Assembly (NCBI RefSeq): GCF_003148805.1
Contig: NZ_QGGX01000009.1
Span: forward strand, 1 to 64,000
Reading direction: 5' to 3'
DNA: 64,000 bases
From: Aminobacter sp. AP02
GTDB taxonomy: Bacteria > Pseudomonadota > Alphaproteobacteria > Rhizobiales > Rhizobiaceae
The notes below the pieces were generated by a model. That model saw nothing but the letters and a program-made list of their open reading frames with translations, was not told where the DNA came from and made no database searches. The position numbers were made by a program, and so were the translations under genes. Positions 1 to 64,000 of this stretch are shown one piece after another; the stretch's first letter is position 1; the number at the start of each line of letters is the position of its first letter.

Positions 1-2519
1 TTACCGACGGCAGCGCCGGCGTAATATTGCGCCTGCGCGCCGGTGACCGGGCACTGGAAGTTCTGCGAGGCGTCCTTGCAGAACACCGTCTCGGGGGCCG
101 GGGCGGGTTCGGTCCAGTAGCGGTTGCCGACACGCTGCTGCATGGTCGGCACCGCCGCCAGCGCAAGCAGGTTTTGCGGATAGACCTCATAGATCGGCAC
201 GCCGGGCTGATAGCGCGGCTGCGGCGGCTCGGGCGGATTGGGCGGATTGGGCGGAGTCGGACCGGGAGGCGTCGGGACAATTTGCGAACGCAGATACCAG
301 TTGCCGTCAGCGGTGTCGCCACCGACACCATTGTGGTGGAGAGTATAGGCAAAGGCGCCGCCAACCACAGCTTGCTGGCTATCCTTGGTGACATAGTCGC
401 CGTTCAACGCAAACGCACCAGCTACCGAGGCCGTCTTGTTGCGCACCTCGACAACTTCAATGCCGTTGCCCGGAGTGAGAGCGCCACTCCCCCCGACGTT
501 GGTCACGGTTATCGCGGTCGGGCCACCTGCACCGAGCTGGGTGCTATCAACGATCAGCATGTCGGAATAAGAGTTGGTCTGGCCGGCAAGTGGAATACCG
601 GCATTCAGCATGGCGTTGACCAGCAACTTGCCGCCATCGGAGATGAAGACGCCATTGCCGGGCAGCAGCACACCGTCGACGCCGGGGCCTCCGGTGATTA
701 ACAACGTGTTGCCAACGACAGAACCGCGCAAATCGATCGTGCCAGCGTTGTCGAATGTTTCCAGATTGGTCAACTGGCCTTGCAGAAGGCCCTCGCGGTT
801 GAAATCGTAAAAACTGGCTTCAAGTGGCCGGCTGTCGATACCCGTCGTCGGCACCGCGTAGCCTATTGTTTCGGTAACGGCTGCGCCGGCCACTGGCGCC
901 AGGCGCACTGTGCCGTTTGTTTCGTTGAGAAACGTATCGTTTCCGGTGCCGAACCTAGAGATGGCGACCCGCTTGGTGTCGCGGATTCCATCGCCGTTGG
1001 TATCGGCGAAATGGCGAATGTCGAACGAGTTCGGCGTCAGGTTACGGAAGGTCGCGTCACCTCCGCCAAGTTGGATATAGCCGGTGATGTTGCCGTTGTT
1101 GACGATAGTGAGCGGGCTGGCTACGCCCACAACGAACCGGTCCAGTTCAGCGATGGCACGGTCGGACAGCGCCCCGATCGTGCCGTTGTTGGTAAGTGTC
1201 TTGGCACCGCCGGTCGAGCCGATGGCGACACCGGCGGACGGCGGGCTGACGGAACTTGGTTCCCATCCGCCGGAGACGCTGCCGCCCGCGTCGACGGTCA
1301 CGCTTGAAGTGCTGCCCAATGCATAGATACCGACCGATTGAAGTCCACGGGCGTTGATCGCCGCCGCGGTGCTGACGGTCGAGGTGCCGGCGTTTGCCGT
1401 CGTCGCCTGGATGCCGTGAGACTGCTGGCCTGAGGTGTTGATCGCGCCGCTGTTGGTGATCGACAGGTTGCCGTCGGTCGAGGTCGCGAGAATTCCTGAG
1501 CTGGTAAGCCCGCTCGTCGTGATGGCCCCCGAGTTGTTCGCGGTAATCGGTCCGCCAGGCCCGTTGGGTCCGGCGGTCGTTGCGATCTCGATGCCCCGGC
1601 TATTGGTGCCCGTCGTGGCGATGGCGCCAGTATTTGTTACACTGACTTGTCCTCTGACCGCCACAGCCCGAATGCCGTCGGCTCGATTACCGGTAGTATT
1701 GATCGCCGCGCCAGTCGTCAGGTTGATCGTGCCGGTTGCCTGAGTGAAGGTATAGATGCCCGAGTTAGGATTCAGGGCATTGTTGGCGCCTGCGATCGTG
1801 TTGTCCAAGTTGATCGTCATGCCGGAACCAATATTGCCCGATATGTTTCCACCGGACGCAAGGGAATCGATCAGGATGCCGTTGCCGCCCTTGACGCTGA
1901 CGACACCCGAAGCTTGAGCCATGTTGATCGTCGAAGCGCCACCGTTATGGGTCGTGGATTCAATACCGTCATTGTCGTCGGTATTGGTCACGAGGCTGGT
2001 GACGTTGAGCGTGCCCGAAAGGTTCATGGTGGCACTGCCTGTGCCACGAACGTTGACTTCGACCGTCGTTCCGTTGGCGGTGGTAACGTTGTTCGTCCCC
2101 GTCATGTTCAACACGCCATTGCCGGTCGGCGTGGTGAAGTCGGCTATAAGGACGTAGACGCCGATTGATGGGTAGGTGAGGTCATTGTTGATGACCGTCA
2201 CATCGTTGAGCGTCATAGTCGCATTGCCGGTATTGCCGTTCACCTGCGAGCGAACAGCATCCTGCGTGCCAGGCGCGTCCGTTACCGTAACCGTCGAGGG
2301 CCCTGCCATAGTCAGGTTGGCGTTGGCGTTGGTGGTCGTGCAGGTAACCGGGGCGTTGTAGGTCGGGTTGTTGTTAGGGCCACATGCGGCGTCTGCTGGC
2401 GAGACCAATGATCCAAAGCAAACCAGAAGCGACGCAATACCAGTCGTTTCGAGCAGACGTTTTTGAACTCTCGACTGACGACGTTTGCCGTTGTTGACGG
2501 TATTTGCTTCAACCGACAT
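1..2519 (-). CDS. Autotransporter adhesin, 5' part (runs off window edge)
   Basis: An uninterrupted reading frame of about 839 codons starts at an ATG at 2519 behind GGAGGCGGAA and leaves the window with no stop, so the C-terminal barrel is missing. Residues 1-44 look like an extended signal peptide: a basic N-region with KRR, a hydrophobic core, and a likely cut after PADA. Residues 45 to about 745 are a passenger rich in N, T, S and G with repeated patterns such as NSGAI-TSG, typical of a right-handed beta-helix. A proline-rich hinge (PGPTPPNPPNPPEPP, near 222-280) is followed by YEVYPQNLLAL and QQRVGNRYW, the usual lead-in to a type V autotransporter barrel. The expected product is exported by Sec, inserted in the outer membrane and displayed outside. 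Adhesion is inferred from the family; no substrate is visible. Confidence 0.9.
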   Translation of the reverse strand, partial: MSVEANTVNNGKRRQSRVQKRLLETTGIASLLVCFGSLVSPADAACGPNNNPTYNAPVTCTTTNANANLTMAGPSTVTVTDAPGTQDAVRSQVNGNTGNATMTLNDVTVINNDLTYPSIGVYVLIADFTTPTGNGVLNMTGTNNVTTANGTTVEVNVRGTGSATMNLSGTLNVTSLVTNTDDNDGIESTTHNGGASTINMAQASGVVSVKGGNGILIDSLASGGNISGNIGSGMTINLDNTIAGANNALNPNSGIYTFTQATGTINLTTGAAINTTGNRADGIRAVAVRGQVSVTNTGAIATTGTNSRGIEIATTAGPNGPGGPITANNSGAITTSGLTSSGILATSTDGNLSITNSGAINTSGQQSHGIQATTANAGTSTVSTAAAINARGLQSVGIYALGSTSSVTVDAGGSVSGGWEPSSVSPPSAGVAIGSTGGAKTLTNNGTIGALSDRAIAELDRFVVGVASPLTIVNNGNITGYIQLGGGDATFRNLTPNSFDIRHFADTNGDGIRDTKRVAISRFGTGNDTFLNETNGTVRLAPVAGAAVTETIGYAVPTTGIDSRPLEASFYDFNREGLLQGQLTNLETFDNAGTIDLRGSVVGNTLLITGGPGVDGVLLPGNGVFISDGGKLLVNAMLNAGIPLAGQTNSYSDMLIVDSTQLGAGGPTAITVTNVGGSGALTPGNGIEVVEVRNKTASVAGAFALNGDYVTKDSQQAVVGGAFAYTLHHNGVGGDTADGNWYLRSQIVPTPPGPTPPNPPNPPEPPQPRYQPGVPIYEVYPQNLLALAAVPTMQQRVGNRYWTEPAPAPETVFCKDASQNFQCPVTGAQAQYYAGAAVG

Positions 2520-2714
2520 TTCCGCCTCCAGCGTCTTCGCAGGCAGAGCGATTGGGGACTCAAGGCCCAAGAACATAGGTACGGAGGGCGTCCCTGACCA
2601 GAGCATCTGGTCTGCGGGGGTAACTGCATAGATGTGAGATTTGGGCAAATAAATGCTGTTCACGGAAGCACCTCCGCCACGCCCCAACAGCCCACTTTAA
2701 GGTGCGCGTGTAAT

Positions 2715-2727
2715 TTGCGTCACGCAA
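2715..2727. promoter_or_regulatory. 13-bp perfect palindrome upstream of autotransporter
   Basis: TTGCGT-C-ACGCAA is a perfect dyad around one central base, about 195 bp upstream of the autotransporter ATG. It looks like an operator for a dimeric regulator, but I cannot name the regulator. Confidence 0.35.
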
Positions 2728-3059
2728 GCAAACAGGACGTTAGGGAAACTATTTTGATGGAAGATTGTTACGCAATGTTGCCATTTGGCATCTGTTAACA
2801 AATTCTAACCAAACCCGTACCGGTTGATGACGACCCCTGAGATGATCGAAACTCCAATCGTCTTGCATCGGATCACATCAACGACGCAACCAGACCGTTG
2901 ACCAGTCAGCGGAGCGTCTGGCCCCCCGCATCTAGTCGATAACCACCCACGTATGTTCAATTTCGAGAGCCTTTGGCTGTTTGGCTGCACGGCGCGATGC
3001 ACATGCAGGCGCCCTAATAAAGGGCGATTAACCATTTGCATAGGCTTTTGATTGGCTCT

Positions 3060-3073
3060 TTGATCTAGATCAA
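3060..3073. promoter_or_regulatory. Perfect FNR/FixK-type box (anaerobox)
   Basis: TTGATCTAGATCAA matches the FNR/FixK consensus TTGAT-N4-ATCAA at every defined position and is fully palindromic. In rhizobia such boxes mark oxygen-limited (FixLJ-FixK) promoters. It is about 540 bp upstream of the autotransporter start and downstream of the GntR stop, so either it drives a long leader for the autotransporter or an unseen transcript, or it is a chance match. Confidence 0.45.
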
Positions 3074-3382
3074 TTGACTTCACCTGGAATACCAATCCGT
3101 CTAACCTCCAATCCACTGGCGGCAGGAATTGGTACTTGTATTGGCAATTGCCTTGATTGGGATTGGATGCAAAACGCCGGCTAGGCGCATGCATTGTGTG
3201 CTCGGCCTATCGACGCGTACTGCCGATGCACGAATGCTGACTGCAGCCGGGACTTTTCTGCAATCCTAGATTTCAGAAACAACAGGGACGAGCTGAGGAC
3301 GCGCATGCGCGTCGCTTGGCGACGACCGCCAAAGGCTGCGTTGCGGCACGTTGGTATTGGCCGACCGAATGCTAGGCCTGTG

Positions 3383-4252
3383 TCAGGCTTTTGGCGAAAT
3401 CTGAAGGGCCGGACCGTCGTCTGCAGTCAAAATGGCGAGCAGGTCGATTTCCTGATCATGCGGCGCAAGGCGCAGGCTGGCCTCAGTGGTGCGGTACAGC
3501 TGATCGACATGGGCGACAGCCTTTTCGACTTCGCCGGCATAGATCAGCTCGACCAGCGGACGATGAGCCTGATGTGGCGGCCACAACACCAGGTGTTCCT
3601 GGTAAAGTGTGATCGCCATCGCCCCGCGCATCATCAAGCGTTCTTGCGCGGCAGCCAGCGTCTTGTTGCCGTAGAGCAGCGCAAGAAGCAGGTAGAACTC
3701 GACCACAAGCCGACGCATGGCGTGGTAGTCGTTGGCGGCCGCCGCTTGCTTTTGCATTTCGTAATGCGCATCGAGACGTGCGCGCTCTTCGGCTCCGAGG
3801 CGTTCGGGCGCGGCGGCGAGTTCGGCGACGACATGGCGGGCAATGATGCGGCTGGCCTCGAACACCTCCAGCGCCTCTTCCGGCGTCGGCGCAGCGACAT
3901 AGGCGCCGCGGTTGGCCGGAAGGTTGATGATGCCTTGCTCCTCCAGAATGACGAGCACCTTGCGGATGACGGTGCGGCTGACGCTGAAGGCAGCGCCGAT
4001 CTCGTCTTCGGAAAGCTTGGTGCCAGGGCGAACCTTGCGGTCGAGGATAGCGTTCCAAAGCCGGTCGTAAATCTGTGCTTCAACGCCGACCAGAGGGGCC
4101 GTCAGCGAAACGGCACCAAGCCCCTGCAGGGCGGGAGAGAGATAGCGATTGGGCATTTCAACTCGCATTACAGCAAAGGCCGATGCAAATGGCACTTTTT
4201 GCGATGCAACGTCCAGCGCAAAAACAATCGGATGCGCCGAAGTCCCGAACAC
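3383..4252 (-). CDS. GntR family (FadR/FCD type) transcriptional regulator
   Basis: The protein has an N-terminal GntR winged helix (IYDRLWNAILDRKVRPG, then LSEDEIGAAFSVSRTVIRKVL, ending in a wing with NRGAYVA) and a C-terminal all-helical FCD ligand domain, in which ASRIIARHVVAELA opens the bundle. FCD domains usually bind a small acid or a metal-chelated metabolite. The 289-residue form starts at GTG behind GAGGA; ATGs at 4168 or 4156 would remove 28-32 residues before the helix-turn-helix and give a more usual length of about 257-261. It lies 120 bp downstream of the SnoaL-like gene on the same strand, so it may be the local regulator of the putrescine/aminobutyraldehyde operon. The effector is unknown. 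Confidence 0.85.
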   Translation of the reverse strand: MFGTSAHPIVFALDVASQKVPFASAFAVMRVEMPNRYLSPALQGLGAVSLTAPLVGVEAQIYDRLWNAILDRKVRPGTKLSEDEIGAAFSVSRTVIRKVLVILEEQGIINLPANRGAYVAAPTPEEALEVFEASRIIARHVVAELAAAPERLGAEERARLDAHYEMQKQAAAANDYHAMRRLVVEFYLLLALLYGNKTLAAAQERLMMRGAMAITLYQEHLVLWPPHQAHRPLVELIYAGEVEKAVAHVDQLYRTTEASLRLAPHDQEIDLLAILTADDGPALQISPKA

Positions 4253-4372
4253 AAGTCCTCAACCAATCGCGAGGCTGATGCTTGACCACCGCACGAAGAC
4301 CACGACCGTGGAGTAGCTGCGTTCGCGTCGACGCACCCTACGGCGCCCCAGGCTCTGACCAGTTACGCTGCC

Positions 4373-4861
4373 CTACATCAGGCCAAGCTGCTTGTAGAAC
4401 CCGAGAGCGTCGTAATAGTCGCTCTGGGTAGCGATCTTGCCGTCCTTGACCGAGAACATGGAGGCTCCCGTGAAGGAGAACTTCTTGCCAGTTGCCTTGG
4501 TGCCGTCGGCCCAATCGCCGGTGTTGGTACCGGAAAACTCCCATTCGAACGACACGCGGTCGTCCTGCACCACCGGCGCGCCTTTCATCTTCCAGACCGC
4601 GTCGGGAACGGCGTTGAGGAAATTATCGATAACTCCGGTCTTTGCGGCATCCTTGCCCTCGACCGGCTTGCCGACTGAGGCGTCGTAGTAGACGACCTTA
4701 TCGCCGAAGTGCTCCGCCGCCTTGGCCGAGTCATGGGCATTCCAGGCGGCGAGATAGGCCTCTATGGTTGCCTGCGGGCTGTCCTGCGCGAAGACGGGTG
4801 CAGCAGTTGCGACAAATGTGGCAGCGATGGCCGCGGATACGAGAAACTGACGGCGTTGCAT
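4373..4861 (-). CDS. Tat-exported SnoaL-like (NTF2-fold) protein
   Basis: This 162-residue protein begins MQRRQFLVSAA, a twin-arginine signal with a likely cut after PVFA. The mature part (TIEAYLAAWNAHDSAKAAEHF, then FSVKDGKIATQSDYYD) is a single SnoaL-like/NTF2 fold, the family of polyketide cyclases and many uncharacterised ester cyclases. The frame can be read further upstream, but those codons are non-homologous and the ATG at 4861 has a good GGGAGGAA ribosome site. It follows the aldehyde dehydrogenase by about 100 bp on the same strand, so it is probably co-transcribed with the transporter operon. A periplasmic role in polyamine or amine use is inference; no catalytic residues can be assigned with confidence. 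Confidence 0.8.
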   Translation of the reverse strand: MQRRQFLVSAAIAATFVATAAPVFAQDSPQATIEAYLAAWNAHDSAKAAEHFGDKVVYYDASVGKPVEGKDAAKTGVIDNFLNAVPDAVWKMKGAPVVQDDRVSFEWEFSGTNTGDWADGTKATGKKFSFTGASMFSVKDGKIATQSDYYDALGFYKQLGLM

Positions 4862-4965
4862 GTTTCTTCCTCCCTTGTTTCCTTCAACAACCTGCCGGGT
4901 CCCGGCCTCCTGAGGTGGCAGCGGCCCGGCAGCGCAGCTGGCGCGCGGTGGGCGGAGCCGGCTGC

Positions 4966-6393
4966 TCACCCATGCGCGATCATGACGTGGCGGACGGCGG
5001 TGTAGTCCTCCAACGCGTAGACTGACATGTCCTTGCCATATCCCGATTGCTTGAGGCCGCCATGCGGCATCTCGTTGGTCAACATGAAATGCGTGTTGAT
5101 CCAGGTGCAGCCATATTGCAGCCGTGCGGCCGTCGACATCCCGCGAGAGATGTCCTTGGTCCACACTGACGACGCGAGCCCGTAGTCGCTGTCGTTGGCC
5201 CAGTTGACCGCCTCGTCGACATCGGAAAAGCGCGTGACAGAAACAACCGGTCCAAACACCTCTCGGCGCACGATCTCGTCTTCCTGGAGCGCTCCGGCAA
5301 CCACGGTCGGCTGATAGTAGAAGCCGCCGCCCTCGCCCGGCTTGCCGCCAGTGGTGATCTCGATGTGCTTGAGTTCGGAAGCCCGTTCTACGAATGAAGC
5401 GACGCGGTCACGCTGGCGGCGCGAAATCAGCGGCCCGATCTCGTTTTCGGTATCGTCGGCCTGGCCAAAACGGATGGTTGACACGGCCGACGACAGGTCG
5501 GCGACGAGCTTGTCGTAGACCTTTTTGCCGGCATAGATGCGGCAGGCGGCGGTGCAGTCCTGGCCGGCATTGTAATAGCCGAAGGCGCGCAAGCCGCTGA
5601 CTACCGCGTCGATGTCTGCATCGTCGAAGACGATGACCGGGGCCTTGCCACCCAATTCGAGATGGGTGCGCTTGACCGACTTGGCGGCCGCCTGCAACAC
5701 CTTCTTGCCGGTGGCGACGTCGCCGGTGATCGAGATCATGTTGATCTTGGCATGGTTGATGAGCGTATTGCCGACACTCTCGCCACGCCCGAGCACGACG
5801 TTGACAACGCCTTCCGGCAAGACCTCCGCTAGAATTCTGGCAAGCTTAAGAGCCGTCAGCGGCGTTTGCTCGGAAGGCTTGAAGACGACCGTGTTGCCGC
5901 CAGCGATAGCGGGCGCGAGCTTCCACGCCATCATCATCAGCGGGTAGTTCCATGGCGCGATGGAGGCAACGATGCCGATCGGGTCGCGCCGGATCATCGA
6001 GGTATGGCCGGGCAGATATTCGCCCGCCACCAGCCCAGGCATCGAGCGTACGGCCCCGGCGAAGAAGCGGTAGCAGTCGACGATCGCAGGGATCTCGTCG
6101 TTAAGCACGGCATTGATCGGCTTGCCGCAATTAAGGGCCTCGAGCCTGGCGAACGCTTCCGCCTCCGCTTCGATACGGTCGGCGATCTTGAGCAGATAAC
6201 CCGAGCGTTGCGCCGGCGTCGTCTTCGACCAGCTCACAAACGCCCTCTCGGCGGCCGCCACCGCCGCCTCGATCTGCGCCGGCGAAGCCTCTGGCAGGTT
6301 GAGAATCGTCTCGCCGGTGCGCGGGTTGAGGATCGCTTCCTCCGTCTCGGTCCCCTTTGCGAAGGTCGATCCGATCAGCATCTGGGTGTCCAT
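4966..6393 (-). CDS. patD: Gamma-aminobutyraldehyde dehydrogenase-like ALDH
   Basis: A 475-residue NAD(P)-dependent aldehyde dehydrogenase of full family length. Visible are PWNYPLMM in the cofactor domain, the general base Glu246 in THLELGGK and the nucleophile Cys280 in [10 protein letters not shown]. Sequence style and context match PatD/YdcW, which oxidises 4-aminobutanal to GABA in the putrescine transaminase route. The five genes binding protein, ATPase, permease, permease and dehydrogenase stand in the same order as E. coli ydcS-ydcT-ydcU-ydcV-patD. The start is the ATG at 6393 behind AGGGAGAG. A related betaine-type aldehyde substrate cannot be excluded from sequence. Confidence 0.87.
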
Positions 6394-6424
6394 ATGAGCT
6401 CTCCCTGAATATTTGTCTCAAGTG

Positions 6425-6510
6425 AGCGAGTAGTGAGTGGTCAGTAGCGAGTAGGTCCGTTCAATCGTTCGTTCCTATTCACTACTCACCACTCCCTATT
6501 CGCTATTCGC
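6425..6510. repeat. Intergenic inverted repeat, GAATAGCGAGTAG family (copy 1)
   Basis: Between the second permease and the aldehyde dehydrogenase lies a run of AGTAGTGAGTGG-like units whose reverse complement follows about 30 bp later (CTATTCACTACTCACC). The arms can fold into an imperfect 30-bp hairpin. The same unit occurs at 54696-54789 inside another operon, so this is a dispersed family rather than a local oddity. Confidence 0.75.
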
Positions 6511-6516
6511 TGTTTT

Positions 6517-7332
6517 TCATTTGCCAGCACCGGCGATCTGATCGCCTTCGCGGGTCAGGTAATAGGCAACGAGGATGGGCAGCAGAGTCGCAAGTACCAC
6601 GACCATGGCGACGACATTGGTGACCGGGCGCTGGCGCGGCCGCACCAATTCCTCCAGCATCCAGATCGGCAGCGTCTGCTGCTGGCCGGCGGTGAATGTG
6701 GTGACAATGACCTCGTCGAAACTGAGCGCAAAGGCGAGCATGCCGCCGGCGAGCAGCGCCGTGCCGATGTTGGGCAGGATCACATGCCGGAACGTCTGGA
6801 AACCGTCGGCGCCAAGGTCCATCGAGGCTTCTATCAGCGAGCCGGAGGTGCGGCGGAACCGCGCCACCGCGTTGTTGTAGACGACGACGACGCAGAACGT
6901 GGCGTGGCCCAGCACGATCGTCCAGAACGAAAACGGAATCTCGGCCAGGCTGAAGGCCGAGCGCAGCGCGATACCGGTGATGATGCCGGGCAGCGCGATC
7001 GGCAGGATCACCAGAAGCGAGATCGCCTCACGGCCGAAGAACCTGGTCTGACTGACGGCTGCCGCGCAGAGGGTGCCTAGGACCAATGCTATCGACGTCG
7101 AGATCGCCGCGACCTGCACCGAAAGCCCGAGCGCCTGCCAAACGTCGGGTCGCCCCCAAGTGACAGCGAACCACTGCGTGGTCAGCCCGGGCGGCGGCCA
7201 CTGGTAGCTCTTCTCCTCGGTGGTGAAGGCGTAGACGAAGATCAAAAGGATCGGCAGATGCAGGAAGGCAAGGCCTGCGGCAGCCGCGATCTTCAGGCCT
7301 GTCGGAGCCGATTGCGAACGGTCAGAGCGCAT
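6517..7332 (-). CDS. ABC transporter inner-membrane permease (PotC/YdcV-like)
   Basis: This 271-residue protein has six predicted membrane segments and the binding-protein-dependent transport EAA loop ([23 protein letters not shown]), where the ATPase docks. It belongs to the spermidine/putrescine PotC type. It starts at ATG 7332 behind AGGAGG and follows its partner permease after a RIME-like repeat. With the genes upstream it completes a type I importer; by synteny with ydcV the substrate is probably a polyamine or similar amine, but the permease sequence alone does not show this. Confidence 0.88.
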
Positions 7333-7360
7333 TGGGGCCTCCTGCTGCCAGGCTAGCGCC

Positions 7361-7476
7361 GCCCCTCACCTGCCTGCCGGCATCCTCTCCCCGTAACAAC
7401 GGGGAGAGGAGACGCTGCCGCAACGTCCAAGCCCCCCTCTCCCCGTACTTACGGGGAGAGGGTAAGGGTGAGGGGC
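7361..7476. repeat. RIME-like rhizobial intergenic mosaic element
   Basis: Outer arms GCCCCTCACC (7361) and GGTGAGGGGC (ending 7476) enclose two near-identical hairpins: CCTCTCCCCG-TAACAA-CGGGGAGAGG at 7384-7409 and CCTCTCCCCG-TACTTA-CGGGGAGAGG at 7436-7461. This layout matches the RIME palindromes known from Rhizobium and relatives. It separates two permease genes of one operon and may act on transcript stability. Confidence 0.85.
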
Positions 7477-7493
7477 AACGCCTGTCTGCAAAA

Positions 7494-8462
7494 TCACAGC
7501 GCATCGAAAGCCCCCATGCGTTTGGCGCCCCAGAGGTAGAAGCCCATGATGACGATCGGCACCACAGTGAAGGCGGCGGCGAGCGGGATGTTGCCGGCCG
7601 TACCTTGCTGGGCATAGACCGCCTGGCCAATGAACAGCCGGGAGGTGCCGATGATCTGCGGAATGATGTAGTCGCCGAGTGTCAGCGAGAAGGTGAAGAT
7701 CGAGCCAGCTACGATGCCGGGTAGCGCCAGAGGAAACAGCACGTTGCGGAATGTCTGCCCGGGCGATGCACCGAGATCGGATGACGCCTCGACAAGATTT
7801 CCAGGCACGCGTTCGAGAGCTGCCTGTATCGGCAGGATCATGAACGGCAGCCAGACATAGACAAAGACGATAAAGGTGCCGGTGAAGGAGACCGACAGCG
7901 AGTTGCCACCGACAACGGGCAGCGATAGCCAGCTGTCGAGCAGCCACGACAGATGCAGCTTGGCAAACAGCCAGGTGAGGATGCCTTCCTTGGCAAGGAT
8001 CAGCTTCCAGGCGTAAATCTTGACCAGATAGCTCGACCAAAGCGGCAGCATGACGCCGAGATAAAACAGTGCCTTCCATTTTCCCCGGGCATAACGCGCC
8101 GCGTAGTACGCGATCGGGAACGCGACAATGGCCGAGGCGAGCGTGACGAGCGCCGCCATCGTTACCGTGCGGACAATGATGTCGATATTCGCCGCCTGGA
8201 ACAAATCGCCATAGGTCTTGAAGGTGAAGTGCCGATCAATGAGGCCGGAGTATTCGTCTATCGAAAAGAAACTTTGCGCCAGAAGTGCGAGCAGCGATCC
8301 GATGTAGATGACACCAAGCCAGAGTAGCGGCGGCGCGAGCATCAAAAACAGCAGCAACCCCGGGCGACGCCACAACAGGTCAGATAGCGATCCGCCGATG
8401 CCCCCGCGCTTGGGCAGGATCGCTGCGGCAGCGTCTGTGCCGGTGATGGCTTCGACACTCAC
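7494..8462 (-). CDS. ABC transporter inner-membrane permease (PotB/YdcU-like)
   Basis: The 322-residue protein has a long N-terminal tail, then six predicted membrane helices and an EAA loop ([25 protein letters not shown]). It is the PotB-type partner of the downstream permease. Its ATG overlaps the stop of the ATPase gene by four bases, which indicates translational coupling. The conserved [20 protein letters not shown] segment fits the polyamine-opine-TauT permease group. It acts in the cytoplasmic membrane with the other three components of the importer. Confidence 0.88.
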
Positions 8463-9457
8463 GCCTGATCCTCCATCAAATGGAGCTGGTCGCGATTGAA
8501 GGTAAGCACGACATGATCGCCATCGTCCGGCAATGCCATGCCTGACGGCAACGTCGCATGCAACCTCAGGCCGTCGGCATCGAGCGCGAGCTTGGTGGCG
8601 GCACCTAGATAATGCCGTGACACGACACGCGCGGCGACGCCGTCGCCAGACGTTCCACGCCCGATGCGTATCGATTCTGGGCGCAGGCTGCCCCAGCGGC
8701 GCTGACCGACATAACGCTGGACGAAATCGGGGGGCAGCACGTTGGATGAACCGACGAAATCAGCGACAAAGCGCGAGGCCGGGCGCTGGTAAATCTCCTC
8801 GGGCGCACCGACCTGCATGATGCGACCGTCGTTGAACACGGCCACCCGGTCAGCCATCGACAGCGCCTCGCCCTGGTCGTGGGTGACGAAGACGAAGGTA
8901 ATGCCGAGCGCTTTCTGCAGCGCCTTCAGTTCCTCCTGCATGCTCTCGCGCAGCTTGAGGTCGAGCGCGCCGAGCGGCTCGTCGAGGAGCAGCACCTTTG
9001 GCTTGTTGACGAGCGCACGTGCGAGAGCCACCCGCTGCCTTTGGCCGCCTGAGAGCTGCCCGGGCCGACGCGAGCCGTATCCCGGCAGTTGCACCAGACG
9101 TAGCGCTTCCTCGGCTTCGCGCAGCCGCTGGTCTTTGCCAACACCCTTGACCATCAGCCCGTAGGCGACGTTGTCGAGCACGTTGAGATGGGGAAACAGC
9201 GCATAGTCCTGGAACACAGTGTTGACGTTGCGGCGATAAGGCGGCACGCCCTCGGCGCGTTCGCCGAAAATCGAGATACTGCCGGAAGTCGGCTGCTCGA
9301 AGCCGGCGATCAGCCTGAGGCAGGTGGTCTTGCCTGAACCCGAGGGTCCCAGCATGGCGAAGAACTCACCGGGTTTGATTTCGAGGTCGACGGCATCGAC
9401 CGCGCGCACCGCGCCGAAATGGCGCGATGTCTTCTGAAAGGCGACTGCTGGGGTCAT
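8459..9457 (-). CDS. ABC transporter ATP-binding protein (PotA/YdcT-like)
   Basis: From the ATG at 9457 this is a 332-residue ATPase with Walker [10 protein letters not shown] (about 37-45), signature [15 protein letters not shown], Walker [13 protein letters not shown] with catalytic Glu, and a switch His in [11 protein letters not shown]-terminal TOBE-like domain follows. The frame continues 22 codons upstream to 9523, but those residues do not belong to the fold, so I chose the ATG giving MTPAVAF. It energises the importer formed with its two permeases, and the lengths and domains are those of PotA. Confidence 0.9.
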
Positions 9458-9652
9458 CGTCTCAAGCTTCCGATGTCTGTGCCATGTGTATTCTGGTTGG
9501 ATGCCTGCGCCATGGCTACGCATTGGGCCGCTCGACGGCCCGTGCCTTCACGCTGCCAGCGGGCTATCGTTCAGGGCCGGCCTCCGCCCCCTCTCCCCCA
9601 AGGAGAAAGGGTTGGCCGCATCGCAGCCTGGCGAGGGGGCATCGTTGCGGCC
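9458..9652. repeat. Spacer with degenerate CCCTCTCC/GGAGAAAGGG stem
   Basis: This 195-bp gap between the binding-protein stop and the ATPase start contains CCCCTCTCCCCC-AA-GGAGAAAGGG near 9590-9611, which resembles a decayed single arm of the RIME element at 7361. I see no gene here. Confidence 0.4.
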
Positions 9653-10807
9653 TCAGCGTCCGCCGATCACACCGATATAGTCCGACACCCAGCGGTAGTA
9701 GGGAACGCACTGGTCGTTCTGGGTGGCGCATTTCGACACGGGCGTCTTCCAGAATTTGATCTTGGCAAAATCCTCGAAGCCGTTGGTCTTGCAGCCTTCG
9801 TCGCCGAGCAGTGCATTGCCCTTGCATGCAGCGGGCACCGCAGGGTTCGAGCCAAACCAGGAAGCAAGATCGCCCTGCAGCTTGGCGTTCAGCGAATGCT
9901 CCATCCACATGTAGGCACAGTTCGGATTGGCTGCGTCGACATGCATCATCGTCGTGTCGGCCCAACCGGTGGCACCTTCTTCCGGAATGGTCGAGGCAAT
10001 CGGCTGCTTTTCCGATTTGAGCAGGTTGACCTGGAACGGCCAGGAACCGGACGCGACCACGCCCTCGTTCTTGAAGTCGTCGACCTGGATCATGGCGTCG
10101 TGCCAGTAGCGCCCTGCGAGCGTACGCTGGACCCGCAGCAAGTCGAGTGCCGCCTTGTACTGGTCCTCATTGAGTTCGTACGGGTCCTTGATGCCGAGCT
10201 CGGGCTTGTGCGCCATCAGATAGTTGGCGGCGTCGGCAATGTGGATCGGGCCGTCATAGGCCTGTACGCGCCCCTTGTTGGGTTTGCCGTCAGGCAGATC
10301 CATCGCCTCGAACACGATGTTCCAGCTCTTGGGCGCTTCCTTGAACACGTCTGTGTTGTACATCAGCACGTTGGGACCCCATTGATAGGGCACGCCATAG
10401 TGCTTGCCATCGACGGTGAACCACGGCGCATCCTTGAGGCGCTCGTCGACTGTCGACCAGCTCTTGATGAGGTCCGTATTGATTTCCTGAACGCGCTTGC
10501 CGGCGACGAGACGAAGCGAGGCGTCGCCCGATGCGGTGACGAGGTCGAAGCCGCCCTCGTTCATCAGCGCCACCATTTCGTCGGAGGTCGCCGCGGTCTT
10601 GACGTTGACCTTGCAGCCGGATGATTTTTCGAAGTCCGTCACCCAATCGTAGTTCTTGTCGGTCTCGCCACGCTCGATGTAACCGGGCCACGCGATGATG
10701 TTGAGCTGGCCCTCGCCCTTGCCGAGTTCCTTGACCTGCGAAAAAGCCTGGCCGGAAAAGCTGCAAGCCAAGGCGATGGCCGTGCAGGATTTCAGAAATG
10801 CCTTCAT
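9653..10807 (-). CDS. Periplasmic polyamine-type substrate-binding protein (YdcS-like)
   Basis: This 384-residue protein has a Sec signal (MKAFLKSCTAIALACSFSG, cut near AFS-Q at 23) and a two-lobed PotD-family fold; LNIIAWPGYIERGE, YGVPYQWGPNVLMYN and WMEHSLNAKLQGDLASWFG are recognisable. The mature protein has several paired Cys near the C-terminus (CKGN, GCKTN, KCATQNDQC) that could form periplasmic disulfides. It is the first gene of the transporter set, starting at ATG 10807 behind GGGAG, and two inverted repeats precede it. Putrescine, GABA or an opine is possible; the link to patD favours a polyamine. Confidence 0.88.
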   Translation of the reverse strand: MKAFLKSCTAIALACSFSGQAFSQVKELGKGEGQLNIIAWPGYIERGETDKNYDWVTDFEKSSGCKVNVKTAATSDEMVALMNEGGFDLVTASGDASLRLVAGKRVQEINTDLIKSWSTVDERLKDAPWFTVDGKHYGVPYQWGPNVLMYNTDVFKEAPKSWNIVFEAMDLPDGKPNKGRVQAYDGPIHIADAANYLMAHKPELGIKDPYELNEDQYKAALDLLRVQRTLAGRYWHDAMIQVDDFKNEGVVASGSWPFQVNLLKSEKQPIASTIPEEGATGWADTTMMHVDAANPNCAYMWMEHSLNAKLQGDLASWFGSNPAVPAACKGNALLGDEGCKTNGFEDFAKIKFWKTPVSKCATQNDQCVPYYRWVSDYIGVIGGR

Positions 10808-10870
10808 CTCGATTCTCCCATTTGCAGGGGCCGCTCTCGATCGGCGGCGTTGCCCTGAAACGAAAGGTGC

Positions 10871-10891
10871 TGCGAAAGCGCAGGTTTCGCA
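10871..10891. promoter_or_regulatory. Inverted repeat TGCGAAA-N7-TTTCGCA
   Basis: A perfect 7-bp dyad with a 7-bp spacer lies 64 bp upstream of the binding-protein ATG, in the gap after lysR. Size and position fit an operator, perhaps for the adjacent LysR regulator. Confidence 0.45.
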
Positions 10892-10913
10892 AATTCATTT
10901 GAAAGAAGGGTGA

Positions 10914-10930
10914 TATCGGTTTTCCCGATA
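10914..10930. promoter_or_regulatory. Inverted repeat TATCGG-N5-CCGATA
   Basis: A second perfect dyad stands about 107 bp upstream of the binding-protein start and 14 bp past the lysR stop. It could be a LysR recognition site for the downstream operon or a weak lysR terminator stem; there is no T-run, so I favour an operator. Confidence 0.4.
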
Positions 10931-10943
10931 CCAGGCAGGCACG

Positions 10944-11855
10944 TCAAAGCTTCTGGCGAACTGTCCGCTGAGCTTGGGCAATACCGATGAAATCGCGCGC
11001 CGCGGCCGGCAGCGAAGAGCCGCGCCGCCAAACCATGCCAACCTGCACCACCGGCAGCGATCCCGACACATCGCGGGACTCGATACGGTCGCCTTCCAAC
11101 GACCATGGCCGGTACACGAGGTCAGGCAGAAGCGCGACACCTGCGCCGGTCGCCACCAGCGAGCGCACGGCTTCAACCGAACGTGTGCGAAAGGCGACAT
11201 GTGGCTTGGCGCCGATCGCTGAAAGCAGCTTGCCGGTGTTTTCCTCGATCTCGTCGACCGACAGCATGATCAGCGGCTCGGAAACGATATCGCCAACGCT
11301 GATGATCTCTGCGGAAGCCAGCGGGTGACCGAGCGGCAGCCACAGGCGGTATGCCGAAACCTCGAGAATTTCCGATTGCAACGCCATGCGATCGCGCAGA
11401 TTGGAGGTCACCATGACCGCAAGGTCCAGCTTGCCGCCGACCAGCAGGTGCTCGAGGTAATCGCCATTGTCTTCGATGGCGGAGATCTCGACCGCCGGAT
11501 GTGCGCGTCGGTAACGCGCCAAAAGATCCGAGAGCACGTAGCCAGCGACCAACGACGTGACGCCGAGCTTGAGCTGGCCGGTGGCTCTTGCCTGCCCGCC
11601 AAAGAATGTACGGCGCGCATCGGAGACGTCGGCAAGGATCTTGGTAGCGTGGCGCAGGAACTGATGGCCTTTGTGGGTGATGTTGAGACCACGCGGGTGA
11701 CGCTCGAACAACTCGACGCCGAGATCGCCTTCCAGTTCCTTGATTGCCTCGGTCACCGAGGATTGCGAGATCGACAGGTTCTGTGCCGCCCGAGAGATGG
11801 TGCCCTGCTCGGCGACGGCGACAAAGAACTGGAGTTGACGGAGCGTGAAGGCCAT
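10944..11855 (-). CDS. LysR family transcriptional regulator
   Basis: Full-length LTTR of 303 residues. The N-terminal winged helix-turn-helix reads LRQLQFFVAVAEQGTISRAA, then LSISQSSVTEAIKELEGDLG, followed by the linker helix and a two-lobed LysR effector domain. The C-terminal lobe contains ATGAGVALLPD. It lies directly upstream of the YdcS-like operon on the same strand with two inverted repeats in between, so it is the best candidate activator for the transporter and patD. In E. coli the ydc operon has a different type of regulator (YdcR), so regulation here has been rewired. The inducer is unknown. Confidence 0.88.
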   Translation of the reverse strand: MAFTLRQLQFFVAVAEQGTISRAAQNLSISQSSVTEAIKELEGDLGVELFERHPRGLNITHKGHQFLRHATKILADVSDARRTFFGGQARATGQLKLGVTSLVAGYVLSDLLARYRRAHPAVEISAIEDNGDYLEHLLVGGKLDLAVMVTSNLRDRMALQSEILEVSAYRLWLPLGHPLASAEIISVGDIVSEPLIMLSVDEIEENTGKLLSAIGAKPHVAFRTRSVEAVRSLVATGAGVALLPDLVYRPWSLEGDRIESRDVSGSLPVVQVGMVWRRGSSLPAAARDFIGIAQAQRTVRQKL

Positions 11856-12424
11856 GGCCGGACTAAACAGGGCGCCGAGGCATTTTGGAAGGGGCAGCCT
11901 CGTGTCTTCGCTTACTTGAACGGATCAAGGCTCGCTTCGGATTGACATCGATATGGTGGCCATTTCGGACGCCATGACTGTGCGTCTCATCTTGTTGACT
12001 GCCCGTCCCAATTTGCCACCCGGGCAGTGACAGCACAATCTGGCCGTGCAAGGGCTCTTAAGCAGTTCACCCGAAATGCTCTGCTGGATGGCCGGCGCGG
12101 ACAACTATGCTGTCGTCTTGCGTCGGCGTTTCGCGCCTGTGAAGCTGGATCAATTTACCGCTTGTTCAAAACATCACGTAAGCCGGCGTCTGAATTGACA
12201 AGATCTAGCCAAATGTAACGTTTCCTGCAGAAATATCTCGAATTGCCACACCCGAACACAGGAATTGTCTTCGAAACGAAGCCATGCCTCTGGTGACGTT
12301 TTCGTTGGATTTGCAATAGAGCGGTCGGCATCGAAACATTGCAACATATCGATTTACCCAGCTATGACTTGGTAATGAACTGCCATTGCGGATGCGGGTA
12401 GACCACCTTACGGGACGGTACTGG
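11856..12424. other. 569-bp divergent intergenic region
   Basis: This lies between the divergent lysR and araC genes. The short frames, such as 63 codons from 12027, have no recognisable family. Composition is less GC-rich from about 12150 on. I see no strong dyad or terminator; it presumably carries both promoters. Confidence 0.4.
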
Positions 12425-13519
12425 ATGTTCGAAGCTCAAACCAGTCCCCAGTCACGCACCGCGCGCGGTATTGTTTGGCCGTTCCCTCCCGGATTGGAAT
12501 GCTTCGCCGCGTGGAAGGCGGCCCTCTCTTTCCTTGTGGACTGTGCCATACCGGATGACGCTGACCCGGCAGTGTTCGACTTTCACGGCTGCACATGGCA
12601 GCTTCCCGAGGCATTTGTGCAGATCAATGGCGGGTCAGCCATGAGCATGGCTCGGACACAGCGCGTCATTGATGAAAGACCAATCTCTCAGATGTCGCTT
12701 TATCTGCTTACACGCGGAAGCGTCGTGACCGACTACGACGGACACAAGCAAACTCATGTTCCCGGCGATATCGTCGCCGTCGACTATTCCTTGCCTTATG
12801 AATCCCAAACGCCCGGCTACGAAGGGATAACAGTCACCTTCGACAGGGCGAGCGCCCCGGCCGCGCTTCAAGGCATTGTCCACGGCGTGGTACTGCCTGC
12901 AAACAGCAGCGCCGGTAACCTTCTTGGGATCCAGATGAGATCGCTTATCGATCATATCGACGGGCTCACGGTCGACCAGGCTCAGTCGGCGGTCGACGGC
13001 ATTTTGCGGTTTGCCGCGACTACCTTTCCTTCAGCGGTACCGAAAAAGAAGCGCGACGATGTTTCTGTCCTGGATCGCGCCCGTCGGCTGGCCAAAAAGA
13101 AAATATCCGACCCGGAGTTTGGCCCCGAAGATCTGGCGGTCGCACTGGGCGTTTCGCGATCGAAGCTGTTTCGATCGTTTGAGGCCCATGGCGGGGTGCA
13201 ACGCTGGCTGCTTGGTGAGCGGTTGACGGCGAGCCTCCAGGCCATCGTAAGATCCGCTGGCAAGCTGAAGATTTCGGTCATCGCACACCAGCACGGATTT
13301 CGCAGCGAGGCACATTTCAGTCGTGCTTTCCGGAAGCGATACGAATTGAGCCCAAGCTCGGCTCTGGCCTTGGCCATGCGTTCCCAAGGCACCACCCTGT
13401 ATCTGAACTGGGCCAAGAAGAATGGAAAGACGGAAGGATCAACTACCGAAGCTTGGCTTGCTTCTGCTCTAGCCAGAGACCGGAAAAGCCAGGAAGAGAG
13501 CGCCAATCCAACGCGATGA
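12425..13519 (+). CDS. AraC family transcriptional regulator (cupin-type N domain)
   Basis: From ATG 12425, preceded by GGGACGG, the product has 364 residues; TTG 12386 or ATG 12392 would add 11-13. The N-terminal half is an AraC-binding-like domain (MSLYLLTRGSVVTDYDG, then HVPGDIVAVDYSLPYE). The C-terminal half has two helix-turn-helix motifs: PEDLAVALGVSRSKLFRSF, then ISVIAHQHGFRSEAHFSRAF. After the DNA-binding domain a 50-residue basic tail extends further than usual. It is convergent with a second AraC protein of the same architecture at 13725, which suggests an old duplication. No target is evident. Confidence 0.82.
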   Translation: MFEAQTSPQSRTARGIVWPFPPGLECFAAWKAALSFLVDCAIPDDADPAVFDFHGCTWQLPEAFVQINGGSAMSMARTQRVIDERPISQMSLYLLTRGSVVTDYDGHKQTHVPGDIVAVDYSLPYESQTPGYEGITVTFDRASAPAALQGIVHGVVLPANSSAGNLLGIQMRSLIDHIDGLTVDQAQSAVDGILRFAATTFPSAVPKKKRDDVSVLDRARRLAKKKISDPEFGPEDLAVALGVSRSKLFRSFEAHGGVQRWLLGERLTASLQAIVRSAGKLKISVIAHQHGFRSEAHFSRAFRKRYELSPSSALALAMRSQGTTLYLNWAKKNGKTEGSTTEAWLASALARDRKSQEESANPTR

Positions 13520-13724
13520 ACCCCGCATCCAGATCCGCGCCGGTTGCACGATAGCCGTTGGCTTCGCCATGATATCGTGAACCGGTCAAGCAGCGAGAGC
13601 TCTACCAGGAGTACCGCTGGGCCACAGCCAAATGTTAAACGGCGTCGTCCAGGCGCTTGCCTGTTCAAGTGCCAGGCTTGATGAAACTCATGACCAGAAC
13701 CGTGGCGATTGCTGACAGAAGGTG

Positions 13725-14834
13725 TCAGCCCTGTAGCCTTCGCAACAATTTGCCCCAGCGCTTTGAGGGCGCCTCCGCTTCGATCTCGGCATGAGGTTTA
13801 ACCCCGCCCTCGCCCAGTCCGCGCGTCCTGGCATCGCTTGGGCTGTAGCCAAACTTGCGCTTGAAGGCACGGCTGAAGTCGGCGCCGTCGCTGAAACCGC
13901 GTTCCTCGGCAATTTCGAGAATCTTTCGGCCATCGCTTTGATTGGCAAGTGCCGCATGGGCATCGAGCAGACGCCTGTGCTGGATGTAGCTCATCACCCC
14001 GCCGGTCGGCTCGAACAGCCGATAGAGCCGCGTTCGGGAGATACCGAGCGCACGCCGCAGCATTTCGGCACCAAGGTCTGGATCATAGAGATTGGCCGAG
14101 ACGAAACGGCGCGCCCTTTCGAGCAACACGGTCCCGAGGGGATCTTGGGCAGCTTCAAGATGATCGGCGGTAGGTGCGACGCAAGCCACGATCATGGCCC
14201 GCATGGCCGAGACCAATCCGGGGAGGTCTTCAGGATTGAGCGTCGGCAGGCTCGCTTCCAAGCCGACCATGAAATCGGCGAAAAGCTTGCCCATTCCAGT
14301 GTCGAGCGCCGAGAATTCGGCGGCATCCATCGTGCCGACCGCGTCGCGGCAAAAATCGCGGGGCACGATCAGCATCAGCATTTCGCTGTTGCTGACATGA
14401 CCTTCGAAAGGCCGCCCGAGTGGATGGACCTGCACCAGCCCTGAATCGCAATCGAGCACCCTCGTGGGACCCACGGTATTGGAGTGGCCGTCGAGCAGAA
14501 GGGTCATCATCCAGTGATCCAGCGGGTCCCGGCGAACATGCCCGGGCAGGCTGGTGAACTGAAGCCCTTGCGTGCGTATCTTCGAGAAAGCGAGACTGCC
14601 CAAGTCCCAGATCACTTGCTGTCCGTCAAAGCCGCTTGCTGTGTCCTGGGATGCGGAGAAAGACAACATGGGCGCGAAATTGTCGCGCCAGCCGGCAAAC
14701 TGATCGTTGATTGGCAATTCCGACGTCGAGAACTCGAAGCCTTGAAGGTGTTGGCCGACCGGCCGGTCCGTATGTTGTTCGAACTCTGAAAAAGTGGAAA
14801 CGCCCGCCTCGGTAGGCTGCTCGCGAATATCCAA
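13725..14834 (-). CDS. AraC family transcriptional regulator
   Basis: A 369-residue relative of the neighbour at 12425 with the same plan. The N-terminal domain contains INDQFAGWRDNFAPML and MMTLLLDGHSNTVGP. The C-terminal HTH pair is GAEMLRRALGISRTRLYRLF and ILEIAEERGFSDGADFSRAF, followed by KRKFGYSPSDAR, the usual AraC end. The stop codon overlaps a small GCTGACA-GAAGG-TGTCAGC stem. The gene starts at ATG 14834 and is not obviously in an operon. The ligand is unknown. Confidence 0.85.
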   Translation of the reverse strand: MDIREQPTEAGVSTFSEFEQHTDRPVGQHLQGFEFSTSELPINDQFAGWRDNFAPMLSFSASQDTASGFDGQQVIWDLGSLAFSKIRTQGLQFTSLPGHVRRDPLDHWMMTLLLDGHSNTVGPTRVLDCDSGLVQVHPLGRPFEGHVSNSEMLMLIVPRDFCRDAVGTMDAAEFSALDTGMGKLFADFMVGLEASLPTLNPEDLPGLVSAMRAMIVACVAPTADHLEAAQDPLGTVLLERARRFVSANLYDPDLGAEMLRRALGISRTRLYRLFEPTGGVMSYIQHRRLLDAHAALANQSDGRKILEIAEERGFSDGADFSRAFKRKFGYSPSDARTRGLGEGGVKPHAEIEAEAPSKRWGKLLRRLQG

Positions 14835-15144
14835 TGGATGTTCTCCGATTCACATCGAACTCACCGCAAAGCTGTGCCCAAACTATCGATCCAGTGAGTC
14901 AGGTAACCTCTCGCTGCGCCGACCGGCCGCTAAACTTGCGACAGAATGTAGCAGAAAGCCAGATGATTTTTGGAAGGATGCCTGGCTCCGACCGCAGCTG
15001 AGCGATGCGCAATGCGCCCCAGCGCGCCGGCAGACGTTGGCGAAATGTCCAGCAGCCTTCGCCGCCCGACATCCGGAGGGGCGTTCCCTTCCCCGCCGCA
15101 GATGGTGAACCGAACTGGTTCGGCCCACCATGCTTGCTTGAAGC
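14835..15144. other. 310-bp intergenic region
   Basis: Between the AraC start and the DUF1269 stop I see no gene. It contains the stem-loop at 15102 just past the DUF1269 stop, and probably the araC promoter near its left end. Confidence 0.4.
15102..15131 (-). terminator. Stem-loop after the DUF1269 gene
   Basis: ATGGTG and CCGAAC pair with GTTCGG and CACCAT around a 2-bp centre and a small AA/CC internal loop. It begins 13 bp beyond the DUF1269 stop on the minus strand. No T-run follows, so it may be a transcript-end stabiliser rather than a classical intrinsic terminator. Confidence 0.45.
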
Positions 15145-15648
15145 TCAGCTTGCCGGCGTGGCGGAAGCCTTCTGCAACGCGTCGCGCAGGACCTGTTCCT
15201 TGCTTTCGTCGAGCGAGGTCTTGAGCACCACGCCGCCAAAGCCGGCGATCTCCTTGAGCACCTTGTCGGCGGTCATTTCCTGCACCAGCACGAAAAGAGC
15301 GCCATTGCCCGGCTGGAGACTACCTGACAGCTCCTTCATGAAGGCGTCATTGATGCCGAAATCGCTCATGGCGCCACCGAGCGCGCCCGAGGCCGCTCCC
15401 ACGGCAACGCCAAGCAGCGGATTGAGGAAGAGCACACCAATCAGCAGCCCCCAGAAGCTGCCAGACACCGCACCGGCGGCGGTCGTGTTGAGCAACTGGT
15501 TCAGCTTGATCTTGCCGGCTTCGTTCTTGGTTGCGATGACGGCATCGCTTATCTTGATAAGATATTGTTTCTGCAAATCAAACAGGCGTTCCCGCACCTC
15601 TTCCGCCTTGGCTTCCGTGGGATAGACGATGACGATCAGATCAGACAT
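15145..15648 (-). CDS. DUF1269 glycine-zipper membrane protein
   Basis: A 167-residue protein starting MSDLIVIVYPTEAKAEEVR. An alpha/beta N-terminal part is followed by a Gly/Ala-rich hydrophobic hairpin (GSFWGLLIGVLFLNPLLGVAVGAASGALGGAMSD, about 80-113) and a C-terminal part that again resembles a ferredoxin-like fold (GNGALFVLVQEMTADKV). This is the DUF1269 architecture, a widespread family of unknown function. I placed the start at ATG 15648 behind GGAG; the 46 upstream codons are not conserved in style. The role may be membrane or envelope related, but nothing in the context fixes it. Confidence 0.82.
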   Translation of the reverse strand: MSDLIVIVYPTEAKAEEVRERLFDLQKQYLIKISDAVIATKNEAGKIKLNQLLNTTAAGAVSGSFWGLLIGVLFLNPLLGVAVGAASGALGGAMSDFGINDAFMKELSGSLQPGNGALFVLVQEMTADKVLKEIAGFGGVVLKTSLDESKEQVLRDALQKASATPAS

Positions 15649-15789
15649 GACGAACTCCAATTTCAAACGAGTGAACGAACGCCAAGCGTTGCGAACGCCA
15701 GACCATATCGCGCCCAACGCATGGGAGGGATTAGCCGTAAATCCCGTAGCTAGGCACTGCGTTCCATTCTGAGCGCGTAATGGCAAAGG

Positions 15790-16347
15790 TCAACGGGTTC
15801 CGCCGGACGTTGCCCTGCCGTCAAGGAATTGGACGCGCACGGGAGCCTCGGCCAGGCGGCGGTAAAGCTTCTTGTTTTGGGCGATCGGCCACCAGTCATA
15901 GAGAAAAATCTCAAGCGGGCGCCAGAGTGCAACCCAGCCAACGATGATCAGGCCCTCCTCGAAGAAATGCGCTATGCCACTTCTGGGAACCAACGCGGCG
16001 AGCGTCTGGCCGACAGCCAGGCACAAGCCTAGCACGGCCAGACCGACCAGGAGCGTACGCCGCCCTACCCTGAACAGGTCGCTCAGTTCGCGACCGACGA
16101 CCCCCGCCCGATAGTTGAAGAAATTGGGGATCGACTTGTCCAGGCTGCTAACCGCTGGACTTTGCGCCGCACTCGCCGGCAAGTGGATGGTGATTTCGAA
16201 CGGCTGGTTGCGAGGCAGCTCGTGCGCCCAGTCGAAAATGTACGCGTCAGCGTCCCTTGCCAGGTCTCGATCCCGGAAGGGAAACGGGTCCATAGTTTCG
16301 AACAGTTGCGAAACGTCCTCGAGACGGATCTCGATCGAGTTGGCCAA
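15790..16347 (-). CDS. Conserved membrane protein of unknown function
   Basis: From TTG 16347, with TAGGACGGACGAT in front, the product has 185 residues; an upstream TTG at 16395 would add 16. The N-terminal soluble half (IEIRLEDVSQLFETMDPFPF, then AYIFDWAHELPR) precedes two predicted membrane helices (LLVGLAVLGLCLAVGQTLAAL and FFEEGLIIVGWVALWRPLEIF) and a basic cytoplasmic end with DWWPIAQNKKLYRRLAEAPV. I recognise the pattern from other proteobacterial proteins but not a function. It lies 88 bp downstream of the RND pump stop, separated by a hairpin, so it is probably a separate unit. Confidence 0.7.
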   Translation of the reverse strand: MANSIEIRLEDVSQLFETMDPFPFRDRDLARDADAYIFDWAHELPRNQPFEITIHLPASAAQSPAVSSLDKSIPNFFNYRAGVVGRELSDLFRVGRRTLLVGLAVLGLCLAVGQTLAALVPRSGIAHFFEEGLIIVGWVALWRPLEIFLYDWWPIAQNKKLYRRLAEAPVRVQFLDGRATSGGTR

Positions 16348-16393
16348 ATCGTCCGTCCTATTTTCAGTTCGACGCGGAAGCAGAGCGTTCGTC

Positions 16394-16421
16394 AACCCAC
16401 CCGATCAGTACCGGGTGGGTT
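16394..16421 (-). terminator. Stem-loop after the RND efflux operon
   Basis: AACCCACCCG pairs perfectly with CGGGTGGGTT around an 8-bp loop, 15 bp after the RND stop on the minus strand. A T-run is lacking. It could also hide the ribosome site of the alternative TTG start (16395) of the next gene. Confidence 0.55.
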
Positions 16422-16435
16422 CGCCTCTGCCTTGC

Positions 16436-19400
16436 TCAGCCGGCCAATACCGCGGACTCGGCCGGATGGGCTTTGGCCTGAGCCGGATCGCGCTCGGCCG
16501 GAATGCGGAACCATATGATGTAGAGCGCCGGCAAGAAGATCAGGGTCAGGGCGGCGGCAACCACCAGGCCACCGATGACCGTGAAGGCAAGGGGCGCCCA
16601 GAACGGATCGCGGATGATCGGCAACATGCCAAGGATCGTCGAGCCTGCGGTGAGGAACACCGGCCGGACACGCTCGGCAGTGACATCGATGACGCCCTGC
16701 CAGGATTTGCCCTGGGCTTCCATGCGCTTGTCGATCTGGTCAATCAACACCACCGAGTTTCGGGTGATCATGCCTATCAGCGCGATCATGCCGAGCACCG
16801 CAATAAAGCCGACCGGCGTATTGGTCACCAGCATGATCAGCACGACGCCGATCAGTCCCAACGGAACCACGCTGACGACCAGGAGCAGGCGCTGGACGCT
16901 TTGCAACTGGAACATCAGGATGATGACCATGACGATCGCCATCAGCGGGATCATCTCGAGCACCGACCCCATGCCTGTCTCGGCACCTTCGACGGAGCCG
17001 CCAACCTCGATGCTGAAGTTCGGGTTGTCCTTGCGCAACTGGTCGATCCTGGGTTCCGCCGCACTGACCACGCTCTCCGCCATGACGCCTTCCTTGACGT
17101 CGGCCTGGACGGTGATGGTTGTCTCGCGGTCGCGGCGCCAGATGATCGGCTGCGTTGTCTGGTACTCGATGGTGGCGATGCTGGACAGTGGAACCGTCTT
17201 GTTCGGACCGATCGGGATCTGCAGGGAACGCAACGTCTCGATATTGGTGCGCTCCTCGGCAGCCGCGCGGGCAACGACATTCACCAGATAAATGGAATCG
17301 CGAACCTGCGTGATCGGGAGGCCCGATGCCGTGGCAAACAGCGTCTGTGCGATGGCCGCCGAATTCAGCCCTACCAGCCGTGCCCGATCCTGATCGACAT
17401 CGATCACGACCTTCCGGATTGGCTCATTCCAGTCGAGATTGGGCGCAATGACCCCATTGATGTCACCGACGACGTCGGCAACCTTCCATGCAAGGTCGCG
17501 AACGCCGGCCACATCTGGACCGCTGACCCGATACTGCACCGGCCAGCCGACCGGAGGTCCCATTTCCAACGGCGAAACACGGGCAACGATGTTGGGGAAC
17601 TTCTCATCGAGCTCCTGCTGCAGCCTTGCCTGCAAGCCATCGCGCGCGGCTACGCTTTTGGCGATTACCACGGCCTGAGCACGGAACGGCGCCGGCGCCT
17701 GGATGTCCATCGGCAGGTAGAAGCGAATGGCGTCCGATCCGACGTAGAAACTCCAGTCGACGACATCCTCGTCGGCCGCGAGAATTTTTTCGACACGCTC
17801 GACCTCAGCGGCAGTTGCTGAGGTGGAAGCGCTCTGTGGCAGGACAAGCTGCAGCATCAGCTCCGGACGATCGGAAGGCGGGAAGAATTGCCGCTTCATC
17901 AGCGACGAACCCATCAAAGCCACGACGAACATCGCGGCCGTGCCCAGCACTACGGCAAAACGAAGCCGAACACAGGCATAGAGGATTTTCTTGAAGCCGC
18001 GAACGAGCCTGCTTTCAGTTTTTTCGCCGGTAGTTGAGCCGGACTTCAAGACTGCAAGGCCAACGATCGGCGTCAGCAGAACGGCAATCAGCCATGACAG
18101 GATCAGTGCGAACGTGATCACCAAAAAGAGCGATCGCGCGTATTCGCCCGACACGCTTCGCGCCAGGCCCACAGGGATGAAGCCGGCGATGGTAACGAGC
18201 GTGCCCGCCAACATTGGGAAGGCTGTCGAGGTATAGGCAAATGAGGCGGCCTTTACCCTGTCATAGCCCTCCTCGAGCTTGGCCATCATCATTTCGACCG
18301 CCACCATGGCATCATCGATCATCAGCGTCAGCGCGATGATCAGCGCTCCAAGCGACACGCGTTGTAGCGCGATACCTGTGATGTCCATCAACAGGAAGGT
18401 CATGCACAGTACGAGCGGGATGGAAACAGCAACAGCCAGGCCGGCGCGGAATCCAAGCGCCACGAAGCTGACGCCGAGCACGATGATCACTGCTTGGGTC
18501 AGCGAAACGGTAAAGCCGCGAATAGCGTTCGTGACGACTTCAGGCTGGCTCGCGACATGAATCATGTTGATGCCAACCGGCAGATCGTGCTCGAACCGGG
18601 TCATCACCGTATCGATGTTGTGCCCGAGCTCCAGGATATCGCCGCCCGATTCCATCGACACGGCAAGCCCGATTGCAGGCTTTCCCCTGACGCGGAACAT
18701 CGGCTGCGGCGGATCGACGGTTCCGCGAACCACACTGGCGATGTCGCCAAGGCGCACGAAACCCGACGTCGTCGGTATGTTCAGATTGCGGATGTCATTT
18801 TCGTTGCGCAGATCACCCGATACTTCGAGGATCGTACGATCGGCCTCCGTGGTCATGGTGCCAGCCGGCAGGACTGCATTTTGCGCCTGGATGGTGCTGA
18901 TCACCGTCGCGGCACTGAGGCCAAGGCTTGCCAGCCGCCTGGTTGAGAACTCGATGTAGATGGTCTCGTCCTGAGTGCCCAGAAACTCGACCTTCCCGAT
19001 ATTGTCGAGACGCAGCAGCCTGTTGCGGGCCTCGTATGCCCAGTCTCGAACCTCGCGGTCGCTGAAGTCGGTGGAGGTGAAGGCGTAGATGATGCCGAAG
19101 GTATCGCCGAACTCGTCGTTGAAGAAAGGACCGCGGACCCCCTGAGGCAGGGTCGTTTGCATGTCACCTATCTTCTTGCGTACCTGGTACCATAGGTCGG
19201 CAACTTCGTCGGGCGGGGTCGAATCCTCGAGGCTGACATAGATGACGGATTGCCCAGCGCTGGTCAGGTTACGCAATGTATCGAGGCGCGGCACCTCCTG
19301 AAGCGAGCGCTCAAGCCTGTCAGTAACCTGATCGACGGTCTGTTCAATGGTGGCGCCTGGCCAGACCGCATGAACCAGCATCGTCTTGACCGTGAAATCA

Positions 19401-19525
19401 GGATCTTCGCTGCGCCCAAGGTTCACGTAGGAGATGGCGCCGGCGATGGCGCCGAGCAACATCAGGAAGATGACCAAGCCCTGGCGCTTGATCGCCCATT
19501 CCGAAAGGTTGAATCCACCGTTCAT
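16436..19525 (-). CDS. RND efflux transporter, inner-membrane permease subunit
   Basis: The 1029-residue protein has the RND layout: a TM1 start (VIFLMLLGAIAGAISYVNLG), a large periplasmic loop, TM2-6, a second loop and TM8-12. The proton-relay Asp pair is present in TM4 (LIIALTLMIDDAMVAVEMM). FSIEVGGSVEGAETGMG and GVVLIMLVTNTPVGFIAVLG are in the second half. It couples proton influx to export of drugs or other hydrophobic compounds with the adaptor encoded just upstream; the ATG overlaps the adaptor stop by four bases. The outer-membrane channel is not encoded nearby, so a TolC-like protein must be supplied elsewhere. Confidence 0.93.
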   Translation of the reverse strand: MNGGFNLSEWAIKRQGLVIFLMLLGAIAGAISYVNLGRSEDPDFTVKTMLVHAVWPGATIEQTVDQVTDRLERSLQEVPRLDTLRNLTSAGQSVIYVSLEDSTPPDEVADLWYQVRKKIGDMQTTLPQGVRGPFFNDEFGDTFGIIYAFTSTDFSDREVRDWAYEARNRLLRLDNIGKVEFLGTQDETIYIEFSTRRLASLGLSAATVISTIQAQNAVLPAGTMTTEADRTILEVSGDLRNENDIRNLNIPTTSGFVRLGDIASVVRGTVDPPQPMFRVRGKPAIGLAVSMESGGDILELGHNIDTVMTRFEHDLPVGINMIHVASQPEVVTNAIRGFTVSLTQAVIIVLGVSFVALGFRAGLAVAVSIPLVLCMTFLLMDITGIALQRVSLGALIIALTLMIDDAMVAVEMMMAKLEEGYDRVKAASFAYTSTAFPMLAGTLVTIAGFIPVGLARSVSGEYARSLFLVITFALILSWLIAVLLTPIVGLAVLKSGSTTGEKTESRLVRGFKKILYACVRLRFAVVLGTAAMFVVALMGSSLMKRQFFPPSDRPELMLQLVLPQSASTSATAAEVERVEKILAADEDVVDWSFYVGSDAIRFYLPMDIQAPAPFRAQAVVIAKSVAARDGLQARLQQELDEKFPNIVARVSPLEMGPPVGWPVQYRVSGPDVAGVRDLAWKVADVVGDINGVIAPNLDWNEPIRKVVIDVDQDRARLVGLNSAAIAQTLFATASGLPITQVRDSIYLVNVVARAAAEERTNIETLRSLQIPIGPNKTVPLSSIATIEYQTTQPIIWRRDRETTITVQADVKEGVMAESVVSAAEPRIDQLRKDNPNFSIEVGGSVEGAETGMGSVLEMIPLMAIVMVIILMFQLQSVQRLLLVVSVVPLGLIGVVLIMLVTNTPVGFIAVLGMIALIGMITRNSVVLIDQIDKRMEAQGKSWQGVIDVTAERVRPVFLTAGSTILGMLPIIRDPFWAPLAFTVIGGLVVAAALTLIFLPALYIIWFRIPAERDPAQAKAHPAESAVLAG

Positions 19526-20628
19526 TGCGCGGCTCCGGCAAGCAGTCGGACAGGCATGGCCGGACGCAGTTGTTGAACGCCCGCGACAACGACGTTGTCA
19601 CCTTCCTTCAATCCGCTCGAGACGAGGAAATCCTGGGTTTCGAAGCGCGCCACATCGATCGGCACGAGCTTGGTGGTGCTGTCGGCCGGGTTGACGACCC
19701 AGACGGCAGGTCGATTGTCCTGATTGAACAGCGCCGTCATCGGCAGACGCGCGACGGGCTCGCCCGTGAGCTGGAGCGTGCCACGAACAGCACTGCCAAA
19801 ACGGAAATCGCCGGGCACGGCGTCAAGGGCAACGCGAACGGTAAAGTTGCGGGTCACCGGATTGGCGGTCGGGGAGACTTCGCGAACGGTGCCAGTCGCC
19901 TTGCTGTTCGGGTTGCTCAACAAGCGCGCCTCGACCGTCACATCGCGGCTGGCGTCCTGGATCGCAGCTTCCGGCACCTGGAAGACTGCGTCCATCTCCG
20001 CCAGTTGGGCGACACGCACGATCATCTGTCCACCGCCGACAACCTGCCCGACATCACCCCCGACAGCCGTCACCACACCGGCCGCGTTGGACTTGAGCAC
20101 GCGGTTGTCGAGGTTGTTTTGGGCAACGCGCACAGCCGCCTGGGCTGCGTCTACGCCTGCGCGCGCGGCGTTCGCCTGCGCGATGGCAGCATCGAGCGCG
20201 GCACGGCTGATGGTCGCCGGATAAAGCCGCTCCTGGCGGCTGCGTGTCATGTCGGCGTTGTCGAAATTAGACTGGGCCGCAAACAGATTGGCCTCCGCCT
20301 TTCGCACCGCGTCCTGGGAGTCCTCGATATCCAGGCGCGCCAGCACGGTGCCGACTTCAACCATGTCGCCGACCTCGACGTCGCGTTCCCTGATTTCGCC
20401 GCCCTGGCGGAAACCGAAGCTGGTCTCTACCCGTGGCTGGATCTCGCCGACGAGCGAACCGAATGTATCTTCGGGATTGAACGACACTGCCACCGTCTTC
20501 ACCGGGCGTGGCGGCAGCACCACGGTCTCTTCTTCCCGCTGGCATCCGACAAGAAGAAATGAAGCAACGGTAGTGGCAGCCATGGCAAGCATGGCATTGT
20601 GTCTTGATGCCGGGCGACGCGGTGTCAT
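19522..20628 (-). CDS. RND efflux periplasmic adaptor lipoprotein (membrane fusion protein)
   Basis: The 368-residue protein has a lipoprotein signal with lipobox FLLVGC (Cys about 29), so it is probably anchored in the inner membrane. It then shows the membrane-fusion plan: a barrel-sandwich half (GFRQGGEIRERDVEVGDMVEVGTVLARLD), an alpha-hairpin with heptad-like Ala/Gln (EANLFAAQSNFDNADMTRSR to AAQAAVRVAQNN), the second half (LKSNAAGVVTAVGGDVGQVV), and beta-barrel and membrane-proximal domains. It bridges the pump to an outer-membrane channel. Translational coupling to the permease supports a single complex. Confidence 0.92.
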   Translation of the reverse strand: MTPRRPASRHNAMLAMAATTVASFLLVGCQREEETVVLPPRPVKTVAVSFNPEDTFGSLVGEIQPRVETSFGFRQGGEIRERDVEVGDMVEVGTVLARLDIEDSQDAVRKAEANLFAAQSNFDNADMTRSRQERLYPATISRAALDAAIAQANAARAGVDAAQAAVRVAQNNLDNRVLKSNAAGVVTAVGGDVGQVVGGGQMIVRVAQLAEMDAVFQVPEAAIQDASRDVTVEARLLSNPNSKATGTVREVSPTANPVTRNFTVRVALDAVPGDFRFGSAVRGTLQLTGEPVARLPMTALFNQDNRPAVWVVNPADSTTKLVPIDVARFETQDFLVSSGLKEGDNVVVAGVQQLRPAMPVRLLAGAAQ

Positions 20629-20697
20629 GAAGAAGCCCCCTTCTTGAGATGCATGTGTGAATTCAGGTTTCGGCTGCGCATGATCCGCCGGTCCTTG

Positions 20698-22533
20698 TCA
20701 GAAGCGCCAGATCATCGGCACGATGAAAACCGACACGACGAAAAACCAGATCAGCAGCGGCAGGCCGAGCTTCCAATAGTCGCTGAACGCATAGCCGCCC
20801 GGCCCCATCACCATCAGGTTCGTGGGAGTTGCAATCGGCGTCAGGAATGCGGCAGCGGCTGCAACTGCCGTGCTCATCAACACCGGACGCGGAGAGATGC
20901 CCATCGCGGTGGCCGCCGCCACCCCTATCGGGATGACGATCAGTGCGGTTGCAGTGTTGCTGATGAGCTGTCCCATGATGGCGGTCAGCAGGAACAGCCC
21001 GGCCAGCAGGGCAAGCGGGCCGGCATCGCCGACGAAATTGACCAGATGCTCGGCCATAAGCTTCGCCGCGCCAGTCTCCACCATCGCGGTGGAAAGGGGC
21101 ATCAGCGCACCAACCAGGATGACGGTGGTCCAGCTGATGGCGCGATATGCCTGCTCTACGTTCATGATGCCCGTCATGATGATCGCGCCAGCAGCCAACA
21201 GGCCGGCAACCGCAGGCGGCACGATGCCAGTAGCCAGAAGCACGACCATGGCGATCAGGATGATGATCGCCTGAAGCGCGCCCGGCCCCATCGGCACTGC
21301 CTGGCGACGCACCAGCTCGGGCGAACTCACAACCAGCACGTCCGGGTCGTCGAGATGGAGATCCAGCGCCTTCCATGTGCCTTGAAGAAGCATGGTGTCG
21401 CCGGACTGCAGGACGATGCCTCCTGACTCCTTGGTCGCGCTGTCGGCGGCGATCTCTGCCCCGCCGCGCTGCACAGCCAGGATGATCAGGTCGCCGCTGT
21501 CGGTAACCATGCCCGGAAAGACCTTGTGGCCGACAAGGCCCGAACGCGGCGGGATCACGACCTCGGCGAGGCCGGAGTGACGGTTGAACAATGTCTCTTC
21601 GCCCTCGCCGGGCTTGGCTTCCTCGCGAAACGCGAGATGCATCGTAGCTCCGAATGACGCGGCCGATTCAGCGTCGCCGCGCAGCAAGAGGTGATCACCT
21701 TCCGCCACAACCTGCCTGCGGATCGGGCTTGCGGATTCACCATCCTGGATGGCAACGAGTTGCAGCCCCGGATAATCGACGAGATTGATCGAAGTCGAGG
21801 CCGCACCGACATAGGGCGAACTTGCGCGGACCCGCATCTGATAAACGCCGCTTGCGAGGCCGTATTGCTCGACCAGCGTCTTGGCGTGGCGGCTAAAATC
21901 GGCGGGCATCGTGGCGCCATTGCGCTCAGGCAAAAGACGCTGGCCGAACAGCACGATGATCGCCATCGTACCTAGCAGCAGCGGTATGCCGACAAGGGCG
22001 AATTCGAAGAAACTGAAGGTGCCCACGCCGGCATCACCTGCGGCTTCCGACACGAGCACGTTCACAGGTGTTCCGGTCAATGCCAGCATCGAGCCGGCAT
22101 GCGCGGAGAAGACCAATGGCATGAGCAACTGGGATGAGTTGCGCTTGAGCCTGACCGCGATCACCACCACCACCGGCAACAATGCTGCGACCGCGCCGTT
22201 GACGCTGATCAAGGCCGTGAGCAGCGACACAAGCAGCATCGTCAAGAGCAGGAGCCGCGTGCGGCTTTCTTCGCCGGCGCCTCGGATCAGAAGCTGGCCG
22301 GCCCACGCCGTCACGCCGGTTACCTCGAGCCCGGAACTGACCACAAACAGCGAAGCGATGAAGATGACGGCCGGATCGCCGAGACCGCCGAGCGACTGGC
22401 CAAGCGTCAGTACACCTGTCGCCCAGAGCGCCAATGCGACGCCCATCGCCACGAGGACGACCGGAATCTTGTTCCAGACAAACAGCACAACGGCGATGGC
22501 AATTATGGTGGCGGTGTATGCGATGGGGCTCAA
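20698..22533 (-). CDS. SLC13/CitT-type anion permease with TrkA-C domains
   Basis: The protein has 611 residues. N-terminal and C-terminal halves are membrane domains of the DASS type, with the paired signature motifs LALTGTPVNVLVSEA in the first half and FLTPIATPTNLMVMGPGGY in the second, where S/T-NT/P loops bind sodium and substrate. Between them lie two cytoplasmic RCK-C/TrkA-C domains (about 210-300 and 310-395). Such proteins move sulfate, dicarboxylates or related anions with sodium. It follows the M20 peptidase by about 135 bp and precedes the RND adaptor by 69 bp. The substrate cannot be told from sequence. Confidence 0.9.
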   Translation of the reverse strand: MSPIAYTATIIAIAVVLFVWNKIPVVLVAMGVALALWATGVLTLGQSLGGLGDPAVIFIASLFVVSSGLEVTGVTAWAGQLLIRGAGEESRTRLLLLTMLLVSLLTALISVNGAVAALLPVVVVIAVRLKRNSSQLLMPLVFSAHAGSMLALTGTPVNVLVSEAAGDAGVGTFSFFEFALVGIPLLLGTMAIIVLFGQRLLPERNGATMPADFSRHAKTLVEQYGLASGVYQMRVRASSPYVGAASTSINLVDYPGLQLVAIQDGESASPIRRQVVAEGDHLLLRGDAESAASFGATMHLAFREEAKPGEGEETLFNRHSGLAEVVIPPRSGLVGHKVFPGMVTDSGDLIILAVQRGGAEIAADSATKESGGIVLQSGDTMLLQGTWKALDLHLDDPDVLVVSSPELVRRQAVPMGPGALQAIIILIAMVVLLATGIVPPAVAGLLAAGAIIMTGIMNVEQAYRAISWTTVILVGALMPLSTAMVETGAAKLMAEHLVNFVGDAGPLALLAGLFLLTAIMGQLISNTATALIVIPIGVAAATAMGISPRPVLMSTAVAAAAAFLTPIATPTNLMVMGPGGYAFSDYWKLGLPLLIWFFVVSVFIVPMIWRF

Positions 22534-22669
22534 TCGCTCAGCTCCTCATTGGGGCTATGTCAAGGCTGCACCCTCGAAAGCAACCGCCGCTGAAGATGCT
22601 TGCCACGACCTTGGGCAAGGTGCTTCGGCGGCGGAATGTCGAGGGGTCGCGTGCGCGCTCCAGCAACTG

Positions 22670-23872
22670 CTAGTCTTCCATCGTCGCCATAAGCACGCCG
22701 ATGCGGCAGCCTTTCTCGTATTCGGGAAGGTTCACATATTCCTTGATGGTGTGGATCTCAGCCTGACCGGCACCAATGGTGATTGTGGGGATGCCATGCT
22801 TGTCGAGCCAGTTGGCATCCAGGCCACCGTTGGAAAACAGGTAGTTCGGTTCGATGCCCAGCATCTTGAGCGCCTTGGTGGCGCGCTTCACGACGGGCGT
22901 GTCCTGCTCGAGCTTGAAGGGTGGGTAGGACTTTACCTGGCTGAACTTCACCTCGGCGGTATCGCCCTCATGGTCAACCACCGCAGCCTTGGCCTTGGCG
23001 AAAGCGTCGCGATAGCCTTCCGCGATCTTGGCCGCGAAAGCAGATTCGGGGCTACGCGCCTCGCCCTTGATGTATGCGTAGTCGGTGACCACGTTGGTGG
23101 CATCGCCTGCCGGCTTGCCATCCTTGCCGCCAAAAATGCCAACATTGCTCGTGCCGTGTCCGTCGGGCTTGACCACCTTGCCGAACCAACCAGCGCCGCG
23201 CGCCTCGGCAAGCGCCATGGCGCCGACCATCGTCGCCGATATGCCTCTTTCGGGTGCCACCCCGGCGTGTGACGCGCGCCCCTTGATCTCGACCTCCCAG
23301 TTCTCCTGCCCGACCGCGCCGATGATCAGGTCCGAGGCCGACTGGCCGTCGACATTGATGCACATGACAGCGCCGCCAAGATCGGCAGGATTGAGTTCAC
23401 GCGCGCCATGCAGGCCACTTTCCTCGCGGACGGTGAACAGCAAGGTGATCGGGGGATGCGGCAGCTTGTGCTTGATCAGCGTCTCGGCAAGGACAACGAG
23501 GAGCGCAACCCCGGTACGCGCATCGCCACCAAGTGCGGTGGTGCCGTCCGATACGATCCTGTCGCCCTCTTTCCTGGGTTTGGCGCCAGCGCAGAGCGGC
23601 ACGGTATCGAGATGGGTCGAAAACAAGAGGCGCGGACCAGGCCGCGTGCCGGGAAGATCGACAATGAGATTGCCCGTCTCGGTTGGCAGCGGGATGCGCT
23701 TGTTGGCGTCGTCGAAACGGATGGCGGAAGCCGGCACGCCGATCTTCTTCAGCGCATCGGAAACGGCAGCAGCAATGTTGGCTTCGTGGCCGGTTACGCC
23801 TTCGACCGAAAGGAACCGCATCAGATGCTCTTCGGCTGCGGCGGCGTCGAGATGTTGTGAGGTATTGCTCAT
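22670..23872 (-). CDS. M20 family peptidase, PepT-like
   Basis: A 400-residue metallopeptidase. Two-zinc ligands are visible: His in STHLDTVP, bridging Asp in ALGGDARTG, the catalytic EE in FTVREESGLHG, Asp in INVDGQ and a late His in AEIHTIKEYVNL. The dimerisation domain (GRASHAGVAPERGISATMVGAMAL) is inserted in the middle as in PepT. It sits 51 bp downstream of an AbgT-type transporter on the same strand, so the pair probably imports and cleaves an aminoacyl or peptidyl conjugate such as p-aminobenzoyl-glutamate or a dipeptide. It is not clearly AbgA/AbgB, so the substrate is inference. Confidence 0.88.
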   Translation of the reverse strand: MSNTSQHLDAAAAEEHLMRFLSVEGVTGHEANIAAAVSDALKKIGVPASAIRFDDANKRIPLPTETGNLIVDLPGTRPGPRLLFSTHLDTVPLCAGAKPRKEGDRIVSDGTTALGGDARTGVALLVVLAETLIKHKLPHPPITLLFTVREESGLHGARELNPADLGGAVMCINVDGQSASDLIIGAVGQENWEVEIKGRASHAGVAPERGISATMVGAMALAEARGAGWFGKVVKPDGHGTSNVGIFGGKDGKPAGDATNVVTDYAYIKGEARSPESAFAAKIAEGYRDAFAKAKAAVVDHEGDTAEVKFSQVKSYPPFKLEQDTPVVKRATKALKMLGIEPNYLFSNGGLDANWLDKHGIPTITIGAGQAEIHTIKEYVNLPEYEKGCRIGVLMATMED

Positions 23873-23923
23873 GGTTTCATCCGATCGTTTTGATTGTTGC
23901 TTGGTTTCGGGCTTGGGGTGCGC

Positions 23924-25471
23924 TCACAGTCCCCAAGGCAGACCGAGCATCTGCCAAACCGCGAACAGCGCGGTCCACAGCACGAACATCCACACAACAT
24001 AGGGCAGCATCAGCGAAACCAGGGTCCCTACGCCTGCGGACTTGTCGTACTTCTGGGCGAAGCCCACAACGAGCGCGAAATAGGCGTTGAGCGGGGTGAT
24101 CGCGTTCATCGGCGAGTCACCGACGCGGTAGGCAGCCAACACGGCTTCAGGCTCGACGCCGAGCTTCATCAGCAATGGGACGAACACCGGCGCGAAGATC
24201 GCCCACTTGGCAATGGCCCCCGTCAGCAAAAGGTCGATAATGGCAACGACGACGATAAAGCCGAGCAACAGTGGAAGAGGGCCGATATTGGCCGACTGCA
24301 GCACGCCAGACAGGCTGAGCGCCATGACGGTGCCGATGTTGGTGTAGGTGAAATAGGCAACGAACTGGCTGAGCACGAAAAACAGGAAGATCGTCCCGCC
24401 CATGTTCTTGATCGACTTCTCGATCGCCCCGATCACCTCGGTCAGGGTGCGCAAGGTACCGGCACCGATGCCGTAGGCCCAGCCGGTAACCAGGAACATC
24501 AGCATGATGAGTGCGATCAGCCCGTTCATGAACGGGGAGTTGCCGATCAACTCGCCAGTGGTCGCGTTACGCAGTGGCGCGCCGGAAGGCAGCGTGAGGA
24601 AAAGGAATACCACCACAAGCCCAATCAGCCCGAACAGGGCGTAGCGCAGCCCGCGCGATTCCTGATCTGAAAGCGGAGCCCCGACGTCCGGGCCGCCTTC
24701 CTCCGACTTGTCCGGCTTGTAAGCCCCAAGGCGCGGTTCGATCATGCGGTCGGTTATGAACGCGACGATCACAGTCAAGAACAGCACAGACGCGATGGAG
24801 AACCAGACGTTCGAGGCGAGGCCAATCGTCCTGTTGGGATCGACAAGAGCGGCCGCGTCGTTGGTGAACTCGACGAGCACTGCGTCGAGGGGCTTGATCA
24901 GCATATTGACGGTAAAGGCACCCGCCACGGCGGCAAAGCCAAGTGCGAGGCCGGCAAGCGGATGCCGCCCGACTGCCAGATAGGCAACACCGGCAAGCGG
25001 GATCAGCACCAGATAGCCAGCGTCCGCCGCAATGCTGGCAAGGATGCCGACGAAGGCCAGGATGTAGGTCAAGGCCCAGCGTGGCGACACCAGAACCAGC
25101 TTGCGGATCAGCGCGGTAACCAGTCCCGATTCTTCCGCGACGCCGGCACCGATCATGGCGGCAATCATGAGGCCCACTGCCGTGAAACTCATGAAGTTGG
25201 GCACCAGCGATTCATACATGAATCGGATGCCCTCGACATTCAGCAGACTGCGTATTGCCGTGCTCGCCTGCTCGATCTCGAGCGTCTCGGGATTGATGCG
25301 TTCGTAAGTGACGGCCGTTCCAAACAGCCCCATCACAGCGGACAGGACAATGACGATGCCAATCAGGATGAGAAAGATGACGACGGGGTGGGGAACCATG
25401 TTCCCGACGCGCTCGATGCCATCGAGGAGCCTCTGCATCGTCGTCTTCGGCGCGGCATTTGCGGTGGACAT
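23924..25471 (-). CDS. AbgT family transporter
   Basis: The 515-residue membrane protein starts with a short cytosolic tail and the family opening RVGNMVPHPVVIFLILIGIVIVLS. Other AbgT marks are ILASIAADAGYLVLIPLAG, a GDSPMNAITPLNAYFALVVGFAQKY segment near the C-terminus and a long hydrophilic loop around 245-275. AbgT proteins are proton-driven carriers of p-aminobenzoyl-glutamate, and some export sulfonamides. The start at ATG 25471 has a strong GGGAGG site. It heads the AbgT - M20 peptidase - SLC13 - RND line-up on the minus strand; the later members may have their own promoters. Confidence 0.92.
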   Translation of the reverse strand: MSTANAAPKTTMQRLLDGIERVGNMVPHPVVIFLILIGIVIVLSAVMGLFGTAVTYERINPETLEIEQASTAIRSLLNVEGIRFMYESLVPNFMSFTAVGLMIAAMIGAGVAEESGLVTALIRKLVLVSPRWALTYILAFVGILASIAADAGYLVLIPLAGVAYLAVGRHPLAGLALGFAAVAGAFTVNMLIKPLDAVLVEFTNDAAALVDPNRTIGLASNVWFSIASVLFLTVIVAFITDRMIEPRLGAYKPDKSEEGGPDVGAPLSDQESRGLRYALFGLIGLVVVFLFLTLPSGAPLRNATTGELIGNSPFMNGLIALIMLMFLVTGWAYGIGAGTLRTLTEVIGAIEKSIKNMGGTIFLFFVLSQFVAYFTYTNIGTVMALSLSGVLQSANIGPLPLLLGFIVVVAIIDLLLTGAIAKWAIFAPVFVPLLMKLGVEPEAVLAAYRVGDSPMNAITPLNAYFALVVGFAQKYDKSAGVGTLVSLMLPYVVWMFVLWTALFAVWQMLGLPWGL

Positions 25472-25898
25472 GACTTGCCTCCCTTAGTCAAAGCTTTGCG
25501 CGCACGCGCCATGAAAGCCTAGATGAGCCGAGCGATGTCTTGGACCGTGCCCTGAACGGACCGGTTCCACCGCATCATACACTCATCGAGCGCAGCATTG
25601 AACGCTGCGTTTACTCGTCTTTAGCCTGCCGGCACGCAGTCGGGATTAGCCTGAAATTCCAAAAATTTGCATTGCGTCTTATTCTGGCGCGGATCGTCGA
25701 TGCGGGCTTTGCAGTCGAGACACGCGATGCAAAGTAAAGCGACAGCGACGACAGGCAGCATCGTATTCCAGCGCAGGGATTCGGGTTACGATCCACGATC
25801 GGCTGCCAAGTCGAAAGGAACGATGCCATGCGGACTCTCGTTTTCATTGCCTTGTGCTGCGCGCAAGCAGCGGTCAAAACCAAACGGATCGCGAGCGC
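25472..25898. other. 427-bp divergent intergenic region with a possible 24-codon leader ORF
   Basis: This lies between AbgT and the solenoid protein and presumably holds both promoters. Near 25588-25610, AGCGCAGC and GCTGCGTT can form a stem. A 24-codon frame, 25826-25900 plus, begins MRTLVFIALCCAQAA behind AAAGGA and ends in a TGA that overlaps the ATG of the next gene (ATGA). It looks like a signal peptide and may only couple translation; I do not claim it as a gene. Confidence 0.35.
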
Positions 25899-27626
25899 AT
25901 GAACGAGCACGCACCGGAAGCCGGATCTGCCATCCCCGTTCAATCGGGCCTCGGCGACTTCCAGCCTCTGAACGCTGCCGAGACCAAGATCGTCTCGAAC
26001 CTGAAGTCGGGAGAATTCGACAGGCTTGGCGACGGCTCGCGTCCGGATTGGGACGATCCGGCGCGGACGGTACGCGCAGACCTGCTGCGCTTTCTCATTC
26101 TTGGAAGCGACAATGGCTTCCGCATGCACGAAAAGGGGCTGAGCATCAGTGGAGCCCGAGTTACAGGTGTCCTTGACCTCGAGGGATGCCGCATTCCACG
26201 CGATATCCGTCTCAAGGACTGCCTTTTCGACGCCTCTCCAGTGCTGCGTTCGGCCATTATCGACAACCTGTTCCTCGACGGTTCTGCATTGCCCGGGCTG
26301 CAAGCTGACCGGCTTGAAGCGCGCGGCGGCCTCTCCGTCCGTGGCGCTACCGTGACCGGCGAGATCCGACTTGGCGGCGCGCGCCTCGGCGGCAATATGG
26401 AAGCTGATGGCGCAACGATCTCGGTGCCTGACGGGATAGCGATCAATGCCGACGGGCTCGAAGCCAACGGCGGCATTCTGCTGCGTGGTGCAGATGTGCG
26501 CGGTGGTATCAATCTTTCGGCCACACGCCTTGGCGCCGACCTCAATGCGGTTGGCGCAACGATAAGACGGCCAGGTGGCGTGGCCCTTGATGGCGATGGC
26601 ATTGCCGCTAGAGGCGACCTCGCCCTGCGCGGGGCTACTATCGAAGGCGAGGTCCGAATGCGGGGAGCCCTGTTCGGCGGAGACGTCGACTGCACTTCCG
26701 CAACGCTCGTTGAACCCGACGGATACTCATTGAGGCTCAACCGCTCCCGCATCAGCGGCGCGTTCTTCCTTCGGCAAGGTGCGTCGCTGCAGGGGACGCT
26801 CGATCTGACAGCCACCGAGATTGGCGCGATCGACGACGAGCTGACGTCCTGGCCCCAAAAGGGGGACCTGCTGCTCAACCGTTGCCAGTACGGCGCGTTC
26901 ATAGGCGGTCCTGTCGATGCGACAAGCCGGCTCGACTGGCTCGCGCGCCAGGTGCCCGAGCGCTGGAAGGAAGACTTCTGGCCACAGCCTTACGAGCAGC
27001 TTTCAACCGTGCTTCGCGAGATGGGCCACGACGAAGATGCACGCGCTGTCCTCATCGCAAAAGAAAGGCTGCAACGGCGTGCAAGGCGGGCACGCGCAAA
27101 AAGCCCTCTCCTGCGCTCCGCATTGGCACTGAACGATGGCATGCTGGCGGTGACGGTACGCTATGGCCGTCAGCCGCTGCTTGCCTTGCTTTGGCTCACC
27201 TTGTTCTGGGGAATCGGAGTGGCCGTCTTCGGCTTTGCCGAGCGAAGCGGCGCACTGAAGCCCAACAGTCCGGTCGTCTTGCGTTCGCTTGAATGGACAA
27301 TGTGCGCGTTGGAACAGACCGAAAGCCGCTACATGCCTTCGACCGGCCAAGTCATGCCTGGTCGTGCTCTGGCCGGGCAAAACCAGCTTTCTTGCTTCTT
27401 GAGCCAGCCCGAAGCCTCAAGCTATCCCGAATACAATCCCTGGATGTATTCACTGGATTCGCTGTTGCCTGTCATGGAGATCGGACAGAAGGAGTATTGG
27501 CGACCCGATCCGTCCCAGCCGAACGGCGTCCTCACCTTGAACTACTATTACTTCCAGTCGGTTGTGGGCTGGGCGCTGAGCCTTCTGGCCGTCGCCGGGT
27601 TTTCGGGGCTCGTCAAATCGAAATAG
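25899..27626 (+). CDS. Beta-solenoid-like repeat protein with C-terminal membrane anchor
   Basis: From ATG 25899 the protein has 575 residues. Residues about 80-310 are a tandem array of roughly 20-residue units of the form G(A)-x-(V/I)-x-G-(x)-(I/L)-x-L-x-GA-x-(L/F)-GG-(N/D), such as LSVRGATVTGEIRLGGARLG. This suggests a pentapeptide-like or bactofilin-like right-handed solenoid. A helical segment follows (SRLDWLARQVPERWKEDFWPQPYEQL with EDARAVLIAKER), then two predicted C-terminal membrane spans (PLLALLWLTLFWGIGVAVFG and VVGWALSLLAVAGFSGLVK) flanking a 100-residue loop with several Cys. Similar proteins are annotated loosely as membrane-associated oxidoreductases, but I see no cofactor motif. 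It precedes the DUF900 lipoprotein and the antiporter cluster. Confidence 0.75.
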   Translation: MNEHAPEAGSAIPVQSGLGDFQPLNAAETKIVSNLKSGEFDRLGDGSRPDWDDPARTVRADLLRFLILGSDNGFRMHEKGLSISGARVTGVLDLEGCRIPRDIRLKDCLFDASPVLRSAIIDNLFLDGSALPGLQADRLEARGGLSVRGATVTGEIRLGGARLGGNMEADGATISVPDGIAINADGLEANGGILLRGADVRGGINLSATRLGADLNAVGATIRRPGGVALDGDGIAARGDLALRGATIEGEVRMRGALFGGDVDCTSATLVEPDGYSLRLNRSRISGAFFLRQGASLQGTLDLTATEIGAIDDELTSWPQKGDLLLNRCQYGAFIGGPVDATSRLDWLARQVPERWKEDFWPQPYEQLSTVLREMGHDEDARAVLIAKERLQRRARRARAKSPLLRSALALNDGMLAVTVRYGRQPLLALLWLTLFWGIGVAVFGFAERSGALKPNSPVVLRSLEWTMCALEQTESRYMPSTGQVMPGRALAGQNQLSCFLSQPEASSYPEYNPWMYSLDSLLPVMEIGQKEYWRPDPSQPNGVLTLNYYYFQSVVGWALSLLAVAGFSGLVKSK

Positions 27627-27866
27627 CCAGCAATCGCAAGGAGAGAACCAGCGATTCGCGACACGTGGGCGTCAACGACAGGCGCCATTTCGCGCGCAAT
27701 CCGGCCTGCGGTGCAGTTGGCTTGGAATCCCGCAGCTTTGCGTCACGTCCTGTTCTTTTGAGCATCCAGCGCAGTCGCCGCAATTTCCAACCCAATCGGT
27801 CGGTTCGTCGGTTGCCGCCTCGCAATTTTGCTGCTTCTCATCTCATGTGAATTTGCAAGGTCGAGC

Positions 27867-29015
27867 ATGTTGGCAAAGCGTCTGTTTCAATTTCTGTTGC
27901 TCGTGACGCTACTTGCAGGCTGCGGCGGGCCGCGCGCGGTCCTGGGTCTCGACACAACGGCGGACAGAACGGCCTCAGCTGCGGTCGTGCCGGTCTTTGT
28001 CGCGACAACGCGGGCACGATCGGACAATCTGTCCCTTCCCTATTCCGCCGAACGCTCTCAAACCCTCAACTTTGCCGAATTTGACATCGGAATCCCGCGA
28101 TATCACGTACCGGGAGACGTGGAAAAAACCGGTCGCATACCCGACCCGGCCCGCCACTTTACGGCGCTGACTTACCAGCCGATCGCAAACCGACAGAAGT
28201 TTGTCGCCCAACTCGACGCAGCGCTGCTGAAGCGTGCTCCGGAAGAGCGCGAAATCTTCATCTTCGTGCACGGCTACAACAACAATTTCGCCGACAGCGT
28301 CTTCCGTGCCGCACAGATCGCGCACGACTACAATGTCAGGGCGGTGACATTGCATTATGCCTGGCCTTCGGCTGGCTCGCTGCCGCTCTACGTTTATGAC
28401 CGCGACAGCACAGTTGTCGGCCGTGGCGGGCTTGCCGAGACGATCGAGATTGCCGCCCGGACCAAAGCCCGCAGGATTACCCTGGTTGGCCATTCCATGG
28501 GCGCTTATGTGGTGATGGAGGCGCTCCGCGAGATGGCGCAGACAGGGCGCGGCCAATACCTCAAGCGACTGAGCGGTGTCGTGCTCGCCGCTCCGGACAT
28601 CGACATCGACGCTTTCCAAAGCCAGGTCCGCGACATAGGCGAACTTCCTCGACCATTTGTCATCATCGTTTCGCGCCGTGACAGGGCCCTGAGTATTTCC
28701 AGGCGCATCGCTGGTGGACACCCACGCGTCGGCAGCGGCTCCGATATCGCCCTGCTGCGGGACAAGGACATCGTTGTTCTCGATGCGTCGGACCTGGACG
28801 GCGGCAACCATAGCGTGTTCGCGAGCTCGCCAACGTTGATAAGCCTTGTCGGCGATAGCGGCCTGATGCGCCACCTCATCGAAGGCGATCAGGCCAGTGC
28901 GACGGATACCATCCTTGCCGACGGCGGTTCGGCGATCGAAGGTGCGGCGGCCTTGGTCATCTACCTGCCGTCGCGCATCCTCGGCGGCGTGGCACTGGCG
29001 GGCCTCGCCCGATGA
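27867..29015 (+). CDS. DUF900-type alpha/beta-hydrolase lipoprotein
   Basis: From ATG 27867 (AAGG site) the product has 382 residues. The signal ends in lipobox LLAGC (Cys19), so it should be lipid-anchored in the envelope. An alpha/beta-hydrolase fold of the DUF900 group follows: VPVFVATTRARSD, IFIFVHGYNNNF (oxyanion region, about 131-142), the nucleophile elbow LVGHSMGAY with Ser210, and a candidate catalytic His in LDGGNHSVF. Cysteine replaces nothing in the triad, so it should be active as an esterase or related hydrolase; the substrate is unknown. It sits 46 bp before the antiporter operon on the same strand. The C-terminal 60 residues include a hydrophobic stretch (AALVIYLPSRILGGVALAGLA). 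Confidence 0.85.
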   Translation: MLAKRLFQFLLLVTLLAGCGGPRAVLGLDTTADRTASAAVVPVFVATTRARSDNLSLPYSAERSQTLNFAEFDIGIPRYHVPGDVEKTGRIPDPARHFTALTYQPIANRQKFVAQLDAALLKRAPEEREIFIFVHGYNNNFADSVFRAAQIAHDYNVRAVTLHYAWPSAGSLPLYVYDRDSTVVGRGGLAETIEIAARTKARRITLVGHSMGAYVVMEALREMAQTGRGQYLKRLSGVVLAAPDIDIDAFQSQVRDIGELPRPFVIIVSRRDRALSISRRIAGGHPRVGSGSDIALLRDKDIVVLDASDLDGGNHSVFASSPTLISLVGDSGLMRHLIEGDQASATDTILADGGSAIEGAAALVIYLPSRILGGVALAGLAR

Positions 29016-29061
29016 CATCACTTCGACCGCGCTGTTATCGTAGCAACCACAGGAGTGGCAG

Positions 29062-29598
29062 ATGACCGTGCCAACTGGCGGCAAGCGCGCACCAAGGGGG
29101 GGCCTTGGACTTCCCAAGGGCTTTCTCGGCTTGTGGCTGTTCCTGTTCATCCTGTGGCTGATCGTCAATTCATCCACCGCGCTTCCGATAGCTGCAACCG
29201 GTGCGGTCATTTCACTTGTCATCGCCTGGATCTTCGCGCGCCGCAGCAACGTCTGGCACATCGACCACTCGCCCCGCGGCGCATGGCACTTCCTCGCCTA
29301 TACCGCGACCTTCTTCACTGAACTGGTGAAGGCGAACATCAACATGCTGCGCTATGTCTACGCGCCCCGGATCGACATCCGACCCGGCATCGTCAAGGTC
29401 CATATCCGGCTGAAGTCGCCGATCGGGCGGCTGGCATTGGCCAACTCGATCGCGCTGACACCGGGCTCGCTGGTCATGGATGTGAGGGACGATGCCATGT
29501 TCATTCACTGGCTCGACGTCAAGACGACCGATCCGGACAAGGCTACCGAGATGATCGTAGGTCCGTTCGAGAAGCACCTGGAGGTGGTCTTTGGCTGA
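29062..29598 (+). CDS. mnhE: Monovalent cation/H+ antiporter subunit E (MrpE/MnhE)
   Basis: The 178-residue protein has two N-terminal membrane spans (GLWLFLFILWLIVNSSTAL and AATGAVISLVIAWIFA), a third near ATFFTELVKANINMLRYVY, and a soluble C-terminal domain with the MrpE mark NSIALTPGSLVMDV. It starts behind AGGAGTGG and overlaps the next gene by eight bases. It is the first gene of a seven-gene Mrp/Mbh-type cluster. In known Mrp complexes E is an accessory scaffold subunit. Confidence 0.92.
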   Translation: MTVPTGGKRAPRGGLGLPKGFLGLWLFLFILWLIVNSSTALPIAATGAVISLVIAWIFARRSNVWHIDHSPRGAWHFLAYTATFFTELVKANINMLRYVYAPRIDIRPGIVKVHIRLKSPIGRLALANSIALTPGSLVMDVRDDAMFIHWLDVKTTDPDKATEMIVGPFEKHLEVVFG

Positions 29599-29851
29599 GA
29601 CTATCCTCCAGATCGCCGGCGTTCTGATCTTCTTCAGCATCACGATGGGCGTGGTGCGCCTGGTCATTGGACCGACCATGATCGACCGGGTTGTCGCCAT
29701 CGACATGCTGACGGTCGTGTCGATCTCGCTGATCGCGCTTTACGCTCACATCTCCGGGCGTTTCGTTTATCTCGACGTCGCCCTGGTCTACGGCTTGCTG
29801 AGTTTTCTCGCCGTGCTTGCCATTGCCCGCTTTCTCGAAAAGGGGCCATGA
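29591..29851 (+). CDS. mnhF: Antiporter subunit F (MrpF/MnhF)
   Basis: An 86-residue protein with three membrane helices and the family segment VRLVIGPTMIDRVVAIDMLTV, which is diagnostic for MrpF. The start is a TTG at 29591 with GGAGGTGG placed inside the end of mnhE, so it is translationally coupled on both sides: it overlaps mnhE by eight bases and the next gene by four. MrpF binds close to the MrpA/MrpD ion path in Mrp structures. Confidence 0.92.
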   Translation: MAETILQIAGVLIFFSITMGVVRLVIGPTMIDRVVAIDMLTVVSISLIALYAHISGRFVYLDVALVYGLLSFLAVLAIARFLEKGP

Positions 29852-30099
29852 GCGCCATGCTTGAGCTCCTCGTCATCCTGGTCTGCGGTAGCATCCTGGT
29901 CAGCGGGATTCTCGCTGTATGCCTCGACAACCTCACGGCTGCGATGGTCAGCGCCGGACTTGCGAGCCTGTTTGCCGCGGTTTCCTACGTCCTGCTCGCC
30001 GCACCCGACGTCGCCATGGCCGAAGCAGCCATCGGGTCAGGCCTTGCGACGCTTATCTTCCTCTATGCGATCCGGCGCACCGGTGGCGGAAAGGGATGA
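29848..30099 (+). CDS. MbhD-like (DUF4040) antiporter subunit
   Basis: The 83-residue protein has three membrane spans and the DUF4040 pattern LAAPDVAMAEAAIGSGLATLIFLYAI. In canonical Mrp this module is the C-terminal part of MrpA or lies in group 2 MrpA-MrpB fusions; in archaeal Mbh/Mbx it is the separate MbhD subunit. Here it is an independent gene between F and G, which is the archaeal hydrogenase-like arrangement without any hydrogenase genes. The conserved acidic residues (APD, AEAA) that line the ion path are present. Confidence 0.85.
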   Translation: MSAMLELLVILVCGSILVSGILAVCLDNLTAAMVSAGLASLFAAVSYVLLAAPDVAMAEAAIGSGLATLIFLYAIRRTGGGKG

Positions 30100-30102
30100 C
30101 GA

Positions 30103-30444
30103 ATGGCTGAACTCATCGGCAGCATCGTCGTGCTCGTCGGCGCTTTCTTCCTGTTTTCCGCCGGCCTTGGCCTGTTGCGCATGCCCGACACCTTCACCCG
30201 CATCCAGGCAGGCACAAAGGCCTCGACGCTGGGCAACATCCTGGTTTTGGCGGGCCTCGGCATCTACCACCCCGAGTGGGCTCTCAAGCTCTTGATCATC
30301 GCCTATTTCGTGCTGATGACCAATCCGCTGTCATCGCACGCCCTGTCACGAGTTGCGCATGCGATCCGTACGCCAATGGCACCGTCGACGATGGCTGACG
30401 CCCTGCGCGACCAGGACGACCCCAAGGAGAACAAGCCTCGATGA
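30103..30444 (+). CDS. mnhG: Antiporter subunit G (MrpG/MnhG)
   Basis: A 113-residue protein with three membrane helices. The segment LGLLRMPDTFTRIQAGTKASTLG is the MrpG hallmark. It starts three bases after the MbhD-like gene and its stop overlaps the next ATG by four bases. The extra charged C-terminal tail (RDQDDPKENK) is short. It is a structural subunit of the complex. Confidence 0.93.
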   Translation: MAELIGSIVVLVGAFFLFSAGLGLLRMPDTFTRIQAGTKASTLGNILVLAGLGIYHPEWALKLLIIAYFVLMTNPLSSHALSRVAHAIRTPMAPSTMADALRDQDDPKENKPR

Positions 30445-31136
30445 AGCGCGCATTCACGCTGCTTGCCGTCCTGATGTTCGGCATCATCTTTGCCCGCATG
30501 GTGGGTGACTACAGCGAACGCCAAAGCGTTTCTGCGCTCGCCGAGCATTACCTGAGCGTCGTACCGCAAGAACTCGGCGCACCGAATGTCGTCACCGGCA
30601 TTCTCATCACCTTCCGCGGCTTCGATACGCTGGGCGAAGTCGCCGTTCTGTTCATGGTCGCCGCCAGTGTCGGCATACTGCTGGCGAGCCAGCCGGAGGC
30701 AAGGCAGCAGAAGGAATTGACGGAGCCCGAACCGCGCCGGCCCAGCGAGTTGGTGCAAAACGGCGCCGAGGTGATCTTGCCGCTGATTTTCCTGTTTGGC
30801 GCCTATGTGATCATGAACGGACATCTTTCGGCGGGCGGCGGATTTCAGGGAGGTGCTGTCGTTGCTTCAGCGGTCATGCTGCTAGTGCTCGCCAAGCCGT
30901 CATCGCAACTGCATCACGGCTTTCTCAGCATAACGGAATCGCTGGCTGGCGTGCTCTATGTCTCGATCGGCATTCTCGGGCTGATATTCGCCGCCGGTTT
31001 CCTGGACAGCCACATACTGCCAAAGGGCGATTTCGGCACCCTTTTCAGTGCAGGCGCGATCCCCCTGATATCAACGTTGCTCGGCATCAAGGTCGGCGCC
31101 GAACTTAGCGTCATCATCGACCGGTTCCGTAACTGA
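30441..31136 (+). CDS. MbhE-MnhB fusion antiporter subunit
   Basis: The 231-residue protein is longer than a normal MrpB (about 140). Residues 1 to about 95 resemble MbhE (APNVVTGILITFRGFDTLGEVAVLFMVAASVGIL), a module normally at the end of MrpA. A charged linker (QPEARQQKELTEPEPRRPS) follows, then a full MnhB domain (PLIFLFGAYVIMNGHLSAGGGFQGGAVVASAVML and LGIKVGAELSVIID). So the MrpA tail has been split between this fusion and the MbhD-like gene. The ATG overlaps mnhG by four bases; the gap to mnhC is 15 bp. Confidence 0.88.
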   Translation: MKRAFTLLAVLMFGIIFARMVGDYSERQSVSALAEHYLSVVPQELGAPNVVTGILITFRGFDTLGEVAVLFMVAASVGILLASQPEARQQKELTEPEPRRPSELVQNGAEVILPLIFLFGAYVIMNGHLSAGGGFQGGAVVASAVMLLVLAKPSSQLHHGFLSITESLAGVLYVSIGILGLIFAAGFLDSHILPKGDFGTLFSAGAIPLISTLLGIKVGAELSVIIDRFRN

Positions 31137-31151
31137 CGGCGAAGGAAAGCC

Positions 31152-31520
31152 ATGGGCCTGCCGGTTTCCCACATCCTCCTGGCGACAGGATTCCTGCTCG
31201 TGCTGATAGGCATGTGGGGCATGCTCAAACATCGCAATATCCTGCGCATTATCATCGGCTTCAGCCTGATCGATACCGGGCTGCATATCGTCATGGTGGC
31301 GACCGGCTACGTCACCGGCCATACCGCACCGATCATCGACAAAGCGCTTGGCATTGGGGATGCGACCTCGCGCGCCGTCGACCCCATACCCGCGGCACTC
31401 GTCGTCACCGCCATCGTCATCGGCTTTTCGGTGACTGCGGTCATGCTTGCTTTTGCAATCCGTGTCTATGACGCCAAGAAGAGCCTTTCGATCGACGCGC
31501 TGACGGAGTCGAAATGGTAG
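31152..31520 (+). CDS. mnhC: Antiporter subunit C (MrpC/MnhC, NuoK-like)
   Basis: The 122-residue protein has three membrane helices of NuoK type: LATGFLLVLIGMWGMLKHRN, IIIGFSLIDTGLHIVMVATG and the diagnostic PAALVVTAIVIGFSVTAVMLA. The first helices carry a conserved Gly/Met pattern, and the loop is charged. The stop overlaps the ATG of the large fused subunit by seven bases. MrpC/NuoK subunits sit next to the antiporter-like subunits and may carry protons. Confidence 0.92.
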   Translation: MGLPVSHILLATGFLLVLIGMWGMLKHRNILRIIIGFSLIDTGLHIVMVATGYVTGHTAPIIDKALGIGDATSRAVDPIPAALVVTAIVIGFSVTAVMLAFAIRVYDAKKSLSIDALTESKW

Positions 31521-34500
31521 AGGCCGTCCTCCAGCCGCTGAACATTTTCCTGCTTGGCCTCGGCGGCGGCTTTCTCATTCCGCTGCTCTACAAAATCGCC
31601 AAGCCATTGCCGGCCATCGCCTTCGTCGCGGCGCTGGTCGGTATCGCTGCGATCTCGGGCATCAATCTTTGGGCGCTTCACAACGGCCAGCCGACGATCG
31701 AGATACTGACGGCTGGCAGCACACCACCTTTCTCGATCAATCTGCGATTTGGTCTGTGGGAGGGCGTCTTCACCTTCAGCGTCAACGTCGCGGCCCTCCT
31801 GGGTGCTTGGCACCTATGGGGGCGCCTGCGCGACAGCTATGCGGCGCTGCTGCTTTATCTGATCCTGGTCATGGGCATCAACGGCATGGTGATGACCCGA
31901 GACCTGTTCAACCTGTTCGTGTTCCTGGAGATCGTCTCGATCGCCACCTACGGCTTGCTGGGCCTGGACCGCGGCGCGGCAGCGCTCGCGGCGAGCTTCA
32001 AGTACATCATGGCGACAGTGCTCGCCTCGACCTTCTTCCTGCTCGGTTCGGTGCTTCTCTATCACGTCACGGGAACGCTCAATATCGACGAGATGATCGC
32101 GCGGCGCGACCTCATCGCCGGGCCGATCGGCGTTACCGCGCTGCTTTTGGTTCTGTCGTGCCTGGTCATCGAGCTCAAGCCGTTCCCGGCGAATGGCTGG
32201 GGCCTCGACGTCTACGAGGCCGCCCCAAGCGGGGTATCAGCCCTAATATCGGGCGGTGTGTCGGCCGGCGTCTTCTTCGCCCTGCTCAAGCTGTTGCCGC
32301 TGTTCGAAAACCACCTCGGCATCATTGCGATTTCGGGCGGTGTAAGCTTCCTGTTTTCCAACCTCATCGGATTGAAGCAGACAAACGTCCAGCGAATGCT
32401 TGGCTACTCCTCCGTCGCGCAGATGGGGCTGTTGATGCTGGCGCTCGCACTGCTGGACAAACTTGGCGCCGAGGCATCGCTGCCGCTTGTTGTCGGTGGC
32501 TTGTTCGTCAATCATCTTTTCGCCAAGGCAGGCCTGTTCTGGCTCGCCGGCGCGGTCGGGCGAAGCGAGATATCCGCCTGGCCCGCAATCGCAGGACGCC
32601 CGCTTGTACTGCTGGTCATGGCCCTGCTTCTGGTCGCCATCTCCGGCCTGCCGCCCTTCCCCGGCTTCTGGGCCAAATGGGAACTGGTGATGCAACTCTC
32701 CAGGGGTCAACAATATGCCTGGATCCTCGTCATCCTGGCAGGGTCGCTGCTGGAAGCGGCCTACATGTTCAGCTGGTTCAAGCAAGCTACCCGCTCCGTG
32801 CCGAACCAGACGCCGGTACGGCCCGCTCTCCGCGCCCTGTTGCCGGCCACGATTTCGGTCGTCGTGCTAGCAGTCAGTGGCTACCTTGCCGCAAACATCG
32901 CGGGCGTGGCCTCGCTCTGGCTATTTGCGCCGCTGTGCATCGGCGGTCTGCTTTATGCGCTCGACTGGCTGCCCGGCCGGGTCAAATGCACGATGATGCT
33001 TCTTGCGGTCCTGTTCGTCGGCAATTGGATCATCGGCGACCTGCAGGGCCTAAACCGACTTTTTGCGGTCCTGCTATTGACGTGCGGACTGGTCGTGGCC
33101 TCCGCCGGCCTCTATCGCAACGACGCCCGTCCCGGCTATTTTCCGCTCATGGCCGTGCTGCTGCTGTCGATTGCCGCCTTATTGCGATCGTCAACGAGCC
33201 TGGAGTTCTTCTTCAGCTGGGAACTCATTACGCTCTCGTCTTATTTTCTAATAGCGCAGGGGCGAAACGCGCATCCCCATGCCCTGCCCTTCCTGTTGTT
33301 TTCGCTCGTTTCGGCATTCAGCCTGCTTGCCGGTTTCGCACTGGCGACAGCAGCCAACGGCACCACTGCCCTTGTCGCCTTCGGCAGCGCATCCGGTCCC
33401 GTGGCCGAGGCGGCATTCATCTTCCTGGCTCTCGGCTTTCTCATCAAGGCCGGCGCAATCGGCGCGCATGTCTGGCTGCCGGGCGCCTATGCGGAAGCCG
33501 ACGACGACCTGTCGGCGATGCTGTCGTCGGTTGTCAGCAAGGTGGCGATCTTCGGCCTGTTCATCGTCACCTACCTTGCCATCCGCTCGGAGACCGGGCT
33601 GGAACTCGCCCACGTCATGGGCTGGATCGGCCTGCTGACGACAGTGGCCGGGGCGGTGATGGCCTTTCAGCAGAACGACATGAAGCGCCTGCTCGCCTAT
33701 TCCAGCATGAGCCAGCTCGGTTACATCATCACGGCGATCGCGCTGATGAGCCATCTCGGCTGGGTGACGGCGCTCTACCTCGTTGCCAACCACCTGATGG
33801 TCAAGGGCATTCTGTTTCTTGCTGTCGCCGGGATCATCCTGCGGACCGGCACAAGGATGCTTGAAGCCAATGACCGGCTATGGCGGAAAATGCCACTCAC
33901 CTTCGCGACCGTCGTCATAGCCTTGATCTCGATGTCCGGCCTGCCGCCGCTCGCCGGCTTTGGCGGCAAATGGCTGTTGCTGAGTGCCATGGTCGAAAAG
34001 GGCTGGTATGGGCTCGCAGCAATCGGCGTGCTCGCCACATTCATTGGCTTTCTCTACATGTTTCGCCTGGCCCATGCCGTATTCTTCGGCCCCGCCAGGC
34101 CGGAGCGGACGACAATCCAGGAGGCGCCCCTCCAGTTGCTTTTGCCGCAATTGGTTCTGGTCTTGGCCATCCTTGCGCTGTCGTTCCTGCCAAAGCTCTT
34201 CATGGAGCCGGTTTCTCAGGCAATCGATCCCTATTTCGCCTCGACGCTGGTCTGGGAGGGCATGTCCCTCGAGACCATCTATGGCTACTGGAACCCGATG
34301 CCGGTATTGGCCGCCTCTACAGCTGCTGCGGCCTTGTTGTTCGCACTGGCTTGGCTGATCTACCGGCGTGCGCGCCATCACGGCACGTCGCTTGACCTTG
34401 GGCGATTTTACAATTTCTACCAGGCTGTTCTCGCCCCGGTAGTCCTGCCGGTGGCGGATGCGTTCTGGAACGGGGTGTCACGCCTTGTTATCGATGCCGC

Positions 34501-34594
34501 CGGCTCGGTGCGCAGGCTCTACACCGGCAATGGCCAGACCTATCTTCTCTATGTGCTCTATTATGTCGTCGCGATCTACGTCGCGGCGATCTGA
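31514..34594 (+). CDS. Tandem-fused antiporter-like subunit (two MrpD/NuoN-type domains)
   Basis: The 1026-residue protein is about twice the length of MrpD. Residues 1 to about 480 form one proton-conducting domain with the conserved Glu139 (DLFNLFVFLEI) and Lys222 (ELKPFPANGW), aligning in position with the essential Glu/Lys of MrpD. Residues about 490-1000 form a second with Glu570 (EFFFSWELI) and Lys645 (LGFLIKAGAIGAHVWLPGAYAEA). The C-terminus (RFYNFYQAVLAP to YTGNGQTYLLYVLYY) recalls MbhH/HyfB-type ends. Each half has about 14 membrane spans. It probably replaces both MrpA and MrpD in one chain; whether it moves sodium, potassium or only protons is not shown. Confidence 0.9.
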   Translation: MVEAVLQPLNIFLLGLGGGFLIPLLYKIAKPLPAIAFVAALVGIAAISGINLWALHNGQPTIEILTAGSTPPFSINLRFGLWEGVFTFSVNVAALLGAWHLWGRLRDSYAALLLYLILVMGINGMVMTRDLFNLFVFLEIVSIATYGLLGLDRGAAALAASFKYIMATVLASTFFLLGSVLLYHVTGTLNIDEMIARRDLIAGPIGVTALLLVLSCLVIELKPFPANGWGLDVYEAAPSGVSALISGGVSAGVFFALLKLLPLFENHLGIIAISGGVSFLFSNLIGLKQTNVQRMLGYSSVAQMGLLMLALALLDKLGAEASLPLVVGGLFVNHLFAKAGLFWLAGAVGRSEISAWPAIAGRPLVLLVMALLLVAISGLPPFPGFWAKWELVMQLSRGQQYAWILVILAGSLLEAAYMFSWFKQATRSVPNQTPVRPALRALLPATISVVVLAVSGYLAANIAGVASLWLFAPLCIGGLLYALDWLPGRVKCTMMLLAVLFVGNWIIGDLQGLNRLFAVLLLTCGLVVASAGLYRNDARPGYFPLMAVLLLSIAALLRSSTSLEFFFSWELITLSSYFLIAQGRNAHPHALPFLLFSLVSAFSLLAGFALATAANGTTALVAFGSASGPVAEAAFIFLALGFLIKAGAIGAHVWLPGAYAEADDDLSAMLSSVVSKVAIFGLFIVTYLAIRSETGLELAHVMGWIGLLTTVAGAVMAFQQNDMKRLLAYSSMSQLGYIITAIALMSHLGWVTALYLVANHLMVKGILFLAVAGIILRTGTRMLEANDRLWRKMPLTFATVVIALISMSGLPPLAGFGGKWLLLSAMVEKGWYGLAAIGVLATFIGFLYMFRLAHAVFFGPARPERTTIQEAPLQLLLPQLVLVLAILALSFLPKLFMEPVSQAIDPYFASTLVWEGMSLETIYGYWNPMPVLAASTAAAALLFALAWLIYRRARHHGTSLDLGRFYNFYQAVLAPVVLPVADAFWNGVSRLVIDAAGSVRRLYTGNGQTYLLYVLYYVVAIYVAAI

Positions 34595-34774
34595 TGGATG
34601 GCGCGCCACCGGTCACCTGCCCCGCCATTTGGCGTGTTCGTGCTTTCAATGGCAGCGCTAGGCCCGAATGATGATGGCGTCCAGTCGCTTCGGCGACAAC
34701 TACGCCCTTGCCGGCACCGCCGGCTTCTGGGTGAAGCGGTGTTGCCGACAAGAAAGGTTGCCGCTGAGCGATAC
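34595..34774. other. 180-bp convergent intergenic gap
   Basis: This lies between the fused antiporter subunit and the M14 peptidase, which converge here. I see no gene and no clear bidirectional terminator. Confidence 0.3.
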
Positions 34775-36502
34775 TCAGCCGATGGCAGAAATCTCCTGCA
34801 TTGCCTCATATGCCGAAAGCACGGTTTCCATCTGGGCGGTGTGTCCCGCGATGAAATCATCGCCATAGATGGTCTCGTCGGGATACTCCGTCACCAGCGT
34901 CAGCGGCGTGGTGTGGCGGTCGTCGACCGAACACAGGCAGGGGAAGCCGTTGATGATGCGGAATCCGGTTTCTCCGGCATGGACCTCGTAAAGCGCGATC
35001 TGGGCGTCATTGTAGGCAAGAAGTCCAGAGATCTTGCCCAGATGCGCGGTGACATGGTCAAGCATGCGTTCGGCGCGCGCTTCCCAGCCCGCGTGATAGC
35101 GCATGACCAGGAAAAAGCCCTTCGGCAGCGTCCACATGGCAAAGTTGCGCGGCACATAGCCTGACAAGGGCCGCGTCCACTCATGGCTCGGATAGCCGTG
35201 CAGGTTGACGTGCAGCTGAGCGTCGGTCAGGCGTTGGGCTTCGATGCGAATGGCTTTTTCGTGCAGCACACCGCCGGTGTTTTCCAGCGTGCGGTATTCG
35301 AGATCATCACCCATCGCCGTGTAGCGCGCGGCGTGATGCATGTGGCGCGGATTGTCGGCGCGCAACCTCTGATGCAGCGCATAGCCGTCCGGGTTTTCCA
35401 TCGGGCAAACGGTAAAATGCGCGTTCTGTCGCCGTGCCAGAACCTTGGCCGCGCGCATGGCTCCGACGATGCCGGTGTTTTCATTGGCGTGCTGGCCACC
35501 GCTGATGATGACAGGCGCGTCGTTTCCCTTGACATAGCGACCAAGTACAGGCCGGCCCGAACGGCTCGCGGCCTCGAACGGTTGGCCGCCAATGGCGTCG
35601 AGTTCGGTGACGACCTGCGCGAAGAATGGCGGCTTGGCCATCGTGTCGAGGGCAACAACGGGACCATCGGCGATCTCAGACGACAACGGCCGCACGCTGA
35701 CAGCGACAGCTGTTGCCTCGCCCTGGACAATCTCGGGCACGATCTGGCCGGGGCGCAGCCCACGGTCGCCGATTGGACGGCCGGATTTTTGCTGGAAAAC
35801 CTCAAGCAACGAGAAATAAAAGTCCTCGTGCAGTGCCTCGCGCAGGCTGAGGACTTCGTCGCCATGGGCCAGTGGCTCGTCGGTCGAAGGAAGTGTCGCT
35901 CGAATGTTCAGCTCTTCGAAATACGGCTCGACCGTTCCCCAGTCGTGCGACTGGATGGCTGAAACTGTCTCGGCAAACAGCCGTTCATAATCCGTCTCCA
36001 GACGTTCGCCGGGGCCCGCACCGATGATGACCCACCCGGTCGGCGACACGATGGTTTCGCCGACGAAATCGACATGCACGCGATTGGGGGCGAAAACACT
36101 ATGGCTTGCCGTGCTGCCGTCCGCGAGCGTGAGCGTCACACCATAGTGGAAGTCGTCGTCGGAGCGGGCCGCCAAAGATATCCTTATGTCCCCGGCCAGG
36201 GCGGCAAGCGGATAGGTTTCGAGGATGAAGCGGTTTTTGGGCGCCCGCTCATGGACGGGATAGGAGACCGCAATCTCAATCACGTCTGACAGGTCGACCT
36301 CTTCGAGGAAGTAGTGCAGCAGCGGCTTGTAGGCGGAGCGGATGCGGGCGTTGACACCGCTTTGCGCAAGCTTCTTTTCGGCAGCCACGCGGCTCGCGCG
36401 GTCGTCGAAGGTCCATACCTGCAGCGTCTGGTCCTCGCCTGCAGCGGTTTCCACGAGCTCATCCAGAGTGCGCCCGTAGGTCTTGTTGAAAATCGATGTC
36501 AT
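34775..36502 (-). CDS. M14 family zinc carboxypeptidase
   Basis: From ATG 36502 the protein has 575 residues. The N-terminal 300 residues form a mixed domain that I do not recognise as catalytic (LDELVETAAGEDQTLQVW). The M14 peptidase domain follows at about 305-560, with the zinc ligands in GGQHANENTG (His338, Glu341) and LHVNLHGYPSHEW (His435 or His440). A late Glu for catalysis may lie in LVTEYPDETI. There is no signal peptide, so it should act on peptides already imported. It overlaps dppC by four bases and is the last gene of the peptide-transport operon. Confidence 0.87.
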   Translation of the reverse strand: MTSIFNKTYGRTLDELVETAAGEDQTLQVWTFDDRASRVAAEKKLAQSGVNARIRSAYKPLLHYFLEEVDLSDVIEIAVSYPVHERAPKNRFILETYPLAALAGDIRISLAARSDDDFHYGVTLTLADGSTASHSVFAPNRVHVDFVGETIVSPTGWVIIGAGPGERLETDYERLFAETVSAIQSHDWGTVEPYFEELNIRATLPSTDEPLAHGDEVLSLREALHEDFYFSLLEVFQQKSGRPIGDRGLRPGQIVPEIVQGEATAVAVSVRPLSSEIADGPVVALDTMAKPPFFAQVVTELDAIGGQPFEAASRSGRPVLGRYVKGNDAPVIISGGQHANENTGIVGAMRAAKVLARRQNAHFTVCPMENPDGYALHQRLRADNPRHMHHAARYTAMGDDLEYRTLENTGGVLHEKAIRIEAQRLTDAQLHVNLHGYPSHEWTRPLSGYVPRNFAMWTLPKGFFLVMRYHAGWEARAERMLDHVTAHLGKISGLLAYNDAQIALYEVHAGETGFRIINGFPCLCSVDDRHTTPLTLVTEYPDETIYGDDFIAGHTAQMETVLSAYEAMQEISAIG

Positions 36503-37353
36503 CGTGATGTTCTGCCTGTCGGATCGAGGCTGTCGCGGAGCCAGTCGCCAAGAAGGTTGAGTCCGAGCACGGTCAGCAAAATGGCAAGGCCCGGAAAGAC
36601 GCTGACCCACCACGCCAATTGCAAATAGGTGCGCCCGTCGGCCAGCATGCCGCCCCAGCTCGGGATGGTCGGGTCGACGCCAAGGCCAAGGAAGGTCAGG
36701 CTCGACTCGAGCAGGATGTTGGAGGCGACGTTGAGCGTCATCAGCACGATCACCGGCCCGATCAGGTTGGGCAGCAAGTGCTGGAAGATGATGCGCCAGT
36801 CGCGCACGCCGATAGCCCGCGCCGACAGGATGAATTCCCGTTCGCGCAATGTCAGCACCGATCCGCGCACGAGGCGGGCATATTGCACCCATTGCGACAC
36901 GATCAGCAGGATGATCGTGTTGGTCAGGCTGCCGCCAACGATGGCAATGAATGTGATGGCCAGGAGAATAAAGGGCATTGCCAGCTGGATGTCGGCAAAG
37001 CGCATGACGATCATGTCCCAGAAGCCGCGATAGTAGCCGGCGATCAGGCCCATCAGCACGCCGATGACCAGGGCACCGACAACCGAAGTGAAGCCGACAA
37101 GCAACGAAATCTTGCCGCCCGCCACCACGCGCGCCAGCACGTCGCGTCCAAGCGGATCGGTACCGAGCGGATGGGTGGCATTGACGAAGGGCGGCGTCAG
37201 GCGGGCAAGCAGATCGACCTTGGCACCACCGTCGGGAAACAGCAGGTCGGAGAAGGCGACCGCAAGGCAGATCGTTGCGGTGAGGAAGGCGCCGAGGATG
37301 AATTCAAGGCTCATGAAACGCGACTGGCGCAGGGAGAATGTCTTGGAGGCCAT
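36499..37353 (-). CDS. Peptide ABC transporter permease (DppC-like)
   Basis: The 284-residue protein has the OppC/DppC N-terminal helix, a periplasmic loop with FVNATHPLGTDPLGRDVLARV (the characteristic LGTDxLGRD motif), and an EAA loop with ARAIGVRDWRIIFQHLLPNLIGP. It starts six bases after its partner permease stop and ends overlapping the carboxypeptidase start. It forms the membrane pore for di- or oligopeptides together with the upstream permease. Confidence 0.9.
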   Translation of the reverse strand: MASKTFSLRQSRFMSLEFILGAFLTATICLAVAFSDLLFPDGGAKVDLLARLTPPFVNATHPLGTDPLGRDVLARVVAGGKISLLVGFTSVVGALVIGVLMGLIAGYYRGFWDMIVMRFADIQLAMPFILLAITFIAIVGGSLTNTIILLIVSQWVQYARLVRGSVLTLREREFILSARAIGVRDWRIIFQHLLPNLIGPVIVLMTLNVASNILLESSLTFLGLGVDPTIPSWGGMLADGRTYLQLAWWVSVFPGLAILLTVLGLNLLGDWLRDSLDPTGRTSR

Positions 37354-37359
37354 CGTCGT

Positions 37360-38283
37360 CTACTCCGTACGAATGCGCGGATCGACCAGCCCATAAGCGA
37401 TATCGACCAGAAGATTTACGCCGACGATCATCAGCGACAGCACGGTGATCACGCCCTGAAGCACGGGATAGTCGCGCGCGCCTACGGCGTCGAAGGCCAG
37501 CGTGCCCATGCCGGGCCAATTGAACACACGCTCCACCACGACGATGCCGCCGAGCAGCCCGCCGAATTGCAATCCGAAATAGGTGATGAGCGGAATGGCA
37601 CAGTTGCGAAGCGCGTGCTTGTAGAGAACCTTGCTTTCGCTGAGCCCCTTGGCGCGCGCCACCATGATGTATTGCGATTGCAGCGTCTCGAGCATCGACG
37701 TGCGCACCAGCCGCACATTGGTGGCCGTCAGGATGACACCCATTGTCACGGCAGGCATGATGTAGGTCAAAGCACTGTCCATGCCGCTGGGCGGCAGCCA
37801 GCCGAGCGTGATGGCAAACAGCAGCACCAGCATCGTCGCCAGCCAGAAATTCGGAAACGACAGGCCGATCAGCGACAGGATGCGAATGATCTGATCCGCT
37901 GACTTGCCACGCGCCGTTGCCGCCTTGATGCCGAGCGGGATGGACAGCGCGATGGACACCACCATCGAGATCAGCGCCAAAAGCAATGTCGCCGGAAGCG
38001 CGGCGCCGATCAGTCCCGCAACCGGCGTGTTGCCAACAAAGCTGCGGCCGAAATCCAATGTCAGCAGCCCCTTCATGAAATCGAGATATTGCACGATGAA
38101 AGGCTTGTCGACGCCGAGGGCCTGACGGATACGAGCGAGGTCGTCTTCGGTCATGCTGCCGCCGCCCTGAAACATCGTGACGGCCGGGTCGCCGGTCAGG
38201 CGAATGGCGAAGGACACCAGGAGGGTAATGGCAATGACGACAAAAATCGCCTGCAACAGTCGCTTGATGAGGAAGCCGGCCAA
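37360..38283 (-). CDS. Peptide ABC transporter permease (DppB-like)
   Basis: From the TTG at 38283, placed eight bases after AGGG, the protein has 307 residues; the frame runs 14 codons further upstream, but those residues (RSRTREKH) do not fit the family start LAGFLIKRLLQAIFVVIAITLL. It has six predicted helices and the DppB marks GDPAVTMF and EDLARIRQALGVDKP in the first loop, with the EAA region ARAKGLSESKVLYKHALRNCAIP. It pairs with DppC. The rare start codon may tune its level relative to the abundant binding protein encoded upstream. Confidence 0.88.
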   Translation of the reverse strand: MAGFLIKRLLQAIFVVIAITLLVSFAIRLTGDPAVTMFQGGGSMTEDDLARIRQALGVDKPFIVQYLDFMKGLLTLDFGRSFVGNTPVAGLIGAALPATLLLALISMVVSIALSIPLGIKAATARGKSADQIIRILSLIGLSFPNFWLATMLVLLFAITLGWLPPSGMDSALTYIMPAVTMGVILTATNVRLVRTSMLETLQSQYIMVARAKGLSESKVLYKHALRNCAIPLITYFGLQFGGLLGGIVVVERVFNWPGMGTLAFDAVGARDYPVLQGVITVLSLMIVGVNLLVDIAYGLVDPRIRTE

Positions 38284-38373
38284 GTGTTTTTCCCTAGTGC
38301 GTGACCTTGGTGGAAAAGCGCGCAACGCTGTTCGAACAAGATCAGGCGTCTTATCGTTGAACTAGAACGTAAG

Positions 38374-38401
38374 GGGATGCCGCCCGTGAAGGCGGCATCC
38401 C
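38374..38401 (-). terminator. Intercistronic stem-loop after the peptide-binding protein gene
   Basis: GGGATGCCGCC and GGCGGCATCCC pair perfectly over 11 bp with a 6-bp loop, 10 bp past the binding-protein stop. No T-run follows on the minus strand. Such stems usually protect the binding-protein part of a polycistronic message. Confidence 0.75.
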
Positions 38402-38411
38402 TTGATGTGGA

Positions 38412-39947
38412 TTAGTTGACCGAGACTTCGTTGAGCTTCAGTCGGGTATCGGGCGCAGGAACGAAACCCTGCACGCGCTTGTTGATGCCGTAGATGGCAT
38501 TCGAGTTGTAGAGCGGAAGCTCCAGAGCGCGATCCGCGGCATACTTCGCGATGTCCTTGAGGATGCGCTCGCGCTCTGCGCGGTCCGTCAGAGGACGCTG
38601 CGATTCAAGCAGCTTGTCCATTTCCGGATCGGAGTCGTAGGGGTTCCACTTTTCGCCCGAGTGGTACATCGAATACGCGGTGTTGTCGTAGTCGAAGGTC
38701 CAGCCACCCCACTTCTGCTGGAACATCGCACCGGTCTTGCCCTGTGGGATGATGTCGTTCAGCAGAACGTTGGTTTCGTAAGGCTTGATGGTTGCAGTGA
38801 TGCCGACCATCTGCAGATAGCTGGCGATGACCTGCGCGACTTCGTTCATCGTCGCATCATTGCCGCGAATGTCGATCTGGACGGTTGCGCCAGGCTTCAC
38901 CCCTGCTTCGGCCAACAGCGCCTTGGCACCTTCTGGGTCATAAGGCAGCGGCTTCATCTCCGGATCGTAGCCGAACGAGAGCGCGCCTTGGAAGCTGGCG
39001 ATCTGGGATGCCTCGCCGGCGAGGATCGACGCGATGATGGTTGCCCGGTCCACGGCCATGATCAGCGCCTTGCGCACCTTTGGATCGGCCGTGATGCCGC
39101 TCTTGGTGTTGAAGCGCAATGCATCGACCGTTGGCCCAGGCACGGAAACAAGCTCAAGCTTTGAGTCGTTCTTGATGACATCGATCATGCCGATCGGAAT
39201 GGTCGGCGGCAGGACGAGATCTACGCGGCCGGCCTGAAGCTCGGCCACGGCGGTCGAGGGCTCAGCGATGAAACGGAAGTCGAGTTCCGAAAGCTTCGGC
39301 GCGCCGCCCCAGTAATCAGGGTTGGCCGCGAGCTGGATGTTGACCTTGGGCGCATAGGAAACGAACTTGAACGCACCAGTGCCGACCGGATTGGCGTTGA
39401 AGAAGTCCTCGCCCTTTTCGGCGATGTACTTCGGCGGAACGATCATCGCTCCATAGCCTGCAAGCTTGGTCAGCAGCACGGGATCCGGTGCCTTCAGCTT
39501 CATGTCCACCGTGTTTTCGTCAATGATCTCGATGCTGTCGATCGAGACGTAGTTCGAGCGCTGGGGACCTTTCGCGCCCTGCTCGCCGAGCAGGCGTTCG
39601 AAGGTGAACTTCACGGCTTCGGCGTTGAACGGCTCGCCATTGTGGAAGGTCACGCCCTTGCGGAGGTGGAAGCGGATACGCTTGCCCTCGTCGAGTTCTT
39701 CCCAGGATTCAGCCAGGCCCGGAACCAGCTTCAGGTCGGGGCCGCGATAGGTCAGACCGTCGAAAATGTTGGTGGCTACGGCAGCCCACTGCACCAGGAA
39801 GGTATCGATGGGATCCCAGCTTCCCGGATCCTGCGGCGTAGAAACCGTAAGCTTGCCTTCGGCCATTGCCGGCAAGGCGATGAACGCCGTACCCGCCATG
39901 GCGAGCGCCATGTAAGCCGCTCTAATTCCAACTGTTTTCATTGGCAT
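38412..39947 (-). CDS. Peptide ABC transporter substrate-binding protein (DppA-like)
   Basis: The 511-residue SBP_bac_5 protein has a Sec signal cut near PAMAEG (about 30). It carries the cluster C pattern: WDPIDTFLVQWAAVATNIFDGL, LAESWEELDEGKRIRFHLRKGVTFHNGEPFNAEAVKFTFER, and DADYWGG-like NPDYWGGAPKLSELDFRF. It binds di/tripeptides or related solutes in the periplasm. The start codon may be the first or the third Met. It is preceded on the same strand by its ATPase gene and followed by the stem-loop and permeases. Confidence 0.9.
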   Translation of the reverse strand: MPMKTVGIRAAYMALAMAGTAFIALPAMAEGKLTVSTPQDPGSWDPIDTFLVQWAAVATNIFDGLTYRGPDLKLVPGLAESWEELDEGKRIRFHLRKGVTFHNGEPFNAEAVKFTFERLLGEQGAKGPQRSNYVSIDSIEIIDENTVDMKLKAPDPVLLTKLAGYGAMIVPPKYIAEKGEDFFNANPVGTGAFKFVSYAPKVNIQLAANPDYWGGAPKLSELDFRFIAEPSTAVAELQAGRVDLVLPPTIPIGMIDVIKNDSKLELVSVPGPTVDALRFNTKSGITADPKVRKALIMAVDRATIIASILAGEASQIASFQGALSFGYDPEMKPLPYDPEGAKALLAEAGVKPGATVQIDIRGNDATMNEVAQVIASYLQMVGITATIKPYETNVLLNDIIPQGKTGAMFQQKWGGWTFDYDNTAYSMYHSGEKWNPYDSDPEMDKLLESQRPLTDRAERERILKDIAKYAADRALELPLYNSNAIYGINKRVQGFVPAPDTRLKLNEVSVN

Positions 39948-39981
39948 CTACTCCTCTTCAGATGTTGCTTTGTTGATTCAG

Positions 39982-41814
39982 TCAGGCGCTTCCGGCGACG
40001 AAGTGCCCGGGGCCGACTTCCTGGCGGGGCAGGATCGCCGGCTCGTTGCCAACGGCCCTGATCGGACTCGGGATATCGCCTTCCAGCATGACCGTACCGC
40101 GCTTGCGCGTCGGATCGGCGATCGGAACAGCCGAAAGAAGCTTGCGCGTATAGGCATGGGCGGGCCTCTCGAACACCTGCCGGCGGCTGCCCAGTTCCAT
40201 GATCTGGCCCAGATACAGAACGGCAACGCGGTGGCTCATTTTTTCGACGACGGCCATGTCGTGGCTGATGAACAGATAGGCGAGGCCGCGTTCGGCCTGC
40301 AGGTCCATGAACAGGTTGATGATCTGCGCCTGGATTGAGACATCGAGAGCTGACAGCGCTTCGTCGGCTATGATGAGCTTGGGGTCGGAGGCCAGAGCAC
40401 GCGCAATGCAGACGCGTTGGCGCTGGCCACCGGAAAATTCGTGTGGGTAACGTTCGGCATGCGCCGACGTCAGGCCGACACGCTCGAGCAGCCCGTGGAC
40501 GCGCTTGCGGATCTCTGCGCTGCCAGAAATCAATCCATGGGTGCGAATTGGCTCGGCAATGGAAAAACCCACAGTCTTGCGCGGATCGAGCGAGGCAAAG
40601 GGATCCTGGAAGATGTACTGCACTTCCTGGAGCAGGCGATGCCGCTCGACGGCATTCATCTGCGCCAAAGATTTGCCGCCGAAGGTGATCTGGCCCGAGG
40701 TTGCCGTCTGCAACTGCTGGATGGCGCGGCCGATGGTGGATTTTCCGGAACCGGACTCACCTACAAGCGCCAGCGTCTCGCCCGGATGGATATCGAAACT
40801 CACCTGCTCCACCGCATGCACTCGGTGCGTCACTCCACCAAAAATGCCTTTTTTGACATTGAAGCGGACGACGAGGTCGCGAACCGATAGAAGCGGCGGG
40901 GCATCGTATTTCGGCGTATCCTGGATACGCTCGGTGCCGACCAGTTTGGGCTCACCATCTTCGAGAACGGTCAGCGGCATGCGTTTGGGGAAATCCTCAC
41001 CTTCCAGGCTGCCAAGCTTGGGCACCGATCCAAGCAACATGCGCGTGTAGGGGTGCTGCGGATTTGCGAAGATCTCACGCACCGGCCCCTGCTCGACCTT
41101 CTTGCCTTTCCACATGACCACGACATCGTCGGCCATCTCGGCGACCACACCCATGTCATGGGTGATGAAAATCATCGCCATGCCGAGCTCTTTTTGCAGA
41201 TCGCGCATGATGTTGAGGATCTGGGCCTGGATGGTCACGTCAAGCGCTGTCGTTGGCTCATCGGCGATCAACAGCTTGGGGCGGCAGGCGAGCGCCATGG
41301 CGATCATCACGCGTTGACGCATGCCGCCTGAAAGCTGGTGCGGATAACGGCCGAGCAGTTCGCCTGAATCCGGCAGACGCACCATGTCGAGCAGGCGCTT
41401 TGCCTCCGCAAGTGCCGCGTTCTTGCTCATCTTTTCGTGCAGTATCAGCACTTCGCTGATCTGGTCGCCGATCGTGAACACAGGATTGAGCGAGGTCATC
41501 GGCTCCTGGAAGATCATTGCGATCTCCTTGCCGCGAATGGAACGCATCTCCTTTTGCGATGCCTTCAGCAGGTCGAAGCTGCCCGTAGCCCCGTTGAACG
41601 TGATGCGTCCGGTCGGAAACTTCGCGCCCATGATGTCGGCGAGCCGCATCATCGAAAGTGAGGTGACTGACTTGCCCGAGCCGGATTCACCGACGATTGC
41701 CAGAGTTCTTCCCGGCGCGACCGAGAAATCCAGATTCTCGACAACACGCGCGTTGCCGAACGCAACGGAAAGATCCTCAACGGAAATGAGCGGGGTGACG
41801 GTGGCCTCGTTCAA
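39982..41814 (-). CDS. Fused dipeptide ABC transporter ATPase (DppD-DppF type)
   Basis: From TTG 41814, behind AAGGAAC, the product has 610 residues. Two complete nucleotide-binding domains are present: [11 protein letters not shown] with [15 protein letters not shown] in the first, [11 protein letters not shown] with [15 protein letters not shown] in the second, and OppD/F-type C-terminal ends ([13 protein letters not shown]). So one chain supplies both ATP sites, as in YejF or GsiA. The frame extends 96 codons upstream, but that stretch lies under the regulator gene and is non-homologous. The start lies 10 bp after the regulator stop, so both are in one operon. Confidence 0.9.
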
Positions 41815-41824
41815 GCGGAGTTCC

Positions 41825-42409
41825 TTACAATGTCGTTGCGGCACGCGCCGCTTGATTGAACGCGCCCGACATGAAGCGAAGGACGGCTGCGATTTCCGAT
41901 AGTGTTTCTTCCGACGGACGCGCGTTCGCGGTCGAATCGACCAGAAGCCGTTCGCGAATCTGGGCATAGCGAGCGCAAGCTTCCGCGCCTTTTTCGGTAA
42001 TCCGCACGGTCTTTTCCTTGGCCGCCTTGCCGGAAGCCAGCAGACCGGCAGCCTCGAGCTTGCGAATGGCATAGGTGACGATGTGCGTGTCTTCGATATC
42101 AAGCACGAGGCAGATGTCAGCGAGTTTCTTTTCGCGGCCGCGGTGACGGATGGAGTGCAGGATCAGCACTTCCAGGGCGGACAGGCCGGGCAGTCCGGCC
42201 GCCGACATGCAGCGTACCATCCAGCGGGAAAAGGCATGGCTTGCAAGGATCAGACCATATTCGACTTCGGAAAGGCCAGGCGAAGCGCCTTCGGCCAGAT
42301 GCGCTGAAGACACGATCGGACCGATCGATGGAATAGGCTGAAGGTGCTTGGGCAGAGCCGTCTCGAGCTTCTCGAGCTCACCCGGTTCGCGCTTCTCTTT
42401 TGTGGCCAT
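41825..42409 (-). CDS. Winged-helix (MarR-like) transcriptional regulator
   Basis: From ATG 42409 the product has 194 residues; an earlier ATG at 42448 would lie in the promoter. The core is a MarR-type winged helix (GLPGLSALEVLILHSIRHRGREKKLADICLVLDIEDTHIVTYAIRKLEAAGLL), with a GKAAKEKTVRITEKG wing and a helical C-terminal dimerisation part. It is the first gene of the peptide-transport operon and stands divergent from the 5-oxoprolinase gene, with an inverted repeat in the shared promoter region. That position suggests it controls both directions. The ligand is unknown. Confidence 0.83.
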   Translation of the reverse strand: MATKEKREPGELEKLETALPKHLQPIPSIGPIVSSAHLAEGASPGLSEVEYGLILASHAFSRWMVRCMSAAGLPGLSALEVLILHSIRHRGREKKLADICLVLDIEDTHIVTYAIRKLEAAGLLASGKAAKEKTVRITEKGAEACARYAQIRERLLVDSTANARPSEETLSEIAAVLRFMSGAFNQAARAATTL

Positions 42410-42427
42410 CAGAACCTGCCCCCATCT

Positions 42428-42444
42428 TGACGGACATATCGTCA
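42428..42444. promoter_or_regulatory. Operator-like dyad TGACG-N7-CGTCA in divergent promoter
   Basis: TGACG (42428) and CGTCA (42440) form a perfect inverted repeat, and the palindrome TATCGATA lies just beyond at 42451-42458. TTGACG at 42427 and TATCGA at 42451 make a plausible -35/-10 pair for the oxoprolinase gene, and TTGACA at 42467-42462 (minus) fits a -35 for the regulator operon, so the dyad sits where binding would block both. Confidence 0.5.
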
Positions 42445-42527
42445 CCATTTTATCGATATTTTGTCAACGTTTGCTGGTTCATTTTTGAGCGTGCCTAAAT
42501 AGGCGGCAGAAATTCGGGATATCGGGT

Positions 42528-45500
42528 ATGAACGGACAAAATGGATCGTGGGATTTCTGGATCGACCGTGGAGGCACGTTCACCGACGTAGTCGGCAAGG
42601 ATCCGCAGGGAAATCTGCATGCCCGCAAGGTTCTGTCGGAGAACCCGGACGCTTATCGTGACGCGGCCGTGCACGGCATCCGCCTGCATCTCGGCCTTGA
42701 AGCCGGCGATTCGATCCCGGCGGGGCTGATCCACGAAGTCCGTATGGGAACCACGGTTGCAACCAACGCGCTCCTGGAGCGCAAGGGCGAGCGGCTGGCG
42801 CTGGTGACCACGAAGGGTTTCCGTGACGCGCTGCGCATTGGATACCAGGAGCGCAAAGACATCTTCGATTCCGAAATCCTGAAGCCCGAAGCGCTGTACG
42901 ACACGGTTGTCGAGTTGGATGAGCGGATTCTGGCGGATGGCCGCGTGGAAAAGGCGCTCGACGAGACGGTCGCAATCGCCGCTCTGAAAAGCCTGCGCGA
43001 TCAAGGCTATGACTGCATCGCCATCGTTTTGATGCACGCCTACAAATTCCCGCAGCATGAACAGGTCCTTGCCCGGGCGGCCCGCGAGATCGGCTTTGCC
43101 CAGGTTTCCGTCAGCCATGAGGTTTCGCCGCTCGTAAAGTTCGTTGGCCGCGGCGACACGACAGTCGTCGACGCCTATCTGTCGCCAGTGCTGTCGCGTT
43201 ATGTGGCGCAGGTATCGCGCGAACTCGATGTCGAGCGCACCGGCGCGCGCGTCATGTTCATGATGTCATCGGGCGGTCTGACCGCCGCCAATCTGTTCCA
43301 GGGCAAGGATGCCATTCTGTCGGGTCCTGCCGGCGGCGTCGTAGGTCTGGCACGCACAGGCGCGTCAGCCGGTTTCCCTCAAGTCATCGGCTTCGACATG
43401 GGTGGCACCTCCACCGACGTTGCCCATTTCGATGGCGAGTATGAACGCGCGTTCGAGACACAGGTCGCTGGCGTGCGGGTGCGCGCGCCGATGATGCTCA
43501 TTCATACTGTTGCTGCGGGCGGTGGCTCCATTCTCCACGCCGATGGCGGCCGTTTCAGAGTCGGACCGGACTCCGCGGGCGCCAATCCTGGCCCCGCCTG
43601 CTATCGCAACGGCGGTCCGCTGGCGGTGACCGATGCAAACGTCATGCTAGGCAAGCTTATCCCGGACTATTTTCCGGCGCTTTTCGGGCCACAGCAGAAC
43701 GAGCGGCTCGATGTAGCGACAGTTCGCTCGCATTTCACCCAGGTCGCTGAAGAGCTTGGCGACGGGCGCACGCCGGAAGACGTAGCAGACGGCTTCATCA
43801 GGATAGCGGTCGCCAACATGGTCGAGGCGATCAAGAAGATCTCCGTCCAGCGCGGCTATGACGTGACGCGTTATGCACTTAACTGCTTCGGTGGCGCCGG
43901 TGGCCAGCATGCATGCCTGGTCGCCGATGCACTTGGCATGAAAAGCATCCTGCTGCATCCGATGTCGGGCCTGCTGTCAGCCTACGGCATGGGACTGGCC
44001 GACATCAGGGCCACGCGCCAGAAGGCGCTCGGCGTCGACCTTAATGCGGCGGCACCAGCTGCCTTGCTCGATCTGGGGCTTGAACTGCAGCGCGACTGTC
44101 TTGCCAATCTTGCCGCGCAAGGCATTGCCGAAAACGCTGCAAAGACCTTCCTTCGCGCCCACGTCCGCTATGCCGGCACCGATACGGCAATCGCTGTCGA
44201 GGCAACATTCCCGAACCTCGATACGCCGGAACGCCTGCGTGCCGAATTCGAGCAACTTCATAAGAGCCGCTTCGGCTTCATCGACACCACGAAGTCGCTG
44301 GTCATCGAGGCAGTGGAAGTCGAATCGGTCGGCGGCAGTGGTGCAGAAATCGACTTTTCACAAAGCGCCTTGAATGAGATCGAGATCGCGCCGGCACGCC
44401 GCACGCGATTCTTCTCACAAGGCACATTCCACGACGCGGGCGTTGTGTTGCGTTCGGAAATGGGTGTTGGAAACCGTGTCACCGGCCCGGCGATCATCAT
44501 CGAAAGCAACCAGACCATCGTTGTCGAGGATGGCTGGCAAGCACAGTTGACAGCCAAGAACCATATCGTGCTCCAACGAATCGTGCCGCTTCCCGCGACC
44601 ATGGCTATTGGAACGGCCGCAGACCCCGTCATGCTGGAGATTTTCAACAATCTCTTCATGTCGATTGCCGAGCAGATGGGCGTGACCCTGCAAAACACCG
44701 CCTATTCGGTCAACATCAAGGAGCGTCTCGACTTTTCCTGCGCTGTCTTTGACGCCAGCGGCAATCTGGTCGCCAATGCTCCTCACATGCCGGTGCATCT
44801 CGGTTCGATGGATGCATCGATCGCAACGGCAATCCGTGAAAATCCGGTCATCCATCCCGGCGACGTGTTTCTGTTGAATGCGCCCTACAATGGCGGAACC
44901 CACCTGCCCGATCTCACCGTCTGCACGCCGGTGTTCAACACGGACGGCAAGACAATCCGCTTCTGGGTCGCCAGTCGCGGCCATCATGCCGATATCGGAG
45001 GAATCGCACCGGGTTCGATGTCGCCGCTCGCGACCACGATCGAGCAGGAAGGCGTCTACATCGACAATTTCAAGCTGCTGGATCGGGGCATCTTCCGTGA
45101 AAAGGAACTTACGAGCCTGCTTACCGGCGGCGCATATCCAGTGCGCAACGTCACGCAGAACATCAACGACCTGAAGGCACAGGTCGCGGCGAACGAAAAG
45201 GGTGTCGCCGAACTGAACAAGATGCTCGCGCAGTTCGGCGAGGAAGTTGTCGAAGCCTATATGGGGCATGTCCAGGACAATGCCGCCGAAAGTGTGCGGC
45301 TGGTACTCGACCGGCTGCCGAACGGCTCGTTCAGCTACGAGATGGACCAGGGCTGCAAGATCGAGGTGAAAATCACCATCGATCGCCAAAAGCGTGAGGC
45401 CACAGTCGATTTCACCGGCACCTCGGACCAACGCGGCGACAATTTCAACGCTCCCGAGCCGGTGACGCGCGCGGCAGTACTCTACGTCTTCCGTGTGCTC

Positions 45501-46151
45501 GTTGCGGGCAACATTCCCATGAACGCGGGCTGCCTCCGCCCGATCCGGCTGATCGTTCCGGCAGGCTCGATGCTGTCACCGCGCTATCCGGCCGCCGTGG
45601 TCGCGGGCAATGTCGAAGTCAGCCAGGCGGTGACGAACTGCCTGTTCGGCGCGACCCGCGCAATGGCAGCCGCGCAAGGGACGATGAACAACCTGACCTT
45701 CGGCGACGACGAGTATCAGTATTACGAGACGATTTGTTCCGGCGCGCCAGCGGGTCCGGGCTTCAACGGTGCCGACGCGGTCCACACCCACATGACCAAT
45801 TCGCGCCTGACCGATCCGGAAATCCTGGAGACACGTTTTCCAGTGGTGCTGGAAGATTTCCATATCCGAAAGGGCTCGGGCGGAAAGGGCGAATTCTCGG
45901 CCGGCGACGGCACGCTGCGCACGATCCGCGCCAGCAAGAGGCTCGACGTTGCGATCCTGAGCGGCCATCGCCGCATACCGCCGTTCGGACTTGATGGTGG
46001 CGCGCCAGGTGAATGCGGATCGAACACCGTGCGTCGCATCGATGGCAGTATCGAAACGCTTGGCGGCTGTGACCAGACTGTGTTGCAGCCGGGCGAGACG
46101 ATTACCATCAGCACGCCAACCGGCGGTGGCTATGGAAAACCTAAGAACTAA
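42528..46151 (+). CDS. Fused hydantoinase A/B protein, 5-oxoprolinase type
   Basis: The 1207-residue protein joins a HyuA-type ATP-binding half to a HyuB-type half in one chain, as in eukaryotic and many bacterial 5-oxoprolinases. Marks of the first half are [12 protein letters not shown] (phosphate loop, 13-22), [21 protein letters not shown] and [16 protein letters not shown]. The second half begins near residue 700 with [20 protein letters not shown] and contains [13 protein letters not shown] and [10 protein letters not shown]-like [10 protein letters not shown], then TPTGGGYG at the end. 5-oxoprolinase converts 5-oxoproline to glutamate with ATP. It faces a peptide importer operon, suggesting use of pyroglutamyl or gamma-glutamyl peptides; a hydantoinase activity is the alternative. 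Confidence 0.9.
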
Positions 46152-46260
46152 AGCAGTCGTGAAAGCACCTGCTGGCAGGCGCAGGTAACCGAAGCGACCT
46201 GCAAAGCTGGCCCCGCCAATGTACCTGCGTCCTTGAACGGCGCAGGCGCATGGCTCTCAG

Positions 46261-47337
46261 CTATTCGGAAGTCCTGAAGACCTCTCTCACTGTCTTGATC
46301 GCCCCGGCATCGTTGACCCTGTAGCCGGGCAATTGCGAGATCGCCGCGTGAAACTCATCGCCGCGCATGATCGAAAGCACACGCTTGACCGCGTCAACCT
46401 CGAGGATTTCCTTTCGGCAGACAAAGAAATAGTCCTCCGTGACCAGCCGTACGAAGTCGAGATCGAACTGCCGGGCCGCGGCCTCCACGCCGAACGCGAC
46501 ATCGGCCATGCCGCTGGCCACATAGGCCGCGACCGCCGCATGGGTGAACTCGGCATGTTCGTAGCCGTTGATGCGTGAGCTATCGATGTGATGCTGGGCC
46601 AGGAGCTGGCCCAGCAGCATACGTGTTCCGGAATCAGGATCGCGATTGACGAAACGAATCTCCGGATCGAGCAAACGGTCCAGAGACGTGATGCCGAGCG
46701 GGTTGCCGCGCGCCACCATCAGCCCCATCTCGCGCGTTACGAAGCCGATCACCCGATGGGCGCTTGGTGTCAGCCAGCCTTTGCTGGCGGCGATGCTGCG
46801 CTTGCGCAATTCGCCTTGGGGCAGATGCATGCCGGCAAGGTCGCAGCCATCATGGGCCAGCGAGGCTAGCGAGTTCTGGTTGCTGACATAGCGGAAATCG
46901 ACGCCAATATCAGGCTCGCGGCTGAGCAATTCGCGCAACTTGGGCACGGCAAAGCCATGGCTGGCGTGGACCCTGAGGATCAATGGACCATGCGGCAGCA
47001 ACTGATTGATCTCGGTTTCCAGTTCCTGCGACAGGTTCTGCAGCAGAGGCCCAAGCCGCGCCTCCAGCCGCTGCCCCGCCCACACCAGCTTGTCGCCGAA
47101 AGGTGTCAGGCTCGTGCCGCTGCCTTGCTTGCGCACCACAAGCGGCGTCTCGAAAAATGCCGACCACTTTTCGATCAGGTTCCATGCGTGGCGGTACGAA
47201 AAGCCCGCAAGATCGGCAGCTTTGGTGATCTTTCCACTTGCGCGTATCTCAGCCAGAAATCCGAGCATGAGCTGCAAGGATTGTGAATCCTCGCTGCGCC
47301 TGAAGCGCCAGACTGGATCGATCTCGATGCGGATCAT
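46261..47337 (-). CDS. ModE-like HTH regulator with periplasmic-binding-protein-like effector domain
   Basis: From ATG 47337, behind GGGAGGCGCG, the product has 358 residues. The N-terminal domain is a ModE/LysR-type winged helix ([36 protein letters not shown], then [20 protein letters not shown]). The rest is a type 2 periplasmic-binding-like domain ([53 protein letters not shown]), as in MoeA-associated PBP regulators. It is divergent from the aldehyde dehydrogenase gene, and both have the same dyad just upstream, so it is probably their repressor/activator. The ligand could be a small anion or metabolite; molybdate is one possibility. Confidence 0.87.
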
Positions 47338-47366
47338 TACGCGCCTCCCTGCTGCTGACCCCACAA

Positions 47367-47388
47367 GATATGAAACTCAATTCATATC
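47367..47388. promoter_or_regulatory. Operator 1, GATATGAA-N6-TTCATATC
   Basis: A perfect 8-bp dyad with 6-bp spacer, 30 bp upstream of the ModE-like regulator start. The same core, ATATGAA-N6-TTCATAT, recurs at 47534 before the aldehyde dehydrogenase. Confidence 0.75.
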
Positions 47389-47532
47389 AAGCGGAACATC
47401 ACACTGGCATGCGAGATCATGTATCAGGGGGCAGATATAGGCAACAAATATCCTATTCCCACGGGGAAATAACTTTCCTACGCTGATTGCAGTCTCCACC
47501 ACATGCCAAAGGGAACGGCGGTGGCCTGGAGA

Positions 47533-47554
47533 TATATGAACTGCAATTCATATA
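47533..47554. promoter_or_regulatory. Operator 2, TATATGAA-N6-TTCATATA
   Basis: The same dyad as operator 1 with equal spacing, ending 12 bp before the ATG of the aldehyde dehydrogenase and directly abutting its CGGAGG ribosome site. Binding here would block transcription or translation initiation. Confidence 0.75.
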
Positions 47555-47566
47555 CGGAGGAAACCC

Positions 47567-49021
47567 ATGGCGTATGCTTTTTCCGACTGGACACAGAAGC
47601 TGCTTATCGATGGTCGTCGCGTCGATGCTTTGTCCGGTCGCACTTTCGATACGCTTGACCCGTCCACAGGCGAAGTCATCGCCAAGATAGCCGAGGCCGA
47701 TGCAGCCGATGTCGACGCCGCCGTGCGTTCCGCCCGCGCTGCCTTCGAAGGTGATTGGGGACGCATGCGCGCCAGCGAGCGTGGCCTGCTCTTGCTCAAG
47801 CTCGCAGAATTGATCCGCCAGAACGAAGACGAACTGGTCAACCTGGAAAGCCTCGACAGCGGCAAGCCGGTTTCAGCTATCCGCCGCCAGGACCTGCCGG
47901 CTGTCATCGATACTCTGGTCTACTACGCCGGCATGGCCGACAAAATAAACGGCCAGGTCATCCCCGCCCGCCAGGACGCGCTGACCTACACCGTACGTGA
48001 GCCGCTCGGTGTCGTCGGCGCCATCATCCCATGGAACTTTCCGCTGATGATCGGCATGTGGAAGATCGCGCCCGCGCTGGCTTGCGGCTGTACAGTGGTA
48101 CTGAAGCCAGCGGAAATCACCCCGCTGACGGCGCTGCGGATAGGTGAACTGGCCCTCGAAGCCGGTTTCCCCGCCGGCACGCTCAATGTCGTTCCGGGCT
48201 TCGGCAAGATCGCCGGCCAGGCGATCGTCGACCACCCGGACATCGACAAGGTCACGTTCACAGGCTCGCCGGTGGTTGGACGGCAGATTTTGCGCGGTGC
48301 TGCCGGCAATCTGAAGCGCGTGACGCTGGAACTCGGCGGCAAATCGGCCAACATCATCTTCCCCGATGCCGACCTGGACGCCGCCGTGAAGGCAGCCGGT
48401 GCCGGCATCTTCTTCAACACCGGCCAGGTCTGCTCTGCGGGTTCGCGAATCCTTGCCCATGAATCCGTCTATGACGAGGTCGTCGAGCGCCTAGCGGCAC
48501 GTGCGAACTCGACCCGCATAGGCGATCCGCGCGAAACCTCGACGGCCATGGGTCCGCTGGTTTCGGAAGTCCAGATGAAGCGCGTGCTCGACTATATTGA
48601 GATCGGCAGACAAGAAGGCGCCACCCTGGTCACCGGCGGCAGTCGCCATGGCGACGTCGGTTACTATGTTCAGCCGACAGTCTTTGCCGGCGTCGAACAT
48701 GAGATGCGTATTTCGCAGGAAGAAATCTTCGGCCCAGTTGCCACCGTCATCAAGTTCAAGGACGACGAGGATGCACTGCGCATTGCCAACGGCACGGTCT
48801 ACAGCCTCGCTGCAGGCGTGTGGACCGCAGATATCGGCCGCGCCCACCGCTTCACGCGGCGGCTGAAGGCGGGCACCGTGTGGGTCAACACATACGGCCC
48901 GACGGATATCAGATTGCCCTGGGGCGGCGCCCGCGACTCCGGTTTCGGCCGCGAGCACGGCGATATGGCTATCGAGAATTTCACCGAGCCAAAGGTCGTG
49001 TGGATCAACACCGGCCGTTGA
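47567..49021 (+). CDS. NAD(P)-dependent aldehyde dehydrogenase
   Basis: A 484-residue ALDH with PWNFPLMIGMWK, general base Glu255 in RVTLELGGK and nucleophile Cys289 in FFNTGQVCSAGS, all of full family length. It starts at ATG 47567 behind CGGAGG, immediately after operator 2. The formyltransferase-like gene follows 114 bp downstream on the same strand, with a strong hairpin between. In mammals and some bacteria an ALDH domain is fused to a formyl-THF hydrolase domain (ALDH1L1); here the two could be separate partners. The aldehyde substrate is otherwise unassigned. Confidence 0.9.
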   Translation: MAYAFSDWTQKLLIDGRRVDALSGRTFDTLDPSTGEVIAKIAEADAADVDAAVRSARAAFEGDWGRMRASERGLLLLKLAELIRQNEDELVNLESLDSGKPVSAIRRQDLPAVIDTLVYYAGMADKINGQVIPARQDALTYTVREPLGVVGAIIPWNFPLMIGMWKIAPALACGCTVVLKPAEITPLTALRIGELALEAGFPAGTLNVVPGFGKIAGQAIVDHPDIDKVTFTGSPVVGRQILRGAAGNLKRVTLELGGKSANIIFPDADLDAAVKAAGAGIFFNTGQVCSAGSRILAHESVYDEVVERLAARANSTRIGDPRETSTAMGPLVSEVQMKRVLDYIEIGRQEGATLVTGGSRHGDVGYYVQPTVFAGVEHEMRISQEEIFGPVATVIKFKDDEDALRIANGTVYSLAAGVWTADIGRAHRFTRRLKAGTVWVNTYGPTDIRLPWGGARDSGFGREHGDMAIENFTEPKVVWINTGR

Positions 49022-49076
49022 AAACACACCCCGCCTGAGGGGAAGCACAACCCAAACAGTCACTGAACAGACCCGT

Positions 49077-49104
49077 GGCCCAGCGTGGCTGGGCACGCTG
49101 GGCC
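49077..49104 (+). terminator. Perfect 11-bp hairpin between ALDH and formyltransferase genes
   Basis: GGCCCAGCGTG pairs with CACGCTGGGCC around the loop GCTGGG. An alternative smaller stem, CCCAGC-GTG-GCTGGG (49079-49093), uses the same 5' arm, so two folds exclude each other. GCTTTACC follows, without a real T-run. It is probably an intercistronic stabiliser or attenuator. Confidence 0.65.
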
Positions 49105-49135
49105 GCTTTACCTAGATCTGGAGGAGAACAGGACC

Positions 49136-50101
49136 ATGCGGATTGCGATCATTGGACAGCAGGCGTTCGGACAAAGTGTACTCGAGGCATTCTTGGCACG
49201 TGGCGATGAGGTCGCCGGCGTGTTTTGCGCCCCGGAAAAAGAAGGCGCCAGGCCCGATCCGCTGCGGCTTGCTGCGGAAAAAGCAGGACTGAAGGTGTTT
49301 CAGCTGCCGAGCCTCAAGGGCGAAGCCGCCGAAACGGCCCTGCGCAAGCTCGACGTCGATCTCGCAGTCATGGCTTATGTGCTGCAGTTCGCGCCGCAGG
49401 ACTTTGTCAACATTCCCAGGCACGGCACCATCCAGTACCACCCCTCGTTGTTGCCTCGATATCGCGGACCAAGCTCGATCAACTGGCCGGTGATCAAGGG
49501 CGACACCCGAACCGGCCTCACCATTTTCCGCCCGACCGATGGCCTCGACGAGGGCCCGGTCATCCTGCAAAAGACCGTGGACATCGGTCCCGACGACACG
49601 CTCGGCAGCGTCTATTTCGACTGGCTGTTTCCGCTCGGCGTCGATGCCATGCTTGAGGCTGCGGACCTCGTCGTTGCTGGAAAACACAATGAGACTGAAC
49701 AGGATGAGAGCAAAGCCTCGTACGAAGGCTGGTGCAAGGATGCGGAAGCCAGGATCAACTGGCACGCCCACGTCGATGTGATCCACAATCTCATCCGCGG
49801 CTGTGACCCGGCGCCCGGCGCCTGGGCCTCGGTCAATGGCACGAAGGTGCGGCTGTTCGAGGCGCGCAAGCACCTGGTCCGCCGCTTCGGCGACGTCGTG
49901 GGCAAGCCAGGCGAAGTCAGCGCGGTCGGCGAGCGCAGTATCAGCATTTCGGTACAGGGCGGCTCTGTGGAGATCTTCAAGGTTCGCACCGAAGCAGGCC
50001 AGAAGCTTTCGGGTGCGGCGTTTGCCAATGCTTTCGGGCTGAAGCCGGGTATGAAGCTTGAGGCACCGGTGGTGGCCAAGGTGGCCGAAGCAGTTTCCTG
50101 A
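49136..50101 (+). CDS. Formyltransferase/10-formyl-THF hydrolase-like protein
   Basis: From ATG 49136 behind GGAGGAGAA the protein has 321 residues. The N-terminal domain carries QYHPSLLPRYRGPSSINWPVIKGD and DGLDEGPVILQK, closer to the hydrolase domain of 10-formyl-THF dehydrogenase (which reads YHPSLLPRHRG) than to Fmt (which reads NVHASLLPRWRGAAPI). The conserved His and Asp are present. The C-terminal part (RINWHAHVDVIHNLIRGCDPAPGAWASVNG) is the FMT C-terminal barrel. There is no carrier or ALDH domain in this chain, but an ALDH gene precedes it. Transfer of formyl groups to another acceptor is possible. Confidence 0.85.
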   Translation: MRIAIIGQQAFGQSVLEAFLARGDEVAGVFCAPEKEGARPDPLRLAAEKAGLKVFQLPSLKGEAAETALRKLDVDLAVMAYVLQFAPQDFVNIPRHGTIQYHPSLLPRYRGPSSINWPVIKGDTRTGLTIFRPTDGLDEGPVILQKTVDIGPDDTLGSVYFDWLFPLGVDAMLEAADLVVAGKHNETEQDESKASYEGWCKDAEARINWHAHVDVIHNLIRGCDPAPGAWASVNGTKVRLFEARKHLVRRFGDVVGKPGEVSAVGERSISISVQGGSVEIFKVRTEAGQKLSGAAFANAFGLKPGMKLEAPVVAKVAEAVS

Positions 50102-50141
50102 CAGATTTCGTCGGTCAGCCGCAAGGCTGCCATCCTCCCGC

Positions 50142-50169
50142 AAAAGCCGCCGAGCCATCGGCGGCTTTT
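50142..50169. terminator. Bidirectional intrinsic terminator
   Basis: AAAAGCCGCCGA-GCCA-TCGGCGGCTTTT is a perfect 12-bp stem with a tetraloop and A/T tails, between the convergent formyltransferase (ends 50101) and lldD (ends 50215). It can stop transcripts from both sides. Confidence 0.9.
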
Positions 50170-50214
50170 AGCGGTCCAGCAAGTCTTTCATCCTCTCGCT
50201 GGAAAGGCGCGCCG

Positions 50215-51357
50215 TTACCGCCTGGCGATAATTCGCCCATCGACATCCTTGATGTCGCGTAGGCCACAGAAGGCCATGGTGATATCGAGTTCCTTGCGGA
50301 TGATGTCGAGACAGGTGGTCACGCCCGCCTCGCCCCCGGCGCCGAGGCCATAAAGGAACGAGCGGCCGATGAACACGCCCTTGGCCCCGAGGGCGACGGC
50401 CTTGAGCACATCCTGCCCGGAACGGATACCGCCATCCATCAGAACTTCGATGCGATCGCCTACAGCATCGACGATTGCAGGCAGCGCCGAGATCGATGAA
50501 ACGGCACCGTCGAGCTGGCGGCCACCATGGTTGGAGACGATGAGCGCGTCGGCACCACTTGCCGCCGCCTTCTGCGCGTCCTCGGGATCGAGGATGCCCT
50601 TGAGAATGAGCTTGCCGCCCCACTGGTCCTTGATCCACTTCACGTCGTCCCAGCTCAGCGCAGGGTCGAACTGCTCCGCCGTCCACGACGACAGCGAGCG
50701 CAGGTCGGTGACGCCCTTGGCGTGGCCGGCGATGTTGCGGAATGTGCGCCGGTTGGTACGCAGCATGTTGAAGCACCAGCGCGGCTTGGTTGCCAAGTTG
50801 ATGATGTTGGGGATCGTCATCCGCGGCGGCGTCGACAGACCGTTGATGATGTCCTTGTGCCGCTGGCCGAGGATCTGCAGGTCGAGCGTCAGTACCAGCG
50901 CCGAACATTTCGCCGCCTTGGCGCGCTGGATCAGCCGCGAAACGAAATCGCGATCCTTCATGACATAGAGCTGGAACCAGAAAGGCTTGGACGTGTTCTC
51001 TGCAACGTCCTCGATCGAGCAGATACTCATGGTCGACAGCGTGAACGGAATGCCGGCCTTTTCGGCGGCGCGCGCGGCGAGTATCTCGCCGTCGGCATGC
51101 TGCATGCCGGTCAGGCCAGTCGGCGCGATCGCCACCGGCATCGACACCTTCTCGCCTATCATCGTTGTTTCAAGCGTGCGGTTGCGCAGGTCTACGGCGA
51201 CGCGCTGGCGCAGCTTGATTGGCACGAAATCGCTTTCGTTCTCTCTATAGGTGCTTTCGGTCCAGGCGCCGGAATCGCAATAGTCGTAGAACATGCGTGG
51301 CACGCGCCGCTTGGCGATTGCACGAAGATCGGCGATCGAGGTTATCGGACGCGCCAT
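50215..51357 (-). CDS. lldD: FMN-dependent alpha-hydroxyacid dehydrogenase (LldD-like)
   Basis: The 380-residue TIM-barrel flavoprotein begins with RMFYDYCDSGAWTESTYREN and contains PIAPTGLTGM-like VAIAPTGLTGMQHADGE, FQLYVMKDRDF, LTLDLQILGQRHKDI, and the active-site DALIVSNHGGRQLDG with catalytic His, then VLMDGGIRSGQDVLKA that binds the FMN phosphate. It oxidises an L-2-hydroxyacid, most often L-lactate to pyruvate, passing electrons to the quinone pool. Glycolate or mandelate are alternatives. It starts at ATG 51357 behind GGAG, 108 bp downstream of a terminator for the molybdenum-hydroxylase operon, so it has its own promoter. Confidence 0.87.
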   Translation of the reverse strand: MARPITSIADLRAIAKRRVPRMFYDYCDSGAWTESTYRENESDFVPIKLRQRVAVDLRNRTLETTMIGEKVSMPVAIAPTGLTGMQHADGEILAARAAEKAGIPFTLSTMSICSIEDVAENTSKPFWFQLYVMKDRDFVSRLIQRAKAAKCSALVLTLDLQILGQRHKDIINGLSTPPRMTIPNIINLATKPRWCFNMLRTNRRTFRNIAGHAKGVTDLRSLSSWTAEQFDPALSWDDVKWIKDQWGGKLILKGILDPEDAQKAAASGADALIVSNHGGRQLDGAVSSISALPAIVDAVGDRIEVLMDGGIRSGQDVLKAVALGAKGVFIGRSFLYGLGAGGEAGVTTCLDIIRKELDITMAFCGLRDIKDVDGRIIARR

Positions 51358-51464
51358 TCAGGTCTGCTCCACATTCTCATTGCTGTTCCAAGCCCGCGCG
51401 CGGCATGTAAGCCCCCTGAGGCGGAGTTGCCAAGGCCAACCATCGGCTAAACAACTTCAAAAGG

Positions 51465-51485
51465 AAAAGGGCCCGAAGGCCCCTT
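51465..51485 (-). terminator. Intrinsic terminator of the cox-like operon
   Basis: On the minus strand AAGGGGCC-TTCG-GGCCCTTT forms an 8-bp stem with a UUCG tetraloop, 24 bp past the medium-subunit stop, followed by TTCCTTTT. This is a good Rho-independent terminator. Confidence 0.85.
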
Positions 51486-51509
51486 CCCGGAATTGCGGAT
51501 GCAATTCGC

Positions 51510-52307
51510 TCAGGCGTTAGCTGCCGCAACGGCGCGCTTGGCCATCACGACCACGAGATTGGCCCGATATTCCGGCGACGCATGGATGTCGCCCATCAGG
51601 TTCTTGGAGGGCACCGAAACACCTTCCAGAGCTGACGCCTCGAACTTCTTGGTCAGCGCGGCCTCGATCTCCTTGGAGCGGAACACGCCGTCATCGCCTG
51701 CCCCGGTCACCGCCGCGCGCACGCCGTCCTTGCCCTTGGTAACGAATACGCCTGTCATGGCGTAGCGTGACGCGGGATTGGGGAATTTGGCATAACCCGC
51801 CTTGGCCGGTGCGGTGAATGTAACCGCTGTAACGATCTCGTCGTCCTTGAGTGCCGTTTCGAAAAGCCCCTTGAAGAACTTGTCAGCCGCAAGCTCTCGC
51901 TTGTTGGTGACAATGGTCGCCCCAAGCGCCAGCATTGCCGAGGGATAATCGGCAGCCGGATCGTTATTGGCTATAGAGCCCCCGATCGTGCCGCGATGGC
52001 GTACGGCCGGATCTCCGATAAGGCTGGCCAGATGCGTCAGCGCCGGGCAGACCTTCTTCAGCTTCTCATCATTGGCAACGTCGAAATGCGTCGTGGTGGC
52101 ACCGATGGTAACGGTCTTGCCCGACACCTTGATGCCCTTGAGTTCGGCAATGTGGCCCAGGTCGACCAGATCCGACGGTGCGGCGAGCCGCGTTTTCATC
52201 GCCGGGATCAGCGTCATGCCACCGGCAAGGAACTTGGCGTCACCTGACTTGATCTTCTTGACGGCGTCCGCGACCGAGGTGGCGCGATGATAGTTGACGG
52301 AATACAT
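51510..52307 (-). CDS. Molybdenum hydroxylase FAD-binding medium subunit (CoxM-like)
   Basis: The 265-residue FAD subunit of the xanthine oxidase family. The FAD motifs AGGMTLIPAMK (32-42) and TIGGSIANNDPAADYPSAM are present, followed by the CO-dehydrogenase C-terminal domain. It passes electrons from the 2Fe-2S subunit to the respiratory chain or another acceptor. Its start lies 12 bp after the large-subunit stop, behind GAGGAGG. It is the third and last gene of the S-L-M operon. Confidence 0.9.
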   Translation of the reverse strand: MYSVNYHRATSVADAVKKIKSGDAKFLAGGMTLIPAMKTRLAAPSDLVDLGHIAELKGIKVSGKTVTIGATTTHFDVANDEKLKKVCPALTHLASLIGDPAVRHRGTIGGSIANNDPAADYPSAMLALGATIVTNKRELAADKFFKGLFETALKDDEIVTAVTFTAPAKAGYAKFPNPASRYAMTGVFVTKGKDGVRAAVTGAGDDGVFRSKEIEAALTKKFEASALEGVSVPSKNLMGDIHASPEYRANLVVVMAKRAVAAANA

Positions 52308-52319
52308 CTTGCGTCCTCC

Positions 52320-54671
52320 TCAGTGTTTCGTGCCGGCGCGCAACGCAGCCCAGACTTTCTGAGGCGTTGCGGGCATGGTCAGGTTTTCGTGACCGAGCGC
52401 ATCGGTGATGGCGTTGATGACCGCCGGCGGCGAGCCGATGGCACCTGCCTCGCCACAGCCCTTCATGCCAAGTGGATTGCCCGGACAAGGCGTGTTGGAA
52501 GTCGAGACCTGGAACGAGGGCAGATCGTCGGCGCGCGGCATGGTGTAGTCCATGTAGCTTGCCGTCAGAAGCTGGCCGCTGGCGTCATAGACGGCCCCTT
52601 CGAGCAGTGCCTGGCCAACGCCTTGAGCGATGCCGCCATGCACCTGACCTTCAACGATCATCGGGTTGATGATGTTGCCGAAATCGTCGGCGGCGACGAA
52701 TTGCACGATGTCGGTCTTGCCGGTCTCCGGATCGATTTCGACTTCGCAGATATAGCAGCCCGCCGGGAACGTGAAGTTTGACGGATCGTAGAACGCAGTT
52801 TCCTTAAGCCCCGGCTCCATGCCTTGCGGCAGGTTGTGGGCGGTGTAGGCGGCGAGAGCCATCTGGAACCAAGGCACGTTCTTGTCGGTGCCGGCAACCT
52901 TGAGCTGACCGTTTTCAATGACGATGTCGCCCTCGTCGGCTTCAAGCAGGTGGGCGGCGATCTTCTTGGCTTTGGCCTCGACCTTGTCGAGCGCCTTGAC
53001 GATAGCCGACATGCCGACGGCGCCCGAGCGGGAGCCGTAAGTGCCCATGCCCATCTGCACCTTGTCTGTGTCGCCATGCACGATCGACACCGAGTCGAGC
53101 GGCACGCCGAAACGGGAGTTGACCAGTTGCGCAAAGGTCGTTTCATGGCCTTGGCCATGGCTGTGCGAACCGGTCAGAACCTCGATGGTGCCGACCGCGT
53201 TGACGCGCACTTCAGCCGACTCCCAAAGGCCCACGCCGGCACCGAGCGAACCGACAGCCGCCGAAGGTGCGATGCCGCAGGCCTCGATGTAACAGCTCAT
53301 GCCGATGCCCCGCAGCTTGCCTTTCTTGGCTGCGGCCGCCTTGCGCTTGGCAAAGCCGGCATAGTCGGCCTGCTTCATCGCGGCGTCGAGAGAGGCGCCA
53401 TAATCGCCGGCGTCGTAGCACATGATGACGGGCGTCTGGTGCGGGAAGGAAGTGACGAAGTTGGTACGCCTGAGCTCGGCTGGCGAGACCCCCAGCTCAC
53501 GCGCGGCGATCTCCATCGTGCGCTCCACGACGTAGGTGGCCTCGGGCCGCCCCGCCCCGCGGTAGGCGTCGACAGGTGCCGTGTTGGTGTAGACCGTGCG
53601 CACATTGCCGTAGATCGTCGGAATATCGTACTGGCCCGACAACAGCGTGGCGTAGAGATAGGTCGGTGTCGCCGAGGAAAACAGCGACATGTAGGCGCCA
53701 AGATTGGCGATGGTGTCGACTTTCAGCCCGACGATCTTGTTGTTCTTGTCGAAGCCCATCTCGACGGTGGTGTGATGGTCGCGACCATGGGCGTCGGTGA
53801 GGAAGCTTTCGGTACGATCAGCCACCCATTTGACCGGCACGCCGGTCCGCTTTGAGGCCCACAGGCAGACGATCTCTTCGGGATAGATATAGATTTTCGA
53901 GCCAAAGCCGCCGCCGACATCAGGAGCGATGACGCGCAGCTTGTTTTCCGGCGCGACATTGTAGAACGCGCTCATCACCAGCCGTGCCACATGGGGGTTC
54001 TGCGAAGTGGTCCAGCAGGTGTAGTGGTCCTCGGCGTTGTCGTAATGCCCAAGGGCGGCGCGCGGCTCCATCGCATTCGGAACCAGGCGATTGTTGACGA
54101 TGTTGACGCGAGTAATGTGTGCCGCAGTCTTGAGCGCCGCTTCGGTTTTTGCGGCGTCGCCGATGCCCCAGTCGAAGATCAGGTTGCCTTCCGCTTCCGG
54201 ATGAAGCTGCGGAGCGCCCTTGCCGAGCGCTTCCACAGCATCCGCCACCGACTTGCGTTCCTTGTAGGTGATCTCGACGGCTTCGGCCGCATCGCGCGCC
54301 TGGCCCTTGGTATCGGCCACCACCACGACGACGGCGTCGCCGACATAGCGCACACGATCGACAGCAAGCGGCGACCAGGCGCCCATCTTCATTGGGGACC
54401 CATCCTTGGAATGGATCATCCAGCCGCAGATCAGATTGCCGATGCCATCAGCCTTGAGTTGCTTGCCGGTGAGCACACCGATGACACCCGGCATGGCTTC
54501 GGCCTTCTTGACGTCGATCTTCTTGATGTCGGCATGGGCGTGCGGGCTGCGTACGAATGCAGCGTGCTTCATTCCAGGCACGACCATGTCGTCGACATAG
54601 CGCCCCGAGCCGGTGATGAATCTCTTGTCTTCCTTGCGCGCAACCCGTGCGCCAACGCCTTCCATTCCCAT
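52320..54671 (-). CDS. Molybdenum hydroxylase large subunit (form II CoxL-like)
   Basis: The 783-residue molybdopterin-cytosine-dinucleotide subunit has an N-terminal Ald/Xan domain ([27 protein letters not shown]) and the Mo-binding domain with GGGFGSK (253-259) and [10 protein letters not shown]. The active-site loop reads AYRGAGR (369-375), the form II signature, rather than the AYxCSFR of true carbon-monoxide dehydrogenases, so CO is unlikely to be the main substrate. Purines, aldehydes or N-heterocycles are typical for such enzymes. It is preceded by coxS-like and an intergenic repeat. The FAA hydrolase and lldD nearby may act on its product. Confidence 0.9.
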
Positions 54672-54695
54672 CTGAATTCCTCCCGAACCTGAAGA

Positions 54696-54789
54696 AGCGA
54701 ATAGCGAGTAGTGAGTAGCGAATAGAGGGAGAGGTAACGACGACAGCGGGCAATGCCCCCTACTCGCTACTCACTATTCCCTTTTCGCT
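54696..54789. repeat. Intergenic inverted repeat, GAATAGCGAGTAG family (copy 2)
   Basis: AGCGAATAGCGAGTAGTGAG at the left and CTACTCGCTACTCACTATTC at the right are inverted and enclose about 40 bp. It lies between the small- and large-subunit genes of the molybdenum hydroxylase and shares its unit with 6425-6510. Confidence 0.75.
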
Positions 54790-54796
54790 CCTTGCC

Positions 54797-55297
54797 TCAC
54801 GCAGCCTTGTTCGCCTTGCTCTTGGACGCCTTCGACATCGTCTTTGAAGCGGCGAGGATCGCCTTGACGATATTGTGGTAGCCCGTGCAGCGGCAGATGT
54901 TGCCTTCGAGTTCCGCGCGCACGGTGGCTTCGTCGAGTCCGTCGGGATGCCGGCGGATCATGTCAGTTGCAGTCATGATCATGCCCGGCGTGCAAAATCC
55001 GCACTGCAGGCCGTGATTTTCCTTGAAAGCGGCTTGCACGGGATGCAGGTCAGCGCCGTTGGCGAGGCCTTCGATGGTCGTCACGGTCGATCCAGAAGCC
55101 TGGACCGCAAGCATCGTGCAGGACTTCACGGCCTTGCCGTCGACATGGACGACACAAGCGCCGCATTGCGACGTGTCACAACCGACATGCGTGCCGGTCA
55201 GGTTCAAATTCTCTCGCAGGAAATGTACTAGAAGCGTGCGGTCCTCCACCGCGCCACTAACCTTTCGGCCATTCACGACCAAAGTAACCTCTGACAT
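54797..55297 (-). CDS. Molybdenum hydroxylase 2Fe-2S small subunit (CoxS-like)
   Basis: The 166-residue protein holds two iron-sulfur clusters: plant-type Cys40, Cys45, Cys48 and Cys60 ([10 protein letters not shown] and KSC), and helical-type Cys99, Cys102, Cys135 and Cys137 (QCGFCTPGM and CRCTGYHN). It relays electrons from the molybdenum site to the FAD subunit. The start is ATG 55297 behind GGGAGG. The C-terminal KSKANKAA tail is basic and longer than usual. It is the first gene of the operon, divergent from the FAA hydrolase. Confidence 0.92.
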
Positions 55298-55567
55298 GAA
55301 ACCTCCCACTGTTGCCGCGACCGGCCAGGCATGCCCCGCCCCGTCAGGTGAGCAAATCCTATCCCGGCGAATGCAGGCTGCAAGCGCCTTTTTGGATCCA
55401 GACACGCAATGCGTGCAGACCAGCGCAGAAATGATGCCCGGCAAGGGTCGATTCGACCTGGAACATCTTGCCGGGACCCGCCCAAACCCGCTTCCGCACG
55501 GTGAATGGAAGTGGAATGCCCGGACGGATCATGTCAAAAGCGCTGATCAATTTCATGGGAGGCTACC

Positions 55568-56266
55568 CTGGCCACTTTCGTCATCACCCCGCCCGAGCGT
55601 GCCTCGGTTGCGGTTTCAGGCTCAAGCGAGCGGTTCCCCGTCCGGCGCATCTTCTGCGTCGGCCGCAATTATGCGGCGCACGCGCGCGAGATGGGCAACG
55701 ACCCTGACCGTGAGCCCCCCTTCTTCTTCGGCAAGCCCGCCGACGCTGTCGTCGACAGTGGCACTACAATCCCCTACCCGCCGCTGACCCAAGACCTCCA
55801 CCACGAGATCGAGTTGGTCGTTGCCGTTGGCCGCGGTGGCTCTGACATCGACGTAGCGAACGCGCTCGATCACGTTTGGGGTTATGGCGTCGGCATCGAC
55901 TTTACCCGTCGCGACTTGCAGGACGTGGCAAAGAAAATGGGCCGGCCATGGGACTGGGCAAAAGGCTTCGACCTGTCGGCGCCATGCGGGCCGCTTGTAC
56001 CCGCATCAGAAGTTGGTCATCCGGCAAAAGGCCGCATCTGGCTTGCCGTCAACGGGGAAACCAGACAGCAGGGCGACCTCACCGAACTGATCTGGTCGAT
56101 TCCTGAAGTGATTGCCGTTTGCAGCCAGTCGGTGGAACTGAAGGCTGGCGACCTGATCTATTCCGGCACGCCGGCCGGCGTGGGCGCGGTTAAGTCAGGC
56201 GACAGGATCACCGGCGGGGTGGACGGCGTTGGCGAGATCGACATCACAATCGGCGCAGCGCGTTAG
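55568..56266 (+). CDS. Fumarylacetoacetate hydrolase family protein, likely CTG start
   Basis: The 232-residue FAH-fold protein resembles fumarylpyruvate hydrolases: [41 protein letters not shown] with the metal-binding EIEL, and [15 protein letters not shown]. The first ATG in frame, at 55691, would remove the conserved N-terminus. In frame upstream a TGA lies at about 55544, and the only suitable initiator between is CTG 55568, five bases after a perfect GGGAGG. I therefore assign a CTG start. It would cleave a C-C bond in a fumarylpyruvate-like diketo acid, as in gentisate degradation. Confidence 0.85.
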
Positions 56267-56287
56267 CAGGCAACGATTGGCGACGGC

Positions 56288-56773
56288 TCAGGCCGTCGCC
56301 TTGCTGCGCTTCTCATAGAGCATGATCAGCGTCTCGGCGACGAGCGCGGGCTTGTCCTCGCCTTCAATCTCGATGGTGTTTTCACCCTTCAGCAGATATT
56401 GCCTCGGGCCCCTTTCCTCCATCGAGATGAGGAACGAGCGCATGCGCACACGCGAGCCCACCTTGACCGGGGTCACGAAGCGCACCTTGTCCAGCCCGTA
56501 GTTGAAGGCGGCCTGGGTGTTTACCGGGATAACCCCCATGTCCTGGATGAACGCACCGATCAACGACAACGTCAGGAAGCCATGCGCGATTGTCGTACGA
56601 AACGGGCTCTGGCGCCGGGCACGCTCCGGATCGACGTGTATCCACTGACGGTCGCCGGTGGATTCAGCAAAACCGTCGATGCGGCTCTGATCAACAACCA
56701 CCCAGTCGGAAACGCCGAGTTCCTGGCCGACCTTGGTGCGCAGTTCCTCATAAGTCTCGATTGGCTTTGCCAC
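56288..56773 (-). CDS. MaoC-like hydratase
   Basis: A 161-residue single hot-dog protein. The R-specific enoyl-CoA hydratase motif is visible: the Asp in FAESTGDRQWIHVDPERA and the His in TTIAHGFLTLSL. It starts at GTG 56773 with AGGGGAGA in front. Such enzymes hydrate trans-2-enoyl-CoA and can feed PHA synthesis, which is of interest because a phasin gene is close by. It is the first of a set of four minus-strand genes, but it stands 3' to them, so operon membership is uncertain. Confidence 0.9.
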   Translation of the reverse strand: MAKPIETYEELRTKVGQELGVSDWVVVDQSRIDGFAESTGDRQWIHVDPERARRQSPFRTTIAHGFLTLSLIGAFIQDMGVIPVNTQAAFNYGLDKVRFVTPVKVGSRVRMRSFLISMEERGPRQYLLKGENTIEIEGEDKPALVAETLIMLYEKRSKATA

Positions 56774-56860
56774 GGTTGTCTCCCCTGCGCCTGATAGCGC
56801 CTTGCGATCTTGGGGACCATAGACCGCGCGTGTTTGTCAACCTTCTCGGTCAGATCGCCG

Positions 56861-58369
56861 CTATTCTGCAGCCTCGCGCTCGACCAGATCGTCCGTCCTC
56901 TCGGGATCGCCGGGCGCGGTTTCGCAGCCGAGTTCGGGAAATGCCACCGAGCGCTTGCCGTGGAAGTCGGTGCGCACGACCACCAGCCCCTGCTCCTCAA
57001 AGTAGGTCAGCAGGCGCCGTGCCCGGCGTGCCGAATGACTGCCATAGGCGTGTGCGATTGCTGCGTCCGACGGACAAGGCGCGCCCTTCACGGCCGCCTG
57101 AGCGACGATCAGGAAAACCGCCTGCAAGTCCTCGGGAAGTGCTGCGGACATGCCAAGCGCCTGCTGCCAGGTGTCGCTCGACGCCGTCTCGTCATCGATA
57201 CCCGAGCGAGCCACGGCATAGCGGCGGCGGAAGGTGGAAAGCGGCGGCGGCTCGCCCTGCATGCGCTTGATGCGGCAGCGGACAAGAAAATCCTGGTAGA
57301 GCACGGCATCGGTGCGGAACGCAGCGTCCGGATCCTCGACCATCTCGCGCACGATCGTGTCGATAAGCGCCTCGCGCTCGGCTTCGTCGAACAGTGGAAA
57401 TATCGGTTCGGCGACGGGCGCCGATGCCTCGGCGCGCACCTGGGACAGCTGAGCGATAATGTCAGCTGTCGGCGTCGGCGTGGGCGGCACGTGCCGCCGC
57501 ACGGTCTGGCGTGTCTCCAGAGGCGCCGGTGCGAAAATCAGGTCGCGTGTGTCGTCATTGGCATCAGGCAACGGCATCAGCTTGGGGCTGACCGAGCGCG
57601 CGGATGTTTCCACCGGGCCGATGGCCACAGGCAACGGCCGGCGCGACATGGCCGGTCCGAGCGCAATGAAGTTGCCGCGCGCCAGGTCACGGAACATCTC
57701 TGCCTGGCGCCGCTCCATGCCGAGCAGGTCGGCGGCGCGGGCCATGTCGATGTCGAGGAAGGTACGGCCCATCAGGAAATTGGATGCTTCAGCCGCCACG
57801 TTCTTGGCGAGCTTGGCCAGACGTTGGGTGGCAATGACCCCGGCCAGACCGCGCTTGCGGCCACGGCACATCAGATTGGTCATGGCGCCAAGCGAGATCT
57901 TGCGAGCTTCATCGGAGACTTCGCCGGCCACCGACGGCGCAAAGAGCTGCGCCTCGTCAACGACTACGAGCACCGGATACCAGAAATCGCGCTCGGCATC
58001 GAACATGCCATTCAGGAAGGCCGCGGCACCCCGCATCTGCTGCTCGACATCGAGGCCTTCGAGATTGAGCACGACGGAAACGCGATGCTGGCGGATACGG
58101 CCGGCGATGCGCGTAAGCTCCGCTTCGGTGCGCTGGGCATCGACCACGACATGGCCGAAACGGTCGGCCAGCGTGACAAAATCGCCCTCCGGATCGATGA
58201 CGCATTGCTGCACCCAAGGCGCGCTCTGCTCGAGCAGCCGTCGCAGCAGGTGCGACTTCCCCGAGCCCGAATTGCCTTGAACCAGCAAACGGGTCGCCAA
58301 AAGCTCTTCGAGATCAAGTTGAGCCTTCGTCCCGCCGGACGCCGCTCCCATCTCGATGCCTACCTTCAT
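56861..58369 (-). CDS. HerA/FtsK-like P-loop ATPase with winged-helix tail
   Basis: From ATG 58369 the product has 502 residues. It opens with the DUF87/HerA P-loop LLVQGNSGSGKSHLLRRLLE (Walker A) and has VLVVVDEAQLFAP (Walker B). A hinge rich in Pro (RRHVPPTPTPTAD) follows, and the C-terminus resembles a winged helix (SARRARRLLTYFEEQGLVVV). It probably acts on nucleic acid or as a motor. No nuclease (NurA) gene is next to it, so the usual HerA-NurA pairing is not seen. The function is unknown. Confidence 0.85.
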   Translation of the reverse strand: MKVGIEMGAASGGTKAQLDLEELLATRLLVQGNSGSGKSHLLRRLLEQSAPWVQQCVIDPEGDFVTLADRFGHVVVDAQRTEAELTRIAGRIRQHRVSVVLNLEGLDVEQQMRGAAAFLNGMFDAERDFWYPVLVVVDEAQLFAPSVAGEVSDEARKISLGAMTNLMCRGRKRGLAGVIATQRLAKLAKNVAAEASNFLMGRTFLDIDMARAADLLGMERRQAEMFRDLARGNFIALGPAMSRRPLPVAIGPVETSARSVSPKLMPLPDANDDTRDLIFAPAPLETRQTVRRHVPPTPTPTADIIAQLSQVRAEASAPVAEPIFPLFDEAEREALIDTIVREMVEDPDAAFRTDAVLYQDFLVRCRIKRMQGEPPPLSTFRRRYAVARSGIDDETASSDTWQQALGMSAALPEDLQAVFLIVAQAAVKGAPCPSDAAIAHAYGSHSARRARRLLTYFEEQGLVVVRTDFHGKRSVAFPELGCETAPGDPERTDDLVEREAAE

Positions 58370-58599
58370 CCTCTTCCCCAGTTGAATCCTGCCGCACCAC
58401 TTCGCGAATCGCTGTCGATTCCCGGAAGGCACAATACTCAGATCCAAAGTGTTTTAGCGCCTTTAAGCGCCCGAATGGACGCACAGCGCTCCAGTGGTGA
58501 TCGTTCTGCTTATCACCTCAATGCCGGCAATGCGCGGCCCGTATGGCGAAACCCACAAGAGAGGTGCATCTGCCGCAGCGTCAGCATGCGGCCAGGAAA

Positions 58600-59031
58600 T
58601 CAGCTCTTCTTGTCGTAGCTGTCGCGAATTTCCTGCATCGATTCACGGATGCGCTCGCGCAGGATCTCGACCGATTCCGTGCCCGATTTGCGCACGATTT
58701 GAGCTACCTCGCCGGCATTCTTGAGGGCCGCCTCGAACGAGCGCCTGGCGAAATCGGCCTGCTTGGTGAGCAGTTCCTGTGGATTTCCGGGAGCGCGCAT
58801 ACCTTGGGCCGCTTCGGTGATTTCATGCAATGCGCCCTGGATCATCTCGCGCTGCTTGGCCACCAGCGACGACGCGCCCGACGCGCCTGCCTTGATCGAT
58901 TTTTCCAGCGCTTCGAGGTTTTTACGGTGATGGCTGACGATGGCGTCTACATCCACCGCCGGCATCTTCAGATCGCGGCCAAACTTGGAAAACATGTCGG
59001 TGAAAGTTTCAGGTTCGGGTTTCTTGGCCAT
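58600..59031 (-). CDS. Phasin family protein
   Basis: From ATG 59031 the protein has 143 residues, all helical: DMFSKFGRDLKMPAVDVDAIVSHHRKNLEALEK, the phasin core with heptads, then REMIQGALHEITEAAQGM. Phasins coat polyhydroxyalkanoate granules and bind PHA. No PHA synthase is in the window; the MaoC hydratase 1.8 kb away could supply monomers. The frame is open for 40 codons upstream but begins without a ribosome site there. Confidence 0.87.
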   Translation of the reverse strand: MAKKPEPETFTDMFSKFGRDLKMPAVDVDAIVSHHRKNLEALEKSIKAGASGASSLVAKQREMIQGALHEITEAAQGMRAPGNPQELLTKQADFARRSFEAALKNAGEVAQIVRKSGTESVEILRERIRESMQEIRDSYDKKS

Positions 59032-59101
59032 GGCTCGCTCCCGTTTGGCTCCGGGCCTTCCCGGAGGTCGCAAGGCCAGAATAGAGCAGCAGCCGGCATG
59101 G

Positions 59102-60409
59102 TCAATTCGCCAGCAACAGCAACTCGGCTGAATAGAGCGCAAGGCCCGCAAGTCCGCCGATCAGCATGCCGTTGAAGCGAATATATTGCAGGTCGCGGCC
59201 GATATTGATCTCCATCAGCCGGGTCAACTGGCCGAGGTCCCAGCGCTTGACCTGTTCGGCGATGAAGCTGGACACGCCGCTCTTCTGGCTCTCGACGAAA
59301 GACGCAAGTGCCACCACGAAACCGGCATTCATGTCGGCGCGGATCTTGGGATCGCGCGCCAAATTCTGGCCAACCTCTAGGAAAAGGTTGGTCAGGTGCT
59401 TTCGCGTCATGGAGTCAGCCGATGCGACGTCCTGCTCGATGAAACCGCGCATGCTCTTCCAGACATCTTGCGCCAATCCGCGCAGTTCCGGGCGGGCCAG
59501 GAAGTTACGCTTCAGCTGTTCGGCACGCTGAGCGTAATCGGGGGAATGGCGCAACTGGTCGATGAAGCCGTGAACGAAGCGGTCGAACTCGCCGCGCAGC
59601 GGATGGTCGGGGTCGGCCCTGACCTCTTCCAGCAACGTCGCCGCAGACGAAACGATACGCTTGAGCAGATAAGCGTCGGCGCGGAACAGGTTGAACACCG
59701 ACGGCAGTTCCTCCCTGATCTTTTCGCGCAGCAAGGCAAGCGCCTGCTCGTCGCTCAGAAAATTGCCGATGATCTTGGTGAATTCGTCCAGCAGACGCTG
59801 ATGCCGGCGGTCGTCAGTGAAAGCCGACAATAGTTCGGCCGCCAGCGGCGCGACCTCGACCTTGCCGATGCGATCGAGCATGCGGCGGGTGGCGAACTCA
59901 CGCAGGCCCGAGCCTTCGATCGCCTGCAGCATCTGCGGCACAAGCCGGCCGACGAAACGCGATAGGCCCTCCGCCCTGCTTTTGTCCGACAGCCAGTCGG
60001 CAACGAGTGCGGCAAAATCCACTTCATTGAGCTTGTGGCGCACCGGCTCGGGCGCCAGGAAATTGGACTCGATGAAGCGCCCGAGATTCTCGGCGATGCG
60101 GTTCTGGTTGGCCGGGATGATCGCAGTGTGCGGGATCGGCAGACCAAGGGGCCGCTTGAACAGGGCGACGACCGCATACCAGTCGGCCAGCCCGCCGATG
60201 GTAGCGGCTTCGGCGAAAGCAGCGACGAAGCCGAGCCAGGGCCAGTAGGCCTGAAGTGATTTCGCGGTCAAGAAGACCGCAACGCAAACTACCAGTGCGG
60301 TTGTGGCAATGAACTTGGTCCGCCGCAGGGCCGCAAGTTTTTCGGCGTCGCCGCTGCCGAAAGCCATGTTTGCGCCTGCCGGCAAGGCTTGGCTCTGCGG
60401 TGTGGACAT
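59102..60409 (-). CDS. DUF445 inner-membrane protein (YjiN-like)
   Basis: The 435-residue protein has two membrane segments near the N-terminus (FIATTALVVCVAVFLTAKSL and the FVAAFAEAATIGGLADWYAVVALF region) and one at the C-terminus (FNGMLIGGLAGLALYSAELLLLA). Between them lies a long helical domain with repeated EFDRFVHGFIDQL-type units. It is the DUF445 family, of unknown function, with E. coli YjiN as the known relative. It starts at ATG 60409 behind GAAGGCGACCG, which gives a family-typical length. Confidence 0.88.
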   Translation of the reverse strand: MSTPQSQALPAGANMAFGSGDAEKLAALRRTKFIATTALVVCVAVFLTAKSLQAYWPWLGFVAAFAEAATIGGLADWYAVVALFKRPLGLPIPHTAIIPANQNRIAENLGRFIESNFLAPEPVRHKLNEVDFAALVADWLSDKSRAEGLSRFVGRLVPQMLQAIEGSGLREFATRRMLDRIGKVEVAPLAAELLSAFTDDRRHQRLLDEFTKIIGNFLSDEQALALLREKIREELPSVFNLFRADAYLLKRIVSSAATLLEEVRADPDHPLRGEFDRFVHGFIDQLRHSPDYAQRAEQLKRNFLARPELRGLAQDVWKSMRGFIEQDVASADSMTRKHLTNLFLEVGQNLARDPKIRADMNAGFVVALASFVESQKSGVSSFIAEQVKRWDLGQLTRLMEINIGRDLQYIRFNGMLIGGLAGLALYSAELLLLAN

Positions 60410-60481
60410 CGGTCGCCTTCCCTGTTCGTCGCAGGGACTATATCGGCAATGCCATGCGCGGCTTCAATTCGAAATGCGGTT

Positions 60482-61045
60482 TCAGGCGGCAATCGCCCTG
60501 GCTGCATGTGACACCGCAAGCTTGGCGGGGGCCCACTCGAGTTCGGCAGTTTCGTCCGTTTCGAGGTCGATCACACCATTGGTCTCGCCATATTCGAAGC
60601 TGAGCTTGGCGTTGAAGCGACGGGCAAGCGCCTTCATGGCCGCGTTGTTTGAGTGGGTGGTCACTTGAAGTCTGAGATAGCCCAGCCCCCGCGCCTGGGC
60701 GACCAGGCGCTGGAACAAGCGACCGCCGATCCCGCGATGCTGCAGCTGGCGTTCGACACTGAATGCGATTTCCGCAGTCGGCGCGCTCTCTTCGGCTTGC
60801 TCGTGCAACTCGGCCGCGGCCAAGACCTTGTTTCCCTCGACATAACCAATCACGGTCACACCTTCGCGAAAGCTGCGTTCGGCGTAGGACCTGAGGAAAT
60901 CGCCATCGGTCAGGCCGTTGAAGCGGTCACGCCGGCTTTGGGCGTCCAATCGGAGGAGGTGCTCGGCAAAGCGGGGCAGATCGGACGGTCGCAACTGGCG
61001 GATCACACCCGTCAATGGCCGTTGAGCATATTTGATCTGTTCCAT
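60482..61045 (-). CDS. GNAT family N-acetyltransferase
   Basis: From ATG 61045, behind GAGGACTGCG, the product has 187 residues. The acetyl-CoA binding loop is QLQHRGIGGRLFQRLVAQARGLG (motif A, Q/R-x-x-G-x-G/A), followed by a beta strand LRLQVTTHSNNAAMKALARRFNAKL. The substrate is unknown. It is divergent from rirA, with the ICE-like box in the shared region, so it may be iron-regulated. Confidence 0.87.
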   Translation of the reverse strand: MEQIKYAQRPLTGVIRQLRPSDLPRFAEHLLRLDAQSRRDRFNGLTDGDFLRSYAERSFREGVTVIGYVEGNKVLAAAELHEQAEESAPTAEIAFSVERQLQHRGIGGRLFQRLVAQARGLGYLRLQVTTHSNNAAMKALARRFNAKLSFEYGETNGVIDLETDETAELEWAPAKLAVSHAARAIAA

Positions 61046-61206
61046 GTCGCAGTCCTCTTGGGTTCCTCCCCAGAGTCTTCGACTCCCGACATCGGCAATA
61101 TTGTGCAACGCAGCATGGAATTCAACCCATCTACCTGCCCACATATGCAAGGCTGGTTTGCGCCATAAACATGACCATATTTATCACATATATTGACGAA
61201 CGCTGT

Positions 61207-61221
61207 CTGGAATTGTTCTAA
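61207..61221. promoter_or_regulatory. ICE/Irr-like box upstream of rirA
   Basis: CTGGAA-TTG-TTCTAA is close to the Irr consensus TTAGAA-N3-TTCTAA (ICE motif): the right half is exact and the left half differs at the outer bases. It lies 55 bp before the rirA ATG. Irr and RirA are known to cross-regulate in related alphaproteobacteria. Confidence 0.5.
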
Positions 61222-61275
61222 GGTATGGGCCATATTAAAACCACCGCGGACTCAACGCAGAGCAAGGAAATCGCA

Positions 61276-61737
61276 ATGCGCCTCACACGTCAGACCAATT
61301 ACGCTATGCGCATCCTGATGTATTGCGCGGCAAACGATGGACGGCTGAGCCGAGTCCCTGAAATCGCCACGGCCTATACGGTGTCGGAGCTGTTCCTGTT
61401 CAAGATCTTGCAGCCGTTGGTCGAAGCCAAGCTGGTGGAGACCGTGCGTGGCCGCAATGGCGGTGTACGCTTGGCAAAGCCAGCCGACCAGATATCGCTG
61501 TTCGATGTCGTGCGCGTCACGGAAGAGAGCTTCGCCATGGCCGAATGCTTCGAGAACGACGCGGCTGAATGTCCGCTGGTCGACAGCTGCGGCCTGAACT
61601 CCGCGCTGCGGGAGGCGCTGAACGCCTTCTTCGAAGTACTGGCCCGCTATACGATCGCCGACCTGGTGGCAGCGAGGCCCAACATGCGTGACCTGCTCGG
61701 CCTCCATTTCCCCGAACCTCAGGCGCTGGCGGGTTGA
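61276..61737 (+). CDS. rirA: Rrf2 family iron regulator RirA
   Basis: From ATG 61276 behind AAGGAAA the protein has 153 residues. It opens with the Rrf2 helix-turn-helix (MRLTRQTNYAMRILMY, then TVSELFLFKILQPLVEAKLV) and a wing RGRNGGVRLAK. Three cysteines at 91, 99 and 105 (ECFENDAAECPLVDSC) can hold a 4Fe-4S cluster. RirA represses iron-uptake genes when the cluster is present. The hmu operon converges on it, seven bases apart at the stops, so the neighbourhood supports the assignment. An upstream TTG-type extension to 61225 is unlikely. Confidence 0.92.
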   Translation: MRLTRQTNYAMRILMYCAANDGRLSRVPEIATAYTVSELFLFKILQPLVEAKLVETVRGRNGGVRLAKPADQISLFDVVRVTEESFAMAECFENDAAECPLVDSCGLNSALREALNAFFEVLARYTIADLVAARPNMRDLLGLHFPEPQALAG

Positions 61738-61744
61738 CCGCCGG

Positions 61745-62536
61745 CTAAGCCACGGCGGATTGCGGCAGAACGAAGGGCATGTTGGCCGCAGGCAACGCGC
61801 CAACACGCAAGCGGCATCCGAATACTTGCTCGATAAGATCGTCCGTGAGCACCGCTTGCGGGGAGCCCGATGCCGCCAGCCTACCCCGATGCATGACACA
61901 GATCTGGTCGGCGAACATGGCCGTCAGATTGAGGTCGTGCAGGATCGCGACCACACCACCACCGCGCCGCGCGAAGTCGCGGGCAATGTTCATGATGATC
62001 AGCTGATGCTTGATGTCGAGGCTGGATACCGGCTCATCGAGAAACAGATAGCGCGGCTGACCATCAAGAACTGGCGCCCAGACCTGGCACAACACCCGGG
62101 CAAGCTGCACGCGTTGCTGCTCGCCACCGGACAGTTCCTGGTAGAAGCGCCCGGCAAAACCTTCAAGATCGACACGAGCCAGCGCCCGCTCCGGCAACCG
62201 GTCAGCTTCGCCGGAAGGAACTCCAGACCTGCCGCCGGTGACGCCGAGCTTGACGATTTCGCGGACAGTGAACGGAAAAGACAGCGCCGTCGACTGTGGC
62301 AACACGGCCCGTATGCTCGCCGCTTCCCACGGCTTCAGAGCGGTCGCATTGCGGCCATTGAGGGAAACATTGCCCGAGTAGTGCAATTCACCGGTCAGTG
62401 CCTTCAAGAATGTCGTCTTGCCCGAGCCGTTGGGCCCGACAATTGCCGCCAGTTCGCCCGGCCGCACGGTGAAATCGACATTACTGACGATACGCTTGCT
62501 GCCAATCGACACCGAGACTTGGTGCGCTTCGATCAT
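61745..62536 (-). CDS. hmuV: Haemin ABC transporter ATP-binding protein HmuV
   Basis: From ATG 62536 the protein has 263 residues. It has Walker A GPNGSGKTTFLKAL, signature LSGGEQQRVQLARVL, Walker B RYLFLDEPVSSLD and the switch His in VAILHDLN. The FepC/BtuD type fits haem import. It ends seven bases from the rirA stop in convergent orientation. The gene follows hmuU after a 30-bp gap. Confidence 0.92.
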   Translation of the reverse strand: MIEAHQVSVSIGSKRIVSNVDFTVRPGELAAIVGPNGSGKTTFLKALTGELHYSGNVSLNGRNATALKPWEAASIRAVLPQSTALSFPFTVREIVKLGVTGGRSGVPSGEADRLPERALARVDLEGFAGRFYQELSGGEQQRVQLARVLCQVWAPVLDGQPRYLFLDEPVSSLDIKHQLIIMNIARDFARRGGGVVAILHDLNLTAMFADQICVMHRGRLAASGSPQAVLTDDLIEQVFGCRLRVGALPAANMPFVLPQSAVA

Positions 62537-62566
62537 CTTTTCTCTCACAATTTGGCGGAAGACGCG

Positions 62567-63676
62567 TCAAAGATCGACGACGCCACGCTTGCGCAGCAGG
62601 ATCCACAGGAAGAACGGCCCGCCAACGGCAGCCGTAACGATGCCGATGGGCAATTCGGCTGGCGCCACAATGGTGCGGCTCACTGCATCGGCAAGCAACA
62701 GCAGACAGGCACCCAGCAGTGCCGAGGCCGGCAGCAGGTAGCGGTTGTCCGGCCCGATAGCCAGCCGCAGCAGATGCGGCACCACAATGCCGATGAAACC
62801 GATGCCGCCGCTGACGGCTACCGACGCTCCAATCGCTGCCGAGACGGCAACGATCGCCACATATTTCAGCCGCTGGACCGGAACGCCGAGATGGCTTGCC
62901 GTCGCCTCGCCAAGCGCGAGCGCGTTGAGCCCCTTGGCCAAGAACGGCGTAGTCGCAAGCGCTATGACGATAATCGGCCCAGCGGCTGCGATCTTCAACC
63001 AGGTTGCGCCGGCAAGCGAACCCAGCTGCCAGAACGTCAGGTCTCGCAGCTGCCTGTCGTCGGCCATGTAGACGAGGATTCCCGTCAGCGCGATGGCCAT
63101 GGCACCGAGCGCGATACCGGCCAGCAACATGGTGGCAATGGAGGTGCGGCCCTGCCGTGTCGCGACATTGTAGAGGATGATCGTTGTGACCAGTCCACCG
63201 CCGAAGGCAGCAAGCGGCAGTGCGTAGCTGCCCAGAAGTGCCGTGAATGGTGCCAGAAACGTACCGCCAAGCACGATCACGGAAACCGCACCGAGCCCGG
63301 CACCGGCCGACACACCGACAAGGCCGGGGTCGGCGAGCGGATTGCGAAACAGGCCCTGCATGACAGCGCCTGATACCGCGAGTGCCGCGCCTACGAGCAC
63401 GCCCAGGATGATGCGGGGCAAGCGAATATCATAGACGATGATGCTGTCGCGCACCGACAGTGCTTCGTTGCCAGGCGTTGCGCCAAACAGCCAATTGCTG
63501 ACGAGACCAAGTGCCGAGGCATCTGAAGCTCCCCAGGTCAGGCTGAACAGCGCGGTGACCGCCAACACCACGGCAAGCGCGCCAATTGCAAGCAACGCGC
63601 GAGCGGAGCGGTCGCCGCTGACATGGCGAACGCCCTCTTCTTCGCCGGTCAGGCCGGCGATCGTTCCATCCACCAC
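62567..63676 (-). CDS. hmuU: Haemin ABC transporter permease HmuU
   Basis: From GTG 63676, behind AAGTAAGG, the product has 369 residues. An ATG at 63709 (380 residues) overlaps hmuT and has no ribosome site; a longer reading to 63856 lies within hmuT. It is a FecCD-type permease with about ten helices. Marks are RLPRIILGVLVGAALAVSGAVMQGLFRNPLADPGLVGVSAGAGLGAV near the start and VSGGIGFIGIVVPHLLRLAIGPDNRYLLPASALLGA towards the end. It passes haem from the binding protein across the inner membrane. A RirA/Irr-controlled promoter is likely outside the window. Confidence 0.9.
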   Translation of the reverse strand: MVDGTIAGLTGEEEGVRHVSGDRSARALLAIGALAVVLAVTALFSLTWGASDASALGLVSNWLFGATPGNEALSVRDSIIVYDIRLPRIILGVLVGAALAVSGAVMQGLFRNPLADPGLVGVSAGAGLGAVSVIVLGGTFLAPFTALLGSYALPLAAFGGGLVTTIILYNVATRQGRTSIATMLLAGIALGAMAIALTGILVYMADDRQLRDLTFWQLGSLAGATWLKIAAAGPIIVIALATTPFLAKGLNALALGEATASHLGVPVQRLKYVAIVAVSAAIGASVAVSGGIGFIGIVVPHLLRLAIGPDNRYLLPASALLGACLLLLADAVSRTIVAPAELPIGIVTAAVGGPFFLWILLRKRGVVDL

Positions 63677-63686
63677 TGTCTCGACC

Positions 63687-64000
63687 TTACTTCTTGACCG
63701 CGTCGCCATAGAGCGAAACGACCAGATCCTTGATCGCGCTGGCCGTGCGCGGGCCAAAGCCAAGCAGGTAGGCACCGTCCATGCGGATGACCTTCTTGGC
63801 CTGGCCGGCCGGTGTCGACGCGATCGCCGGGTGAGCGTAAAGGTCCGCGTCGCCAATGGCGAGTTGACCTTCGCGATCCATCATCAGGATAATGTCGGGT
63901 TTTGCTGTGATCGCCGCCTCGTCGGTGAGCTGCTTGTAGCCGGAGAACCCTTCGACCGCATTGATCCCCCCTGCCATCGTGATGATGCCATCGGCGGCCG
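63687..64000 (-). CDS. hmuT: Haemin-binding protein HmuT, C-terminal part (runs off window edge)
   Basis: About 104 codons at the C-terminal end of a periplasmic binding protein are visible: ITMAGGINAVEGFSGYKQLTDEAAITAKPDIILMMDREG, then GAYLLGFGPRTASAIKDLVVSLYG. This fits cluster A haem-binding HmuT. The start, signal peptide and upstream genes lie outside the window. Confidence 0.88.
   Translation of the reverse strand, partial: AADGIITMAGGINAVEGFSGYKQLTDEAAITAKPDIILMMDREGQLAIGDADLYAHPAIASTPAGQAKKVIRMDGAYLLGFGPRTASAIKDLVVSLYGDAVKK

Follow-up and report, generated by a model that had tools for sequence, protein, structure and literature searches.

Accounts of complex I evolution usually start from an Mrp antiporter that gained redox modules. 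Among solved structures, the closest described system to the locus reported here is MBS, the membrane-bound sulfane sulfur reductase (formerly MBX) of Pyrococcus furiosus (6u8y). An excerpt of PMC7684303 describes Loop 1 of this enzyme as the docking loop for the redox (electron-transfer) arm. We compared these systems with a gene cluster in a 64,000-nucleotide stretch of DNA (the window) from the soil bacterium Aminobacter sp. AP02. The cluster probably encodes the membrane half of an enzyme resembling respiratory complex I, a half that would now work as a sodium/proton exchanger.

The cluster (positions 29062-34594) was recovered from the ORF list as seven forward-strand genes in the order E-F-MbhD-G-(MbhE+MnhB)-C-(1026-aa fused chain), overlapping or nearly so. 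This is the arrangement claimed in an earlier note on this DNA, and the Pfam families agree with it, every family in the seven chains scoring above its curated cut-off. An MrpE/MbsA-type subunit of 178 aa (29062..29598; MNHE, PF01899, 125 bits) and an MrpF/MbsB-type subunit of 86 aa (29591..29851; MrpF_PhaF, PF04066, 63.5 bits) are followed by an MbhD/MbsD-type subunit of 83 aa (29848..30099; MbhD, PF13244, 58 bits; best PDB match 6u8y_D), which is an MrpA C-terminal module standing as a separate gene. Its acidic pair (D..E in APDVAMAEAA) is kept in all 46 stand-alone and all 27 redox-coupled sequences aligned. Next come an MrpG/MbsC-type subunit of 113 aa (30103..30444; PhaG_MnhG_YufB, PF03334, 87 bits; NF009314, 114 bits against a cut-off of 102), an MbsE-type MbhE+MnhB fusion of 231 aa (30441..31136; PF20501 and PF04039), an MrpC/MbsG-type subunit of 122 aa (31152..31520; Oxidored_q2, PF00420; 6u8y_G, 85 bits) and the fused MbsH-MbsH' chain (31514..34594), recognized by two Proton_antipo_M stretches, PDB matches, trees and hydropathy. 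The fused chain occurs in 66 loci, with the other subunit genes adjoining wherever the contig reaches, and purifying selection acts on its gene (dN 0.17, dS 0.93 and dN/dS ~0.18 against the copy at locus L013; dN/dS 0.08-0.20 across the seven pairs tried). Thus, the operon is not a chance arrangement.

The chains compared with the PDB were both halves of the fused chain, MbhE+MnhB, MbhD and C, and for each of them the best match was MBS. This bears out the view of the earlier note that the genes encode a free-standing complex nearer to the archaeal Mbh/Mbs membrane arm than to canonical bacterial Mrp. The same note took the archaeal complexes to keep MbhE separate, which is not so for MBS: MbsE is described in an excerpt of PMC8415708 as an MbhE+MbhF fusion, and residues 1-228 of the MbhE+MnhB chain match residues 2-227 of 6u8y_E end to end (150 bits). 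Counterparts of MBS subunits A, B, C, D, E, G, H and H' are all in the operon (D, E, G, H and H' by PDB match; A, B and C by family only), and the likeness extends to the MbhE+MbhF fusion, the pairing of H and H' with halves 1 and 2, and a glutamate at the TMH7 place of H. The operon differs from MBS in having no M, J, K, L and N redox arm, in the fusion of H to H' and in being short at the place of Loop 1. Canonical Mrp/Pha complexes of Groups 1 and 2 resemble it in having all the subunit families and no redox arm, but in the operon the MrpA C-terminal modules are split off; the MrpA N-domain and the MbhD/E modules are not in one chain, and the halves lie outside the MrpA and MrpD references used.

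The fused chain consists of half 1 (residues ~1-465) and half 2 (~466-1026), with about 30 hydrophobic stretches in a hydropathy scan. In the tree, half 1 groups with MbsH (SH-aLRT 93) and half 2 with MbsH' (94), which makes half 2 an MbsH' (MrpA-N/NuoL) type rather than the second MrpD of the 'MrpD+MrpD' previously proposed. A recent tandem duplication of one MrpD was rejected because the halves group with different MBS subunits. A canonical Mrp variant was rejected because, in the half-by-half phylogeny that the earlier note had put forward as a check, both halves fall apart from the MrpA and MrpD references used. Of the residue pairs assigned in that note (Glu139/Lys222 and Glu570/Lys645), Glu139, Glu570 and Lys645 occupy canonical sites, whereas Lys222 does not correspond to the TMH7 lysine. 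In half 1 the TMH7 site is taken by Glu220, matching Glu219 of MbsH, with the lysine two residues further on; E, K and P of this motif (E220-L-K222-P; 32171..32182, forward strand) are invariant alignment columns in 77 of 77 chains (46 stand-alone and 31 redox-type rows, the latter including L057, which reaches a contig end). In all 77, Ala, Thr or Ser stands where half 1 would have its TMH8 lysine, so that half 1, compared with H of MBS, has lost the TMH8 lysine and gained Lys222. Because of the changes at TMH7 and TMH8 the two halves are non-equivalent, and half 1, having neither canonical lysine, may not carry protons as MrpD does. The lack of both lysines is common to the redox-coupled relatives too.

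Downstream of the fused arm, gammaproteobacteria, Spirochaetes, Bacteroidales and some alphaproteobacteria carry NuoH-B-C-D and a GltD/NfnB-like flavoprotein. These redox-coupled operons (L039, L041, L056, L066, L090 and others) contain the same fused family and all seven subunits, with fused chains 36-55% identical to the window chain among those compared, and differ from the window operon in these redox genes and in keeping a long loop. Every one of the 34 non-window-type loci with enough downstream sequence has these redox genes, all or in part, after the fused arm; L051 has NuoH alone of the module, though its contig continues, and was scored as redox-coupled. They are absent from all 48 window-type loci having at least 5.4 kb downstream, which rules out redox genes hidden beyond contig ends, and the loci that end in or at the fused gene (L070, L055, L057 and L064) were left uncounted. 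Eight of nine spirochaete regions have unfused H and H', the ancestral gene order and an adjoining NuoH, with GltD reached in five; the ninth has a fused H-H' and all five redox genes. The window-type clade comprises Hyphomicrobiales, one genome outside this order and a betaproteobacterial plasmid copy that was kept out of the trees; a further copy of the operon belongs to Aminobacter niigataensis (L052). Many conserved charges of the small subunits are common to the stand-alone and redox-coupled forms, and in C and E several charges that the stand-alone form conserves are different in its redox-coupled counterpart. A pentapeptide-repeat membrane protein and a DUF900 hydrolase recur as neighbours, in 22 and 22 of 85 loci. 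The redox arm of the relatives and its loss in the window-type clade had been missed in the earlier reading, and no paper on the fused H-H' chain, the loss of its redox arm or the redox-coupled fused-arm operons was found among the open-literature matches listed. A literature search likewise gave no paper on Thermotoga TM1205-TM1217, which may be a relative of the redox-coupled form.

The place of Loop 1 corresponds in the window chain to W926-W985 (34289..34468, forward strand), 60 residues that take in TMH15, the shortened TMH15-HL loop and the start of HL. This stretch is 75-77 residues long in 30 of 30 redox-coupled chains as against 57-69 in 46 of 46 stand-alone chains; measured by the chains of the redox-coupled relatives, the TMH15-HL loop of the window-type form is short and variable. 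Three stand-alone loci, the partial L023 and L070 and L053, whose fused gene is divided between two frames, entered neither the trees nor this count; L057 was excluded from the loop and state counts. That TMH15, the shortened loop and HL are still present could mean, as could the recurrent neighbours, that the arm still pairs with a redox partner encoded elsewhere, such as the complex I peripheral arm or an unrecognised protein. We regard this as improbable, both because the docking loop is shortened and variable and because family searches of the organism's own genome found a single NuoH and a single 49-kDa subunit, both near the nuoLMN genes (C9, 217-224 kb). On the NuoH and 49-kDa families, a second redox arm elsewhere was rejected. 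By family, the NuoH and NuoD types of an MBS-kind arm occur genome-wide only as the nuo copy; its B, C and GltD types are missing beside the operon, as are NuoB, C, D and H of complex I, and no NiFe large or small subunit is among the seven operon genes. Exactly one NuoH, at complex I strength, was found in 19 of 21 stand-alone genomes, and the two exceptions are accounted for by a second copy of complex-I strength (G755) and by an extra NuoH that adjoins its own antiporter-like and 49-kDa genes (G761, Beijerinckia).

We rooted the trees on the unfused, redox-coupled spirochaete relatives. The window type nests inside the redox-coupled forms: the stand-alone clade has support of 100/100 and joins the gammaproteobacterial redox group at 100/99, with one change of state. 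Redox monophyly was rejected by an AU test (p=0.0004), and the redox-module and arm trees are congruent for deep groups; among the fused groups the deepest branching order is weakly fixed, and the outgroup branches are long. Alternatively, the ancestor could have been the stand-alone form, as a plain Group 3 Mrp antiporter that later acquired redox modules in the other lineages. A stand-alone Group 3 Mrp is indeed present in P. furiosus, with no MrpA homologue and with MbhD fused to MbhE according to an excerpt of PMC8415708. In gene content the operon is a broad-sense Group 3 (CPA3) Mrp, with homologues of the MrpA domains and of MrpB, C, D, E, F and G and no redox subunits. Like P. furiosus Mrp and the cyanobacterial and Microbacterium clusters, it stands alone, with irregular gene order and a non-canonical MrpA; unlike P. 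furiosus Mrp it has H', fused to H, and its MbhE is fused to MnhB. However, an ancestral stand-alone form is improbable, because the same redox genes are already in the unfused outgroups, the clade is nested and redox monophyly rejected, and several gains of the same module at the same place, with congruent deep trees, would be needed. The sequences point instead to a redox module with unfused H and H', then fusion, then redox arm loss with Loop 1 shortening. MbhD and G, which are swapped relative to the MBS-like order of relatives, would have exchanged places somewhere between the unfused stage and redox arm loss. The two genes are swapped in L050 but stand in the old order in L051; the arm tree places L050 outside L047/L051 (85/66), whereas the redox-module tree places L047 outside L050, in which case the swap would be a single event.

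The sequences give the gene content, the relationships and the rooted succession of events, and they show purifying selection and no spare redox arm in the organism's own genome. On this basis we put at about 0.78 the probability that a pump of the MBS/complex-I-like kind shed its redox arm and became an Mrp-type antiporter again, antiport being the presumed activity. Counted against this reading are the lack of both canonical lysines in half 1, the charges of C and E that differ between the two forms, the lone NuoH of L051, the conflict over L050 and L051, the weakly fixed deep order of the fused groups and the long outgroup branches. It also seems likely that a complex-I-like redox-driven pump has evolved in reverse, shedding its whole electron-transfer arm and part of the coupling loop; what is left in Hyphomicrobiales would be a secondary antiporter that stands alone and has its two antiporter-like subunits in one chain. 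The operon would then encode the entire membrane arm, the ion-translocating part, of an MBS-type enzyme with H and H' fused, the NuoH-B-C-D and GltD/NfnB-like arm having presumably been lost once in the window-type clade and the docking loop cut short. A proton gradient acting through the H/H' chain may expel Na+ (or K+), the cation leaving through the E-F-G-MbhD-MbhE/MnhB-C module, and the fusion would tie two antiporter-like units to one cation path.

Instead of Na+/H+ exchange, the transporter could handle K+ or Ca2+ or work with a carbon-uptake partner, since two further Mrp clusters in the genome mean that the third may have another job, and Mrp complexes preferring K+ or Ca2+ are known from an excerpt of PMC5703873. 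We consider this unlikely: conserved charges are largely as in the redox-coupled relatives, and a non-systematic look at two annotated records and the scanned window neighbours found no carbon-uptake partner. Far less credible is a decaying remnant without function, for which the loss of five genes and part of a loop, and the split gene at L053, might be cited; the low dN/dS in all seven pairs speaks against it, as do nine key fused-chain residues intact in 46 of 46 stand-alone rows.

If the loss of the redox arm is correctly read, nature has, in the window-type clade, carried out a deletion experiment on redox coupling. For complex I evolution, a step in the reverse direction is indicated by the rooted tree, by gene neighbourhoods and by the shortening of the docking loop. 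The stand-alone clade and its close redox-coupled sister provide matched complexes for asking how electron transfer couples to ion movement, and could show which residues serve coupling alone and whether the membrane arm behaves as a reversible module.

The seven genes E-F-MbhD-G-(MbhE+MnhB)-C-fused chain lie at positions 29062-34594, where the earlier note had placed them, and Pfam backs each assignment. The fused chain (1026 residues, 31514-34594) carries two of the nine Proton_antipo_M stretches in the 5.6-Mb genome; we read the three at 210-215 kb of contig C9 as nuoL/M/N, and the pairs on contigs C1 and C3 as two MrpA/MrpD clusters. Comparison with solved structures covered both halves of the fused chain, MbhE+MnhB, MbhD and C. 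The first half (about residues 1-465) best matched MbsH of the P. furiosus MBS complex (PDB 6u8y; 151.6 bits, followed by MbhH at 108.8) and the second (about 466-1026) MbsH' (162.7 bits, next match 121.4). The MbhE+MnhB chain matched MbsE end to end (150 bits versus 57 for MbhF), MbhD matched MBS best by a narrow margin (48.8 versus 47.8 bits for MBH), and the top match of C was also MBS.

When 20 fused chains were each cut in two and placed in a tree with 11 references, the halves formed two separate groups (support 100 each) adjoining MbsH (93) and MbsH' (94) and apart from the MrpD, MrpA, MbhH, NuoL and NuoM references; NuoN fell just outside the group of MbsH and first halves (84), on a long branch. 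Neither half groups with the MrpA or MrpD references in this phylogeny, which had been proposed earlier as a check. Because the halves fall beside MbsH and MbsH' respectively, the chain joins H to H' and is not the doubled MrpD (MrpD+MrpD) that the earlier note had seen. The 30 hydrophobic stretches of a hydropathy scan, among which one is probably the amphipathic HL, roughly match the expected 14 + 16 helices.

A pattern-based protein scan of one genome per species (84,980 species) yielded 66 fused-chain loci. In 40 of these, the gene order is that of the window wherever the operon is in reach, and no redox genes follow the fused chain; their record titles are all Hyphomicrobiales or genera that we assign there. 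The other 26 are titled gammaproteobacteria, Proteobacteria, Spirochaetes or Bacteroidales lineages. Where the contig permits, five plus-strand genes follow in these, encoding NuoH, NuoB, NuoC, NuoD and a FAD/Fe-S protein of about 600 residues and GltD/NfnB type; the set is whole or partial in 23, and three loci (L055, L057 and L064) stop within the fused gene. The fused chain occurs in 18 of 397 genomes of the organism's own order (E <= 1e-100; 14 of the 17 others fetched) and, in a phylum search, in 7 of 398 (five fetched). Of these 19 fetched loci, eight belong to the window type and lack redox genes, and the other 11 have all five; the halves of the 11 are just 36-41% identical to the window's, and the order is E-F-G-MbhD in the ten whose contig extends there. 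The redox module is absent from all 48 window-type (stand-alone) loci that have 5.4 kb or more of downstream sequence, and present, whole or in part, in all 34 other loci with room.

Several redox-coupled loci (L041:5980-14338, L066:5992-14306, L056:6001-14392 and L085-L090) are 12-gene complex-I-like operons that include a GltD/NfnB-like flavoprotein; NuoEFG was not seen beside them. In Candidatus Thiosymbion, 2-3 kb gaps separate genes of the operon (L047, L051), and NuoH is the sole redox-module gene found within L051. In Rhizobium cauense (L053:6001-9124) the fused gene is broken across two reading frames, which reflects either a frameshift or an assembly error. A Paraburkholderia sprentiae plasmid (NZ_CP017563.2), from a root-nodule betaproteobacterium outside the trees, carries a stand-alone operon with a short loop, likely through horizontal transfer.

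In MBS, the loop between TMH15 and TMH16 of MbsH' (Loop 1) connects the pumps with the redox arm (PMC7684303). By homology, the loop of the redox-coupled relatives would dock NuoH/NuoD in the same way. The corresponding W926-W985 stretch has 75-77 residues in 30/30 redox-coupled chains versus 57-69 in 46/46 stand-alone chains, and the motif QFNIVYAAE, in loose form, occurs in 28/30 versus 0/46, the two misses (L060 and L101) having close variants. Stand-alone chains are more variable in TMH15 and the loop (2.00 and 1.95 bits versus 1.35 and 1.23), and less variable than redox-coupled chains in the eight other stretches compared.

The order of events was approached through Spirochaetota, in which 11 of 198 genomes gave matches (E <= 1e-45). 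Of nine regions fetched, one (L115) has a fused chain and the full set of five redox genes. The other eight are unfused: H and H' are encoded by two ORFs, and the gene order is E-F-G-MbhD-EB-C-H-H'-NuoH (EB being MbhE+MnhB); GltD is reached in five of the eight, and the remaining three stop earlier. Rooted on these unfused arms and MBS, whose long branches the tree tool flagged, a tree of 87 rows requires one change for the fusion and one for redox loss. A bootstrapped 35-row tree recovered the stand-alone clade at 100/100 and united it with five gammaproteobacterial redox rows at 100/99. Constraining the 18 redox-coupled fused rows to be monophyletic cost 33.7 log units (AU p=0.0004); rows were labelled by gene content, which for the first loci had been tallied ahead of the trees, and the AU test was made after earlier trees had been seen. 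A redox-module tree, built from 26 loci, agrees with the arm tree on the deep groups; the two disagree on the L047/L050 order and on the branching within the gamma- and alphaproteobacterial groups. For the gene-order swap, the module tree, with L047/L051 outside L050, is a better fit than the weakly supported node of the arm tree (85/66).

We also searched for a redox partner elsewhere in the genome. In the organism's own genome there is a single NuoH and a single 49-kDa relative, and both lie in the nuo region. Among 21 stand-alone genomes searched, 19 have a single NuoH, which scores at complex I strength; G755 has two such copies, and G761 has one additional NuoH adjoining its own antiporter-like and 49-kDa genes. 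A weaker NuoH (142-165 bits) is encoded at the operon in each of the 12 redox-coupled genomes searched, and in G749 it is the only one.

Complex I carries HPSTHG in NuoD; the NuoD-like subunit has HPGITG in eight redox-coupled sequences examined, and NuoB has GCGAIE, GCGSIE or similar in all of them except L039. Given these altered motifs, the redox-coupled form may not use ubiquinone as its electron acceptor in the usual way.

Residues were surveyed in 77 fused chains, 31 of redox type (L057 included) and 46 stand-alone. Glu139, Glu220, Lys222, His334, Lys388, Glu570, Lys645, Lys676 and His760 are invariant in all. The Glu139/Lys222 and Glu570/Lys645 pairs named earlier are among them, but the residue at the TMH7 lysine place of half 1 is Glu220, which structure-search alignments set against MbsH Glu219 and against the TMH7 lysine in MbhH and other chains. 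The half-1 TMH8 lysine (MbsH Lys250; MBS numbering from PMC7684303) is Ala, Thr or Ser in 77/77. Half 2 keeps the canonical set, with Arg for the TMH12 lysine in at least L086 and L090. Many small-subunit charges conserved above 90% in the stand-alone set are equally conserved in redox-coupled sequences, including both MbhD acids, six of MnhB and the majority in F and G. This does not hold for several charges of C and E, such as C His50 and His62 (as numbered in that comparison). Three MbhE charges reach 91% among the stand-alone sequences, where misses could be cut matches. In Kaistia (L024, L028, L048) the MbhE+MnhB ORF is about 60 residues longer than the window's.

Earlier work describes Group 3 Mrp, the diversity of the clusters and a P. 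furiosus Mrp that is stand-alone (PMC5703873, PMC8415708), and the published scheme leads from Mrp to MBH/MBS (PMC7684303). In the literature searched, mainly open-access, we found neither the H-H' fusion nor redox-arm loss described. In two public records the genes are annotated as subunits of an antiporter, a hydrogenase or a proton-conducting transporter, and the consulted passages of the Rhizobium sp. SL42 genome paper (PMC12993520) give a plasmid copy as seven mrp genes, a table entry without comment.

A pentapeptide-repeat membrane protein (25854-27626) and a DUF900 alpha/beta hydrolase (27828-29015) adjoin the operon. Each lies beside it in 22 of 85 loci, and both recur in Rhizobiaceae and Phyllobacteriaceae; this recurrence in differing orientations hints at a functional link.

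In the Mrp mechanism proposed in PMC7419157, protons passing through the antiporter-like units drive the cation out. By analogy, protons would enter through both antiporter-like units and one cation would be expelled at the MrpC/MbhD/MrpG path. Half 1, with Glu220/Lys222 and without the TMH8 lysine, may differ in detail of mechanism; because redox-coupled relatives have the same residues, this peculiarity is not a mark of redox loss. The complex of the window would be an electrogenic cation/proton antiporter.
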